From a virus: a stretch of 42,619 bases of DNA. Position 1 is the first letter of the stretch; the number at the start of each line of letters is the position of its first letter. Where the stretch lies: positions 1 through 42,619 of IMG/VR virus record IMGVR_UViG_3300042923_000463; one strand, written 5' to 3'. This document shows, in pieces, positions 1 to 42,619 of the stretch. Position numbers and translations under genes: made by a program. The notes beneath the pieces are model-generated. The model made no database searches and was not told the origin of the DNA. It saw only the letters and a list, made by a program, of their open reading frames with translations.

Positions 1-127
1 GGCGCGCAGCAGAAGCAATTTCCCGACAAGCGGCAGTAACTGCGGCTTTACCGGGCGCCCTGCATATTCGGCGCGGGGATTCAGGCGGCAGACGTAGACG
101 TGATGCTGCTGAATTTCGATGCCGTCA
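1..127. repeat. Terminal direct repeat, left copy
   Basis: Bases 1-127 are identical to 42493-42619. The repeat lies inside a coding frame that stays open across the join, so the molecule is circular or circularly permuted with a unit of 42,492 bp. The length of 127 equals a common assembler k-mer size, so this is more likely an assembly overlap than a true physical terminal repeat. Confidence 0.95.
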
Positions 128-660
128 TCCGCCTGCGCTGCTGCCTCTGCCACTGGCTGGGGATGCGCGTACAGGTTCACACCGTTGCGCAATTCCTTCG
201 GCGGAGTGACGTACCACTTGATGCCGTTCAGCCCGGTTTCGTCCGTGATCGCGAGCGGGCCAGCCTCCCTGCCCGGTGCGGCAGCGGCGAGTTTGGCGCT
301 CAGCTCAGCAATCTCGGCACCCATTGATTCACGCATCTTCTTGCCGAACGAAATCCCGTCCGCATGGCCGATGATTGCGCCTTCCCGCCGCGCCTCTTCC
401 GCACGGGCTTCAAGTGCTGCGAGGTGGTCGCTGTACTCCACATACAAGCCATCCTTCGCAGTTTCCATGTCGGAATAGCCGCCCAATGTGGTGCATTCAC
501 AGACATCCCACCGCGTAATAGTCGGCGTAGCGCTTGCAGTGGTGGCGTGCTCGGCAGGATAGGCAGCGGCAAGCCATGCGCGGAACGGCGTGCCGTATTC
601 CTGCGCAGTGGTGTCGTCGTGCCATTCGCTGTAGCGCGGGTGTTGTTTGTCGTTGTTCAC
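1..660 (-). CDS. Ea22-like modular accessory protein, N-terminal part (gene crosses the circular junction)
   Basis: This is the first 220 codons of a 396-residue protein that continues into 41962-42492. The start is GTG at 660, preceded by GAAGGG at good Shine-Dalgarno spacing; the frame is closed upstream by TGA and has no ATG before the GTG. The N-terminal part has a Cys pair (VCECTT) and a long Ala/Glu-rich, probably coiled-coil stretch. It also contains the signature NLYAHPQP, shared in spirit with PLYAAP and PLYFHASP in the neighbouring long proteins. Phage proteins of this modular kind are often called Ea22-like or DUF551-like; their role is unknown. It follows the 85-residue gene by 16 bp in a leftward operon. 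Confidence 0.8.
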   Translation of the reverse strand, partial: MNNDKQHPRYSEWHDDTTAQEYGTPFRAWLAAAYPAEHATTASATPTITRWDVCECTTLGGYSDMETAKDGLYVEYSDHLAALEARAEEARREGAIIGHADGISFGKKMRESMGAEIAELSAKLAAAAPGREAGPLAITDETGLNGIKWYVTPPKELRNGVNLYAHPQPVAEAAAQADDGIEIQQHHVYVCRLNPRAEYAGRPVKPQLLPLVGKLLLLRA

Positions 661-676
661 GGTGTTCCCTTCGATG

Positions 677-934
677 TTATTTCACGTCAGCCAGCGCATC
701 AGCCAGATCCGCCTTGACGATGGTGAGCGCTTCGGCCTTGGCCGCTTCCAGCTCGTCGCTTTCCAGCTCGCGGTAGGTGTAGCGCAGCGCGTCGCAGTTC
801 AGGTGCCACTTGCCGGGGTTATGGATGTGTCGCGTGACGGCGAGGCGAATGCGGCCGGCGATCAATTCCACCGACTTGACCTCGCTCTTGTCATCGCTCC
901 GGCTGTAGCTCGAAATGTCTTTCCAGCGTTTCAT
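677..934 (-). CDS. Hypothetical protein, 85 aa
   Basis: Small hydrophilic protein with no recognisable domain. The C-terminal half (YRELESDELEAAKAEALTIV) is probably helical and rich in Glu and Ala. Its ATG overlaps the TGA of the upstream 293-residue gene, so the two are likely translationally coupled in the leftward accessory operon. Confidence 0.75.
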   Translation of the reverse strand: MKRWKDISSYSRSDDKSEVKSVELIAGRIRLAVTRHIHNPGKWHLNCDALRYTYRELESDELEAAKAEALTIVKADLADALADVK

Positions 935-1812
935 CGCTTCACCTCTCCGGCGCTGCTGGTGATAGCCGCGCGGTCGAATGCATCGTTGATCGCACGCTCG
1001 ACGTTCTCGGCAAGGCCGTTGTCGTCACGGTCTATGTCGAACTCGTTGCCCTCGGCATCGAACCATTGCACCCAGCCCGCGCCGTGCTCAACCTCGACAC
1101 GGATGGCATATCCCTCTGGCAGCTCGCGCGCCGCCCGCTCCAGCGCCGCGTTCAACTGGTCCACGCGCTGCTCGGGCGCCGCATCTTTGGCGTCTGCCGT
1201 GCTGCTGGCGGGTGTGGGAGCGGCGTAGAGAGGCGTCGTGTAGTTGCCGAACGGGCCTTCCGTGCACCCTAGCAGCGCGACTTGGCGGTTGCTTTCCGGG
1301 TACAGTGAGCCTTGATCTTCATAAGGCGCCGCACTCGCGTCGATCCACAGCACGGGCTGCACTATGGGCGCTGCCGCTGGGGCTGGCGGTGCTGCGGCAA
1401 GAGCGGCGATAACCAGACGCTCAATGGACCGCGCGAACCCGACAACATCGTGGATGCTGTCCGTCATCGGGACGTAGTATTCGACCGCCGCTTCATTGAT
1501 ATCATCCTCGGCAAGCAGCTTCACGCTCGCCGCTACTGGTGCGGGCGCTGCCGCACGAGCTTGCTCAACAAAGCCGGTGCTGTCGCACGTTTCGCATTCG
1601 TGCTTCGTGTCGGTGATATCGCAATCGGGGCAACGTACTTCAATGAGGTCGGCTGGTGCGGGCGCTGCCGCAGGGGCGCGGCGGAGGCATTGCAGATATC
1701 CGCCTTCAAAGTCGAGCCACTCGCGGCCGTCGTAGTCGATGGCGCTGTTGCCGGTGTGCTCGGTGTACGCTTCGCGGATTTCGGCGCGCAGTTTTTCGTT
1801 CAGGTTGGTCAT
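931..1812 (-). CDS. Ea22-like modular accessory protein with Zn-ribbon motif, 293 aa
   Basis: The ATG at 1812 has an AAGGAG Shine-Dalgarno. The protein is modular, with Ala/Pro-rich linkers. About residues 60-83 hold two Cys pairs (CPDCDITDTKHECETC) that look like a zinc ribbon. A later block contains the signature TPLYAAPTP, also found in variant form in the gene across the junction and in the 305-residue gene upstream. The C-terminal part contains AALERAARELPEGYAIRVE and an acidic stretch, FDIDRDD. Function is unknown. Proteins of this type sit in early accessory regions of lambdoid and related phages and vary by domain swapping. Confidence 0.75.
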   Translation of the reverse strand: MTNLNEKLRAEIREAYTEHTGNSAIDYDGREWLDFEGGYLQCLRRAPAAAPAPADLIEVRCPDCDITDTKHECETCDSTGFVEQARAAAPAPVAASVKLLAEDDINEAAVEYYVPMTDSIHDVVGFARSIERLVIAALAAAPPAPAAAPIVQPVLWIDASAAPYEDQGSLYPESNRQVALLGCTEGPFGNYTTPLYAAPTPASSTADAKDAAPEQRVDQLNAALERAARELPEGYAIRVEVEHGAGWVQWFDAEGNEFDIDRDDNGLAENVERAINDAFDRAAITSSAGEVKR

Positions 1813-1815
1813 GCT

Positions 1816-2145
1816 TTACTCCTTCGTTTCGGTGGCGGTGCGGCCGATTTCAGCGGCGGCCATCACAATCGCGCGGCGGGTGGCGGCCAGCGCGTCGCCG
1901 TCGGTCCACAGCATGATTTCGTTCGCCCACACGGCTCGGCTCTCGTCGCGGCCTTCGATGTGGATCTGAATGCCCAGCGCCACGGCCAGGCGCAGCGCGT
2001 CGCCGTCGTCGGTCAGCGGGTTCCAGAGCGGCACATCGACTTCACCGATGTTGATTCCGCGCCCGAACAATTCGCTGTCAACGTAGCTGTGGTAAGTGAT
2101 GCCTGCTGCCTTCGCGGCCAGTTCCAGCAATTCGCGGTCGGTCAC
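1816..2145 (-). CDS. Hypothetical protein, 109 aa, paralogous to 41441-41764
   Basis: The GTG start overlaps the stop of the upstream gene (GTGA). The protein begins TDRELLELAAKAAGI and has GDALRLAVALGI in the middle and ATRRAIVMAAAEIGR near the end. The 107-residue protein at 41441-41764 shows the same three blocks in the same order (TELDYLKLAARAGG, ADALRLMIDI, NRWAIVLVAADIQLA). Both belong to a small phage family of unknown function. The matching blocks are seen directly; common ancestry is inference. Confidence 0.75.
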   Translation of the reverse strand: MTDRELLELAAKAAGITYHSYVDSELFGRGINIGEVDVPLWNPLTDDGDALRLAVALGIQIHIEGRDESRAVWANEIMLWTDGDALAATRRAIVMAAAEIGRTATETKE

Positions 2146-3059
2146 TTCCCCTCCGCTTTGTCGGAGGTTGCCGGCGCAGCAGCCCGGCGCAGGCGCTTTG
2201 CCAGATCGCGCGCATACTCGATCGAGAACGGGTCGGCGTCGTTCTGCTCGTCCAGGGCGGCGGACGATTCCAGCGCGGTCGCAGCTTCCAGCAGCAGCGG
2301 CCCTTCGGAGGCTGCCGGCACTGGTGCCGCAGGGGCGCGAGGCGCGATGTATTCGCTATCGGGGAACTGCGCCCATTTCGTGATATTCCGCTCTTTCATG
2401 TAGGTGCCGTCTGCGGTGGTGTAGTCGTAGCTGTGATCTTCTTCCAAGGCGCGCAGCACCACGCGCTCCCCATGGATCGTGCGTGCGATGAACCATTCAA
2501 GCTTCCACGGGTGCGGCGGCGGGCCATCGCGCCACAGCCAGGCGGCTGCCACGTCAAGGCCGCTCGACAGCTTCGCGTTCGTGTCGCGCAATGCGGCCAA
2601 TTCGGCTTCCAGTTCCGCGATGCGCTGGCTTTCGGCCACTGGTGCCGCTTGCTCTGCTGGCTGCTGTACTGCTGGGGAGGCGTGGAAGTACAACGGGCTC
2701 CAGCCTTCGCCGCCATCGCTTTCCGGTTGCTCCGCGCCGACTTCGAATTCAGGATCGTCCCGACCGATCGCATAGCCTTGGTCGTCCGTGATCATGTTCC
2801 TGCGCGTCCAGGCGAACGGCTCTTCGATCTCGGACAGTAGTTCCGTCGCCTCCTTCATGCCATCTTCCCAGCCGCGCTTGTACTCGTCGATCGGCTGCTC
2901 AGGTTCGGCCGGCACTACGCCCGCTGCTTGATCGGCAGAAGCGGCAGACTTCGCCCGCTCATGGATGCGAACGTAGATATTCTCTTTCGTCAGGCCGCTC
3001 GGCAGCGAGTGGGCGAAGTTCAGAACTTCTTCGTGCTCTTGGTTGATTGGGTTGGTCAT
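2142..3059 (-). CDS. Ea22-like modular accessory protein, 305 aa
   Basis: The start at 3059 is chosen because its ATG overlaps the stop of the upstream 55-residue gene and an AAAGGA lies at good spacing; an in-frame start 10 codons earlier lacks these. The signature SPLYFHASPAV is followed by a coiled coil (ESQRIAELEAELAALRDTNA), then a WLWRDGPPP segment and Ala/Pro-rich linkers. The architecture parallels the 293-residue gene and the junction-spanning gene. Function is unknown. Confidence 0.75.
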   Translation of the reverse strand: MTNPINQEHEEVLNFAHSLPSGLTKENIYVRIHERAKSAASADQAAGVVPAEPEQPIDEYKRGWEDGMKEATELLSEIEEPFAWTRRNMITDDQGYAIGRDDPEFEVGAEQPESDGGEGWSPLYFHASPAVQQPAEQAAPVAESQRIAELEAELAALRDTNAKLSSGLDVAAAWLWRDGPPPHPWKLEWFIARTIHGERVVLRALEEDHSYDYTTADGTYMKERNITKWAQFPDSEYIAPRAPAAPVPAASEGPLLLEAATALESSAALDEQNDADPFSIEYARDLAKRLRRAAAPATSDKAEGK

Positions 3060-3223
3060 TGCTGAATTCCTTTCTTCGCTTCCTTCCACCAGTCAGAACG
3101 GTAGATGGTTGACAGGTTGATGCCGAACTTGATCGCCAGGAACTGCGCCGACGTGTCCGGCGCGGCAAGCAGGAACGCTTTCGCGTCTTTCACTGCTTGA
3201 GAGGGGCCGCGCTTCGTTTTCAA
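3056..3223 (-). CDS. Small homeodomain-like HTH protein, 55 aa
   Basis: It starts at TTG (3223) with a strong AGGAG six bases upstream; no ATG is available. The segment FLAIKFGINLSTIYRSDWWK resembles the helix-turn-helix of small phage proteins in which a recognition helix (STIYR) is followed by a WWK motif, so it probably binds DNA. It is the first gene after a likely promoter at 3256-3283 and its stop overlaps the next start (ATGA). It could be a local regulator of the accessory genes; that is inference. Confidence 0.65.
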   Translation of the reverse strand: MKTKRGPSQAVKDAKAFLLAAPDTSAQFLAIKFGINLSTIYRSDWWKEAKKGIQQ

Positions 3224-3255
3224 TCTATTCTCCTATGTGTTTGTTGCATGTGTTC

Positions 3256-3283
3256 ATAGTAGCACGTCGAATGGCATTTGCAA
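3256..3283 (-). promoter_or_regulatory. Candidate sigma70 promoter for the accessory genes
   Basis: Read leftward, TTGCAA (3278-3283) is followed after 16 bp by TACTAT (3256-3261), with TG one base before the -10 box (extended -10). It lies in the 78-bp gap downstream of the HNH gene and upstream of the TTG-initiated 55-residue gene. Confidence 0.5.
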
Positions 3284-3301
3284 GTGCAAGGGCAAAATAA
3301 A

Positions 3302-3838
3302 TCACTCAAGCCATTTCCAGTTCTTACGCAGAACAATATGAGAGACCGCCTCAGGCGTAATGCCGTAATCCTTTGCCACTTCACGTCTCTTGCGCGAGTC
3401 GGAACGTATAGCCTTAACCTGCTCTGAGGAAAGCTTACTCATGTTATTTTTCTCGCCGTGGTTGTTGGTACCATGCAAAATCTTATCCGCCATGTTTCCC
3501 TGCTTCGTTGCCCAACGCAGGTTATCGAGCCGAGCGTTGGCCCTATCTCCATCGTTGTGCGCAGCTTCCATACCAGGCGGGCAAGGGCCAACAAAAGTCT
3601 CAAGGACGATTCTGTGCACGCTATAACGCTTGCTCTTTGACAGTGCTACCTGTAGGTAGCCGGTGCTGAGCAACCAAGGCTGCAATATCTTGCCCGGTAT
3701 GGCCCTAGTGCCATCGCCTGTCAATGGCCCGCACTGGACCACTCTAGGCAAGCTCTTCACCCTTCCCATAGTGCTTACCATGTAATTCTTGTCGAATGGC
3801 ACTTCGCGCCACTGCTCATCCTGAAAATCTGACTCCAT
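3302..3838 (-). CDS. NUMOD4-HNH endonuclease (homing type), 178 aa
   Basis: A DNA endonuclease of the free-standing homing group. The N-terminus (WREVPFDKNYMVSTMGRVKS) is a NUMOD4-type DNA-binding module. It is followed by an HNH_3-type core (VHRIVLETFVG, AAHNDGDRANARLDNLRW) and a C-terminal helix-turn-helix (REVAKDYGITPEAVSHIV). The start at 3838 has GGAGGTG just before it and lies 23 bp inside the 3' end of ninB. The gene is visibly more AT-rich than its neighbours, as expected for a mobile endonuclease gene. Confidence 0.88.
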   Translation of the reverse strand: MESDFQDEQWREVPFDKNYMVSTMGRVKSLPRVVQCGPLTGDGTRAIPGKILQPWLLSTGYLQVALSKSKRYSVHRIVLETFVGPCPPGMEAAHNDGDRANARLDNLRWATKQGNMADKILHGTNNHGEKNNMSKLSSEQVKAIRSDSRKRREVAKDYGITPEAVSHIVLRKNWKWLE

Positions 3839-4214
3839 GCTCACCTCCGAACGCAAAACACCATTCTATCAGAGATGAACATTGTGTTACATTCAGTTTT
3901 GACGTTCTCTCGAAAATGATGTCAACCCCATGCCCGTCCAGAGCTGGCACCAGAAGCGGCTGCTCTTTTTCTTCCCGCATCCATGCGGCCATGCACAGTC
4001 GCTTCCATACATCGAGGGACAACTTCTGACCATGCCACTCGACTTGTTCAGCGATATCGGTAAGCACGGCATGAAGTAGCGCATTCTGCTCAAGGCTGCG
4101 CGTGGCCGGCGATATCCGCACCACCATTCCCTCCGCGGCCCGCTGTACGGCCTCTACGGCGCGCCGCCGAGCTTCGGCATGCACCAAGCGGTAGATTTGC
4201 TTTTCGCCGCTCAC
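3816..4214 (-). CDS. ninB: NinB-like recombination protein, 132 aa
   Basis: Matches the lambda NinB/Orf family, a single-strand-DNA-binding recombination mediator that can replace host RecFOR. The characteristic segments are RSLEQNALLHAVLTDIAEQV and WHGQKLSLDVWKRLCMAAW. The GTG start overlaps the yqaJ stop (GTGA), so it is coupled to the exonuclease. It forms a recombination cassette with RecT and YqaJ just upstream. Its last codons overlap the start of the HNH gene. Confidence 0.85.
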   Translation of the reverse strand: MSGEKQIYRLVHAEARRRAVEAVQRAAEGMVVRISPATRSLEQNALLHAVLTDIAEQVEWHGQKLSLDVWKRLCMAAWMREEKEQPLLVPALDGHGVDIIFERTSKLNVTQCSSLIEWCFAFGGEHGVRFSG

Positions 4215-4843
4215 TGCTGCACCCCGTACCGCTCGAGCAAACGCTTGACGTTGCTGTTGATCTCTTCGACGGCTGACAGCACCTTTTCCTCCATGTCGGC
4301 AATGAACTTGTCATCACGCTCGATCGTCTGAACGTACAGCTGCATGCCGGGCGGGAAGACAGGCGAATAGCTCACGAAGTCCCAAGTCTCTTTCCCGCAG
4401 CACCACATGCCGCCTTGCACTTGGGCCATGTGCTCATCGGGCATGCCGTTCAGAAGCGTATCGAGGTGAACTGTCGGGCTGAACGGGCACTTGCTCTCGT
4501 AGCCGCGGCTCACGCCCATGAGAATCCCGTCCGGACTGCAGCCCACCTGCTTATGCACCGGGTGCGTGATGAATCCCACCTCTTCGCAGAAGTGCCCAGT
4601 CTTGGCCTCGTACGCCATGCGCGCAGCGGCCTCGTACGTGTTGCCCCAGTCGGTAGCCTTCGACGTCCACATAGAGCCAGGCCGAGCGGTCAGCAGCTCG
4701 AGCGTTATCTCGGTGATCGCCGTTTCGCGAGACTTGAGAAACCGCTTCCCGGTCTTGTCCATCGCGATCACCTCACCAAAGCGCGAGCCGGTGATATGCC
4801 CCAGCCGCTCGAGCAGCCAAGCTTCGGTCTTCTGTTCAGCCAT
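4211..4843 (-). CDS. YqaJ-type viral recombinase exonuclease, 210 aa
   Basis: A lambda-exonuclease-fold 5'-3' dsDNA exonuclease of the YqaJ family. It makes single-stranded tails for annealing by RecT. Visible core: E71 in GNTYEAAA, D105 in CSPDGIL, and E116-x-K118 in GYESKCP, the D...ExK metal site of PD-(D/E)XK nucleases. The length is normal for the family. The ATG at 4843 overlaps the 3' end of recT by 8 bp. The RecT-YqaJ pair is the usual phage recombination module. Confidence 0.92.
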   Translation of the reverse strand: MAEQKTEAWLLERLGHITGSRFGEVIAMDKTGKRFLKSRETAITEITLELLTARPGSMWTSKATDWGNTYEAAARMAYEAKTGHFCEEVGFITHPVHKQVGCSPDGILMGVSRGYESKCPFSPTVHLDTLLNGMPDEHMAQVQGGMWCCGKETWDFVSYSPVFPPGMQLYVQTIERDDKFIADMEEKVLSAVEEINSNVKRLLERYGVQQ

Positions 4844-5597
4844 TCGCTTCCCCGGCGTCCATGCCGGCCACGAAATCGGCGTCAGGCACGCTTTCCGGTG
4901 CCGGCTGCTCCGCTGCCACTAGTTCGGCCTTGCGACGCGCCACAGCGGCCTTAAATCGATCGTACAGCGGCTTGTCGTTCGCCTTCTGGATATCGGCTAC
5001 GCCTTCCTTCCACGTCAAAGCCAGCCCCTCGGTGCTGCTGCATGACTCTACAGCTGCCAGCCAGTCAGCGGTGACGATATGTTGCGTTGGCGCGGCGTTG
5101 ATATCCTTCATCGGCTGAGGCGCTGGCTCGACGTCCTGCGCTTCCTCGACGGTCAGCATTCCACCAATGGCGCCGGGGAACACGGCGCGCACTCCTTCGG
5201 CAATGCACCGAGCGCGCAGCATGGCTTGCGGGTAGTTGCGCCAGTTATCCTTGCCGGTCAGCCCCGCTTTTTTGGCCTGCTCGAACGTCCATTCGACGCG
5301 CAGCGCTCCGCCTTGCTTGTGGCTGAACGTGCCGCATGCCCGCGTGGAACTGATCTCTTCCCAAGCCACCGAACCGCCAGCGGCTTGGAACCGGGCCAGG
5401 ATAGAATGTGTCTTGCGCGCCGGCCGACCTTGCACAATGTCGAAATCTTGCACCGCCGTCATGGGGTGCAGTCCTTCCGCCTGGGCCAGCAGCATCAGGC
5501 TCATGGCCTGCGATTCGTCTTTGGCGCCGAACAGCTTGGAGCGGACGATGTAGGAGGCCATCGATTCCATTTCGTTGAACGTTATAATGTTGCTCAT
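4836..5597 (-). CDS. recT: RecT-family single-strand annealing protein, 253 aa
   Basis: RecT-type annealing protein. Recognisable segments are AMSLMLLAQAEGLHPMTAVQ, ILARFQAAGGSVAW, WRNYPQAMLRARCIAEGVR and the block around VFPGAIGGMLT. It anneals single strands made by the adjacent YqaJ exonuclease, probably for genome recombination and concatemer formation. The C-terminus is an Ala/Glu/Pro-rich tail. Its ATG overlaps the stop of the upstream zinc-finger gene. Confidence 0.93.
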   Translation of the reverse strand: MSNIITFNEMESMASYIVRSKLFGAKDESQAMSLMLLAQAEGLHPMTAVQDFDIVQGRPARKTHSILARFQAAGGSVAWEEISSTRACGTFSHKQGGALRVEWTFEQAKKAGLTGKDNWRNYPQAMLRARCIAEGVRAVFPGAIGGMLTVEEAQDVEPAPQPMKDINAAPTQHIVTADWLAAVESCSSTEGLALTWKEGVADIQKANDKPLYDRFKAAVARRKAELVAAEQPAPESVPDADFVAGMDAGEANG

Positions 5598-5884
5598 TGC
5601 TTTGCCCCTTCCGCTGGCACCTTGCCAGTACCGTTACACTTCTTGCACGGGCTCAGTTGTTTGCCGCCCGACCCATAGCACGCCTTGCAGCCGATCATCC
5701 GGACTGGCGCCTGCGCTTTCTTCAGCACCGTATCGGTCAGCACGCCCGATGCCTCATCCTGAAAGATGCTGGTGTACGCCAGTGCGTCGCGCGCCATCTG
5801 CCGCACTTCTTTCATCTCCAGCCCTACACGTCCGTTCACCATTTCGATGAACAACACTTCGGCCAAACTTTGCTTTTCGTTCAT
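5594..5884 (-). CDS. DnaJ-type zinc-finger protein, 96 aa
   Basis: The start at 5884 is chosen for the GGAG eight bases upstream; an in-frame start at 5935 would run back through a hairpin in the leader. The C-terminus has two CxxCxGxG-like repeats (CKACYGSGG and CKKCNGTGK), the zinc-binding motif of DnaJ cysteine-rich domains, and no J-domain. It is first in the recT-yqaJ-ninB group. A role with the recombination proteins is inferred from position only. Confidence 0.75.
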   Translation of the reverse strand: MNEKQSLAEVLFIEMVNGRVGLEMKEVRQMARDALAYTSIFQDEASGVLTDTVLKKAQAPVRMIGCKACYGSGGKQLSPCKKCNGTGKVPAEGAKQ

Positions 5885-5913
5885 TCTATTTTCTCCATAA
5901 GCTTCCCAAGGGT

Positions 5914-5946
5914 GATAAGCCCGGGGTTTCCCCACGTAGTCTTATC
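5914..5946 (-). promoter_or_regulatory. Leader hairpin upstream of the zinc-finger/recT operon
   Basis: On the minus strand GATAAG pairs with CTTATC (5941-5946 with 5914-5919), enclosing an inner GGGG-AAA-CCCC stem (5930-5933 with 5923-5926). It lies 30 bp before the start at 5884. No U-tract follows, so it is not an intrinsic terminator. It may affect mRNA stability or translation. Confidence 0.45.
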
Positions 5947-6137
5947 ATCGCCTTGCCAGATTCACCGAAGATTGCCCGACGAATCCCACAACTCACCTGA
6001 GTGACACATTCAATCCTGAAAGCGCTTGTCTCACCACTTGTCGCTAACAGTTGTTCCAGTCGCTGTGTAACGCTGGATCGGCAAAACGGGGTGTACGTCT
6101 ACCGGTCTATTTACGATGGGACCAATGCAAGTCCTCG

Positions 6138-6298
6138 AACGAATGGTGTCAGAGCCAGAACGCAAAAAAGCCGCTAAAGTCTGGAATCTGGTCGCAGAGG
6201 GCATGAAGGCGGAATGATGCTAAGTTCCCGCATGCCCAACAGATTCCAAGCTTTAACGGCCTGTTGCGCATCGTTCCTACTTGCTCTGGCTGCGACAC
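6138..6298. repeat. Large imperfect inverted duplication
   Basis: The plus-strand arm at about 6138-6205 reappears on the minus strand at about 6298-6231. Shared blocks are AATGGTGTC, AGCCAGA, a 21-mer matching at 18 positions (6170-6190 against 6240-6260), and GGGCATG (6199-6205 against 6231-6237). Insertions and deletions separate the blocks. About 25 bp lie between the arms. Confidence 0.8.
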
Positions 6299-6310
6299 CA
6301 TTACGAACAT
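6149..6310 (-). CDS. Possible small protein, 53 aa, overlapping the inverted duplication
   Basis: An ATG at 6310, a few bases after the stop of the 114-residue gene, opens 53 codons ending at 6149, with a CWACG motif. There is no good Shine-Dalgarno and the frame runs through both arms of the inverted duplication. It may be a chance frame or the remains of a duplicated gene fragment. Low confidence. Confidence 0.2.
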   Translation of the reverse strand: MFVMVSQPEQVGTMRNRPLKLGICWACGNLASFRLHALCDQIPDFSGFFAFWL

Positions 6311-6316
6311 TCTACA

Positions 6317-6661
6317 TCAACCTGCCTGCGCTGCGTCAATCTGCTTGTAGGAAAAAGTTGCGCCATCGAGGTAGTAGTACGTCTTGTCGTGGCGGTTGTA
6401 CTCGCATTCCAGCGTGGCCAGGTAATGCACGCCATCGACGATGAACTCCTGTTCATACTTGTCAGAGCCGCAGTTGTGGCTACCCTCGCAGTCATCATGC
6501 GCCCACTCATGCATACGGGCCATCAGTACATGCTCAGCATCTCCCAGCGATGCAAAAACATTCTGCCTTGGATCGGTTTCGAAGTCAGCCAGCGCCTTTT
6601 CTGCTTGCGCCAATGCTGCCTTTGCGGTTTCCACATCAGCCTTCAATTGCTCGATAGTCAT
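6317..6661 (-). CDS. Hypothetical protein with N-terminal coiled coil, 114 aa
   Basis: The start at 6661 is preceded by AGGAG and is preferred over an in-frame start 11 codons earlier. Residues 1-35 (IEQLKADVETAKAALAQAEK) form a coiled coil. The C-terminal half is rich in acidic and aromatic residues (EYNRHDKTYYYLDGATF) and has CEGSHNCG. Function is unknown. The 134 bp upstream carry no gene that I can see. Confidence 0.7.
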   Translation of the reverse strand: MTIEQLKADVETAKAALAQAEKALADFETDPRQNVFASLGDAEHVLMARMHEWAHDDCEGSHNCGSDKYEQEFIVDGVHYLATLECEYNRHDKTYYYLDGATFSYKQIDAAQAG

Positions 6662-6795
6662 CTTTTTCTCCTGTAGGTTAAAGAGGCATCCCACCTCACC
6701 GGCATTTGAGCATGCTTGCTACGCGATCAACAGAGGTACTTCGGAGCTACTGCCTCGCGCTGCCGGTGTTGCCCACCGCCGGCTGGGGCGCACGT

Positions 6796-7614
6796 CTACA
6801 TTACACACTCGCAAGAGAACAGGTCCTTCGTCTGGTGGATAGCAATCCACTTCTTGCTATCGGCCCAAAACTTTTGCTGTGGCACTTGCTCGGTAGCCGG
6901 AACGCCAGCCGCAAGCATTTCCTCGAACTTCGCTTCCATGTCTTCCAGATACACAGGGCCGGTGTCGTCATGATGGATGGCATGGCCGATTTCTTCCTCC
7001 GCCCACTTGGCTTTGTTCCAGATGTCCCGGCGAGTTACGTAGACCACGTACCAATGTTGCCACCCAGCCTTCAGGCACCCTATGCAATTGCCATGCTTCC
7101 ACACCGAATACGTATTCGGGCGGGAAATACCAATCTGCTCCGTGCTGATCACCTGCGGCACCCCAACGAATAGTGGAAAAGCCGTTCGATATCCTTGCTC
7201 ACCCAGTATGCCACTCCGCCTTTGCACACGAGCGCCTTCGTTCGCGTCAAAGCCGTAGTAGATCGTCACGTCCTTATCCGGGTGATGGCTTTCCAAGTAA
7301 CGCATGAACGGGCCGGTCTTCAGCCGGTTGGTGCAAAGTTCCTGGCCGTTATTCACTTTGAATGCCTGGGCCTCTACGCAGACGTCGAACTGGTCTTGTG
7401 TCATCACTTGGGCATCTTTGTAGTTGGCATACGTCACCGGCACGCCGATATATTCGGAAACCTCGCGCTTGAACCGCTTGATGTCTTCGGACTCGACCCA
7501 TGCAGAGATATCGTGGTTCAGCAAGATCAAGTCGGAGGTGCCATGAACTTCAGCTACGTGAAGCGCCACTAGCGCCGAGCTATGGCCACCCGAATAGCAT
7601 ACGATGTGCTTCAT
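6796..7614 (-). CDS. PP-loop / PAPS-reductase-like protein, 272 aa
   Basis: A member of the adenine-nucleotide alpha-hydrolase (PAPS reductase/ATP pyrophosphatase) superfamily. The PP-loop SGGHSS is at residues 8-13, and CTNRLKTGPF and CIGCLKAGWQHW supply further conserved cysteines. The start at 7614 has GGAAGG upstream; an in-frame start at 7644 would overlap the previous gene. Phage members of this family are common but poorly understood; links to sulfur chemistry, including DndC-like DNA modification, are possible. No dnd partner genes are visible here, so substrate and role are unknown. Confidence 0.8.
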   Translation of the reverse strand: MKHIVCYSGGHSSALVALHVAEVHGTSDLILLNHDISAWVESEDIKRFKREVSEYIGVPVTYANYKDAQVMTQDQFDVCVEAQAFKVNNGQELCTNRLKTGPFMRYLESHHPDKDVTIYYGFDANEGARVQRRSGILGEQGYRTAFPLFVGVPQVISTEQIGISRPNTYSVWKHGNCIGCLKAGWQHWYVVYVTRRDIWNKAKWAEEEIGHAIHHDDTGPVYLEDMEAKFEEMLAAGVPATEQVPQQKFWADSKKWIAIHQTKDLFSCECVM

Positions 7615-7633
7615 AGCTTCCTTCCCTTTCAAT

Positions 7634-7867
7634 TCATTCATCATCGCCCAGCGCGCGCCCTATCTGGCGCTGGACGTATTCGTTATTGAGTTGACGCTTT
7701 ACCGCAGCGTCGATCTTTGCCCAGTCCGGCTTGAAGTCCGGATCGCTGCCGCCGGTTTCGAAGTACTCGCGCACCTGGGCGGCGTGCGCTGCTTCGAACA
7801 ACATCGAATAACGCTCGGCCTCGGCTTCTTCGTCGGCGCGGCGGGATGCGGCGCTTTGGCGGGCCAT
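7634..7867 (-). CDS. Hypothetical protein, 77 aa
   Basis: Small, highly charged, probably helical protein (SRRADEEAEAERYSMLFEAA) with no recognised domain. Its ATG lies just after the TGA of the 145-residue gene, and the PP-loop gene follows within 20 bp, so it is part of the leftward early operon. Confidence 0.65.
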   Translation of the reverse strand: MARQSAASRRADEEAEAERYSMLFEAAHAAQVREYFETGGSDPDFKPDWAKIDAAVKRQLNNEYVQRQIGRALGDDE

Positions 7868-7868
7868 G

Positions 7869-8306
7869 TCAGCCGCCGATAACGATCAGGCCGGAGCGGC
7901 TACCACTCGCCACCGCCTTGCGCCCCGACATGTCCGGAAAGTCAGGCTTGAAGCCGATGCCGCTTTCCTCGTATTCCTCCCGGCTCTCTTCGTCTTCCAT
8001 CGCCTCGGCGCGCGCCGGCTCGAACCAGTTGTTGCCGAAACAGGATGCCTTGACGCCGCCATCAAAGAACGAATAGGCATAGTCGGTCGTTTCACTATCG
8101 TTCCATGGCCACGGCCAGCCATCAGCAGGCAGCGTCACATCGTCGCGCCCCGCGAAGAACTCGGCCACCGCGGCTCGAAATTCGTCGGCGCTTTTAGCGT
8201 CCTTGACAGCCTGCGCAATGGCGTCCGGGTAACCATCCCATGCAATGCTGCCGAGCCATTCCGATTCCTTGCCTTTGCCAATATAGAAGTCCGCACGTGT
8301 TCCCAT
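7869..8306 (-). CDS. Conserved phage hypothetical protein, 145 aa
   Basis: The start at 8306 has GGAG at good spacing. The frame remains open upstream to 8729, but that extension is Arg/Ser-rich, overlaps the next gene and carries no start signal. The protein begins GTRADFYIGKGKESEWLGSI and contains WDGYPDAI, a pattern I associate with hypothetical proteins of proteobacterial phages. Acidic overall. Function is unknown. Confidence 0.7.
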   Translation of the reverse strand: MGTRADFYIGKGKESEWLGSIAWDGYPDAIAQAVKDAKSADEFRAAVAEFFAGRDDVTLPADGWPWPWNDSETTDYAYSFFDGGVKASCFGNNWFEPARAEAMEDEESREEYEESGIGFKPDFPDMSGRKAVASGSRSGLIVIGG

Positions 8307-8355
8307 CTTCTTCTCCCGTTTCGCGCAGCACGATGCAGCGCCGATGTTAAGTGAT

Positions 8356-8371
8356 GCGCCCCGTGGGGCGC
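8356..8371. repeat. Perfect GC hairpin in an intergenic gap
   Basis: GCGCCCC-GT-GGGGCGC forms a 7-bp stem with a 2-base spacer between the 66-residue and 145-residue genes. No T-run follows on either strand, so it is not a classic terminator. It may be an mRNA processing or stability element. Confidence 0.45.
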
Positions 8372-8379
8372 GGTGGTTG

Positions 8380-8580
8380 TTAGGCGGCGCGCCGTTTGAA
8401 AAGGGTTTCGGCGGCGGCGCGATCCATGCCGCGATTAACGTAACGCCACGTTTTAGACATACCTCCTTTGCAATGCGGCGCGTAGTTCTCGCACAGCTTC
8501 CAGACACTAAAGGTTTCGCCATCCTGCGACAGCGCGTATTTGATGCCGCGCTTGTTTTCCTTAATTGCGATGGTTGCCAT
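8380..8580 (-). CDS. Hypothetical protein, 66 aa, first gene of the leftward operon
   Basis: Small basic protein (ATIAIKENKRGIKYALSQDG at the start, TLFKRRAA at the end) with two Cys and two Trp. It is the promoter-proximal gene of the leftward early transcript, with AAAGGG and AGGA upstream of its ATG. First genes in such positions are often host-takeover or regulatory proteins, but nothing in the sequence shows which. Confidence 0.65.
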   Translation of the reverse strand: MATIAIKENKRGIKYALSQDGETFSVWKLCENYAPHCKGGMSKTWRYVNRGMDRAAAETLFKRRAA

Positions 8581-8630
8581 GATCCTGCCCTTTCGTTCTC
8601 GCCGCGCGGTATGCGCTGCCCATGAACATA

Positions 8631-8659
8631 ACTATGCCAGCATACACAGCCAACGTCAA
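8631..8659 (-). promoter_or_regulatory. Leftward early promoter
   Basis: Read leftward, TTGACG (8654-8659) is separated by 17 bp from CATAGT (8631-8636), with TG one base before the -10 box. It drives the 66-residue gene and probably the whole early accessory/recombination operon. It overlaps the first copy of the tandem repeats at 8658-8686. Confidence 0.65.
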
Positions 8660-8686
8660 TCACTTTTGTTTTAATCATTTGTGTTT
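8658..8686. promoter_or_regulatory. Tandem operator-like repeats between divergent promoters
   Basis: AATCACTTTTGTTT (8658-8671) and AATCATTTGTGTTT (8673-8686) match at 12 of 14 positions with a 15-bp period. They touch the -35 boxes of both the leftward and the rightward promoter, which is where a phage switch regulator would bind. The 59-residue HTH protein encoded next to them is the obvious candidate. Confidence 0.5.
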
Positions 8687-8713
8687 GACTTTTCTGATTC
8701 ATTCCTCTAGGAT
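8685..8713 (+). promoter_or_regulatory. Rightward promoter, possibly giving a leaderless mRNA
   Basis: TTGACT (8685-8690), 17 bp, TAGGAT (8708-8713). The expected start of transcription, seven bases after the -10 box, falls on the A of the ATG at 8720. Either the HTH mRNA is leaderless, or the AGGA inside the -10 box is a Shine-Dalgarno for transcripts from further upstream. Confidence 0.5.
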
Positions 8714-8719
8714 GGCCAC

Positions 8720-8899
8720 ATGAACACACTTAAACAGCTGGTCACGAAACTGCGCGAACGTGGCTACTCTCAAGCGCGCATAGCCCGGATTGCTGGCGTC
8801 TCGCAGATGACAGTTAGCCGGTGGGAAAAGGAAGCGCCAGATCGGGTGAACATGGCGGCTCACAGGCGGCTTAGCCTGGAAGTGAAGGAAAAGCAATGA
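8720..8899 (+). CDS. Small Cro/C1-type HTH regulator, 59 aa
   Basis: A 59-residue DNA-binding protein. YSQARIARIAGVSQMTVSRW is a typical Cro/C1-type helix-turn-helix. It is the first gene of the rightward operon and lies next to the divergent promoters and tandem repeats it probably binds. Its TGA overlaps the ATG of the GIY-YIG gene. It is too short to be a full CI repressor (no oligomerisation or cleavage domain), so a Cro-like role is more likely. Confidence 0.8.
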   Translation: MNTLKQLVTKLRERGYSQARIARIAGVSQMTVSRWEKEAPDRVNMAAHRRLSLEVKEKQ

Positions 8900-9351
8900 C
8901 GTGCTGTTTATACAAGCACCTGAACGCTAGTGGCGAGGTTCTGTATGTTGGGATTGCCAGCGAAGTATGGAAGCGATCGGTTCAGCATGAAGGAAAGTCG
9001 TCGTGGTTCAAGGATGTCCGGACGATTGAAGTAGAGCACTTCCCTAATCGGGAAGCTGCGATCGAAGCAGAAGAAACGACGGTGATGGCGCTAAAGCCAA
9101 GGTTCAATGTGGACTATCTTTTGCCGCGGCATGCGTCCGTTATAGAGAAACGGCGGGCAGTGGTAGGCCCGGACCATGAGGCACTCAAGCCGGTTATCTT
9201 GGCCCAGGTCGCTCAGCATGGACTTGCAGCAGTTGCCCGGAGTGTACCGATCAACATGACCACTCTCAGCCGCTTCCTGTTTTCCAAAACGGTGCCGTAC
9301 GAAAAGACTGTTGCGGCACTGGTTGCGCACTTCAAAGGAGAGAAGAAATGA
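8896..9351 (+). CDS. GIY-YIG nuclease-domain protein, 151 aa
   Basis: The N-terminal half fits a GIY-YIG nuclease: CLYKH (residues 4-8) stands for GIY, LYVGI (16-20) for YIG, with a following Arg (WKRSVQH) and a Glu-rich helix (AAIEAEE). The C-terminal part (LAAVARSVPINMTTLSRFLF) looks like a helix-turn-helix that could direct DNA binding. It is coupled by ATGA overlaps to the genes on both sides. It may be a homing-type or DNA-processing nuclease; the target is unknown. Confidence 0.75.
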   Translation: MTCCLYKHLNASGEVLYVGIASEVWKRSVQHEGKSSWFKDVRTIEVEHFPNREAAIEAEETTVMALKPRFNVDYLLPRHASVIEKRRAVVGPDHEALKPVILAQVAQHGLAAVARSVPINMTTLSRFLFSKTVPYEKTVAALVAHFKGEKK

Positions 9352-9785
9352 GCCGAGGTTTCGCAGCGTTGGGCCTGTACAACCCAAAGAATGATCTCAA
9401 TGTCGGCGGCGCACTGCGCGCAGCTTCGTGCTACGGCGCAGCACTGGTTACGGTACAAGGGGCTCGTTATAAGAAGGCCAGCACGGATACCACTAGCGCC
9501 TGGCGGCATATCCCGGTCGTTCACACGGATAACCTGCTGGACTCGATTCCGGTCGGAGCCATCCCGGTGGCAATCGAGTTCATCCCTTCGGCTCGACCGT
9601 TGACGACTTACACGCACCCGGAGAATGCTTTTTACATCTTCGGCCCTGAAGACGGTTCGATACCGAAGGCGGTTCTCGAGAAGTGCCGCGACGTGGTGTA
9701 TGTCCCAACCGAACTCTGCATGAACTTGGCGGCGACGGTGAACGTTGTTTTATATGACCGCTTGGCAAAACGAGGTGGGAAATGA
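9348..9785 (+). CDS. TrmH/SpoU-family RNA 2'-O-ribose methyltransferase, 145 aa
   Basis: A minimal SPOUT methyltransferase. Motif 1 is NVGGALRAA (residues 18-26), motif 2 FGPEDGSIP (98-106), motif 3 CMNLAATVNVVLYD (124-137). Together these form the knotted S-adenosylmethionine site, with N18 and R24 as the usual catalytic residues. There is no separate RNA-binding domain, as in TrmL-type enzymes of similar size. It probably methylates tRNA or rRNA; the substrate cannot be read from sequence. Its ATG overlaps the GIY-YIG stop. Confidence 0.88.
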   Translation: MSRGFAALGLYNPKNDLNVGGALRAASCYGAALVTVQGARYKKASTDTTSAWRHIPVVHTDNLLDSIPVGAIPVAIEFIPSARPLTTYTHPENAFYIFGPEDGSIPKAVLEKCRDVVYVPTELCMNLAATVNVVLYDRLAKRGGK

Positions 9786-10210
9786 AACGAGCAGCCCCAA
9801 TCAATCCGCTTTTGCTCATCGCAGCAAAGAACCGTATCCCGCAGGAAGACGCAGACACGATCTCGACGCTCGTGCTCATCTGCCTGGACGAAGTGAAGCG
9901 AGGCCGCGCGCCGAACTCGATCACGAACACGCTTACCGAGCACCTGGCCACCGCGCAAGCTCTGTGGGCAGGTATGGAGAACCGACCTCTGTACAAGCAA
10001 GCGGTCGAATGCTGGGCGCTGTGGTGCCGCGCTTGCAACCGTGACCCGAGCAAGCCGATCGCGCTGACGACCGGCGAGTATCAGGCCGTTCGTCAAACTG
10101 TGAACTATTACCTTCGCTCGATGACACAGTTAGAAGTCGGGCGGCTGGTCAAGGCGAAGGAAACGGCAATGAATTTCCTCAATACCATCACCGTAAAGGA
10201 GGCAGCATAA
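9782..10210 (+). CDS. Hypothetical protein, 142 aa
   Basis: A mostly helical protein without a recognised domain. It has a W/C-rich centre (AVECWALWCRACNRDPSKP) and ends in a helical segment (LEVGRLVKAKETAMNFLNTI). The start and stop overlap those of both neighbours (ATGA and TAATG), so it is co-translated with the methyltransferase and the winged-helix gene. Confidence 0.7.
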   Translation: MKRAAPINPLLLIAAKNRIPQEDADTISTLVLICLDEVKRGRAPNSITNTLTEHLATAQALWAGMENRPLYKQAVECWALWCRACNRDPSKPIALTTGEYQAVRQTVNYYLRSMTQLEVGRLVKAKETAMNFLNTITVKEAA

Positions 10211-10614
10211 TGCGCGCCGGAAAAGCACTCATCGAAGCCACCCTGGCTTACATCGAATCTCAACCGACCGCCGTCACTAACGCAATGGTCGCGCGGCATC
10301 TTAAGCGCTCGTCCTCTCATTTGTCCGGAGTGCTCACGTTGCTGGCGACTGAGAACAAGCTGACGGTCGCCACAGGAACGACGGCGAAAGGGTCTTACAC
10401 GGTACTTTACCGACCATACGGCTTCCCGCTGGTGCCGCCTGAAGGCATGGTATTCACCGATGCAGCCGAGCGCCGCAAGCCGGAGCGGCCAATCAAAGGC
10501 GAGCAGCCCAAGCGCGTGATGACCGCGGCAAAACAGATCGGGATGGCCAGGCATTGGCTCGACCGCGCCCTGTTCGGTGACGGGCCGGCGCACTCTGACG
10601 AGGCGGTGGCATGA
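10210..10614 (+). CDS. Winged-helix-like protein, 134 aa
   Basis: The N-terminal 60 residues (ALIEATLAYIESQPTAVTN, MVARHLKRSSSHLSGVLTLL, then a short turn rich in T and G) have the helix-turn-helix-wing layout of a winged-helix DNA-binding domain. The rest is basic and unassigned. It sits between the 142-residue gene and ninG with overlapping starts and stops. It could be a transcriptional or replication accessory protein; I cannot tell which. Confidence 0.6.
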   Translation: MRAGKALIEATLAYIESQPTAVTNAMVARHLKRSSSHLSGVLTLLATENKLTVATGTTAKGSYTVLYRPYGFPLVPPEGMVFTDAAERRKPERPIKGEQPKRVMTAAKQIGMARHWLDRALFGDGPAHSDEAVA

Positions 10615-11258
10615 GCCTGGAACGAAAAACGGCTATCAAACGCACTCCTTTCGTGCAGAAGGATCCGAAACCGGCGAAGGGTCCGAAGCCGAAGAAGTGC
10701 GCCAACCGTGAGTGCCGCGCGCCTTACATTCCTGATCCGCGCCAGCCGTTCGTTACGTGGTGCTGTCCGGATTGCGGCGTGGCGGTTGCTCTCGAACGCT
10801 TAGCCAAGCAGAAGACCGCGAAGGCTAAGGCGGAGCGAGCGGCCGATGCACGCAAGAAGCGGGAAGCCAAGACGCCGGCGCAGCTTGCCGAGCCTGTGCG
10901 TAAGCTGGCGCAGAAGTATGCCGTTCTGCGCGATCGTGACTTCGGCTGTATCAGCTGCGACAAGGGGCCGCATTGGACCGGCGGCGTGTGGCACGGCTCG
11001 CATTTTAAGAGCGTCGGCGCCAGCTCGGCCCTGCAGTTCAACCTGTGGAACATTCATAAGGCTTGTGACCAGTGCAACTGGTTCAAGGCCGGCAACATCG
11101 GTCCATACGAAACCAGGCTTCGACAGAAGATCGGCGACGATCGCGTGGACTGGCTCAAGAATCACCCGCGGTCGCGCGAGTACACCCCGGAGTATCTGGA
11201 CCGCCTGGCGCGCATCCTGCGGAAGAAGATCAAACGAATCGAAAGGAAGTACACATGA
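10611..11258 (+). CDS. ninG: NinG-like recombination nuclease (Rap), 215 aa
   Basis: Matches the lambda NinG/Rap family, a structure-specific endonuclease acting on branched recombination intermediates. An N-terminal zinc-binding part (KKCANRECRAPYI, CCPDCG) leads into a basic helical linker. The core follows with FGCISCDKG, WHGSHFKSVGASSALQFNLW and HKACDQCNWFKAGN, an HNH-like Cys/His site. It fits with RecT, YqaJ and NinB on the other operon. Confidence 0.92.
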   Translation: MSLERKTAIKRTPFVQKDPKPAKGPKPKKCANRECRAPYIPDPRQPFVTWCCPDCGVAVALERLAKQKTAKAKAERAADARKKREAKTPAQLAEPVRKLAQKYAVLRDRDFGCISCDKGPHWTGGVWHGSHFKSVGASSALQFNLWNIHKACDQCNWFKAGNIGPYETRLRQKIGDDRVDWLKNHPRSREYTPEYLDRLARILRKKIKRIERKYT

Positions 11259-11479
11259 AACACTTCATCGACCTATTCGACGTCCAGGCGATCGACCCAG
11301 CGTCGATGAACTATGACGCGGTGCCGGCGAAGACGTGCCGCGGCTGCTTGTTCCAGCGCCAGTTCTCGCCAGTGTGCCGGCGGGCTGCGGCGCTGGCGGT
11401 CGCGGTGGGGAAGGAAGACTGCGATTCGGGATTCATCTACGTGAGCCGGGATGATCCGCGTCAGCTGACTATTGAATGA
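11255..11479 (+). CDS. Small Cys-rich protein, 74 aa
   Basis: The ATG at 11255 overlaps the ninG stop (ATGA); an earlier in-frame start lies wholly inside ninG and is not credible. CRGCLFQRQFSPVCRRAA holds a CxxC plus a third Cys, and a fourth (KEDCDSG) follows, so a small zinc site is possible. Similar small Cys-rich proteins accompany ninG-like genes in other phages. Function is unknown. Confidence 0.7.
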   Translation: MKHFIDLFDVQAIDPASMNYDAVPAKTCRGCLFQRQFSPVCRRAAALAVAVGKEDCDSGFIYVSRDDPRQLTIE

Positions 11480-11514
11480 ACCTGTTGCGGCGTCGTCCGC
11501 ACTAGGCTAGGATA

Positions 11515-11544
11515 TTGATGTTGCCTTGGTCGGCAGCATAAAAT
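11515..11544 (+). promoter_or_regulatory. Promoter for the putative small RNA
   Basis: TTGATG (11515-11520), 18 bp, TAAAAT (11539-11544). The predicted start point (about 11551-11552) falls directly before the 5' arm of the long stem at 11553, so the promoter looks placed to make exactly that RNA. Confidence 0.5.
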
Positions 11545-11551
11545 TACGGTA

Positions 11552-11635
11552 GGGCTTCACATGCTGTCTGGCGGGTACCGTTCCCGTTCGACCAACCCTT
11601 GAAAGAGGGAGACAGCAGGTGAAGCCTTCTTTTTT
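11552..11635 (+). ncRNA. Putative stand-alone small RNA: three-way junction ending in a terminator
   Basis: A closing stem pairs 11553-11569 with 11610-11626 (16 bp with one A-G mismatch). Inside are hairpin 1 (11572-11575 with 11583-11586, plus a G-U pair outside it) and hairpin 2 (CCCTT-GAAA-GAGGG, 11596-11609, a GNRA tetraloop that abuts the closing stem). TTCTTTTTT follows at once (11627-11635). With the promoter at 11515-11544 this defines an RNA of about 84 nt. The alternative is an elaborate terminator or leader for the next gene, whose ATG is at 11647. I do not recognise the family. Confidence 0.6.
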
Positions 11636-11646
11636 GGGCGGTCACA

Positions 11647-12453
11647 ATGCATTACTACAAGAGGCACATAGGCGACTATGCCAAGAAAGCGGGGCATCTC
11701 TCCCCGCTGGAGCATGGCGTCTACAACTTGATTATCGACAACTATTACGACCGTGAGCACGCGCCGACAATGGCAGAGGCTATGCGTTGGGCGCGCGCCA
11801 GGTCGACTGAAGAGAAGGCAGCGGTCGAAGCCGTGCTTTCCGAGTTCTTCACGCTGGACGGCGAGCGATACAGCCAGAACCGGATAGAGGAAGAGTTGGC
11901 GCAGTACCATGCCAAAGCGGAAACGAATCGTGTTATTGCCGTGCAACGAGAAGAGCAGAAGCGTGCACGAAGGGAGCACGAATCGTGCACGGATCGTTCA
12001 CCAGAACAGCACGATTCGAACACGTCCGGTCAACCTAACCATAAACCATTAACCACTAACCATAAACCAGTAGATAAGGTCCAAACCAATGCCGAGCCTG
12101 ATGGCTCGACGCCGGTCGTGTCTATCGAGGTCAAGGCTGTGTTCGAATACTGGCAAACCGCTCGCGGGCATGAGAAGGCCAAGCTCGACGAGAAGCGCAA
12201 GCGCGCGATCAAAGCCCGGTTGAAAGATGGCTACTCGGCGGAAGACCTGTGCCGCGCTGTCGACGGTGTTGCAAAGTCGCCTCACCACATGGGCCAGAAT
12301 GATCAGCGCACGGTGTATGACGACATTGAACTGATCTGCAGAACGGCGGTGAACGTCGACAAGTTCCTGAAGCTGGCCGGCCCGCAGCAGTTCGCGGATC
12401 CTGGGCTGCAGCGTCAAATCGATATCCTTCAAGAATGGGCGGAGCGACCATGA
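11647..12453 (+). CDS. DUF1376/YdaU-type replication initiation protein, 268 aa
   Basis: The N-terminal domain (HYYKRHIGDYAKKAGHLSPL, EHGVYNLIIDNYY) is the DUF1376 (YdaU-like) domain, which in phages takes the place of lambda O. A low-complexity linker (NHKPLTTNHKP) is followed by a C-terminal helical domain (FEYWQTARGHEKAKLDEKRK, LDEKRKRAIKARLKDGY) like those of phage replication proteins. The linker DNA holds an iteron array. It probably binds the origin and, with the next gene, recruits host DnaB. The Shine-Dalgarno is weak (GGGCGG). Confidence 0.85.
   Translation: MHYYKRHIGDYAKKAGHLSPLEHGVYNLIIDNYYDREHAPTMAEAMRWARARSTEEKAAVEAVLSEFFTLDGERYSQNRIEEELAQYHAKAETNRVIAVQREEQKRARREHESCTDRSPEQHDSNTSGQPNHKPLTTNHKPVDKVQTNAEPDGSTPVVSIEVKAVFEYWQTARGHEKAKLDEKRKRAIKARLKDGYSAEDLCRAVDGVAKSPHHMGQNDQRTVYDDIELICRTAVNVDKFLKLAGPQQFADPGLQRQIDILQEWAERP
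11965..12069 (+). repeat. Candidate replication origin: iterons inside the initiator gene
   Basis: Five tandem heptamers of the form YWAACCA fill 12035-12069 without gaps (CTAACCA, TAAACCA, TTAACCA, CTAACCA, TAAACCA). Just upstream GCACGA occurs three times direct (11965, 11976, 12009) and once inverted (11983-11988). Iterons followed by AT-rich DNA within an initiator gene are the arrangement of the lambda origin in gene O. Confidence 0.6.
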
Positions 12454-13103
12454 GCACGAAACACGAACTGATCCAGGCGATTGCCTTGCTGCGCGCCGAG
12501 TATGACGACATGAACCCGATCGAGGGACAGCGGCTGGAAATGTGGTGGGCGGCGCTTCATCCGTTCCCGAATGGATCCGTGCGCGCATCGGCCGAGCGGC
12601 ACATCAAAACGAGCGCTTTCAAGCCGCACCTGTCGGATATCGTGAAGGGGTGCGAGGCGCAGGTGTCGGGATCATGGCTGGGCGCTGACGAAGCCTGGGC
12701 GCTCATGCCGAAGAGCGAGTACGAGTCGGCCATGCTAACCGACGAGATTGCGCAAGCCATCGCCGCGGCCACGCCATTGCTTGAGCAAGGCGACAAGATC
12801 GCCGCCCGTATGGCTTTCAAGGATGCATACACCCGGCTTGTCGAGCAGGCCCGCATAGAAGGCCGTCAGCCGCGTTATTTCCCCTCCTTTGGTACCGACC
12901 CGCAGGCGCGCGTCGTTATGCTCGCCAGGGCCGTGCAAACGGGCCAGGTGAGCGCGGATAGAGCCATCGAATGGCAGCCGGAACACGCGACCGAGATTGT
13001 CCGGATGGCCGGCGTGACTTCGCACCCGCTGCTCGCACCGCCGAGCGAGAAAGGGAAGCAGGCCGTCAAGGCGTTGCTCGCTGACTTGCGGGTGCTGAAA
13101 TGA
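12450..13103 (+). CDS. G39P-type helicase loader-like protein, 217 aa
   Basis: The N-terminal 65 residues (IALLRAEYDDMNPIEGQRLE, WWAALHPFPNGSVRASAERH, IKTSAFKPHLSDIVKG) resemble the N-terminal domain of phage helicase loaders such as SPP1 G39P. The rest is helical and unassigned. The start at 12450 (ATGA overlap with the initiator stop) is preferred to an in-frame start five codons earlier. It probably delivers host replicative helicase to the origin. Confidence 0.7.
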   Translation: MSTKHELIQAIALLRAEYDDMNPIEGQRLEMWWAALHPFPNGSVRASAERHIKTSAFKPHLSDIVKGCEAQVSGSWLGADEAWALMPKSEYESAMLTDEIAQAIAAATPLLEQGDKIAARMAFKDAYTRLVEQARIEGRQPRYFPSFGTDPQARVVMLARAVQTGQVSADRAIEWQPEHATEIVRMAGVTSHPLLAPPSEKGKQAVKALLADLRVLK

Positions 13104-13285
13104 ACGCCCTGATCCGATCCGAAGCTGAGGCCCGCTTTCCGTTCAAGCTGTCGGGCGGCGGTGTCGATTACAAAGCCTGGGCTAAGCGCTTCGTGTTCCG
13201 GTTCGAACGCGGCGACAAGACGCTCTTGCCGGTCCAGGTGCAGTTCGCCTACCTCGCCTTAGATCTCGACCCGCCGAAGGTATGA
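13100..13285 (+). CDS. Hypothetical protein, 61 aa
   Basis: Short basic protein (YKAWAKRFVFRFERGDKTLL) with no recognised domain. It is linked by ATGA overlaps to the loader and to the next Cys-rich gene, which supports its being translated. Confidence 0.65.
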   Translation: MNALIRSEAEARFPFKLSGGGVDYKAWAKRFVFRFERGDKTLLPVQVQFAYLALDLDPPKV

Positions 13286-13491
13286 AAACCCCTTGCATCA
13301 AGTGTGCGCGCTTCAGCCTTCAACGGGCCCCGAAGGAAGAAGCGCGCAAAGGATACGGCCGCTGCCTCGCGCAGCCGGTCGACGTCCTGTTGCACATCGA
13401 TCGCGACGTCAGGTGCCGCGACTTCAAGCCAGCGTCGGACGATCAAGTCGAGAGCCGCCGAGTTTGGTGGATGCAACACACCTCGAAATAG
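13282..13491 (+). CDS. Small Cys-rich protein, 69 aa
   Basis: Four cysteines (CIKCARF near the start, GRCLAQP, VRCRDF) suggest a small zinc ribbon. The start overlaps the previous stop. Proteins of this size and pattern occur beside replication genes in phages of proteobacteria. Function is unknown. Confidence 0.65.
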   Translation: MKTPCIKCARFSLQRAPKEEARKGYGRCLAQPVDVLLHIDRDVRCRDFKPASDDQVESRRVWWMQHTSK

Positions 13492-13494
13492 TGC

Positions 13495-13523
13495 TTGCGT
13501 ATCATACGCAGCCGGTCTATTAT
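13495..13523 (+). promoter_or_regulatory. Promoter for the downstream small-gene cluster
   Basis: TTGCGT (13495-13500), exactly 17 bp, TATTAT (13518-13523). The -35 box overlaps the palindrome at 13496-13510 and the likely start region is followed by a second palindrome at 13535-13545, so the promoter is probably regulated. Confidence 0.65.
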
Positions 13524-13545
13524 TCATACATGGATGCGTAACGCA
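13496..13545. promoter_or_regulatory. Paired operator-like palindromes
   Basis: TGCGTATCATACGCA (13496-13510) is a perfect palindrome with a central C, covering the -35 box. TGCGTAACGCA (13535-13545) has the same outer TGCGT and ACGCA, just after the -10 box. Two sites with the same ends flanking a promoter look like operators of one repressor. Confidence 0.55.
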
Positions 13546-13556
13546 CGTGTCCTAAT

Positions 13557-13569
13557 CCCTCTCGAAAGG
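13557..13569 (+). repeat. CCCTCTCGAAAGG leader motif, copy 1
   Basis: This 13-mer ends in the AAAGG Shine-Dalgarno of the 38-residue gene at 13576. The same 13-mer occurs at 27521-27533 on the plus strand, and on the minus strand at 27483-27495 and 39345-39357. Confidence 0.6.
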
Positions 13570-13575
13570 TTACGT

Positions 13576-13692
13576 ATGAATAAGCTCATCGATCGTTTTC
13601 TCGACCGCCACGCGCTCGTCACCCTGTATCTGCTGGCCGGCGCTGGCGCGTTCCTCCTTACCTCCCTCATCGTACTGGAATGTCAATGTTGA
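13576..13692 (+). CDS. Small single-pass membrane protein, 38 aa
   Basis: It starts at the ATG preceded by GAAAGG. After a short charged N-terminus (MNKLIDRFLDRHA) comes a single hydrophobic helix (LVTLYLLAGAGAFLLTSLIV), ending LECQC. It is probably inserted in the inner membrane. It is the first gene after the regulated promoter at 13495-13523. Function is unknown. Confidence 0.6.
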   Translation: MNKLIDRFLDRHALVTLYLLAGAGAFLLTSLIVLECQC

Positions 13693-13877
13693 AACCGAAG
13701 CAGAAGAAGAAACGCAAGGATGGCTTTGCGTCCATGGATCCGGCGAAGCTGGCAGAAGTCAGCAGCCAGGCCGGCAAGCGGGCACACGAGCTAGGCAAGG
13801 CAAACAAGTTCAACAGTGAAACCGCCCGCGCCGCAGTGCTGGCTAGGTGGGCGAAGAAGCGAAAGGATGAGAAATGA
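13680..13877 (+). CDS. Small basic KGG-like protein, 65 aa
   Basis: A very basic N-terminus (KPKQKKKRKDG) is followed by GFASMDPAKLAEVSSQAGKR, AHELGKANKF and SETARAAVLARWAKKRK, which resembles the short repeats of KGG/stress-induced-type proteins and could contact nucleic acid. The start is ATG at 13680, or 13686 two codons later. It overlaps the previous gene by 13 bp. Confidence 0.6.
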   Translation: MSMLKPKQKKKRKDGFASMDPAKLAEVSSQAGKRAHELGKANKFNSETARAAVLARWAKKRKDEK

Positions 13878-14233
13878 GCAGCATTTTCACACCAATGAAA
13901 GCATCCGGAACGGTAGTCCTCTTGCAGGGCGAGCAACTCGGTGGCTTCGATCTTCACGGGTGCCCAGCACCTGAAGCACTGGCGAAGTTCATTGCCGATA
14001 GTTGCAATGAGGCGACGAAATTGAAAGACCGTATTGCCATTTTGGAAGCCGCTTATCTCAACGAAAGAGCGCGCCTTTCGTGGATTGAAACCAACTGCGC
14101 GCATGAGAGCACCGCCGGATGGCATCTTGAACTAGGCAACGATTACCCGATTGGCAAGGGTGGATATTGCTTCCGGGACGCGATCGACTACGAAATGGAG
14201 TACGGAGAATGGCGAAAGGAAGACACGCTATGA
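13874..14233 (+). CDS. Hypothetical protein, 119 aa
   Basis: No domain recognised. The centre (NEATKLKDRIAILEAAYLNE) is probably a short coiled coil, and the C-terminus has a Gly/Tyr-rich acidic segment (GKGGYCFRDAIDYEMEYGEW). It is coupled by ATGA overlaps to both neighbours. Confidence 0.65.
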   Translation: MSSIFTPMKASGTVVLLQGEQLGGFDLHGCPAPEALAKFIADSCNEATKLKDRIAILEAAYLNERARLSWIETNCAHESTAGWHLELGNDYPIGKGGYCFRDAIDYEMEYGEWRKEDTL

Positions 14234-14382
14234 GCGAAGAATGGAAATCCCTGGCACAGCGTTTCGCGGAACTGCAGCGCCAGCTGGCCGAAGTTACCGC
14301 CGAGCGCGACCAGTACAAAGCAGCATACGAGCTTCAAGACCTTCAACGCCGGACAGTCAAAGGAGACAACCATGTCCACTAG
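14230..14382 (+). CDS. Small coiled-coil protein, 50 aa
   Basis: Chosen start at 14230, overlapping the previous stop (ATGA). Almost the whole protein is one coiled coil (WKSLAQRFAELQRQLAEVTA continuing into ERDQYKAAYELQ). It overlaps the next coiled-coil gene by 11 bp, and the two may form a complex. Function is unknown. Confidence 0.6.
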   Translation: MSEEWKSLAQRFAELQRQLAEVTAERDQYKAAYELQDLQRRTVKGDNHVH

Positions 14383-14617
14383 CCATCCCTGCGCCCTGAC
14401 GCAAGCTTTCGACGCGATCCACGAAGAAGTGCGGAAGATGCAGCGAGAGAACAACGAACTGCGCATGAAGAACAACCAGCGCGCGGCGGCCCTGGAACTC
14501 GTGACCAAAGAGCGCGACGATCTCCAGTGGCAAGTAAAGCAGCTGCAAGGCGCGCTGGCTCGCAAGTTCGGCAAGACCGGCGTTGACATGCTCCCGACTA
14601 TCAAGGCGATGGCCTAA
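14372..14617 (+). CDS. Small coiled-coil protein, 81 aa
   Basis: Residues 12-65 are a long coiled coil (FDAIHEEVRKMQRENNELRM and LELVTKERDDLQWQVKQLQG). No other domain is seen. It overlaps the preceding 50-residue coiled-coil gene, which shares the ERD-Q pattern, so the two may be diverged relatives or partners. Confidence 0.65.
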   Translation: MSTSHPCALTQAFDAIHEEVRKMQRENNELRMKNNQRAAALELVTKERDDLQWQVKQLQGALARKFGKTGVDMLPTIKAMA

Positions 14618-14642
14618 CCCAACTGTAAACTGAAAGAGAACC

Positions 14643-14834
14643 ATGACTTCCGATCACGCTGTAATCATCATCTGGCTGCTCGTCGGCCTGATCATTTTCT
14701 TCGCGCCGGCTTGGGCTGCGCGCCCCGGCAAGCGCTGGGCTATTTTCTTCGTCGTGCTGTTCTTCGGCTGGACGGGCATCGGCTGGGGTGTGGCGGTCAT
14801 CATGTCGGCTAGGTCGCGGGAGGGTGTGAAATGA
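14643..14834 (+). CDS. T4 Imm-like superinfection immunity membrane protein, 63 aa
   Basis: Two membrane helices (VIIIWLLVGLIIFFAPAW and WAIFFVVLFFGWTGIGWGVA) with a short charged loop, ARPGKR. The GWTGIGW motif after a hydrophobic run is the mark of the superinfection immunity family related to T4 Imm, which blocks DNA entry of later phages at the inner membrane. Size and topology fit. The role in this phage is inferred from the family. Confidence 0.75.
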   Translation: MTSDHAVIIIWLLVGLIIFFAPAWAARPGKRWAIFFVVLFFGWTGIGWGVAVIMSARSREGVK

Positions 14835-15025
14835 AATTCTCTGACGCACCGGTAAACCCAGAAACGGCGCTACGCAAAGCCCGCCGCGAGGAACTGGCCA
14901 AAGATCTGCTGCTCAAGCTTGTCGAAACGAACGGCGGCCGCGGGCAGTACGATATCAACTACAACGTGCGCGCTGCGGTCGATTACACCGATGCGCTGCT
15001 CGCGGAACTGGAGAAGGTGAAATGA
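14831..15025 (+). CDS. Hypothetical protein, 64 aa
   Basis: Small, charged, probably helical protein (ALRKARREELAKDLLLKLVE, then AAVDYTDALLAELEKVK). No domain recognised. ATGA overlaps join it to the Imm-like gene before it and the 73-residue gene after it. Confidence 0.6.
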   Translation: MKFSDAPVNPETALRKARREELAKDLLLKLVETNGGRGQYDINYNVRAAVDYTDALLAELEKVK

Positions 15026-15243
15026 CGGAAGAGATAGAAACCTTGCGCGCCGCGCTTCTGGAAATAGTGCAGATGGCAGACGAGTGCCACGGCTACGCTA
15101 CGAAAACGCACCTGCGTTTAGATACGCTTGTTTCCAAGCATCGCCATCTTGTAGAGCACCAGCATTGCTACGAGCGATCAGTTTCTGGCATTTACAAATG
15201 CGCTTGCGGAAGTATCAAGCACGCGCCGATCGGGAGAAGGTAA
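15022..15243 (+). CDS. Hypothetical protein with Cys/His pairs, 73 aa
   Basis: An N-terminal helix (TEEIETLRAALLEIVQMADE) precedes a Cys/His-rich tail (HQHCYERSVSGIYKCACGS), which could hold a metal ion. The start overlaps the previous stop. Function is unknown. Confidence 0.6.
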   Translation: MTEEIETLRAALLEIVQMADECHGYATKTHLRLDTLVSKHRHLVEHQHCYERSVSGIYKCACGSIKHAPIGRR

Positions 15244-15244
15244 A

Positions 15245-15319
15245 ATGACCAAGAACGAAAAGGACGAAGTACGCCGGCAAATGGGCCCGACTGGAAAGGA
15301 GCGGTGCCGTAATGCGTGA
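15245..15319 (+). CDS. Possible micro-protein, 24 aa
   Basis: An ATG two bases after the previous stop opens 24 codons, highly charged at the start (MTKNEKDEVRRQ). It overlaps the next start by 8 bp. There is no clear Shine-Dalgarno. It fits the tight packing of this operon, but could be chance. Confidence 0.35.
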   Translation: MTKNEKDEVRRQMGPTGKERCRNA

Positions 15320-15446
15320 TGATGAAACTGTGCAGCAGTGGATCGCCCGCACCAAACGGGAAGACGACAGCCTGGCGGTCGCCGTCTTCGTGTTCTGCTT
15401 CTTCGCGCTGTCCGGTGTTATTGGGCTGGCGCTGGGACTGCGTTAG
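15312..15446 (+). CDS. Small single-pass membrane protein, 44 aa
   Basis: After a charged N-terminus (MRDDETVQQWIARTKREDD) comes one hydrophobic helix (LAVAVFVFCFFALSGVIGLA), ending LGLR. AAAGGAG lies upstream of the ATG. It is the last gene of the rightward operon and its 3' end overlaps the convergent Rz gene by 29 bp, so no separate terminator lies between the two transcripts. Confidence 0.6.
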   Translation: MRDDETVQQWIARTKREDDSLAVAVFVFCFFALSGVIGLALGLR

Positions 15447-15942
15447 TTACTTCGCGGGCGGCTTCGTACTGCCCGTAGCATTGCTGGAGGGCGGCGCGGA
15501 GTACGTCGGCGCGGGAAGCTTCCCCGACAAGAAATTCTGCATCCGGTCTTGAAAGCTCGGCCCCAGTGGTTCCTGTACAAGTGGGGGAAGCTGGGGCCGC
15601 TGTACTTGGACGGGCGGGCTGACGACCGGGGCGGGACTGCAACCTGGCAATAGCAGCGTCACGCTCAGCCAAAGCACTGTTCTTCGCATTTTCTTTCTCC
15701 TGAAGTTTTTCGCCGGCAAGGTCGGCAATGCGTTGCTCGTCGGTACGTGCTGTGCGCTCGTCCTCGGCCCGCTGCAACTGTCGCTTACGCTCTTGCTCCG
15801 CGTGCGTCGAAACCAACTTGTCGTACTTCACCTCTGCGCGAGACAGTTTGGCGTCCATCCACAGGTGATCCGCACCAGCGCCAATGATCAAGCCCACCGC
15901 TAGCGCGCCGGCAGTGATAGGCCAAGTCGGAAAGAGCTTCAT
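15418..15942 (-). CDS. Rz: Rz-like i-spanin, 174 aa
   Basis: The inner-membrane subunit of the spanin complex, which fuses inner and outer membranes at the end of lysis. An N-terminal signal-anchor (ITAGALAVGLIIGAGADHLW) is followed by a periplasmic coiled coil (KYDKLVSTHAEQERKRQLQR and on to about residue 100) and a Pro/Ala/Thr-rich stretch. The Rz1 gene is nested in another frame. The ATG overlaps the endolysin stop. Confidence 0.85.
   Translation of the reverse strand: MKLFPTWPITAGALAVGLIIGAGADHLWMDAKLSRAEVKYDKLVSTHAEQERKRQLQRAEDERTARTDEQRIADLAGEKLQEKENAKNSALAERDAAIARLQSRPGRQPARPSTAAPASPTCTGTTGAELSRPDAEFLVGEASRADVLRAALQQCYGQYEAAREVTNAVPAPAQ
15447..15689 (-). CDS. Rz1: Rz1-like o-spanin lipoprotein, nested in Rz, 80 aa
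   Basis: The outer-membrane partner of Rz. Its start at 15689 has CAGGAG upstream; a start 13 codons earlier lacks one. The signal sequence ends in the lipobox LLPGC, with C17 as the lipidated residue. The mature part is Pro-rich (PPVQVQRPQLPPLVQEP), as usual for Rz1. It lies wholly inside the Rz gene in a different frame, the fully embedded arrangement known from lambda. Confidence 0.85.
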   Translation of the reverse strand: MRRTVLWLSVTLLLPGCSPAPVVSPPVQVQRPQLPPLVQEPLGPSFQDRMQNFLSGKLPAPTYSAPPSSNATGSTKPPAK

Positions 15943-16439
15943 GATTTCAGGCCGACGACGAAGGCCGCGGACTGCCAGTGTTTCGCCCAGGTTTCAGGAT
16001 GGGGCTTACCTGGGCGCCATGCTGATAGGTATTGATCCCAGCCCTGTTCCGCCGTAACCGGCAGCCCCTTAGGCAAGGTGTAAACCAGCAGGCGTGCTGC
16101 GCAGGCCGCAACAATATCGTTGTAACGCATTGCTTCCCATAGACCGGCCGGCGTGGGGTTCACGTCGTAGGCGTTGCAAATGTTCAGCATCTTCGACGCC
16201 ACGCCCTTATGAGTTAGAACGCCCTTGCACCCGCCACCTTGTTCGAACTGCCAGTATGACGAGGCTGGGCCATTCTCGACGCCGCCAGAGCTAACTTGTC
16301 GTCTGTAACGCAAGGCAGACTCCTGAAGCGCAATCGCCAGCAGGAAGCGCGCGGCATGCACGTTCTGCGAAACGCCCTGCAATTCCAGCTCCGCTAAGGC
16401 CGGATTAATAGCGGTGGTGAGCAAACGTTGGGGAGTCAT
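15939..16439 (-). CDS. Endolysin, lysozyme-like fold, 166 aa
   Basis: The N-terminal LLAIALQESALRYRRQV carries a likely catalytic Glu (IALQES), and GPASSYWQFEQGGG fits the substrate cleft of lysozyme/transglycosylase-type enzymes. It has no signal peptide, so release through a holin is expected. It sits between the holin candidate and the spanins with ATGA overlaps on both sides, the standard lysis order. The cleavage chemistry is not certain from sequence. Confidence 0.75.
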   Translation of the reverse strand: MTPQRLLTTAINPALAELELQGVSQNVHAARFLLAIALQESALRYRRQVSSGGVENGPASSYWQFEQGGGCKGVLTHKGVASKMLNICNAYDVNPTPAGLWEAMRYNDIVAACAARLLVYTLPKGLPVTAEQGWDQYLSAWRPGKPHPETWAKHWQSAAFVVGLKS

Positions 16440-16906
16440 TGCGGGGTTTCCTCGCGCATGGGTTGAACTGCCGGTGGCGGTACGGGGTCAGCGCCCTTGC
16501 CGAATGCCTGGCCCAGCTTTGGGAACAGGCCATTATTCAGTGCCAGGTCAATAACCTTAGCGTTGCCAGCGCCACCCAGCAGAACCAGTAGGCAGGTAAG
16601 CGACCATGGCCATTCCTGCCAAATTGAGATGAGGAAGAGGATCAGGCCGGCCACGAAGGAACACACCACGTCCTTGATGATTTCCAGAGGCAGATTCTTG
16701 ATCACGATAGCCGGGCTTAACATCTTCGGCAGCGTGGCGGCCATGCCCCCTAATACAGACAGGAAGAAGACATAAACTACTGCTTTGAAAGGGACTGTTT
16801 CGATACCTTCGGCAAAGGATAATTCAGCAGCGTAAGCGGCTGTGGCCCAAGCGACCATCATGCATGCCCAAACGAAGTTTCTCAGTTGGTTTGCGTTCTT
16901 TGCCAC
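16436..16906 (-). CDS. Putative holin, 156 aa
   Basis: The GTG start at 16906 follows GGAGG by five bases. About three membrane helices are visible (FVWACMMVAWATAAYAAEL, FKAVVYVFFLSVLGGMAATL, VVCSFVAGLILFLISIW), with a further weak one (SLTCLLVLLGGAGNAKV), and a Pro/Glu-rich cytoplasmic tail. The layout resembles LydA-type phage holins. Position directly before the endolysin with overlapping codons supports the call. Confidence 0.65.
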   Translation of the reverse strand: MAKNANQLRNFVWACMMVAWATAAYAAELSFAEGIETVPFKAVVYVFFLSVLGGMAATLPKMLSPAIVIKNLPLEIIKDVVCSFVAGLILFLISIWQEWPWSLTCLLVLLGGAGNAKVIDLALNNGLFPKLGQAFGKGADPVPPPAVQPMREETPQ

Positions 16907-17340
16907 CAAAGCCTCCTTGATCTTTCGCCGGCATCAATGAACGCTGCGGCCATGTGGGCAACGGCTTGGAAGTAGCAGATGAGAATGACGAACCAAGATT
17001 GCCCGGATACGTCCGCAATCTGCGGCTGGGCTGCGTAGCATGCGGCAATGCCAACGAACAGCCAGTGTCTGTTTTTCCAGACATTGGACCAGTGTACAGG
17101 AAATAGTTTCCTTCCGATACGGATGCAGTCGGGAGTCCAATCATTGATGAACAAATCCAACAGCATCAGGGCGCCACATATGCCGATTCCCCAGATGAAA
17201 AGTCCGCCATCTGCGGTCGATGAGATTTCGTGTAGAGTCGACTCGTCGTTCTGGAAAGAACTAGCCCAGGTAATCACGGCTTGAAGGCCGAGATAGCATC
17301 GGAGGAAAGGGGAAAGCTGGTCTTGAATTCGGCGCATCAT
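16882..17340 (-). CDS. Membrane protein in the lysis region, 152 aa
   Basis: The ATG at 17340 overlaps the previous stop (ATGA). Three to four membrane helices are visible (near residues 15-30, 46-68, 93-105 and 115-137), including GGLFIWGIGICGALMLLDLF and WFVILICYFQAVAHMAAAF. Its 3' end overlaps the holin start. It may modulate lysis (antiholin or second holin) or act in exclusion; the sequence does not decide. Confidence 0.6.
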   Translation of the reverse strand: MMRRIQDQLSPFLRCYLGLQAVITWASSFQNDESTLHEISSTADGGLFIWGIGICGALMLLDLFINDWTPDCIRIGRKLFPVHWSNVWKNRHWLFVGIAACYAAQPQIADVSGQSWFVILICYFQAVAHMAAAFIDAGERSRRLWWQRTQTN

Positions 17341-17723
17341 GATAGGCGATTCCGCAGGCTGGTGAACAAGCCCGGGGAAAACGCGATGCACAGGAAGAGT
17401 TGCGAGTATTCGCACACCTTGACAATGACGCGGTACGGGCTAAGGTGGGGTGTCCCCAAATAGTATCCCATCACATGCATCAATACGAGTACGGTGGCGA
17501 ACTGAATAACGATAATACTTGCCCTGGCTCGCAGCAGGAAAGCGCCAAGGAGTAAACAAAGTTCAGCAATAACGCACCAGAAGAAAAATTCTTCGCGGTT
17601 ATTCGATGGTATCGGAGCAAGAATATTTGCCCCGACGAGCAGTGTAAGCGCCAGCATACGCCAGTCTCTCAGGTTGGCAAGAAGGCCAATGCCCAAGAGC
17701 ATGCCGTAGCTGGGCAGCAGCAT
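17337..17723 (-). CDS. Membrane protein in the lysis region, 128 aa
   Basis: Very hydrophobic, with about four membrane helices (GMLLGIGLLANL, LALTLLVGANILAPI, FFFWCVIAELCLLLGAFLL, IIVIQFATVLVLMHVMGYYL). The start shares bases with the stop of the upstream 40-residue gene (TAATG) and the end overlaps the next start. No family recognised; probably a partner of the 152-residue membrane protein. Confidence 0.6.
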   Translation of the reverse strand: MLLPSYGMLLGIGLLANLRDWRMLALTLLVGANILAPIPSNNREEFFFWCVIAELCLLLGAFLLRARASIIVIQFATVLVLMHVMGYYLGTPHLSPYRVIVKVCEYSQLFLCIAFSPGLFTSLRNRLS

Positions 17724-17845
17724 TATTTCGACTCGGCCGGCGTGTCGATTGGGTCTTTTTCAACAGGGACCTGTTGACGCTTCGGCGGAGGATTGCCGTT
17801 GCCTGCTTCGTTCTCGTCTTCGCCGCCAATGTAGAGCTTGCGCAT
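17723..17845 (-). CDS. Small hydrophilic protein, 40 aa
   Basis: Start at 17845, preceded by AAAGG; an in-frame ATG five codons earlier (17860) has no Shine-Dalgarno. It reads MRKLYIGGEDENEAG followed by a Pro/Lys/Glu-rich tail. The stop overlaps the ATG of the membrane protein, so it is probably translated. Function is unknown. Confidence 0.5.
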   Translation of the reverse strand: MRKLYIGGEDENEAGNGNPPPKRQQVPVEKDPIDTPAESK

Positions 17846-17882
17846 GGTGTTGCCTTTCATTTATTGAGGGATGGAAACGGAA

Positions 17883-18119
17883 TTATGGCGCCGGTTCTTC
17901 GGATTCGTCAACCATGTTCGCTCCAGGGTACTGCGGCGCCGGTGGCGTTGTGCTCTCGGCTTCCTTGCGGCGCCAGCTGCCACCGAACACGTGGCAGTAG
18001 TAATCCGCAAAGCACGCCGACGCTACTATGGTATTCACCACGCTACCATCGGCATCGAGGATCTGTACGTCGTTAAACACTTCTTCCTGGCCGGTGCAGG
18101 GGTAGGGTGGAAAATCCAT
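17883..18119 (-). CDS. Hypothetical tail-associated small protein, 78 aa
   Basis: The ATG at 18119 is preferred; a GTG two codons earlier is possible. The protein begins MDFPPYPCTGQEEVFNDVQI and contains ILDADGSVVNTIVA, a short beta-rich stretch, and three more Cys/His-rich residues (ACFADYYCHVFGG). It follows the tail-fibre gene directly, so it could be a fibre chaperone or cap, but that is position only. Confidence 0.55.
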   Translation of the reverse strand: MDFPPYPCTGQEEVFNDVQILDADGSVVNTIVASACFADYYCHVFGGSWRRKEAESTTPPAPQYPGANMVDESEEPAP

Positions 18120-18121
18120 GG

Positions 18122-19669
18122 TCACACCTGATAGCGAATGATGCAGACGCCGGGGCGGCCAGCGCTGCCAACTAGAACGGGCACATAATCGCCCGGAATA
18201 TTGGTGCTTCCTTGCACCCCCGCGCCACCTGCGCCGTAGCCCGATCCGTCAACGAGGGTGCCTGAACCACATGGGGCGCCATTGCCCATCTGACCGCTCG
18301 CCCCCGAGCCCGAGCGATAGACTGCTACGAAGTTGTTACCACTGAGCGATACGCCGCTGACGCTGTAGGCATCCCCCACCACGCCTGCAATGTTAATATC
18401 ACCGCCTGTCGCCGGCATGGCTCCGTCTTTGCCTCCGCTGCAGGAGATAGTCGTGAACCCCGTAAGTGTGAAAGACGAATCCCCGCCGTTGTTGCGCGTA
18501 CCATTCGTGGTCGCCGCCCCGCCAACCCCCACCACTACACTGGCAGTCGAGCCTATGACCGCGCCGCTAAACTGTTTCTTTGCATATGCCCCGCACGCAC
18601 CGCCAGGGCTGCTGGAACTCATGCCGTTCTGCCCGCCCCCGCAAATCTCCACTTCGAAGTCGGTAGCGGGCACGTTCCACATTTGGCTCGACGTCAGCAC
18701 CTGAACAACCGTGCGCGAGCCTACCGTGGCTTTGCCATCGGCGCGGCGGATCCGGACCCGGAAGAAGGTCGCGGTAATAGCGGTGACGTCCAATTCGTCA
18801 TTGGTGCGGACGGTCTGCGCGCCGCCGAACACGATCATGTTAGCGTTGGTCTGGATCGTCGCCGTCTGCCCCGATTGTGCCATTACCAGTGTTCTCTTAG
18901 CCCCGGCTTGCGGTGCCGGGGGGAAGTTGGTGATATTCCCCGAACCCACAAGAGGGATAAGGTTGCCCGCAGGGCTCCAAATATCAGGCGATGTCGACAC
19001 CGGAACAGTGGCGGATCGTAACTCGTTCAGAGCGCCGTCCAAATTGCCCCCGGTTAGGCCGCCGCCGGTTGGCCCTGGGGGGCCCTGCACACCGGATACC
19101 GTGATAGCCCAATTACTCCCCGGCTGCCCCGCGGTGGCCGGGTTCACCGCGAGAACGGTAACCGCCAGGCTAGTACCGCTGTAGCTGTTCACCATCGCCG
19201 CCATCCACCGCGTCCCGTTGGCCGGGTCGACAATATAAACGTTCTCGTTGGCTATGAACTGTTTCCCAGCAGGAACGGAGAATGTTTTGGCCCCGGTGCC
19301 AATAGTGTGCGAGCTGGTGCTGGTCGCAGTGAGCGCGCTGACATTGTTCAGGGCGGCATCGCGTGCGGTCTCTGCGCCGGTCCTGGCTGTCTCCGCGCCG
19401 CTTCGCGCAGTCTCAGCACCAGTTCGGGCTGTCTCTGCGCCGGTGCGTGCGGTCTCGGCACCCGTCTTCGCTGTGCCTGCAGAGGTGGCGCTGGATGCGG
19501 CATCATTCGCATTGGCCGCCACGTTCACGGCTACCGCGCGGAATTGCGACACCGCAGTGGTGAGCCACATAATAAACGCGTCGACGCGGCTGGAGAACGT
19601 GGCCCGATCCCCGCGCTGAATTGGCGGAGTCGGGACCGGATCGATCGGCGGTGGATTCTGGACGGCCAT
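18122..19669 (-). CDS. Tail fibre protein with Gly-rich C-terminal domain, 515 aa
   Basis: The N-terminus (FSSRVDAFIMWLTTAVSQFR) is like virion-attachment regions of tail fibres. Residues 69-103 are five heptads of the form TGAETAR, a trimeric fibre coiled coil. The middle has a GPPGPTGGG turn. The C-terminal 170 residues are Gly/Ser-rich (EICGGGQNGMSSSSPGGACG and following), like the Gly-rich receptor-binding tips of some fibres and adhesins. It overlaps its neighbours by TAATG. Confidence 0.8.
   Translation of the reverse strand: MAVQNPPPIDPVPTPPIQRGDRATFSSRVDAFIMWLTTAVSQFRAVAVNVAANANDAASSATSAGTAKTGAETARTGAETARTGAETARSGAETARTGAETARDAALNNVSALTATSTSSHTIGTGAKTFSVPAGKQFIANENVYIVDPANGTRWMAAMVNSYSGTSLAVTVLAVNPATAGQPGSNWAITVSGVQGPPGPTGGGLTGGNLDGALNELRSATVPVSTSPDIWSPAGNLIPLVGSGNITNFPPAPQAGAKRTLVMAQSGQTATIQTNANMIVFGGAQTVRTNDELDVTAITATFFRVRIRRADGKATVGSRTVVQVLTSSQMWNVPATDFEVEICGGGQNGMSSSSPGGACGAYAKKQFSGAVIGSTASVVVGVGGAATTNGTRNNGGDSSFTLTGFTTISCSGGKDGAMPATGGDINIAGVVGDAYSVSGVSLSGNNFVAVYRSGSGASGQMGNGAPCGSGTLVDGSGYGAGGAGVQGSTNIPGDYVPVLVGSAGRPGVCIIRYQV
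19361..19465 (-). repeat. Five 21-bp repeats encoding TGAETAR heptads
   Basis: Five consecutive 21-bp units encode TGAETAR four times and SGAETAR once in the fibre gene. The DNA copies differ at third positions while the protein is almost constant, so the heptad is under selection and is not a recent slippage product. Confidence 0.8.
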
Positions 19670-20697
19670 TAGATGAGCCCTTTCACGGAGATGTTAAGCG
19701 TTGCGTATGGCCATGGTACAGGAGACATGCGCGCGCTGATAAGGCCAAATACGGTCAGCCATTCGAATAGGTTTTTGCCGCTGCCGATCACCACCACTGG
19801 CACGCCGAGCACGTCCTTGATCGTCTGCAGCACCGCGCCGGCCTCCTCATTCTCCATCACCGTTGTGATCGACATGCCGGTGGCGTTCGGGCGCTTCGTC
19901 ACCCGGGTGTTGCCGAACGCGTCTTGCTTGATGACGCTGAAGTCTTGCGGCTCCACGCTGGCGTCGCGCTGGGGGATACCCACGGGTCGTAGATCGCCGA
20001 TAGCGAACATGCCCAGCTTGACGTCACCGGTGGCGCGGCGTAGGGTGAGCACGATCTCCGAATCGCCGTATGGATCGAGACCGACGCGGATGACCTGGCG
20101 TAAGGGCTTGAAACGGTCAAAGAAGTATTCGTAGTAATCGGCCGGCTGCGAGCCCTCAAGCGGGGTATCCACCTCGTCATAGATGATCTGGCCGCCGGGC
20201 GCCGCGCGCACCCGCACATCCATCTCGTCCGCGTCGACGCCGAACAGCGCGAAGCCGTTGAAAGCGCCGGGGCGCAGGGTTATCACTAGGGGCGAAGCTG
20301 CGGACGTCTGGCTGTTGACCAGGCCGTCGAACATCGCGGCGCGGTTCGTCGGTCCAATGTCCAGCCACCAGGTGCCGACACCAGCCGCAGTGGTCTGGTT
20401 CACTTGCAACGATGGATCTTTGCCGACGTTGTTATCCTTCAGGCTCTCGTAGACCCGATGCGTGCTTGCCAGGTAGACGCGATCCCCTGTATCGTATGAA
20501 GTCGCGTTCGTCCATGCCGGGTTCGTGTCCTCGGCCAGCGCCACGCCGCCCGCGGTGATCGATGTGATAGCGCCCGGTGTGCCGAGGATATCCACCGGCA
20601 CAAGCACGCTGCACGCGTCTTCGAACTCGTCGTAGAGCGATACGAATTCGCCGGGTGCGGGCTGCGTTGGTGCGGTGTACGGGATGGCGATTGGCAC
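19669..20697 (-). CDS. Distal tail protein with carbohydrate-binding-like module, 342 aa
   Basis: The GTG start at 20697 follows the tailspike stop. Residues about 60-115 (WTNATSYDTGDRVYLASTHR, VYESLKDNN, WWLDIGPTNR) resemble a CBM5/12-like fold as found in phage tail proteins. The rest includes DYYEYFFDRF and VGLDPYGDSEIVLTLRRATG and has no clear family. It lies between tailspike and fibre, so it is probably a baseplate or tail-tip component. Confidence 0.65.
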   Translation of the reverse strand: MPIAIPYTAPTQPAPGEFVSLYDEFEDACSVLVPVDILGTPGAITSITAGGVALAEDTNPAWTNATSYDTGDRVYLASTHRVYESLKDNNVGKDPSLQVNQTTAAGVGTWWLDIGPTNRAAMFDGLVNSQTSAASPLVITLRPGAFNGFALFGVDADEMDVRVRAAPGGQIIYDEVDTPLEGSQPADYYEYFFDRFKPLRQVIRVGLDPYGDSEIVLTLRRATGDVKLGMFAIGDLRPVGIPQRDASVEPQDFSVIKQDAFGNTRVTKRPNATGMSITTVMENEEAGAVLQTIKDVLGVPVVVIGSGKNLFEWLTVFGLISARMSPVPWPYATLNISVKGLI

Positions 20698-20700
20698 GGG

Positions 20701-22389
20701 TTACGCCGTCGTGTTGTTGGTGACCAGGCCGAGCGCTGCTAACGCTGCAGCGATCGACGCGACCGCGGCATTACCGCCCGCGGAGCCTGTTATGGCCGGT
20801 TTGGCCACCGGCGCGGTGCCGTAGAAGCCCACATTGCCGTCGAACCGGAACGCGGAAGCGGCGTTGATGATGCCGGTGCCCCGCGCTATCAGCCTCAATC
20901 CAGCGTTGGCCTCCCCGAACCCCCGCACACTAGCGGGCACGCCTGTGGTAGCAGGTTCAAATCGAACGTAATTAACCGCCCCCGGCACGTGAATCGCCAC
21001 GAATGCCAGAACACCTTGCGAACCTGTGTAGCCGACAATATCCGCGGCCCCTTTTGAACTCATGCGAAATTGGATATCTGGATCGGGGCCCTCAGGAAGG
21101 GTAACTGGGTTAGCGCCCGAAGCGGAAGCCTGTTTCACCACATAGTTGACGTTCACGGCGCCACCCGGGACAAGAGCATTTCCGCCGCAATCCAGATTGG
21201 CCACCCCACTTCCTACATTCACCACCTTGCCGACTGTCTGCCGCTTGAATTCCATGCCGTCGACGTTGCCGATAGTAAAGGGCGTGTCGCCCGCATATAT
21301 CCAGCCATCCGTCATCGAAACACCAACGCACGTTCCGACGAAAGCAATATCGTTTACCTTGTTGTATTCGATGTAACAGTTCTTTATACTTACTGACGTG
21401 CAGTTGTTAAGCGAGAAAGCCTGATAATTTACTTCAAAATCTGTATTATCGAGAATAAGATTGTTAGATGCGACTTCAAAAGATACCGCAGGTTTACTGT
21501 TAATAATGCCGCAAGAGTAAAACTTGGAGCCCTCAAGATTAGCGTGGTGCGCCGAGGTGGTGAACTTAATAGCCTCCGATGCTGCAACGTCGAAAGTACA
21601 ACTAATCCTAACGGCGTAGCTGCTTGCAAAACTCATCGGGTTATCCTGGCCTTGGAGCGTGACGTCGCGGAATACAAAGGCATTCGCGTTCGTCGCCTTG
21701 ATCCCCGAGGTGCGCCCCGTTAGCGCGGGCGACACCATAAAATCGCGGAACACCGAACCGTAAGCGTTATTAGACGAAGTGGTTATCTCGAAAATATAAC
21801 CAAACGCCGTGGCTCCAAAGAACTGCGTGGCCTTTCCATCCCCAAAAAATACAAGGCTTTTTGCCAGATTCAGCAGTACCGGCGCGGATAGCCTGTACCG
21901 ACCGCCCGGCGCAAATACGGCTGCGCCGTTAGGCCGATTCTGCGCCGCCGAGACCGCTGCCTGCACGGCGTACTGTACGTCGAGGGCACCTACCCCATTC
22001 AGCACGTCAAGGCGTTGCTCTTCCGTCATGAAGTCCAAGACGCTAAGAACTTCGCGGGATTTACTCTCGAGACTACGGGGCACCGCGCCGCCACCGGCTT
22101 GGATAAAGGCCAGCATCTCGGCGCCGTTATCTTGGGGATCGAACAACACCATTTCCCGGCCTTCATATTCCGTCCCGTCCGGGGGCTCGATGCGTGTGGT
22201 GTAACGGCCATTGGCCGCGTAGAAAACGTAGCGGCCGTTCTGGTCGGTGTATGTCGGGTTCGATACCGGCGTCAGGCCATTGTCGGAGAACAGTTGTGCA
22301 AGCGAGCCGTCGTCGGCAAAGACTCGAATGGCCACGCCGGGCAGGGCGTTGCCCTTGAGATCAATGATGGTGTCGCTGCTTTGTTCCAT
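20701..22389 (-). CDS. Right-handed beta-helix tailspike, 562 aa
   Basis: The N-terminal 80 residues (DLKGNALPGVAIRVFADDGS, TYTDQNGRYVFYAANGRY) form an Ig-like or carboxypeptidase-regulatory-like module that should attach to the virion. The middle (about 130-400) has the Asn-rich periodic strands of a pectate-lyase-type beta-helix (NNLILDNTDFEVNYQAFSLN, NCTSVSIKNCYIEYN). It ends in a short conserved tail (FYGTAPVAKPAITGSAGGNA). It is probably a receptor-binding, polysaccharide-degrading spike. Part of the helix is unusually AT-rich. Confidence 0.8.
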   Translation of the reverse strand: MEQSSDTIIDLKGNALPGVAIRVFADDGSLAQLFSDNGLTPVSNPTYTDQNGRYVFYAANGRYTTRIEPPDGTEYEGREMVLFDPQDNGAEMLAFIQAGGGAVPRSLESKSREVLSVLDFMTEEQRLDVLNGVGALDVQYAVQAAVSAAQNRPNGAAVFAPGGRYRLSAPVLLNLAKSLVFFGDGKATQFFGATAFGYIFEITTSSNNAYGSVFRDFMVSPALTGRTSGIKATNANAFVFRDVTLQGQDNPMSFASSYAVRISCTFDVAASEAIKFTTSAHHANLEGSKFYSCGIINSKPAVSFEVASNNLILDNTDFEVNYQAFSLNNCTSVSIKNCYIEYNKVNDIAFVGTCVGVSMTDGWIYAGDTPFTIGNVDGMEFKRQTVGKVVNVGSGVANLDCGGNALVPGGAVNVNYVVKQASASGANPVTLPEGPDPDIQFRMSSKGAADIVGYTGSQGVLAFVAIHVPGAVNYVRFEPATTGVPASVRGFGEANAGLRLIARGTGIINAASAFRFDGNVGFYGTAPVAKPAITGSAGGNAAVASIAAALAALGLVTNNTTA

Positions 22390-25300
22390 TAGACGGTCTC
22401 CACGGCCAGCGAGTTACCGCCGGCAGATACTTGGTTGAACTGCTGCGCCAGCTGCTCGATGGCTGCCGCCGTGCGCGCGGTGTTTTCTTCCATTCGCTGA
22501 TTGATCGCCGCTTGGTCGCCGCTGGCTGCTGACATTGTACCGGACTGTTGCGGATTGTAAATGCTACCGGTGCGGGCGGCGTACTCCGCGCTGTTCCGGA
22601 TATCCTGCTCGATGTTCGCCAGGCTGGCACCGTTCTTCAGCAGGTCCAGGTAGTAGGACAGGCCGGCGGCGTCGCTGGTGCGCCCCAGCACACTGTTGTA
22701 CAGGGCTTCGATCTGCGTTTGCCCGGTGACGCTCGGTTGCCCGCCAATGGTCGGGTTTTGCAGCGCGCTGCCGATGCTGGCGGCGAAGTTGTTGAACGCA
22801 TCGATGAGCGGCTGCACCTGGCCGATCCCGTTGATGGCGTCGATCTGCTGCTGTGCCTTCGTCAGCATCTCGTCGTACTTCTCCATCTGCGCGTTGAACA
22901 TCGACTGCGCCGCGGTCTTCTGGTCTTGCAGAGCGATAAGCGTACGCTGTGCCACCGACAGTTCGGTGTCGGTGATGCCGGCCAGTTCCTCGATGCTGTT
23001 CTGCGTGCGCAGCTGCGCGCGCTGGTAGTCTACCATGCTGCTGAACTGGTCTGCCGTATCGATCGCCACCGCTGCCAGTGCATCCTTCAGGTCGTCCGCT
23101 TTCGGTAGTACGCCGCTCGCGCGCGCGATGGCCAGTGCCGCAGTGATTTGCGCGTCCGCTGCGGCCCTCCGGCTGGAGGACTGCATATCCGACACCCCGG
23201 CCACGTTTGCGCCTCGCAGGGCAGCGGAAAGGGCCTGCAAATCGGTGATCTTCGCCGTGGTGGTATCGATGCTGGCCTGGATGCCTGCCATCAGCTTGGT
23301 GAACGACTTCTGCACGCCGTCACGCTCGGCGTCCACCGAGCGGCGCAGTTCGTTGAACATGGCGCCGGCGGTGGACTGGAGCAGCGCTACGGCGTTTGCG
23401 GCTGCCTCGGCGGCGGCCTGCGCTGCGGCTTCGGCGGCATCCTTGGCCGCTTGTGCTGCGCTCACCTGGGCAGCTGCGATCTGCTCCGTGTAGCTGGTCA
23501 CTTGGGCGAACGCGGGCGCCAGCGCCAGCAGCGCGGCATACGTCCGCGCGCCGGCCTCGGTGGTCAGCCCGCCGCCGTTCACCAAGTCCATCACCGCACC
23601 CTTGAACTGGTCCGACGTTTTCACGCCGGCATAGCCCAGCGCGGCCAGCTGGTCGGCCACGGCCTTTTGCACCGGGGCCATCTGCTCGGCTTCGGTGAGG
23701 AAGTTCTGCGCAAAGAAGGTGGTCTGCGTGGCCAAGGCGTCTACACCGCCCGCCAGAGCGATAAGCCGGGCGCGGGCTTCGATCGATGCGTTGCCCAGCG
23801 TGCCGAAAGCCTTGGTGCCGTCCACCCCGATCATCTGGAATACGGCGTTCACCGATTGGAACTCGCCGGCCAAGCGCTGCAAGGTGGCGCTGGCGGTCTC
23901 CCCGGTCTGCGCGAACGTAGCGATGTTCGGGATCAGATAGGTGGCCAGATCGTCACCCAAGGTGGCGAACAGCTGCTCGATCTGCGCTTGGCGCTTCGTC
24001 GCGTCCTTGTCGAAGGTGATTTCGAATGCCTTGCTGAAGTCACCCAGCTTCTCGGTGCTGACACCCAGGGTTTGCGCAAGGCCACCAGTCACCGCCTTGA
24101 TCTGGTTATAAACCTCGGTCAGCCCGGCGTCGAACTCACTGCTGCTGTACTGTCCAGCCTTGTAGCGCGAATCGCTACGGAATACGCCGCCCTTCTCCAG
24201 GATATTGGCGAAAGTGCCGGTGTTCACGCCCCGGCCATCGAAGGAGCCGAAAAGTCCCTCAGACTCCACAACCGGATTTGCGCGGCCGAACAGCTTGGCA
24301 AACACCGCTTGCCCCGAGAAGATATTGGCTGCGGTGTTGGACAGGCCGATGCCCCGGAAAATCTTGTCCACCATCTTGATACCCGAGCCCAGGCCCAGAG
24401 GATCCTTCACGCTGCCGTTCTGGATATCGAAGCCCTGCTTGAAGAAGCCATTGGCCGCGTTCATGCCGGCGATGATCCACCCGATGATCGGGATCGCCGA
24501 TGCCGCAGTGGCGCCCGCGCCAGCGGCCGTACCGCTGGCCAAGCCGGTCCCCGCAGCCCCGGACATGCCGGCGCCGAACGATGCCACCGCGGTGGATCCG
24601 AACGTGGTGCCAAGCTGCGTGATCATCGTGCCCAGTGAACTGGCGATGCCGGTAGAGAAGCCGGAGTAAATCGTCTTGCCGATCGACAGCAGGCTGGACG
24701 CGCTGCCCAAGAGACCGGAACCGCCCGACGATCCGCCGCCGAATGCGCTTGCAATCGAGGACAGACCCCCGCCGCTCGATACGCTGCCTTCCAGGTTGAC
24801 GATCCATTTCTTGAGCGTCTGCTGATACAGCCACTCGAAGAAGATATTTTTGAAGGTGTCTTTGAGGCGGGTGGCCGCGTCCTTACCGCCGTCCAGGATG
24901 GATACGAAGGTCTGGTGCGCGGTGTCTTCGATGGACTTCCACAGTTCGCGCTGCTGCTCGAGATCCTGCACGTTGGCGATCGCGTCCGCGCTGCGCTGCT
25001 TGGCCTCGATGATTTTTTCGAGCCGCTGGATCTCGTCATAGTCCAGGCCCTCGGTCTTGGCCCGTTCCAGATTGTCCTGCGCGCGCACCACTGCCAGTTC
25101 GGCAAGGGCTGTCTTCGTCATGCCGAAGGTGCGGGCCAGTTCCTCGTTGGCGTCCGCTTCCTTGACGGCCGTTTCCACGTCCTTGTCGCGCTCGGCCGCT
25201 ACCTGCTTCATGAACTTGGCCAGGTCGTCGGCACCTTTCGCCGCGCGCTTGTTCGATTCCTCGATTTCCTTATTCACCCGGGCGGTGTCTTCGCTCGCGC

Positions 25301-26576
25301 CCAGCACCTCGATCAGCATGCGGTAGTAGCCTTCTTCGGCCGCCGTAAGTTTCACCTTACCGCTGGCCAAGCTTTGATCCAACGCCATTGCCAGCTTCTG
25401 GCTTTCGGTCAGCTTGGCCAGGCCGGCCGCCTCGCGGTCGCTTTCCGAGATCTTGCCTTGGATGGCATCTATCAAACCTTGATAGGCATCGGCCTGCCTC
25501 TTGGCGTCCTTGCTGGTGGTGTTGGCCGCCACGGTGCCTGCGTTGGTCGACGTCACCAGGGCTTGGACCACCTCCCCGCCAGCGCCTGTCCACACGTCGC
25601 CGATCGTCTTGGCCGTGCTGGTGAAGACGTCTTTCATATCGGCCTGCCAAGCGTGGCCGATGTTCATGGCTTGCTTGAATTCCAGCTGGAACAGTGCGAC
25701 AAGCTGCGCGCCCAGCATGCCGATCGTTTTGCCGGCCACGTTGAACACCTGGCTGATCAACATGCCCGCGGTGTATATCAGCTTAAACCCGGTACCGATC
25801 ACATCGGCCGCGCCGCGCACTTTGTCACCGGTGGTGATGAACTGCAGCATGGAGCCGGTGAGGGAATTCAGGGTGGGGAGCAACTGAGCGGCTACCTGGC
25901 GAGCGACGCCCTGTGATGCCGCGCCCATCAAATCGAGCGTATCGTTGAAGTCGCCGGCGGCGTTGACCGTCTTTTCGTCGAACGTCAAGCCGAGCTTTTC
26001 GGCCATCTCGTTCATTTCGCGCAGGCCCTCGCTGCCCTCGTTGAGCAGGGGTATCAGTTCTGCGCCGCTCTTGCCGAACAGTTCCACCGCCAAAGCGGTC
26101 TTGGCCGTGCCATCCTGCATCGCCGAGAACGCATCGGCGGAATCGCGCAACACGTCCACGTTCGTACGCAAGTTGCCGTTGGCGTCGCGCGTCTTGATAC
26201 CGAGCCGGTCGAACTCCTTACCGCCGTCTGCGATTTTCTTGGATAGCTTGATCATGGCCCCCTCGAAGGCGCCGGCTTCCGTGCCGCCCTTCTGGAACCA
26301 CATCTGCAGACCGGCAATGTCCTTGATGGCGATGCCGGTGCGCTGGGAGATATCAGATACTGCATCGGTGGCGTCGATGGCGCCCTTTATCCACCCGGCA
26401 AATGCGCCAGCTGCCATGCCGACAGCCAGCGCACCGAGTGCTTTTGTTGCGGTGTTCACGGAATCGCGGATTCCGTTCATGGCGCCGCCTACCGTCTGGC
26501 GGGCTTGCTCCATGTCCTGCCGGAGTTGCGCGATGTTGGCCGCCAATCGGATTTCAATGTCGCTGACGATTGCCAT
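22389..26576 (-). CDS. Tape measure protein with C-terminal DUF4214, 1395 aa
   Basis: Sets tail length, and the tail shaft assembles around it. The N-terminal 200 residues (IRLAANIAQLRQDMEQARQT, then a hydrophobic segment ALGALAVGMAAGAFAGWI) are typical. Long coiled coils and Ala-rich helices follow, with a hydrophobic segment near the middle (AIPIIGWIIAGMNAANGFF). Near residues 1285-1335 IEALYNSVLGRTSDAAGLSY and YLDLLKNGASLANIEQDIRN form a DUF4214 domain, unusual in a tape measure. At roughly 0.15 nm per residue the tail would be about 200 nm. Confidence 0.92.
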   Translation of the reverse strand: MAIVSDIEIRLAANIAQLRQDMEQARQTVGGAMNGIRDSVNTATKALGALAVGMAAGAFAGWIKGAIDATDAVSDISQRTGIAIKDIAGLQMWFQKGGTEAGAFEGAMIKLSKKIADGGKEFDRLGIKTRDANGNLRTNVDVLRDSADAFSAMQDGTAKTALAVELFGKSGAELIPLLNEGSEGLREMNEMAEKLGLTFDEKTVNAAGDFNDTLDLMGAASQGVARQVAAQLLPTLNSLTGSMLQFITTGDKVRGAADVIGTGFKLIYTAGMLISQVFNVAGKTIGMLGAQLVALFQLEFKQAMNIGHAWQADMKDVFTSTAKTIGDVWTGAGGEVVQALVTSTNAGTVAANTTSKDAKRQADAYQGLIDAIQGKISESDREAAGLAKLTESQKLAMALDQSLASGKVKLTAAEEGYYRMLIEVLGASEDTARVNKEIEESNKRAAKGADDLAKFMKQVAAERDKDVETAVKEADANEELARTFGMTKTALAELAVVRAQDNLERAKTEGLDYDEIQRLEKIIEAKQRSADAIANVQDLEQQRELWKSIEDTAHQTFVSILDGGKDAATRLKDTFKNIFFEWLYQQTLKKWIVNLEGSVSSGGGLSSIASAFGGGSSGGSGLLGSASSLLSIGKTIYSGFSTGIASSLGTMITQLGTTFGSTAVASFGAGMSGAAGTGLASGTAAGAGATAASAIPIIGWIIAGMNAANGFFKQGFDIQNGSVKDPLGLGSGIKMVDKIFRGIGLSNTAANIFSGQAVFAKLFGRANPVVESEGLFGSFDGRGVNTGTFANILEKGGVFRSDSRYKAGQYSSSEFDAGLTEVYNQIKAVTGGLAQTLGVSTEKLGDFSKAFEITFDKDATKRQAQIEQLFATLGDDLATYLIPNIATFAQTGETASATLQRLAGEFQSVNAVFQMIGVDGTKAFGTLGNASIEARARLIALAGGVDALATQTTFFAQNFLTEAEQMAPVQKAVADQLAALGYAGVKTSDQFKGAVMDLVNGGGLTTEAGARTYAALLALAPAFAQVTSYTEQIAAAQVSAAQAAKDAAEAAAQAAAEAAANAVALLQSTAGAMFNELRRSVDAERDGVQKSFTKLMAGIQASIDTTTAKITDLQALSAALRGANVAGVSDMQSSSRRAAADAQITAALAIARASGVLPKADDLKDALAAVAIDTADQFSSMVDYQRAQLRTQNSIEELAGITDTELSVAQRTLIALQDQKTAAQSMFNAQMEKYDEMLTKAQQQIDAINGIGQVQPLIDAFNNFAASIGSALQNPTIGGQPSVTGQTQIEALYNSVLGRTSDAAGLSYYLDLLKNGASLANIEQDIRNSAEYAARTGSIYNPQQSGTMSAASGDQAAINQRMEENTARTAAAIEQLAQQFNQVSAGGNSLAVETV

Positions 26577-27078
26577 TGCGCTTATCCTTTTTCTGGTTTC
26601 GTTCTTCTGCTTCGGCCTTGGCTACAGCCTTCATCTGCTCCAGGTTGCGCGCGCTTTGCTGCTTGCGCACCCATCGCCACTGGTTCGCGGCGCCGCGGTA
26701 CGGCGGTTCTGCACCCCATTCCTTGGCCTTGTGCATCTCCATGTGGTAGATGCGGGACAACTGGATCAGCGCCCGCATTTCCCATGGCTCGAACTCCAGG
26801 CCCAGCACATATTCCCAGCCGGGGATATCCTGGGGCTCGATGGCCGCGCCGTTCTTCACCGGTCCAAGCTCCATCAGGAATTCGACCAGGTGCCCGCCGA
26901 AGCCGAGCGGTGGAAGTAGAACGGTGCTGCCGGTTGCTTCTATCTGCTCACGCCGGATCGGCTCCGGCGCTCTATCCTGCTCGGGCTTCTTCGGGTTCTT
27001 CGGCCACTCGGGCGAGGTGTTCAGCCATGCGACGTATCGCACATACTCGCCCAGTGAATCCGTTAGCCCGCGTAGAAG
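26554..27078 (-). CDS. Tail assembly chaperone, T part of the G-T frameshift product
   Basis: This frame has no good start of its own (a GTG at 27042 lacks a Shine-Dalgarno) but is open back to the slippery site at 27078-27084. It supplies 174 residues (VAWLNTSPEWPKNPKKPEQD and onward to NGNRQRH) to the fusion, giving a 307-residue G-T protein. In lambda the G-T protein bridges tape measure and tail tube. Its stop lies 23 bp inside the tape measure gene. Confidence 0.85.
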   Translation of the reverse strand, partial: LLRGLTDSLGEYVRYVAWLNTSPEWPKNPKKPEQDRAPEPIRREQIEATGSTVLLPPLGFGGHLVEFLMELGPVKNGAAIEPQDIPGWEYVLGLEFEPWEMRALIQLSRIYHMEMHKAKEWGAEPPYRGAANQWRWVRKQQSARNLEQMKAVAKAEAEERNQKKDKRNGNRQRH

Positions 27079-27476
27079 TTTCCCCGGTCAGTATGGTACT
27101 TGTCGACCGCCGCGGCGACGTGGCCCATGAGCGGGTCCATGTAGATCGCGCGCAGCGCTTCGTTGCCGGTCTTGCCTTCGTACTCCAGGCCCTCGGCGTT
27201 GGTGCCGCGCGTGATCGCCATCAAGAACTTGGCGCGGTCCTTGATCTCGTCCATTTCGTCACGGGTGGATTTCTTGCCGGCCATCTGCGAGAACACCTCG
27301 GACTTCTGCGCCTTCTGGTATTCGTGCAGCGCGCGCATGGCCTCCTTGGTGCCGGGGCTGGCAACCGTGATAGTCCAGGGCTGGCCGTTATCCAGGAGGA
27401 TTACCTCTCCTTTTGCATCGGGGATTTCGCACGTGCCTTCTTCGGCAATTTTGTACTTGCTGGGATTGAAGCTCAT
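27063..27476 (-). CDS. Tail assembly chaperone G, 137 aa
   Basis: The unshifted product, between tail tube and tape measure genes. MSFNPSKYKIAEEGTCEIPD begins a small domain, and a helical part follows (KEAMRALHEYQKAQKSEVFS). ATG at 27476 with GAAAGG six bases upstream, inside a 13-mer that is exactly complementary to the loop of the upstream hairpin. Expression is probably controlled there. Confidence 0.85.
   Translation of the reverse strand: MSFNPSKYKIAEEGTCEIPDAKGEVILLDNGQPWTITVASPGTKEAMRALHEYQKAQKSEVFSQMAGKKSTRDEMDEIKDRAKFLMAITRGTNAEGLEYEGKTGNEALRAIYMDPLMGHVAAAVDKYHTDRGNFYAG
27078..27084 (-). promoter_or_regulatory. Programmed -1 frameshift site, G GGA AAC
   Basis: In the zero frame the codons read CGG GGA AAC TTC; the heptamer GGGAAAC has the X XXY YYZ form. 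After a one-base slip GGA re-pairs as GGG and AAC as AAA, entering the 175-codon T frame. The zero-frame stop is four codons later. Lambda uses GGGAAAG at the same place in its G gene. Confidence 0.85.
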
Positions 27477-27482
27477 TTCATA

Positions 27483-27558
27483 CCTTTCGAGAGGGATGGC
27501 ACCAGAGCCCGCCGCGCGCTCCCTCTCGAAAGGATTGTCCGCGCGGCGGGTCGGTGCC
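27483..27558 (-). promoter_or_regulatory. Hairpin whose loop is complementary to the Shine-Dalgarno of the tail chaperone
   Basis: On the minus transcript an outer stem (27553-27558 with 27498-27503) and an 11-bp inner stem (27540-27550 with 27508-27518) enclose a 21-base loop holding CCTTTCGAGAGGG. Fourteen to thirty bases further on, CCCTCTCGAAAGG (27483-27495) includes the Shine-Dalgarno of the 27476 gene. The two 13-mers are exact reverse complements. No T-run follows the stem, so this is not an intrinsic terminator. Confidence 0.75.
27521..27533 (+). repeat. CCCTCTCGAAAGG motif, copy 2 (loop copy)
   Basis: Sits in the loop of the hairpin above, antisense to the leader copies. It is inverted relative to the copy at 27483-27495. 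Confidence 0.7.
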
Positions 27559-27584
27559 CAGTTACGCCCGAGTGGGCGAATTCG

Positions 27585-28085
27585 TTACGGGGTGGTGTCT
27601 TCCACTGGCACCACCGGGGTGGCCGCGGCGATCGTGTCGGACTGGCGCAGCAGCGTCATCGTGCCGGTGCGGGCGTCGTTGTTGCCGCCCCCGGCTTCCT
27701 GGAACGTCGACACTTGGGCGCTGAAGTACGACACGCCGTTGTTCTGGTCGACCACTGCGAAGCCATACATACCATAGCCTTCGCTGGCTGCTGCTGCGGT
27801 GATCTGGCCAGGTTCTTCCGGCAGCCACACCACCGGGAAGTCGGACGAGCCGAAGGTGAATTCGCCCTTCTTCTCGCGGCTGCGGCCGGAGCTGACCACG
27901 GACAGCGTGGAGTTGGTGTACGAGCGGCCGTTGTAGGTGCCCACACTGGTGATCGTGATCTCTTCGGCGCCGGTGCCAAAGAAGGTTTCCCATGCGGCTT
28001 CGGTGTTCGTGGCAGGGCGCCCTACCTTGATGAACAGCCGCGTACCGGCATAAGTTTCGTAGTCGTCTTCAAATTCCAATGGCAT
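27585..28085 (-). CDS. Major tail tube protein, 166 aa
   Basis: The start at 28085 has AGGAG at good spacing; the frame stays open further upstream without a start signal. The protein (FEDDYETYAGTRLFIKVGRP, VGTYNGRSYTNSTLSVVSSG, FGSSDFPVVWLPEEPGQ) is a beta-rich tail tube subunit by content and position between tail terminator and tail chaperone genes. The C-terminus is Pro/Val-rich (AAATPVVPVEDTTP). Confidence 0.8.
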   Translation of the reverse strand: MPLEFEDDYETYAGTRLFIKVGRPATNTEAAWETFFGTGAEEITITSVGTYNGRSYTNSTLSVVSSGRSREKKGEFTFGSSDFPVVWLPEEPGQITAAAASEGYGMYGFAVVDQNNGVSYFSAQVSTFQEAGGGNNDARTGTMTLLRQSDTIAAATPVVPVEDTTP

Positions 28086-28151
28086 CTTGCTCTCCTGTGT
28101 AAAAGCCCGCTCGCGGAGTGCGATACGGGCGGGCTGAAGCATTCCGGTATT

Positions 28152-28559
28152 TTAGTTTGCTTCCATGAAAGTTACCATAAAATCCCGCGATTGCTCGTAA
28201 ATCTTGTCATCACTCGGGGGGATCTCCGGCCCGACACCCCATTGCAGGACGCTGTTGACGCGCCACTGGCCGACCGTGCCGGAGTGCACGCCGGCGCCAA
28301 GCTTGCACGCCAGCAGGATATCTTTCATCTGGCGATAGCTGGACGCGTACACCGTCACCTGGACGCGCGAGCGGATCATCGTTTTCGACAGGCGCCGCGC
28401 CGTGGTTATGTCTTCGGTGTTGCTGATCTCGGAGATGCCGATAGCTGGCAACACGGTGCCTTGCTGAACGATTCCCGCGATGATCCGCGCCGCCGGCACC
28501 AGGGCGGTTATCTCGCCGCGCGAGACCAGCAGTGCGCGCATGATGGCGGTGCTGCTCAT
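28152..28559 (-). CDS. Tail terminator / tail completion protein (DUF3168-like), 135 aa
   Basis: IMRALLVSRGEITALVPAAR at the start, with GISEISNTEDITTARRLSKT and VTVYASSYRQMKDILLACK, fits the tail-completion (gpU-like/DUF3168) fold. It caps the tail tube and sets the head-side joint. Position between gp10-like protein and tail tube is typical. The start overlaps the previous stop (ATGA). Confidence 0.75.
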   Translation of the reverse strand: MSSTAIMRALLVSRGEITALVPAARIIAGIVQQGTVLPAIGISEISNTEDITTARRLSKTMIRSRVQVTVYASSYRQMKDILLACKLGAGVHSGTVGQWRVNSVLQWGVGPEIPPSDDKIYEQSRDFMVTFMEAN

Positions 28560-29116
28560 TCAGCAGGATCCCCGCCATCGGGCGCCGGCACGTCAAGGCC
28601 CTGATTCGTCAGCCGCTCGCGCAGCTTCTTCTTCATCGCATCAATCGCACGCGGCAGAGCGGTGTCCACCGCGGGACGCATGAATGGCTTCGGCCGTGCA
28701 CCGTTGTGCTGCACCGATGGCCCGATCAGGTTGCCGCCGATCTGCAGAGAACGCCGCTGCCGGTTGATCGTGGTGACGCTGATCTGGCGACCTGTGCGGC
28801 GATTGATACCGCGGTCCCGGTCATCGATTTGCACCAGGTGGGGGCGCGTGCCGTATTCGACGAAGCGCGCGTAATACGCCACGCTGTTGCCGGCCTTGAC
28901 GGATGCTGAGACTTCCTCGCCGCGCGCGCGGCTGGTGATCCGGACGCTATTGCGCAGATCGCCGCTTTGCACCGGCACATTCTGCTTCACCTCGTCTCGC
29001 AGGACGACGGCACCAGCGCGCAGCATCGCACGGTTGATGTTTTTTTGAACTTTGCCCGGCAACGTGCGCAGCAGTTCGTCCAGTTCGCGGCCACCGGTGA
29101 TCGCTTGGTCTGTCAT
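28556..29116 (-). CDS. HK97 gp10-like head-tail protein, 186 aa
   Basis: Chosen start at 29116 (ATGA overlap with the upstream gene). The core (LRAGAVVLRDEVKQNVPVQS, GDLRNSVRI, AYYARFVEYGTRPH) is the HK97 gp10/phage tail-neck family. It probably forms part of the head-tail connector or neck. The C-terminal part is basic (RPAVDTALPRAIDAMKKKLR). Confidence 0.85.
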   Translation of the reverse strand: MTDQAITGGRELDELLRTLPGKVQKNINRAMLRAGAVVLRDEVKQNVPVQSGDLRNSVRITSRARGEEVSASVKAGNSVAYYARFVEYGTRPHLVQIDDRDRGINRRTGRQISVTTINRQRRSLQIGGNLIGPSVQHNGARPKPFMRPAVDTALPRAIDAMKKKLRERLTNQGLDVPAPDGGDPAE

Positions 29117-29472
29117 GACGAGAAATTCCTTATCGTAAATTCCGTCCACTCGCGCCGGCCGATCTCTGCCGGGCCCCCGCTGATCTCGTAAGCCACGTCC
29201 TGCTCGCCGGCCGCGCTGTCCTTGGCGTGCACGATCACCCGCATATCAGAAGTGATGCGTTTCAGGTAGCGCGTGCGCACCTGGGCGGGGCGATCGGCCA
29301 AGCGCAGGCCGCCCTGGATGCTCTCCGAATTGCTCGGCAACTGATCGAATACCCGAGCAGGCACGCGCACGTACACATCGATCCACCCGCCCGGCTGTGG
29401 CCCGTACTCCGGATCATCCACCGTACCAGGCTTCTGGATCGTGATCCGGCGGTCGAGTTCCCCGGCGTGCAT
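29113..29472 (-). CDS. Head-tail adaptor (SPP1 gp16-like), 119 aa
   Basis: HAGELDRRITIQKPGTVDDP at the start, then VRVPARVFDQLPSNSESIQG and RYLKRITSDMRVIV, matches the small head-tail joining family in which the N-terminus reads L..RI.iq. It closes the portal channel and joins head to tail. The ATG overlaps the stop of the gp6-like gene (TAATG). Confidence 0.85.
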   Translation of the reverse strand: MHAGELDRRITIQKPGTVDDPEYGPQPGGWIDVYVRVPARVFDQLPSNSESIQGGLRLADRPAQVRTRYLKRITSDMRVIVHAKDSAAGEQDVAYEISGGPAEIGRREWTEFTIRNFSS

Positions 29473-30035
29473 TACAGGTACACCATGTATGGGTGCCAGA
29501 GCCAGTGCATGAAGTCTTCCGGCAGAGCGGTTACGGACACGCCGGCAACGATCGAAGCACGGTTATCGTACAGTGCGGCGATCGCGAGGAGCATCCATGC
29601 TTTCAGTTCCGCTGGCACCTCGTCGGCCGATGCGTACCCCACCACGGCGCGCACGGTTGGCCGGTTGCCCGGCTGCAGCGCCGGCCAGGATTGCCCCATG
29701 CTCAGCACGGCCGCCGCCGGCTCATGGTAGGTGTCCACATACAGCAGCGTATCTTCGAGCACCTGGGGCGTGCCCGTGGCGTCGACGTAGCTGATCTCCC
29801 CCAGCGCCACCAGGGGCGCGGTGGGGATGACGAACCCGCCCCAGGTCGGCAATGCAAACTCGATCGTTTGCGCCATCAGCCGCCGGTTGGTGCGCTGCTC
29901 CAGCATGCCGCGCGCCGCCGCAATGAATGTGCTGATCAACGCGTCCTCGTCGGGCTCGACCACACGGAGGTGCATCTTGGCCTCCTCCAACGTGATCGGC
30001 TCGGCGGCCGGCGGGGTGATTACGCGGAACGACAT
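29472..30035 (-). CDS. gp6-like head-tail connector, 187 aa
   Basis: PPAAEPITLEEAKMHLRVVE and DEDALISTFIAAARGMLEQ are the signature of the HK97 gp6/YqbG-type connector, which assembles below the portal. The C-terminal part has the typical EVPAELKAWMLLAIAALYDN helix. Position between the secreted protein and the gp16-like gene is usual. Confidence 0.9.
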   Translation of the reverse strand: MSFRVITPPAAEPITLEEAKMHLRVVEPDEDALISTFIAAARGMLEQRTNRRLMAQTIEFALPTWGGFVIPTAPLVALGEISYVDATGTPQVLEDTLLYVDTYHEPAAAVLSMGQSWPALQPGNRPTVRAVVGYASADEVPAELKAWMLLAIAALYDNRASIVAGVSVTALPEDFMHWLWHPYMVYL

Positions 30036-30346
30036 TATTCAGTTTCCAGTACCAGTTGGTGGGGGTCTTTTTCCGTGGCAGTGCCGATGCGCTGGTAGTA
30101 CGAGATAGTCCCTTCCTTGTCGCGCACCAGCACGAAAAAATCCCAGCGCGCTTCTGTGTCATCGCGCTTCGCTGCAAAGTCCCGGCCAAACCAGCCATTC
30201 AGTTCGGTCATGGCCTTGTCGCGTGTCATGCGCTCGCCGAGGAACTGGGAAAGCTTCGTGCGGTAGTTACGCAGATCCACGTTGGATGGTTGCGCCCACG
30301 CTGCCAGCGGCAGCGTGAGGGCCAGCAGAAGCATTAAGCGCTTCAT
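30035..30346 (-). CDS. Small secreted protein within the head module, 103 aa
   Basis: MKRLMLLLALTLPLAAWAQP is a clear signal peptide with a cleavage site after AWA. The mature part is charged (YRTKLSQFLGERMTRDKAMT, WDFFVLVRDKEGTISYYQR) with no recognised domain. Start and stop overlap both neighbours. A periplasmic protein among head genes is unusual; it may alter the host surface or exclude other phages. Confidence 0.7.
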   Translation of the reverse strand: MKRLMLLLALTLPLAAWAQPSNVDLRNYRTKLSQFLGERMTRDKAMTELNGWFGRDFAAKRDDTEARWDFFVLVRDKEGTISYYQRIGTATEKDPHQLVLETE

Positions 30347-32166
30347 GCTGCGCTCACGGGGTATTTCACTTCGCGCGGCACCCCGATGCGGACACGGTAC
30401 GGCTTGGTACTGCCAGCAACCGGCCTGATCGAGATGAAGGCGCTTGTGATATCCGCGCTGGCAGCTGGTGAACGGATCGGGAGAGAAATAATCTTCCCGT
30501 CGATCACTTCGTCAGCAATAAGCAACTCGCCGTTCCCGGTGCCCGTGGACATAGGCCAATGGGTAAAGTTATTGCCAGAATACCCCATGTACGCCGTTGC
30601 ACCCCAGTTCAGCACGGACGGCGGGCCGCCTTCGCCATCATCGATGATGAGGTCGCATTCCTGGCGGAACACATCGCCGATAGCAATCGGCAAGGTAGGG
30701 GTGGCCCCTCCCATGGAGAAACGAACGTAGAAGATGATGCTCGACAAACCGTTGGGGGCCAGGGTTTTTGCGCCGCCAGTGAAGCCGGTTGGAGTTACTA
30801 GGAAGTCTTGCCAGCGGCGGCCGTCTGGCCCGTCCACCGGGGGCGTGGCGACCACCGTTGCATTGTTACCGCCCGTCGTGTCCACGAAAAAGTCGATACC
30901 AGAAACCCGGCCGCTGTTGTACGGCGGCAGCAGCGCGGCGTTGGTGAAAGCATTTACGCCGCCGGCGCCTGACGGTAGCGGGGCATATGCCGAGCCTACG
31001 GCCGGCCGCGTCATGCTGTCGATCATGTCAATCAGACGCTTGGAAATGACACTCGCGCCGTTGTAGTTCTCGTGCAGGCCGTCGAGGGAATACTTGCGCA
31101 GCCAGGCGCCGTTCTCATCCACCATGCCTTCGCGTATGCGTAGGAACCCCATGTCGCCCAGTGTCGGGACAACGTTGTTGGCAATATGCACAGCGAGGCG
31201 ATTGAAGTACGCCTGCTGCATCGCCACATCGGCCGGCGTGAAACCGGCGTTGAACGCGTAGTTATAGGAAACGGCCTCGTAGAAATACCCGGCGATTTCG
31301 CGCAGGATCGGGTACATACCCAAACTCTGTGCGCGGCGCACGGCGGTAACAACGTTTGCCGAGGTGGCAAGCATCAATGCTTGCTGATCCGCCATGGAAG
31401 TGTTCGCGCGGATGGCCTGCAGAGCCTCGTTGCGGCCCAGCGAGATTAGGACAACCTTAGCGCCCGTGTCGGCAGCATCTTTCAGACCGCGGCGGTTCAC
31501 GCCAGGTGCGGCCAGATCGCGATCGAGGATTTCAGAAGAAGTTGTGCCGCCCAGGCCGCAGTTTGCAACAGGGATAACACGGCCGCGCGAATTGAACAGC
31601 AACTGGGATGCCAAGCGATGGCGGCTCAGCATCTTGTCGTTGAACAGCGCCACCGTTGCAACCGTCAGGTCATGGGTATCCGCGGTGCATGTATCGGTGA
31701 GCGAATCGCCGAACGTGGCCAGGCGGACCGGATAGTCGAACCGCGGCGCCTGCGAATACGCGTCCTCGGCCTGCTGCGTAACCGTCTGGAAAGTGCCGAA
31801 GTCGACTGCCACCCGGTAAGTTTTACCGCCCGCGAGCGGGCCAGTAGTGCCGGAACGCAAGGGCCGCGAAGACGCGACCGCACCGCCTGCGCCGATCGTT
31901 TCAAGCGTGCCCTGCGCCTGCGCGCCACCGTTGAGAGTGAGCACGCTGCCGGCCGGCACCGAGATACTTACACGTTGCTGCGCGGTGATCTGGCCGCTGG
32001 CAATACTGCCGTCGCTGTCTAGGTAACGGACCACACCGCCCGTCAGGTCGGTCGTTGCACCCACCCCGCCGGCCAGCAGTTTATCGGCCGTGGCGTCGTC
32101 CAGCGTAATTATGCTGTTCGGCGGCAGGTTGTTGTACGTCGATAACAGGCGGATTTTCTTGGCCAT
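30343..32166 (-). CDS. SGNH/GDSL-hydrolase virion protein, 607 aa
   Basis: The N-terminal 90 residues form a small beta domain. The hydrolase then shows GDSLTD (nucleophile Ser), GLGGTTSSE (oxyanion Gly), LISLGRNE (block III) and DGLHENYNG (catalytic Asp-His), so it should be an active esterase, for example on acetylated polysaccharide. The C-terminal 200 residues are beta-rich and may bind carbohydrate. It lies between capsid and connector genes, so it is likely virion-associated. Confidence 0.8.
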   Translation of the reverse strand: MAKKIRLLSTYNNLPPNSIITLDDATADKLLAGGVGATTDLTGGVVRYLDSDGSIASGQITAQQRVSISVPAGSVLTLNGGAQAQGTLETIGAGGAVASSRPLRSGTTGPLAGGKTYRVAVDFGTFQTVTQQAEDAYSQAPRFDYPVRLATFGDSLTDTCTADTHDLTVATVALFNDKMLSRHRLASQLLFNSRGRVIPVANCGLGGTTSSEILDRDLAAPGVNRRGLKDAADTGAKVVLISLGRNEALQAIRANTSMADQQALMLATSANVVTAVRRAQSLGMYPILREIAGYFYEAVSYNYAFNAGFTPADVAMQQAYFNRLAVHIANNVVPTLGDMGFLRIREGMVDENGAWLRKYSLDGLHENYNGASVISKRLIDMIDSMTRPAVGSAYAPLPSGAGGVNAFTNAALLPPYNSGRVSGIDFFVDTTGGNNATVVATPPVDGPDGRRWQDFLVTPTGFTGGAKTLAPNGLSSIIFYVRFSMGGATPTLPIAIGDVFRQECDLIIDDGEGGPPSVLNWGATAYMGYSGNNFTHWPMSTGTGNGELLIADEVIDGKIISLPIRSPAASADITSAFISIRPVAGSTKPYRVRIGVPREVKYPVSAA

Positions 32167-32168
32167 GA

Positions 32169-32462
32169 TTAGTCAGCTTTCTTTCCAGCGGTTTTACGGG
32201 CCGCTTTGCCGGCGGCAGGCTTGTCTTCGTCGGCAGCTTCAGCCTTGTTTTCGGGCGCGTCTTCCATCTTGTTCTCGGGGGCTTCGGCCATTTTCGCTTC
32301 AGCCGTGTCAGCTTGCTCGGTCTGCTGGTTATTGACGATTTGCACCAGGCCGGTCGCCTGCAGATCTTCCGCTTCGCCCTTCGTTACTTCGAACTCCTGG
32401 CCGCGGGTGATATTGAAGCGGCCATGCGCGACGTTCGACAGCGCTTTGACTTTAACTTGCAT
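32169..32462 (-). CDS. Capsid-proximal small protein, 97 aa
   Basis: Strong AAGGAG before the ATG. The N-terminal 45 residues (VKVKALSNVAHGRFNITRGQ, then FEVTKGEAEDLQATGLVQIV) look like a small beta domain common next to phage capsid genes. The rest is low-complexity with a near repeat (EAPENKMEDAPENKAEA) and a Lys/Ala-rich tail. Possibly a decoration or head-fibre base protein. Confidence 0.65.
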   Translation of the reverse strand: MQVKVKALSNVAHGRFNITRGQEFEVTKGEAEDLQATGLVQIVNNQQTEQADTAEAKMAEAPENKMEDAPENKAEAADEDKPAAGKAARKTAGKKAD

Positions 32463-32505
32463 TTTTATCTCCTTAACGGCCCGCTGTAATAGCGGGCCTG
32501 CCAGA

Positions 32506-33681
32506 TTAAGCGGGGGTGAGGTCGCCCTTGATCAGGCTTTGCGGACGGTAAATGGCCAGAGCCAGGCGTTCTTCAGCCAGGATCGTAACCTTATTGGTTA
32601 CGAAGTCGTCTTCGTTCTCGGTCGAAACCACGACATTTGCCAGCTCGCGGTCGAAGATCTGCGCCGCATCGCGGAAGTTACCGGTCAGGAACGTGTCAGC
32701 GGTCATCGCCATGGAGGTGACGACTGGCAGGCCCCACAGGGTGGCGCCGATCTGGCCTTGCGGATTGCCGATGATGTACTGGCCGGTGGTGTCCTTGGTC
32801 AGCTCGATCGCCGCCCAGTCAGCCGGGTTCAGAATGTGGCCAGTGGCCGGCAGCAGCGCCAGCTCCGCTTGCAGCATGGCCAAACGCAGAATGTCGATGC
32901 GCGTGGCGCCAGGCAGCGTGATCGGAGCGACGAATGCGGTGGCGTTTGTGTACAGGCCGGACAGGTTGTTGCCCACGCCAGAGCCGTTCAGCAGTTGGTT
33001 TTCCTCGACGTATTCCAGGCCATAGCGCAGGCGTTGGTCGATGACCGATTCCAGTGCCGGGGCGTCATCCAGGATCTCGGTCGATGCCTTGATGAAGTGG
33101 GCGATCTTGACCACGCGTGCCAGTGCATCTTCGAAGGTGATGTTCGATTCCGGCTTGCGGGTGTTTTCCGCAGTCGGCGCCGCGGAGTTGGTGAAGACCA
33201 GTTCGCGGAAGTACTGCACCGAAGGCTTGTCGGTGCGACCAGGAGCAAGTAGGCTGCGGATCGTAGCGCGACGCTGCGGCAGAGCAATCACACCTGCTTG
33301 CACATCGGGGGTCAGCAGACGGCCGGCGCTCGCGGTCAGGCTGGTGATTGCCTTCAGTTCCATCGAGATGTTTTGGCCCTTGCGGAACAGGCGGCCGTCT
33401 TCGCGCGCTTTGCGGAACACTTCGCTGTTGACGAACTGTTCACCGGGGGTCTGGTACTTCTTGCCTTCGTCCGTGGTGCGACGCGAAAGCTTCTGCTCAG
33501 CATCGGCCAGGCGCGCTTCCAGTTCGTTCTTTGCAACCAGCAACTGGTCGACGGTTTCCTTGACGCCTTGCGTCATTGTCGATACGCCCTTCATCCCTTC
33601 GGCGACGGCCTTTTCGGCATGCTCCTTCAGCTGATCGCGGGTCGCGTCCAGCGCTTGTTTGATTTCCAGTTCAACGCTCAT
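32506..33681 (-). CDS. Major capsid protein, HK97 fold, 391 aa
   Basis: The N-terminal ~100 residues (VELEIKQALDATRDQLKEHA and on) are a coiled-coil delta/scaffold domain, removed by the protease encoded just upstream. The remainder (TPDVQAGVIALPQRRATIRS, FTNSAAPTAENTRKPESNIT, ENQLLNGSGVGNNLSGLYTN) is typical HK97-fold capsid protein. ATG with AAGGAAA upstream. Confidence 0.95.
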   Translation of the reverse strand: MSVELEIKQALDATRDQLKEHAEKAVAEGMKGVSTMTQGVKETVDQLLVAKNELEARLADAEQKLSRRTTDEGKKYQTPGEQFVNSEVFRKAREDGRLFRKGQNISMELKAITSLTASAGRLLTPDVQAGVIALPQRRATIRSLLAPGRTDKPSVQYFRELVFTNSAAPTAENTRKPESNITFEDALARVVKIAHFIKASTEILDDAPALESVIDQRLRYGLEYVEENQLLNGSGVGNNLSGLYTNATAFVAPITLPGATRIDILRLAMLQAELALLPATGHILNPADWAAIELTKDTTGQYIIGNPQGQIGATLWGLPVVTSMAMTADTFLTGNFRDAAQIFDRELANVVVSTENEDDFVTNKVTILAEERLALAIYRPQSLIKGDLTPA

Positions 33682-33690
33682 GATATTTCC

Positions 33691-34368
33691 TTATGGGGTG
33701 AGTTTGTAATTGCGCAACGCGCGCAGGATTTCGTCGCTTTTTTCGCCACCGGGCTCACCCCGGGAAAGCTTCGCCAGGCCACCATTCGCGACAAGCGCAG
33801 CCTGGGATTTTGAGAAGCCTGCCTCCCGCAGGAACTCCTCGAATTCTCGCACTGTCGGCAGTTGCCCGGCCGACAGCATGGATTTCACGTCTTCGATCTT
33901 GGCAGCGACGTTGGCCGGGAATGTAACCGGGCTCACCTCGCGCAGGTCTAGCTCGTTCAGGTAGCGCAGACCGGACGATTTGTCTTTCGTGTCGTCGACG
34001 ACGTAATAGCCGATGGACAGGCCCTTGACCACCCGACGTTTCAGCAAGGCATACACCTCGCGAGCGCGGGCAACCTCGTCAATCATCAGAAAACCGGAAA
34101 CCTTGAGGCCGTGCTCGTCCTCTTCCATCTCCGTATAGCCACCGATCGGTTCGTCCGGGTTGTGATTCCACAACATCGGGAGCGGATCGCCAGAAGCCTT
34201 GATTTCGGCTAGGCTGTTCTTGAACGCGCCGGCCACCACGATCTCGTTATAGCTGTCGACGTTGCCGAATACCGAACCGTAGCCGGTAAAAGTACCGTCT
34301 TCCTTCACGTCATCAGCCTTGAACGCGAAGTTCTTGCGCAGCAAAATGCCGGAGTCTTTACGGTTCAT
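33691..34368 (-). CDS. HK97-type prohead protease, 225 aa
   Basis: A serine protease that matures the procapsid. H69 in MLWNHNPDEPIGG and S118 in KGLSIGYYV are the catalytic pair of the family. The start at 34368 follows AAGGGA and overlaps the portal stop by 11 bp; the frame stays open 19 codons further upstream without a start signal. It lies between portal and capsid as usual. Confidence 0.93.
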   Translation of the reverse strand: MNRKDSGILLRKNFAFKADDVKEDGTFTGYGSVFGNVDSYNEIVVAGAFKNSLAEIKASGDPLPMLWNHNPDEPIGGYTEMEEDEHGLKVSGFLMIDEVARAREVYALLKRRVVKGLSIGYYVVDDTKDKSSGLRYLNELDLREVSPVTFPANVAAKIEDVKSMLSAGQLPTVREFEEFLREAGFSKSQAALVANGGLAKLSRGEPGGEKSDEILRALRNYKLTP

Positions 34369-35674
34369 TTTCGTTCCCTTGGGTATCTTGCCCGATTGTA
34401 CCATTCTGTGTTCCCTGTGGCACATTTCCTAACTGTGTCAAAGGGATCATGGCAGCCTGAACGCGGAATATCTCGCCGCCCTCTACTGGGCCGCGGTTCT
34501 CTAGCTCGCGAACCTCATTGACGTTGAGCCAGCCATCGAACAGGCCATTCTTGTAGAAGGCGGCGCGGCCGGCGCTGTCGGTGCGCAGGAGCGCTTCGAA
34601 GTTGAATTCTGCATAGTAGCGGCGACGCTCGGCGGGCGTCAGCAAATGCTTGGCAATGCTCTGCTCGATCCGGCTGGTGTACTGGTCCAGTACGTACTGC
34701 TTAAAGCCCAGGTTGATCTGCTCGCGGCCAGTGCCCCAGTTCGAAACCATTGTTCCGTGGCCAATCATGGATGGCGGGACTTGGAACCAGCGGCATAGAT
34801 CTTCGACGCTACGGCCGAGCGATTCGGCCATCTGCGCGTCAACCGGGTTGATGGAAAGCTGCTGATACTTCATGCCGCCTTCGAGCAAGTGGACACGGCC
34901 CATTTCAGCGTTGCCGAAAACGCCGTCTTCGATGACTTTCTTCAGCTGGTCGCGCTGGTCGGCCTTCAGGATCGGCTCGACGGAAACCACGCCGGTAGGG
35001 CGCATGTTGCCGCCGAACGTGCGAGACGCGGCGTTTTCCACGTTGTTCGCGCTGTAGATCGAGCGCCAGCCCATGCCAATAGGCGACAGGCCGATCAAGC
35101 CATCTGAGCCGAAGCCCTTGACGTGCCAGATATCGCGCTCGGTATATTCCTTCTGGCCGCGCGGATCGGCATAAACGTACGTCACGTCACCGTCAAGCGT
35201 GCGCCGAACAGTCATCAGAGCAGGGTTCAGCGGGTCAAGCGCCACTATGCGTGCGCCGCTGTAGGTCTTCAGGACGTACGAGTTGCCCCAGGTCAGCAGG
35301 CCAAACATGACGCACTCCCAAAACTCGACGGCGGTCATGTCGGCGTTTGGGGAATCGTGCAGGAGGTAGTAAAGCGGGTGTTCACGGGCGACGCGGCGCG
35401 TGTCGCGGCCATTCGTTTCCGTGCGCTCGTAGACGAACAGGGGAAGAGTTGAGATAGTGCCGGCGATCAGCCGAACGCAGCTCCATATCGTTGACAACTG
35501 CAGCGCACGGTCGATACGCGGGCTAGAGTCGCCGCCCGTATGATAATCGCCTCGGGTAATGTCCCTGTTGCCAGGGTCGCGGTCGATCTGGCGGAAAGCC
35601 ATCGCATCACGGATAGAAAAATAGATGGCCTTCGCTCGCAGGGCCAGCGCACCACCTTTGTTTTTTACCGTCAT
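34358..35674 (-). CDS. Portal protein, HK97 family, 438 aa
   Basis: The dodecameric DNA-entry portal. Recognisable segments are SRIDRALQLSTIWSCVRLIA in variant form, TAVEFWECVMFGLLTWGNSY, HVKGFGSDGLIGLSPI and FQVPPSMIGHGTMVSNWG. The length is normal for the family. The start overlaps the terminase stop (ATGA). Confidence 0.95.
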   Translation of the reverse strand: MTVKNKGGALALRAKAIYFSIRDAMAFRQIDRDPGNRDITRGDYHTGGDSSPRIDRALQLSTIWSCVRLIAGTISTLPLFVYERTETNGRDTRRVAREHPLYYLLHDSPNADMTAVEFWECVMFGLLTWGNSYVLKTYSGARIVALDPLNPALMTVRRTLDGDVTYVYADPRGQKEYTERDIWHVKGFGSDGLIGLSPIGMGWRSIYSANNVENAASRTFGGNMRPTGVVSVEPILKADQRDQLKKVIEDGVFGNAEMGRVHLLEGGMKYQQLSINPVDAQMAESLGRSVEDLCRWFQVPPSMIGHGTMVSNWGTGREQINLGFKQYVLDQYTSRIEQSIAKHLLTPAERRRYYAEFNFEALLRTDSAGRAAFYKNGLFDGWLNVNEVRELENRGPVEGGEIFRVQAAMIPLTQLGNVPQGTQNGTIGQDTQGNENEP

Positions 35675-37215
35675 GCGCTCACCATGTCCGCCAAGTAGTC
35701 ATCCCAAGTCCGCCCCGATTCTTCCGTTTGCTGTGGCATTACGCCAACAGCCATTGCCAGTGCGACCATTCCGTCAATCCGGCCCCGCGCCATTTTCTTG
35801 TCAAACTTTCGAGCGCCGCTGTCGCCAACTACCCTGGCATTCGCCGCGCACATGTTCAACACCGGGTGGCCGCCATGCTTCAACTGTCCATTAAGCAATT
35901 TTACCTCAAGATCACGAAGCGCCGGCGTCATGCTAGCCGTACCCTGCCCGAACTCAACAAATTTGTCAATTTCCTGCTGTGCAAAACCTTCTTCCAGCAG
36001 CCAAGGCACCAAAAACTTCATGTTATACCGGTCGAATCCAATGGCCTGGACGTCAAATTCGTCAAATATCGCCCTCAAAAAGCGGGCAACGAACCGGTAT
36101 TCAATGGCTTTCCCGGGCGTAGTGCGTAGTAATCCGGCCTTTTTCCAGACATCATACGGCACTTTATCCTTCAATGACTTCTCGGAAAGCCCGTGTTCCG
36201 GCAGGAAAAACTCGGAAATTACGCTGCCATCCTCAAGGATTCCCTCGAATGCGGTCAAGTCATTGACGCTTGAAAGGTCAAGCCCGCCCCAAAGCTTGGC
36301 TCCCTTGGTACGGACGGGCTCGCCGGCGTTCGCCTCCCACACCGAACGCGGCACGAATGGCGCTTCCGCATCGGTACGGGTGTTCAGGATCAGGTTGCGC
36401 ACGGCCGGCTCGTACGACGGCAAGTCCATCGCCTTGCGCACTTGCTTGCGCAGGTCATCAATCGACCGGAATACGCCGAGTGCTGGATTCGCAGCGCGCC
36501 ATGCATCTTCATCGTCCAGAGCGCAATCATTCGGCGCAGCGTAGACGTGGCACACCGTCCGCGGGTCGGGATTCGCATCCTGGCTGTCGATCATGCGTGA
36601 AAGCAGGTCGTTTGCGGTCGGCGCCTGAGTGCTGATCACCAGATAAAGCGCGTTTTTGTATGCGCCCTGGGCTGTTTCCACCGCCTCCACGAACGGATCG
36701 GAGGGGCCTTTTACCTGCCCCAGCTCGTCCATGATGGCCACAATCGGCGATAGGCCGTGCGTTGTCTTACCCTCGGCGGCCAGTGCTTTGTATGTGACGT
36801 TGCGCCGGATGCCCAATAACCGCTTTCCGGAGGGGAAAACCTTGACCAATGGGCGCAGTTCGTCGCTCATGTCGACCATCTTGCGCGCAAGTTCAAACAG
36901 AATAGCGGCCTGTTCCTTCGACATTGCGCCGCTGACAATCTGCGAGTTCTGGACTGCTTCAGGCCCGACAAGGTGAGCTAGCAGAATGCCGGCAATGAGC
37001 GCGGTCTTGCCGTTTTTGCGGCCGATCGACAGGATGCCGGTGCTGGTGCCGTGCGGGTTGTCGTAAACCGCCAGGATGAAGTCGCGCTGAAATGGCAGGA
37101 GCTTGATTGCCTGGCCGATTAGATCGCCTTCAGGGGCCTTGCAGTATGTCTCGATGAACGCGCATACCTTCTCGCCTCGCGTCATCAGCCGTGGCGCCGG
37201 CTTGCGCGCTACCAT
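35671..37215 (-). CDS. terL: Large terminase subunit (TerL), 514 aa
   Basis: The packaging motor. Walker A variant GRKNGKT (about residues 65-71), Walker B IVAIMDE (158-164), then an RNase-H-like nuclease domain with GGLDLSSVNDL, GFDRYNMKF and GRIDGMVALAM. The family is the HK97-like large terminase, and phages with it usually cut at a cos site. ATG at 37215 overlaps the TerS stop; the GTG one codon earlier is less likely. Confidence 0.95.
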   Translation of the reverse strand: MVARKPAPRLMTRGEKVCAFIETYCKAPEGDLIGQAIKLLPFQRDFILAVYDNPHGTSTGILSIGRKNGKTALIAGILLAHLVGPEAVQNSQIVSGAMSKEQAAILFELARKMVDMSDELRPLVKVFPSGKRLLGIRRNVTYKALAAEGKTTHGLSPIVAIMDELGQVKGPSDPFVEAVETAQGAYKNALYLVISTQAPTANDLLSRMIDSQDANPDPRTVCHVYAAPNDCALDDEDAWRAANPALGVFRSIDDLRKQVRKAMDLPSYEPAVRNLILNTRTDAEAPFVPRSVWEANAGEPVRTKGAKLWGGLDLSSVNDLTAFEGILEDGSVISEFFLPEHGLSEKSLKDKVPYDVWKKAGLLRTTPGKAIEYRFVARFLRAIFDEFDVQAIGFDRYNMKFLVPWLLEEGFAQQEIDKFVEFGQGTASMTPALRDLEVKLLNGQLKHGGHPVLNMCAANARVVGDSGARKFDKKMARGRIDGMVALAMAVGVMPQQTEESGRTWDDYLADMVSA

Positions 37216-37688
37216 CACTCAGCCAGCAGAGCGTTGCCCTCTGCTGCGATTTGCCCCGCCGTAGCCCTGGCGCTTTGTTCCAGCGCACGGGCCTTTTCGA
37301 ACGTGCGAGGGTCGGCCGCGACTCGCCCGCCGATCTGCAGCGTGCGGGCGATCGATGCAGCCTCGGAACGGTAGCGGGAAATGATCTTGATCCGGGGGTT
37401 CTCGATGCTGCCACCGTTGCGCAACTCGATCACGGAGTCTTCGTCCTTGAGTCGCATCTGCTCGCGGTCCAGGTCGCACCAGCAGCGGGCCAAGTCGGCA
37501 GCAAAGTGAAGATCGGCATCGCGCCAATCGTCACGCGCACGGGCCAGCATGATGTCATTGAAATAGAGCCGCTCGGCATCGGTCAACTGCTTCGATGCCG
37601 GCGGATCTAGCGGCGCCATAACAGCGTTCTGAGCCGCACGGATGGCCGCTGCCGCACTGTCGGATCGCTGTTTTCTTGGCTTTGTCAT
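37215..37688 (-). CDS. terS: Small terminase subunit (TerS), 157 aa
   Basis: Identified by position before TerL and by the P27-like layout: a basic N-terminus (TKPRKQRSDSAAAAIRAAQN), a helical centre (WRDADLHFAADLARCWCDLD, REQMRLKDEDSV) and a C-terminal helix. It recognises the packaging site. There is no Shine-Dalgarno before the ATG at 37688; an internal ATG at codon 24 is an alternative start. The 167 bp upstream hold iterated palindromes. Confidence 0.8.
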   Translation of the reverse strand: MTKPRKQRSDSAAAAIRAAQNAVMAPLDPPASKQLTDAERLYFNDIMLARARDDWRDADLHFAADLARCWCDLDREQMRLKDEDSVIELRNGGSIENPRIKIISRYRSEAASIARTLQIGGRVAADPRTFEKARALEQSARATAGQIAAEGNALLAE

Positions 37689-37798
37689 AACTGTTGTATT
37701 TTAGAACTGTGTATTACCGTTGAAAGGAAGGCTAGGCGCGGTCCTTATGGAAGCATTGCTCCTGAGGAATTGATGTCCCCCTTGCAACATTTCTCTCA

Positions 37799-37836
37799 TG
37801 ACATTGTCACTTTGACATCAATTTGCATCGATGCAA
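37799..37836. promoter_or_regulatory. Iterated TGACA half-sites and a perfect 14-bp palindrome upstream of terS
   Basis: TGACA-T-TGTCA-CTT-TGACA occupies 37799-37817, three half-sites in alternating orientation. TTGCATCGATGCAA (37823-37836) is a perfect palindrome. Both lie in the non-coding gap before terS. They could be the terminase-binding part of a packaging site or operators of the late genes; neither is proven. Confidence 0.5.
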
Positions 37837-37855
37837 CAAACCTCGCCGCGAAGGG

Positions 37856-38080
37856 TCAATCGTCATACACGAACCGCCAACGAATGATCTGCGTCAAGTC
37901 TTCCACCTCATCCTGCGAATCATCATCAGGGATGAAAGTCGTAGGGCCGCCGTCACGCCAGTCTACATCAAGCCAGCCGGCAACGATATCGCCATCGCAC
38001 ATCTGGACCTCGATCGTCTCGCCGGCCGCCTCTCTGCATCCTGGCTCACCTTCCGTCCACTCACTGGTTGTCACTGCCAT
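37856..38080 (-). CDS. Small acidic protein, 74 aa
   Basis: Very acidic (VQMCDGDIVAGWLDVDWRDG, then PDDDSQDEVEDLTQII) with many Trp and Asp. No domain recognised. The start overlaps the 144-residue gene by 10 bp. The high negative charge suggests a DNA-mimic-like surface, but nothing else supports that. Confidence 0.6.
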   Translation of the reverse strand: MAVTTSEWTEGEPGCREAAGETIEVQMCDGDIVAGWLDVDWRDGGPTTFIPDDDSQDEVEDLTQIIRWRFVYDD

Positions 38081-38505
38081 GGTTCCTCCGGTGCTCTCTG
38101 TGCGCGGTTGTCGTCGCGGCGGCGCATAGTCGGAAGATCATCGTAGCGTACGTAGAACCCCTTCTCATCTGGGAACTCTTCTCCGTCGGGGTCCACATTG
38201 TATCGCTGAATGCTCAATTTCTCTGACATAAGCCTACTCTCTTCCTTCCTTACCTCGAGCTCAATGCCAGCCTCTAGCACGATGACCTTGCGCGCCTGCC
38301 CCTTGAATCTCAGCTCCATCACGTGTTGCAGTTGCCGGCGCTGGTCACCCGTTAGGAAGCCTTTGTAACGGACGAGGATGGTGTCTCCTGGCTCAATGTG
38401 GATCTTCTCGATGTCGGGCAGCTCCGCCTTAGCACGGGCTTGCCATACCCAGGCCACAACGAACCCCACGGACGCACCAATTGCCGCTGCTATCCACGGG
38501 CTCAT
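38071..38505 (-). CDS. Membrane-anchored hypothetical protein, 144 aa
   Basis: Start at 38505 (ATGA overlap with the 220-residue gene). One N-terminal membrane helix (PWIAAAIGASVGFVVAWVW), then a hydrophilic part (HIEPGDTILVRYKGFLTGDQ, RRQLQHVMELRFKGQARKVI) of alpha/beta pattern. The EPGDTILV stretch is seen in many small phage proteins. Function is unknown. Confidence 0.65.
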   Translation of the reverse strand: MSPWIAAAIGASVGFVVAWVWQARAKAELPDIEKIHIEPGDTILVRYKGFLTGDQRRQLQHVMELRFKGQARKVIVLEAGIELEVRKEESRLMSEKLSIQRYNVDPDGEEFPDEKGFYVRYDDLPTMRRRDDNRAQRAPEEPWQ

Positions 38506-39164
38506 GGCTTCTGCTTCCCGCAATACTTCGCCTTCTGCTCGGCCGTCAGCAATGCTACCTGCAGCAAATAGCATTGCTTCAATTCATCCCAGTCCGATGA
38601 CATTTCCTTTTGCCCGGTCTGCATATCCGTCCAATGCACCCACACAGCAGCCGGCAATTCGCTAACCGCTTCCTGCTCCTCGGCCACGTCGACATGCTGC
38701 ACCTTGCGGCCGCCGACGCCTTCACTGGGTTGTTCGCAGCCTACCGATACAACTTCCTTGAAAGCTGGGTGCCTTCCATTCGGAAGATGGAGAGGGTTCT
38801 GCGCCAAGTACTCATCAAACTGTTCCGCCTGGCGATGCGCCTTGTAGCGCGCAAACGACTTGAACCTGCCACGCTCGGTCTGAGTAAGCGCGGCCCAGTC
38901 ATCATGCAACTGTTCCAAGTTCAGGTCATCGGGCACGAACACCGGATCCTCTTGCTCCTGCGCCTCGGGCTGTGCCATCTGCCCCATGCGATGCGTGATG
39001 CCCACCAGGTCGTCAGGTGTCAGTGCGATGTTCAGCTGCACGCTAAACACGCCGTCGATAGCGCCGCTCTGCTTGCCGAGGATAAGCTGGTCGGGCGGGA
39101 TGCCCCAGTAGGAGGCCGCTGCCTGGAGAAACATCGAGGAGGTGTCTAGGATGGCGGTGTTCAT
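38502..39164 (-). CDS. Hypothetical protein, 220 aa
   Basis: No family recognised. The N-terminus is Ala/Ser-rich (NTAILDTSSMFLQAAASYWG), a middle helical part is charged (WAALTQTERGRFKSFARYKA), and the C-terminus has two Cys (KQCYLL, KYCGKQKP). The ATG overlaps the stop of the 58-residue gene. It is part of the block between the collagen-like gene and terminase. Confidence 0.6.
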   Translation of the reverse strand: MNTAILDTSSMFLQAAASYWGIPPDQLILGKQSGAIDGVFSVQLNIALTPDDLVGITHRMGQMAQPEAQEQEDPVFVPDDLNLEQLHDDWAALTQTERGRFKSFARYKAHRQAEQFDEYLAQNPLHLPNGRHPAFKEVVSVGCEQPSEGVGGRKVQHVDVAEEQEAVSELPAAVWVHWTDMQTGQKEMSSDWDELKQCYLLQVALLTAEQKAKYCGKQKP

Positions 39165-39337
39165 TTGGCGACCTCTTCTGCAGTTACTAGGCCGAGTGCT
39201 ACCAAGCCCACTTCACCGGCCTTAGCCACTACATCACGGATCGCCTGTGCCGCAATCGAGACACGCTCTTGCTGGGCGCTATCCAGATCCGATATTGCGC
39301 CTTTGATCATGAGCAACTGCATTTGTTCCTGCTTCAT
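39161..39337 (-). CDS. Small hypothetical protein, 58 aa
   Basis: ATG at 39337 with AAAGGA upstream, within the third CCCTCTCGAAAGG motif. Predicted mostly helical (MKQEQMQLLMIKGAISDLDS, QAIRDVVAKAGEVGLVALGL). The stop overlaps the start of the 220-residue gene. Function is unknown. Confidence 0.6.
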   Translation of the reverse strand: MKQEQMQLLMIKGAISDLDSAQQERVSIAAQAIRDVVAKAGEVGLVALGLVTAEEVAK

Positions 39338-39344
39338 TGTTCAT

Positions 39345-39378
39345 CCTTTCGAGAGGGAAAGCGCCCAAAGCCGGGCGC
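39345..39378 (-). promoter_or_regulatory. GC hairpin followed by the CCCTCTCGAAAGG leader motif
   Basis: On the minus strand GCGCCC (39373-39378) pairs with GGGCGC (39361-39366) over a 6-base loop, then TTT and the 13-mer (39345-39357) with the Shine-Dalgarno of the 58-residue gene. The hairpin could end the collagen-gene transcript weakly or fold with the leader, as at 27483-27558. Confidence 0.5.
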
Positions 39379-39419
39379 CGTACATACAATGTACCACTAT
39401 TTCGTGGTTGTGTATAGCA

Positions 39420-40433
39420 CTATGATGCGATTACTGCGACACGAGCTGGCGCTCCTGCAACGTTGGTCATTGCCGCCAGCAAAAGCTCGATGCCCAGCAC
39501 TGTTGCGGAACTTCTTTGAACCAGCCGAAGCGAAAATCCAGTAGTGCTCGACGATACCTTGATCCAAACTTGATTGCCGGCTAATGGTGGCTCGGGCTGG
39601 ACAGTCGGAATGGCCGGGAAGGGAGTGGCGAACGTGACTGTGAAAAGCCCGGCCGAATCGGTTGCGCCAACGTAGGTTTCGATTCGCTTGCCATCCGCTC
39701 CTTTTGGTCCAGTCGCACCTGCAGGGCCAGCCTCGCCTTGGATGCCCTGAATTCCTTGTGGGCCCGCTGGGCCAGTTGGACCAGTGTCGCCCTTAACACC
39801 CTGCGGTCCTTGGGTGCCTGTCGCGCCGGCTGGACCTGTGAGTCCTAAAGGACCACGATCACCCGGCACGCCTTGTACGCCCTGAGCCCCTTGCGCGCCC
39901 TTGTCGCCAGCTGGGCCCATCGGACCGACTGCGCCGCGCTCTCCATTCAATCCCGGCAAACCTTGCATGCCTTGCGGGCCCGGAACGCCCATTTCTCCCC
40001 TTGGGCCTGCTGGTCCGGTTGGCCCGTCATTGCCCTGCGGTCCGGCTGGTCCAGTTGGTCCGGGGATGCCCTGAACACCGGCAACGCCTTGTGGGCCAGT
40101 TAAACCTGTTTCTCCGCGGGGCCCAATTGGGCCGACTGGACCGGCAATGCCTTGTTCACCGCGTGCCCCTTGAATGCCAGCCGGGCCTCGCTCTCCTGCC
40201 GGGCCGCGTTCTCCAATAGGACCGGGAATGCCCTGCGGTCCAGGCGTCCCAGGCTCTCCCTGAGGGCCGCGCTCACCAGTCTGTCCTGGAACACTAGTTC
40301 CGGCCTTGCTGATGGCCAGCGTCTTGTCGGGGCTGACGATAGCAGTTGTTTCTCCGGCTGCGTCCTTCTGGAACCTTGGCAGACGATTGCCCAACTGCTT
40401 GTTGAGCTGATTTATTTCGCGCGAGCTACTCAT
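39420..40433 (-). CDS. Collagen-like fibre protein, 337 aa
   Basis: Residues 1-49 hold a short helical segment ([20 protein letters not shown]). Residues 50-250 are 67 uninterrupted Gly-X-Y triplets ([19 protein letters not shown] at the start), which should form a collagen triple helix. The C-terminal 85 residues ([40 protein letters not shown]) look like a small beta domain that would trimerise or bind receptor. Likely a virion fibre. The start overlaps the upstream stop. Confidence 0.85.
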
Positions 40434-40744
40434 GGCGTCACCAGTACCCAGGCGGATTCGGTCATCAACAGTCCAGCTTCCCAGGTCGACGTCTGCCGAA
40501 CGTACAGGCCGGATGGATCGGGTCCGTAAGTCACGCTCGTCTGGTTGCCGTCCGTGTCATACGTGAACTTCGACGGAAGCGAGCCCAAGTCGAACGTGTG
40601 CTGGCCAGTGCTATCAGTCACCAGCCCAGCGCCGGCCGCTACAGCCACGCGATCGGCATAAGTACCGTCAGCCAAGCGAGCCATGGACCGCGCTCGGCCG
40701 TTTGAAATACCAATCAGAATTTTGTCAGGGGAATCATCGGGCAT
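40430..40744 (-). CDS. Hypothetical structural-type protein, 104 aa
   Basis: PDDSPDKILIGISNGRARSM, then RLADGTYADRVAVAAGAG and YGPDPSGLYVRQTSTWEAG, a beta-rich small protein of the type that precedes fibres in phage genomes. ATG with GAGAG upstream. It is coupled by overlap to the collagen-like gene and may anchor it. Function is inferred from position. Confidence 0.6.
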   Translation of the reverse strand: MPDDSPDKILIGISNGRARSMARLADGTYADRVAVAAGAGLVTDSTGQHTFDLGSLPSKFTYDTDGNQTSVTYGPDPSGLYVRQTSTWEAGLLMTESAWVLVTP

Positions 40745-40789
40745 AGCTCTCTCGCTTGGTGGGATGGGATCGAGAGGGTGTCAGATGAG

Positions 40790-40818
40790 ATTGTAGCGGA
40801 CTCTTCCTTGCCGCGAAA
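40790..40818 (-). promoter_or_regulatory. Candidate promoter before the fibre and terminase genes
   Basis: Read leftward, TTTCGC (40813-40818), 17 bp, TACAAT (40790-40795). The -10 box is good, the -35 box weak. It lies in the 76-bp gap after the HNH gene. It could be a late promoter if an activator helps at the -35. Confidence 0.35.
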
Positions 40819-40820
40819 CA

Positions 40821-41144
40821 CTATTCGATAGGCCATCCGTCAAGCCCGATCTTAGGCCGCGGCGCGTTCTTAGTCTTGCCTTGTTCCTGCTCAGTCTTGA
40901 CCTTGTGGCATGGAACGCAAACATATTCCAAATTGGCAATATTTTCCGTTCGCTCTTTCGACCATCCGCGGCGCGCTGCTTCAGCCTTGCTTACGACGTG
41001 GTCTACGTCCTTGCCCTGCGTGACACGGCCGGCGCGCTTGCATATCTGACACAATCCAAGGTCGCGCGCGATGACCAACTTGCGCACCTTTTCCCACTGG
41101 TAATTGTATCCACGCTCTTGCCGGGACTTCGTTCCCCACGCCAT
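40821..41144 (-). CDS. HNH endonuclease, 107 aa
   Basis: An HNH nuclease with the classic layout: CQICKRAG, DVDHVVSKAEAARRGW (His of the core), NLEYVCVPCHKVKTEQ (second CxxC and final His). The start at 41144 is used because the terminator at 41155-41180 lies upstream, inside a longer open frame. In HK97-type phages an HNH protein near the terminase genes takes part in genome packaging; that role is inferred. Confidence 0.85.
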   Translation of the reverse strand: MAWGTKSRQERGYNYQWEKVRKLVIARDLGLCQICKRAGRVTQGKDVDHVVSKAEAARRGWSKERTENIANLEYVCVPCHKVKTEQEQGKTKNAPRPKIGLDGWPIE

Positions 41145-41154
41145 AGCATCCCCC

Positions 41155-41180
41155 AAAAAAGAACCCCGCATGGTGCGGGG
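41155..41180 (-). terminator. Intrinsic terminator of the leftward early operon
   Basis: On the minus strand CCCCGCA (41174-41180) pairs with TGCGGGG (41164-41170) over a 3-base loop CCA, followed by TTCTTTTTT (41163-41155). It lies after the HTH gene and before the HNH gene, so it separates early and late leftward transcription. Confidence 0.85.
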
Positions 41181-41222
41181 CTAAATCAACACTCCTGGAT
41201 GAGTGCATTTAGTCTACCCCAA

Positions 41223-41444
41223 CTAGCCCGGCTCTGCCCACCACTCCGCAAGTTGGCCGATCGGCACGCCAGTTGCGTCGCTCGCCTTCTTCAGGGTGCC
41301 AAGGGTCATGCCCTCGCCGCGGCCAGGCTGGTGTCGAATGCGAGATATATCGCCACGATGTACCCCTATCCGGATAGCCAGCTGGTTGTCGTTGCGCACA
41401 CCGATCTCTCGGGCAAGCTTATCGAGCATGGTTTGAGCGGTCAT
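41223..41444 (-). CDS. HTH protein (lambda-repressor-like), 73 aa
   Basis: RNDNQLAIRIGVHRGDISRI is a Cro/C1-type helix-turn-helix, followed by a GMTLGTLKKASDATGVPIGQ segment typical of the rest of that fold. It is the last gene before the terminator at 41155-41180. It is a candidate regulator of the late genes or of the early promoters. The start overlaps the previous stop. Confidence 0.75.
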   Translation of the reverse strand: MTAQTMLDKLAREIGVRNDNQLAIRIGVHRGDISRIRHQPGRGEGMTLGTLKKASDATGVPIGQLAEWWAEPG

Positions 41445-41764
41445 TGGCCGCCCTCCTTCGCCAGCTGGATATCGGCAGCCACCAGGACGATCGCCCAGCG
41501 GTTGACCACCATGCGCGGGTTGGCGCCGTACTTGATCTCGCGCACGTGCGACATTGGGCCGCAGGTGACGCGCACCCGCTCGGTGGTGATATCAATCATG
41601 AGCCGCAGCGCGTCGGCCAGTTCAAACGCCTGCTGGCTGTTAAGGCTTGCGTTCCAGTAATGCGGCGTGCCGACGATCGAGAAGTATTCGCCCTTGCGCT
41701 TGTCGAAGTCGATCTGTAGGCCGCCGGCGCGGGCTGCCAGTTTGAGATAGTCCAGTTCGGTCAC
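41441..41764 (-). CDS. Hypothetical protein, 107 aa, paralogous to 1816-2145
   Basis: The GTG start overlaps the stop of the 58-residue membrane gene. Blocks TELDYLKLAARAGG, ADALRLMIDI and NRWAIVLVAADIQLA correspond in order to blocks in the 109-residue protein at 1816-2145. It is otherwise unassigned. Confidence 0.7.
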   Translation of the reverse strand: MTELDYLKLAARAGGLQIDFDKRKGEYFSIVGTPHYWNASLNSQQAFELADALRLMIDITTERVRVTCGPMSHVREIKYGANPRMVVNRWAIVLVAADIQLAKEGGQ

Positions 41765-41937
41765 AGTCTGTCTCCTACATGGATGACGTTGGCCCGCTCA
41801 CGCCGGCGGCGCACCGCTTCTTCGGCGTCATCGATGAGCATGCGGCCGTGTTGGGGTGCGAGCAGGGACAGGATAGCCATGGCCAGGTAGTAGGCGAACA
41901 GGCCAAGACGCATTGCGATACTGATTAGGATAAGCAT
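41761..41937 (-). CDS. Small membrane protein, 58 aa
   Basis: ATG at 41937 with AAAGGAG upstream. The N-terminal half is a membrane helix (ISIAMRLGLFAYYLAMAILS), the C-terminal half is charged (AEEAVRRRRERANV), so it should be cytoplasmic. The stop overlaps the next GTG. Function is unknown. Confidence 0.65.
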   Translation of the reverse strand: MLILISIAMRLGLFAYYLAMAILSLLAPQHGRMLIDDAEEAVRRRRERANVIHVGDRL

Positions 41938-41961
41938 GTCATTCTCCTTTGGCCGGTGGTG

Positions 41962-42619
41962 TTACTTCCCGGCCTGCTTCGCAGCAATGGTTACCCGCGG
42001 GGCTGTGGTTCTGCTGCACAGTGGGCACGAATCCGTGGCGCAGTAAATGCCGCAGGGCTTGCAATACGGGGTGTCATCCGGCAGCGCGCCCGGTTGGCGA
42101 AGGGCGGCGCCTGCCTTGAAGCCTTCAAACGCCGCTGCGACGTGGCCGAGCGCGACGGCACGTGACCACACTTCCTCTGGCACAGCGTCAAACCACGCTT
42201 CGAATGCTGGTGCCACGTCATCCTGCAGCGTCGGCTGTGCTGCTTCCATTGCGGCGCGCAACTCTCGGGCCGTGCCAACGCCGCGCGTCATGCTGCTAGA
42301 ACCCAAAAATGGACAGGGCGTCGGCTGTGCTGTGGGCGCGGCGGCACCTTCGCGCACCTCTGCCTCATCAACCTCGCCCAATACCTCCACGTCGCCCGAT
42401 GCAATCCACGGTACGCCGGCAATCCTTGCGCCGTTCGCGCGAGACATTGCCCACTCGCCCGGATATGGATCGTCGTCGGCGTTGCCCCAGTCGGCGCGCA
42501 GCAGAAGCAATTTCCCGACAAGCGGCAGTAACTGCGGCTTTACCGGGCGCCCTGCATATTCGGCGCGGGGATTCAGGCGGCAGACGTAGACGTGATGCTG
42601 CTGAATTTCGATGCCGTCA
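41962..42619 (-). CDS. Ea22-like modular accessory protein, C-terminal part (continues from 1-660)
   Basis: C-terminal part of the junction-crossing protein. Bases 42493-42619 duplicate 1-127; after joining, the frame continues without a break. This part contains LLLLRADWGNADDDPYPGEW, an acidic linker, PPEEVWSRAVALGHVAAAFE in variant form, and a Cys-rich C-terminus (CKPCGIYCATDSCPLC) that looks like a double zinc ribbon. A shorter reading from a TTG at 42510 is not a real start. Confidence 0.8.
   Translation of the reverse strand, partial: DGIEIQQHHVYVCRLNPRAEYAGRPVKPQLLPLVGKLLLLRADWGNADDDPYPGEWAMSRANGARIAGVPWIASGDVEVLGEVDEAEVREGAAAPTAQPTPCPFLGSSSMTRGVGTARELRAAMEAAQPTLQDDVAPAFEAWFDAVPEEVWSRAVALGHVAAAFEGFKAGAALRQPGALPDDTPYCKPCGIYCATDSCPLCSRTTAPRVTIAAKQAGK
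42493..42619. repeat. Terminal direct repeat, right copy
   Basis: Exact copy of bases 1-127. Removing either copy and joining the ends restores one continuous reading frame on the minus strand (start 660, stop 41962). Confidence 0.95.

Follow-up and report, generated by a model that had tools for sequence, protein, structure and literature searches.

The window, that is, the whole stretch of 42,619 nucleotides analyzed here, corresponds to a 42.6-kb virus record whose genes include those for a terminase, a portal, a tape measure protein, RecT and YqaJ, and in which no match to Phage_integrase was found. A small Cro/CI-like helix-turn-helix protein is encoded among its rightward genes (8720–8899). 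The RNA element described here lies, as the original prediction had placed it, between NinG and a replication gene of the DUF1376/primosomal type, with a short ORF also upstream of it, and the features of the locus are as follows.

10611–11258: NinG, upstream of the RNA element
11485–11513, plus strand: predicted promoter TTGCGG-N17-TAGGAT, with its −10 box at a position conserved in relatives, 16–21 nt before a1
11520–11537, plus strand: P0 hairpin GTTGCC-TTGGTC-GGCAGC, where the 5′ end of the RNA is predicted to lie (helix 1, 99.3% paired, 3/4 pairs changing on both sides)
11526–11532, plus strand: a1, TTGGTCG, the exact complement of a′
11546–11551, plus strand: b1, ACGGTA, the exact complement of b′ (helix 3, all 6 pairs covarying)
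11553–11569, plus strand: 5′ arm of the closing stem P1, from the fold (helix 4, both-side changes in 18/19 pairs)
11570–11588, plus strand: P2 hairpin, with b′ in its loop, from the fold (helix 5, 100% paired)
11576–11581, plus strand: b′, TACCGT, in the P2 loop, from complementarity and covariation
11589–11595, plus strand: a′, CGACCAA, which is the junction linker, from complementarity and covariation
11596–11609, plus strand: P3 hairpin CCCTT-GAAA-GAGGG, from the fold and the covariation of helix 6
11610–11626, plus strand: 3′ arm of P1, from the fold and covariation
11627–11635, plus strand: U-tract TTCTTTTTT directly after P1, a predicted intrinsic terminator, found at the same place in relatives
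11647–12453, plus strand: DUF1376/primosomal-type replication protein, whose gene follows the terminator and starts 11 nt past the U-tract
12435–13103, plus strand: next gene of the presumed operon, with a weak helicase-loader-type match (phrog_6028, phrog_2289)

The three-way junction (11553–11626) folds together with the U-tract at a minimum free energy of −40.9 kcal/mol (z = −5.3), a stability reached by 0 of 200 shuffled sequences, and the closing stem, the two inner hairpins, one of them with a GAAA tetraloop, and the run TTCTTTTTT right after them hold as originally described. P1 spans 17 positions with 16 pairs and one A·G mismatch. The RNA extended to 11520–11635 folds well too (−52.8, z −4.9), and a transcript of about 115 nt is predicted instead of the RNA of about 84 nt first proposed, which lacked the 5′ quarter, where the sequences complementary to the linker and the loop are located.

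This longer RNA follows from the position of its promoter. A TATAAT-like box located 16–21 nt upstream of a1 matches at five or more of its six positions in 41 of 61 non-redundant elements, against a mean of 7 and a maximum of 13 in shuffled controls, and this conserved −10 places the start of the RNA near 11520, at the P0 hairpin. The window's own match to the promoter is weak (3/6 and 4/6). A different promoter, TTGATG-N18-TAAAAT, had been assigned originally and was rejected, since it lies inside the RNA, is not conserved, and has its "−10" between a1 and b1, which are separated by a spacer of only about 0–10 nt in relatives. It was the single match of a promoter scan for which chance alone gives 0.5 ± 0.6 matches per 1.2 kb.

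In Rfam 15, neither the window nor ten other loci bearing the element gave any match at gathering, and the miRNA-type matches in the element region (E 0.3–5) were dismissed as chance. The 137-bp segment had only chance matches by blastn to cultured phages and plasmids, and no report of the RNA element was found in the main texts of open papers. Relatives were instead collected with sequence patterns. An exact pattern of the 5′ arm yielded three full homologues and a stem pattern 67 contigs, while further patterns for the paired segments, which are the source of many of the sequences, demanded a1–a′ complementarity. At least 193 elements, with at least 145 distinct sequences, were gathered by script from phage contigs of IMG/VR, a pattern-based sample that is biased to certain a-types and drawn from partly redundant contigs. 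The extraction rule itself demanded a T-run, which bears on the presence of the U-tract in relatives. A covariance model, R1, built from 58 of the sequences and giving rough E-values, finds exactly one copy in the window (E about 1e-18) and 104 matches in 100 sources.

Across the 104 aligned sequences, standard pairs occupy 94.3% of the cells, compared with 36–46% in slid controls, and G–U pairs are common in the helices. The compensatory changes in homologues on which the original prediction had staked itself are abundant, with a covariation score of 0.649 against 0.189 for shuffled and 0.05–0.12 for slid alignments, and with 1139 double-change cells against 342.8 in shuffled data, every helix having changes on both sides. 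The nested structure, but neither the a1–a′ nor the b1–b′ pairing, guided the alignment. Judged by these comparisons, the locus is a dedicated small structured RNA gene with a predicted transcript, and its RNA family is absent from Rfam 15, the database first proposed for a search.

The linker and the loop, given in the original prediction as an 8-base and a 7-base segment that might pair with leaders elsewhere in phage or host, are indeed pairing sites, but their target is the 5′ end of the RNA itself, where their complements lie tens of nucleotides upstream of their partners. The a1–a′ pairing can be judged without bias in the set collected by the stem pattern only, in which all 66 testable copies (43 distinct upstream sequences) contain a 7-nt sequence exactly complementary to their own a′, and 0 of 66 contain the complement of another a-type. 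Five compensated a-types were found, namely TTGGCGG, TTGGTCG, TTGGCCG, TTGGAGG, and TTGGACT. The last two were first met as single variants, and patterns derived from them found 47 and 8 contigs, respectively; in 52 contigs newly fetched in this way R1 has 46 matches. For b1–b′, whose complementarity was never part of any search pattern, at least five exact bases are shared in 76% of 149 elements, compared with 11% when partners are swapped, and 0 of 200 shuffles reached as high a value.

Both pairings covary across the five a-types and about 69 b′ loops, and 150 aligned copies hold at least five a-types and 76 combinations of a and b′. Between the close relatives L172 and L236, which are 98.8% identical downstream, b and b′ have switched together, and the same joint switch is seen between L170 and L183, a pattern suggestive of a specificity code. 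When the complete fetched sequence around each of the 104 aligned elements was searched for another paired target, 7 candidates came up, compared with 6.9 in the control. Phages with two copies of the element carry differing codes. L292 has tandem elements on the minus strand (7547–7652 and 7960–8062) with unlike a and b codes (TTGGTCG and TTGGCGG), and L126 has divergent elements (2848–2957 minus, 3623–3728 plus) with the codes TTGGAGG and TTGGCGG, an arrangement also seen in L142. In L273, elements lie at 10630–10740 (plus) and 5634–5741 (minus), the second one with the rare code TTGGACT/AGTCCAA.

At most loci an ORF starts about 9–14 nt past the U-tract. Clustering of these downstream ORFs by blastp placed 84 of 189 in a DUF1376-like cluster, and the others, named by eye, include HNH-like and GIY-YIG-like ORFs, a ParB-like group, a helicase-like ORF, a DNA-polymerase-like ORF, and small ORFs. 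HNH- or GIY-YIG-like ORFs stand directly behind the terminator in L072, L187, L204, L210, L224, and others, as if insertions of such genes had separated the RNA from the gene that it originally preceded. In L088–L090, which encode relatives of the replication protein, the element is absent.

Among 50 large records, 46 contain one R1 match and four contain two or three. A tyrosine integrase was detected in only five of these 50 contigs and none in the window, so that lysogenic immunity of the P1/P4 kind is not indicated for most of them. Patterns for the window-type core had 24 matches in 84,980 genomes, of which the model clearly confirms just one (L323), and integrated copies of the window type are therefore rare in these genomes. 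Among 50,697 phage records the element was present in two only, both from uncultured phages. The element is also present in records of 57–61 kb (L258, 8869–8976 minus; also L282, L289, and L297), where the element precedes an ORF of 78 aa. L258 (G033), the sole one of the four tested, carries a tyrosine integrase, and records of this type are possible temperate representatives.

Taken together, the arrangement is probably that of an antisense RNA of the C4/CI type fused to its own target and to a terminator, which would make it a self-regulated attenuator exerting negative feedback on early replication genes, and the role as a replication regulator suggested originally is probably correct. According to this model, transcription from the promoter at about 11485–11513 would begin near 11520 with the leader of the replication operon, and the leader would expose the target first, with a1 in a hairpin loop followed by b1. 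The effector would be made next, as the long stem and the junction that presents b′ in a loop and a′ in the adjoining linker, and then the U-tract. Most transcripts would end at about 11635, thereby freeing the RNA, whose b′ and a′ may, by analogy with C4 and CI RNA, bind in trans to the b1 and a1 of leaders that are transcribed later and still nascent. Such pairing would keep a1 away from the a′ in cis, which would allow the long stem and the terminator to form and leave the replication gene untranscribed. When the RNA is scarce, as early in an infection or while the copy number is low, a1, together with b1, would pair in cis ahead of the synthesis of the 3′ arm, resulting in a poor terminator and in reading of the replication gene. 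The outcome would be negative feedback, and possibly immunity, with a specificity set by the a and b sequences.

Folding of the nascent RNAs is consistent with part of this sequence of events. For 95 of 104 RNAs, a1 is predicted to pair with a′ in cis while the 3′ arm is still to be transcribed, but full b1–b′ pairing in cis is predicted for just 39 of 104, the window's not among them, which leaves the antiterminator step in cis a soft one. Moreover, b1 is tied to the base of P1 and b′ sits at its far end, a geometry that would put them out of each other's reach once P1 has formed, so that pairing at both sites should occur either before P1 closes or in trans.

The same predictions would also suit an attenuator that acts purely in cis, in which a1 and b1 refold with a′ and b′ of the same transcript in response to another signal, such as a protein, the ribosome, or the speed of the polymerase, and no RNA acts in trans. 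This reading has some likelihood, clearly below even. The high frequency of early a1–a′ pairing speaks for it, as does the fact that the window's GGCAGCAT (11532–11539) is also able to pair with ATGCTGTC of the 5′ arm, that the sole target is the cognate one adjoining the RNA, and that the two-copy phages L126, L273, and L292 have differing codes. However, the diversity of some 69 b′ loops would then have no obvious reason, given that the rest of the b′ hairpin and the linker are conserved, fewer than 40% of the RNAs are predicted to form the full b pairing in cis, and C4 and CI RNAs, which have the same layout, act in trans according to the literature. Control might otherwise be exerted on translation, as by C4, with the released RNA or a read-through leader occluding a ribosome binding site just past the U-tract. 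The 9–14 nt between the U-tract and the start codon in most relatives would accommodate this, the C4 RNA of P1 works in that way, blocking translation around the ribosome binding site (PMC12197685), and L086, whose replication protein is 71% identical to that of the window, has a C4-ordered stem near the ATG and no U-tract. Since P1 C4 acts on translation and not on termination, the mode of action here could differ from the one proposed. Nevertheless, neither the surroundings of the start codon nor the rest of the sequence searched contain a copy of a2/b2 above chance, the U-tract behind P1 is formed like that of an ordinary intrinsic terminator, and the fact that this terminator is the RNA's own stem makes control of termination the likelier mode, so that translational control appears improbable.

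The two remaining explanations deny the element any regulatory RNA. A stable stem with a U-tract behind ninG and a short ORF could be nothing but a strong terminator of the ninG operon, but a conserved promoter and a hairpin lie 5′ of the stem, covariation extends to pairing sites that are not part of the terminator stem, and the downstream gene is just 11 nt away, all of which makes this reading very unlikely. A long inverted repeat beside a replication gene might likewise be a DNA-level element, an origin or a recombination site, that only resembles an RNA. Yet G–U pairs are common in it, the U-tract is present on one strand only, the orientation toward promoter and downstream ORF is fixed, and many different genes follow, and an element of this kind is scarcely credible.

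If the self-regulated attenuator is the correct reading, its specificity can be read straight from the sequence, in the a-types and b′ loops, and which phages silence each other becomes a directly testable prediction. A further, rather doubtful extension is that of an address code made of RNA only, in which phages sharing a and b would constitute an immunity or copy-number group with no repressor protein, and in which the RNA of a resident phage would silence the replication of an incomer with the same code and not that of one with a different code. The phages concerned would number in the hundreds, mostly have no integrase, and many are perhaps strictly lytic. The natural variants would, in addition, be ready-made sets of orthogonal RNA attenuators.

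C4/CI-type control is known mainly from a small number of temperate phages of enterobacteria, and the elements presented here would extend it to a large group of uncultured phages, mostly without a detected integrase, in which it precedes replication genes. The comparison with C4, made in the original prediction in general terms, is the right one, and the layout of a and b was checked on P1 and P4. By score, the window RNA is not a member of the C4 family, although it appears to follow the same two-site logic. The C4 model RF01695 (cut-off 45 bits), which represents P1/P7 and also matches the CI RNA of P4 and N15, has no match in the window at gathering, none with E ≤ 5 in the element region, and none at E 10 in the window and nine other element records, whereas P1, P4, and N15 score 68.8–78.8 bits. 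Conversely, R1 does not match P1, P4, or N15. A 27-position model of the b′ hairpin and linker (R2) gives P1 C4 13.8 bits (E 0.11), below a false match of 17.8 bits at the same locus, and misses P4 and N15. Neither RF03163 (c4-a1b1) nor RF01394 (isrK), the units upstream of C4 in P1 and in P4/N15 that hold the a/b targets in P1 and P4, has a match in the window or in ten element-bearing loci.

In layout, C4 and the window RNA have in common a long closing stem (17 model pairs in C4), a hairpin with b′ in its loop and, after it, an a′ linker of 7 nt, and adjacent targets on the same strand in the order 5′-a…b-3′. The core of P1 C4, CTGCTGG-loop-CCAGTCTGTCAAC, resembles the CTGCTGG-loop-CCAGTCCGCCAAC of many relatives, a likeness that suggests common descent. 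The order of the helices is different, C4 having the tetraloop hairpin, then the b′ hairpin and the linker, whereas the window RNA and its relatives have the b′ hairpin, the linker, and then the tetraloop-type hairpin, and an intrinsic terminator is fused to the window RNA, unlike C4. The C4 order is found in the three-way junctions of L086 and L087 (2838–3003), which have the complementary loops UAGUAA/UUACUA and no U-tract, and are matched by neither RF01695 nor R1. The junction of L086 occupies the same place as the window RNA and ends a few nucleotides before the ATG, and the two junctions may represent another C4-like variant, one that controls translation.

In P1, the C4 linker CTGTCAA matches TTGACAG both upstream and downstream, and the loop matches GTTAGTGA downstream, while the CI RNA of P4 matches GTGAGAA and TTCACAGG upstream, both of which are repeated downstream. 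Second, downstream targets (a2/b2 or seqC) of this kind are thus present in P1 and P4, whereas for the aligned elements there are none above control. The gene that follows is also different, mostly a replication gene here and an antirepressor in the C4 system. P4 CI is comparable in that this antisense RNA lies within a replication-operon leader and has two-part upstream targets, and it causes premature termination of the P4 replication genes (PMC4825925). The upstream target of P4 belongs to an isrK-like unit that stands apart and ends in a U-tract of its own, whereas the window, which is without an integrase, combines target, effector, and terminator in one compact unit of about 115 nt. Attenuation of the pIP501/pT181 type in plasmids likewise controls termination ahead of a replication gene, but it employs an antisense RNA from the opposite strand, whereas in the window element target and effector lie on the same strand.

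Follow-up and report, generated by a model that had tools for sequence, protein, structure and literature searches.

A hairpin located between the tail tube gene and the following chaperone-like gene of a phage is probably an antisense RNA element, which would mask leaders containing a Shine-Dalgarno (SD) sequence in cis, as a pseudoknot, and, in free phages, also in trans. In related phages a change in the hairpin loop is accompanied by a change in the leaders; this suggests an RNA switch by which several phage genes would be translated less. No earlier description of such an anti-leader hairpin was found in the open-access literature. If the proposal is true, a single hairpin together with a common ribosome-site motif would constitute a phage RNA regulon, and the expression of the tail genes would be coupled in a simple way to a lower expression of several others.

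The window, i.e. the whole stretch of DNA analysed (42,619 nucleotides), is a circularised phage record (G000), the ends of which overlap by 127 nt and the structural genes of which lie on the minus strand. The features at the hairpin locus are as follows.

27585 to 28085, minus strand: tail tube gene (major tail protein), 166 aa, matching phrog_158 (major tail protein, E = 1.9e-6)
27565 to 27578, minus strand: small hairpin P0, CGCCCACTCGGGCG, between the tail tube stop codon and the main hairpin, from the folding of relatives
27498 to 27558, minus strand: candidate antisense hairpin of 61 nt, made of P1, P2 and a large apical loop, from folding, conserved position and stem covariation
27558-27553 (GGCACC) and 27503-27498 (GGTGCC), minus strand: basal stem P1, 6 bp, coordinates verified
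27550-27540 (CCCGCCGCGCG) and 27518-27508 (CGCGCGGCGGG), minus strand: stem P2, 11 bp, coordinates verified
27520 to 27533, minus strand: putative loop antisense CCTTTCGAGAGGGA, exact reverse complement of the leader, from loop-leader covariation
27483 to 27496, minus strand: putative cis target, the SD leader TCCCTCTCGAAAGG of the chaperone-like gene (ATG at 27476), from the permutation of 21 loop-leader pairs
27063 to 27476, minus strand: chaperone-like ORF, 137 aa, between the tail tube and tape measure genes, named by position
27078 to 27084, minus strand: slippery sequence GGGAAAC, from a slippery site scan
26554 to 27042, minus strand: next-frame ORF overlapping the chaperone-like gene, from the ORF list

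The original prediction had proposed a stem of 11 plus 6 bp, the loop of which carries a 13-mer exactly complementary to the SD leader of a tail chaperone gene. Both stems were verified on the minus strand, as was their location, with the tail tube gene on one side and the frameshifted chaperone-like gene (GGGAAAC at 27084-27078) on the other. The exact complementarity was confirmed as well, its length being 14 nt and not 13. The hairpin starts 27 nt past the tail tube stop codon, its 21-nt apex contains CCTTTCGAGAGGGA, and the SD sequence GAAAGG forms the end of the leader. At the DNA level, the arms 27483-27496 and 27520-27533 constitute an exact inverted repeat of 14 nt with 23 nt in between. 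Folding of 161 nt across the hairpin yielded -59.4 kcal/mol (z = -2.79), and -42.6 was obtained for the hairpin by itself. An inverted repeat of 14 nt was present in 1.1% of the letter shuffles of the intergenic stretch, self-overlapping palindromes being included in this count; it is the comparative evidence presented below, and not the shuffle count alone, that excludes chance. The window contains the 13-mer four times, i.e. in the chaperone leader, in the loop (antisense) and in sense before the start codons at 13576 (+) and 39337 (-), for an expectation by chance of far less than one exact match per genome. The last two copies, which have the same orientation as the leader, had been missed in the original prediction.

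The downstream gene is called chaperone-like only from its position and from the overlapping next-frame ORF with GGGAAAC, because it has no Pfam match and no significant PHROG match. No Rfam family was matched by the window or by seven relatives at the gathering score, and a lax threshold gave chance-level matches only. The possibility that the stretch is coding was rejected, the frame being open in the window and broken in relatives. Elsewhere in the tail region, another terminator-like hairpin followed by TTTT lies directly ahead of the tail tube gene (28103-28138, minus strand), and the ORF 18122-19669 (minus strand) contains four 21-nt repeats arranged head-to-tail at 19362-19481.

The hairpin was found at the same tube-chaperone position in approximately 40 relatives, comprising viral contigs and Oxalobacteraceae-type prophages. 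A near relative (IMGVR_UViG_3300042904_000219), with about 93% identity around the locus, has kept all four copies of the motif. Scanning for the loop-plus-leader pattern resulted in three more contigs, with DNA identities of about 65-76%, bearing the same element at the same place, one of which (L095) has an entirely different stem sequence. Alignment of the tail tube added 27 viral loci and one Janthinobacterium prophage, and 18 genomes with matches were then obtained among 392 genomes of the GTDB family of this prophage. A long hairpin is present between tube and chaperone at almost every viral locus and in most prophages with good matches, and folding placed a small hairpin at the P0 position in most viral relatives. 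No such long hairpin was found in the gap of L212, L214 and L215, and the prophages L208, L210, L211 and L218 carry a plain terminator-like hairpin instead of the antisense hairpin, with no complementary leader. Cultured phages were searched by nucleotide sequence and by tblastn with the tail tube, and no relative was found. The bare 14-mer matched 91 stretches in IMG/VR, mostly in unrelated DNA and with no excess over chance.

Comparison of these sequences indicates that base pairing is under selection both in the stem and between loop and leader. In the stem (24 sequences, 14 pairs), 12 pairs changed on both sides, with a score of 0.552 versus 0.234 and no equal among 500 shuffles; 92.1% of the cells were paired, versus 71.4% after shuffling and 37-54% in slid registers. 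Such compensatory changes distinguish a structured RNA element from a chance repeat. The loop-leader helix (20 sequences) behaved likewise: both sides changed in 7 of 9 pairs, 93.3% of the cells were paired versus 70.7% in shuffles (0 of 500), double-change cells numbered 39 versus 11.6, and slid registers gave 27-55%. Since this alignment was registered by hand, which favours structure, an alignment-free test of duplex energy was added. For 21 non-redundant loop-leader pairs the cognate duplexes summed to -405.7, compared with -292.0 (sd 14.5) for permuted pairings. With kinship ignored, none of 200,000 permutations was as low as the cognate pairing; the corresponding counts were 0 of 100,000 for the viral set alone and 11 of 100,000 for the prophages alone, the latter appearing reassuring given the uncorrected relatedness. 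The weak members L118, L199 and L217 were retained in the tests, and an earlier energy test had used 11 pairs. The helix accommodates G.U pairs as well as bulges, and examples of loops and leaders from relatives are TATGGGAGG/CCTCCCATA, TTGAGGGAG/CTCCCTCAA, TTCGTAGGG/CCCTACGAA and CTTCGCGGG/CCCGCGAAG. Because stem and helix covary and no permutation in 200,000 was equally stable, the loop-leader pairing itself is under selection. Covariation of loop and leader in related phages, proposed as a check of the original prediction, was thus observed in the energy permutations (0/200,000) as well as in the helix shuffles (0/500), and loop and target covary as they would in an antisense RNA.

The two further copies of the leader in the window, each lying before a small ORF, are described below.

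13556 to 13569, plus strand: candidate trans target leader 1, TCCCTCTCGAAAGG, exact motif (13-mer at 13557-13569)
13576 to 13692, plus strand: 38-aa ORF behind leader 1 (MNKLIDRF..., with a hydrophobic stretch), shortly past a helicase-loader-like gene
39345 to 39358, minus strand: candidate trans target leader 2, TCCCTCTCGAAAGG, exact motif (13-mer at 39345-39357)
39161 to 39337, minus strand: 58-aa ORF behind leader 2, between the tail fibre and terminase genes, matching phrog_18620 (membrane associated, moron/host takeover, E = 4e-10)

Directly ahead of leader 2 lies a GC hairpin with T's behind it (39359-39380), so that this leader, too, comes immediately after a terminator-like structure. 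We then surveyed 20 genomes, i.e. the window and 19 relatives, for the antisense of each phage's own loop before other start codons. Matches of at least 10 nt preceded one to three other start codons in 18 of the 20 genomes, amounting to 30 leaders in all, whereas shuffled loops gave about 2 leaders on average and 12 at most. Complements of the loop at distant targets thus exceed chance in the free phages. They are absent from the prophages, seven neighbourhoods of which showed the cis pair and no convincing trans leaders, and G025 and G026 had no trans leader of significance; trans action is therefore not universal. As the prophages show the cis pair only, this pair is the common element, to which trans leaders were added in free-phage lineages.

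Among 24 sites outside hairpins, a count from which the exclusion step had removed most window-type sites, 21 are in sense orientation, 4-22 nt ahead of an ATG, and for most targets the spacing between motif and ATG is about 18-21 nt. Each leader motif type is nearly restricted to phages with the matching loop, and sequence comparison showed that loop and trans leader motif switch in step, even before orthologous genes. For example, the MPQLIA... gene (50% identity between G004 and G014) carries the leader type of its own phage in either genome, CCTCCCAAGG in G004 and CCTCTCGAAAGG in G014, and the G017 copy of the 58-aa gene, 44% identical to that of the window, has the leader type of G017. 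In phages of types other than that of the window, the fit to the loop is often better for trans leaders than for the cis leader: perfect trans matches reach 15 nt in G027 and 14 nt in G020, G021 and G022, the cis leaders of which contain a G.U pair or a bulge. The 13-mer was also considered as a mere repeated ribosome-site cassette, which was rejected in view of the relatives, where it is the loop, rather than the cis leader, that the trans leaders match. The target genes vary from phage to phage and mostly lack an assigned function. A weak Pfam match suggests a small HTH-like protein for a target in type B, one in G018 looks ParB-like by sequence alone, and others code for small proteins without known function. 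In a near relative an extra copy of the leader motif (G013:C1:10132-10143, minus strand) lies before ATGAATTTTGG, with no long ATG ORF behind it.

The geometry of the locus restricts the contact in cis. In the window only 2 nt join stem and leader, and across the members the stem with P1 closed comprises 17-21 bp and the linker 2-11 nt, which in several members is too short to bridge all of the closed stem, so that by estimate the full loop-leader helix would not form in cis as long as P1 is closed. The pseudoknot of thirteen pairs with the fully closed stem of at least 17 bp, as originally put forward, therefore appears untenable, and pairing would need either P1 to open or a contact in trans. 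With P1 open, a hand estimate gives a linker of about 12-17 nt, for which an H-type pseudoknot looks possible. In the window the closed hairpin with a free leader has a predicted energy of -44.3 and the nested alternative of -38.8; rough sums, which include no penalty, for the pseudoknot are -65.4 if P1 is formally retained and -51.1 if it is opened. Of seven cases, six were predicted to be more stable as a closed hairpin with the leader unpaired than in the nested form; only L106 slightly prefers the latter. According to these models, P1 may gate the cis contact. Pairing in trans is free of the limits set by P1 and the linker, in keeping with perfect matches of 10-15 nt in trans as opposed to cis matches that, outside the type of the window, are mostly of 7-9 nt.

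We propose that the loop pairs with start-codon leaders sharing one motif that overlaps the SD sequence, so that the ribosome could not load. In cis, its partner would be the leader of the chaperone-like gene that follows, either through a pseudoknot once P1 opens or between two transcripts, and in the free-phage lineage the same loop would pair with one to three further phage leaders. The hairpin would be carried by the tail mRNA, presumably late and abundant, and the outcome would be less chaperone relative to tube, together with a few other phage genes turned down late in infection. Repression of initiation is the natural reading, since the pairing covers the SD sequence or the stretch just before it. 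From the sequences we infer repression as the sign of the effect, the RNA-RNA contact in the cell, the late timing and a possible processing into a free small RNA. In many relatives a T-rich run follows the stem, and termination there could release an RNA ending with the hairpin.

This run (5-6 T in 8 nt) occurs at nine loci (L098, L199, L200, L202, L204, L205, L207, L213 and L216), and in L098 and the prophages L200, L202, L204, L205, L207, L213 and L216 the hairpin may, judging from this arrangement, terminate transcription between the tube and chaperone genes. One could therefore regard the element mainly as a terminator or attenuator behind the tail tube gene, the loop sequence being secondary, all the more so as L208, L210, L211 and L218 have only a terminator-like hairpin at that place. 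The window and the near types lack the T run, and in the window the scan for intrinsic terminators (a GC stem followed by a U run) detected no such site at the hairpin on the minus strand. Moreover, termination leaves the loop-leader covariation and the trans leaders unexplained. Although both roles are mutually compatible, a mainly terminating role appears very unlikely. A DNA operator, i.e. a site for a phage regulator whose inverted copy in the hairpin would automatically be complementary, is just as improbable. The window motif is nearly palindromic (CCTYTCGARAGG), and operators too would change along with their regulator, but 21 of the 24 non-hairpin sites are in sense orientation 4-22 nt before an ATG, the hairpin copy is invariably antisense and tops a stem that has changed in a compensatory, RNA-type manner, and the helix admits G.U pairs and bulges. 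The same constancy of orientation and start-codon spacing, with the RNA-type stem covariation, also disfavours the recombination or protein-binding inverted repeat that had been offered as the alternative in the original prediction.

A protein-binding RNA motif or an mRNA-protecting hairpin, with one RNA-binding protein recognising leaders and loop, would agree with the conservation of the stem at the RNA level and with the small hairpin that the leaders alone can form (CCU...AGG, seen in sequence). As loop and leader are reverse complements and not the same sequence on the same strand, a single protein would have to read both, and we hold this to be extremely improbable. The control of the chaperone-like gene in cis only, by a pseudoknot or riboswitch-like element, with the motif shared by other leaders as a favoured ribosome-binding cassette, deserves more weight, and we nevertheless consider it rather unlikely. 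It accounts for the presence of the cis pair in nearly every hairpin member, including prophages without trans copies. However, the trans leaders of types B, C and G027 are not copies of the cis leader, because it is the loop that they match, and the motif type follows the loop type in non-homologous contexts as well as before orthologues. The base pairing of the original prediction is thus supported, and its view of a switch of one gene in cis only is too narrow, since the same leader precedes two more genes and the trans leaders of relatives often fit better.

An antisense hairpin acting in cis and in trans can be compared with several known systems. In SD-sequestering pseudoknots, such as those of SAM-II class riboswitches, a loop-leader helix covers the SD sequence; here there is no evidence for a ligand pocket or aptamer, and the loop also fits distant leaders. 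The small CI RNA of phage P4 (seqB-seqA-seqC) is likewise a single RNA with complementarity to at least two leader sites, and it acts on transcription termination in immunity.

The c4 antisense RNA of phages P1 and P7 acts in a structure-dependent manner through loops that are antisense to the surroundings of a phage ribosome-binding site; it blocks the translation of its target, the ant mRNA, and controls immunity (PMC12197685). The hairpin described here resembles it in mechanism, as a structured loop is antisense to the ribosome-binding region of a phage gene, and differs from it by lying in the tail operon (tube/chaperone-like) instead of targeting ant in an immunity operon, and by having one antisense loop for several leaders. 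The sar RNA of P22 and the OOP RNA of lambda are phage antisense RNAs that each repress a single phage gene (PMC12197685), whereas the present hairpin loop fits several leaders over about 10-15 nt.

The start-associated sequences (SAS) of cluster K phages provide a further comparison. They have been described as a 13-bp motif that immediately precedes many start codons and is conserved far beyond the level of a usual ribosome site, with about 16 sites and, in some phages, a reverse copy (PMC3203893, PMC11373665). Papers of 2011, 2024 and 2025 call their role unknown, ill-defined (PMC11373665) or in need of experimental verification (PMC12699233). A conserved motif in constant orientation just before several start codons is also found here. 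The motif, GGGATAGGAGCCC in cluster K versus CCTCTCGAAAGG, CCTCCCAAGG and others here, differs, as do the host and the number of sites, so that the hairpin system looks like SAS/ESAS without being a member. In the K1 phages Anaya and Adephagia, we found that the lone reverse SAS sits in the apical loop of a strong hairpin.

Adephagia JF704105, 58694, minus strand: reverse-strand SAS (L190), from hairpin folding
Anaya JF704106, 59882, minus strand: reverse-strand SAS (L189), from hairpin folding

The Adephagia hairpin lies in a non-coding gap where late transcription reportedly starts; the hairpin setting of the reverse SAS is not mentioned in the passages on SAS of these three papers. The match persists in Validus (12/13) and Enkosi (11/13). 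No anti-SAS loop was found in K2 ZoeJ or K3 Pixie, none matched at the corresponding position of Hurricane, Shandong1 and Marshawn, and the SAS-bearing Microbacterium phage AnnaSerena (cluster EF) showed no convincing anti-SAS hairpin. The parallel with cluster K1 is a lead, not a proof. It is conceivable, if still doubtful, that late mRNAs of unrelated phages carry a single anti-leader hairpin shutting off a motif-marked set of genes, the hairpin described here and the K1 reverse SAS being two independent inventions. If true, this would explain the purpose of the start-associated sequences, for the role of which the hairpin suggests a concrete answer.
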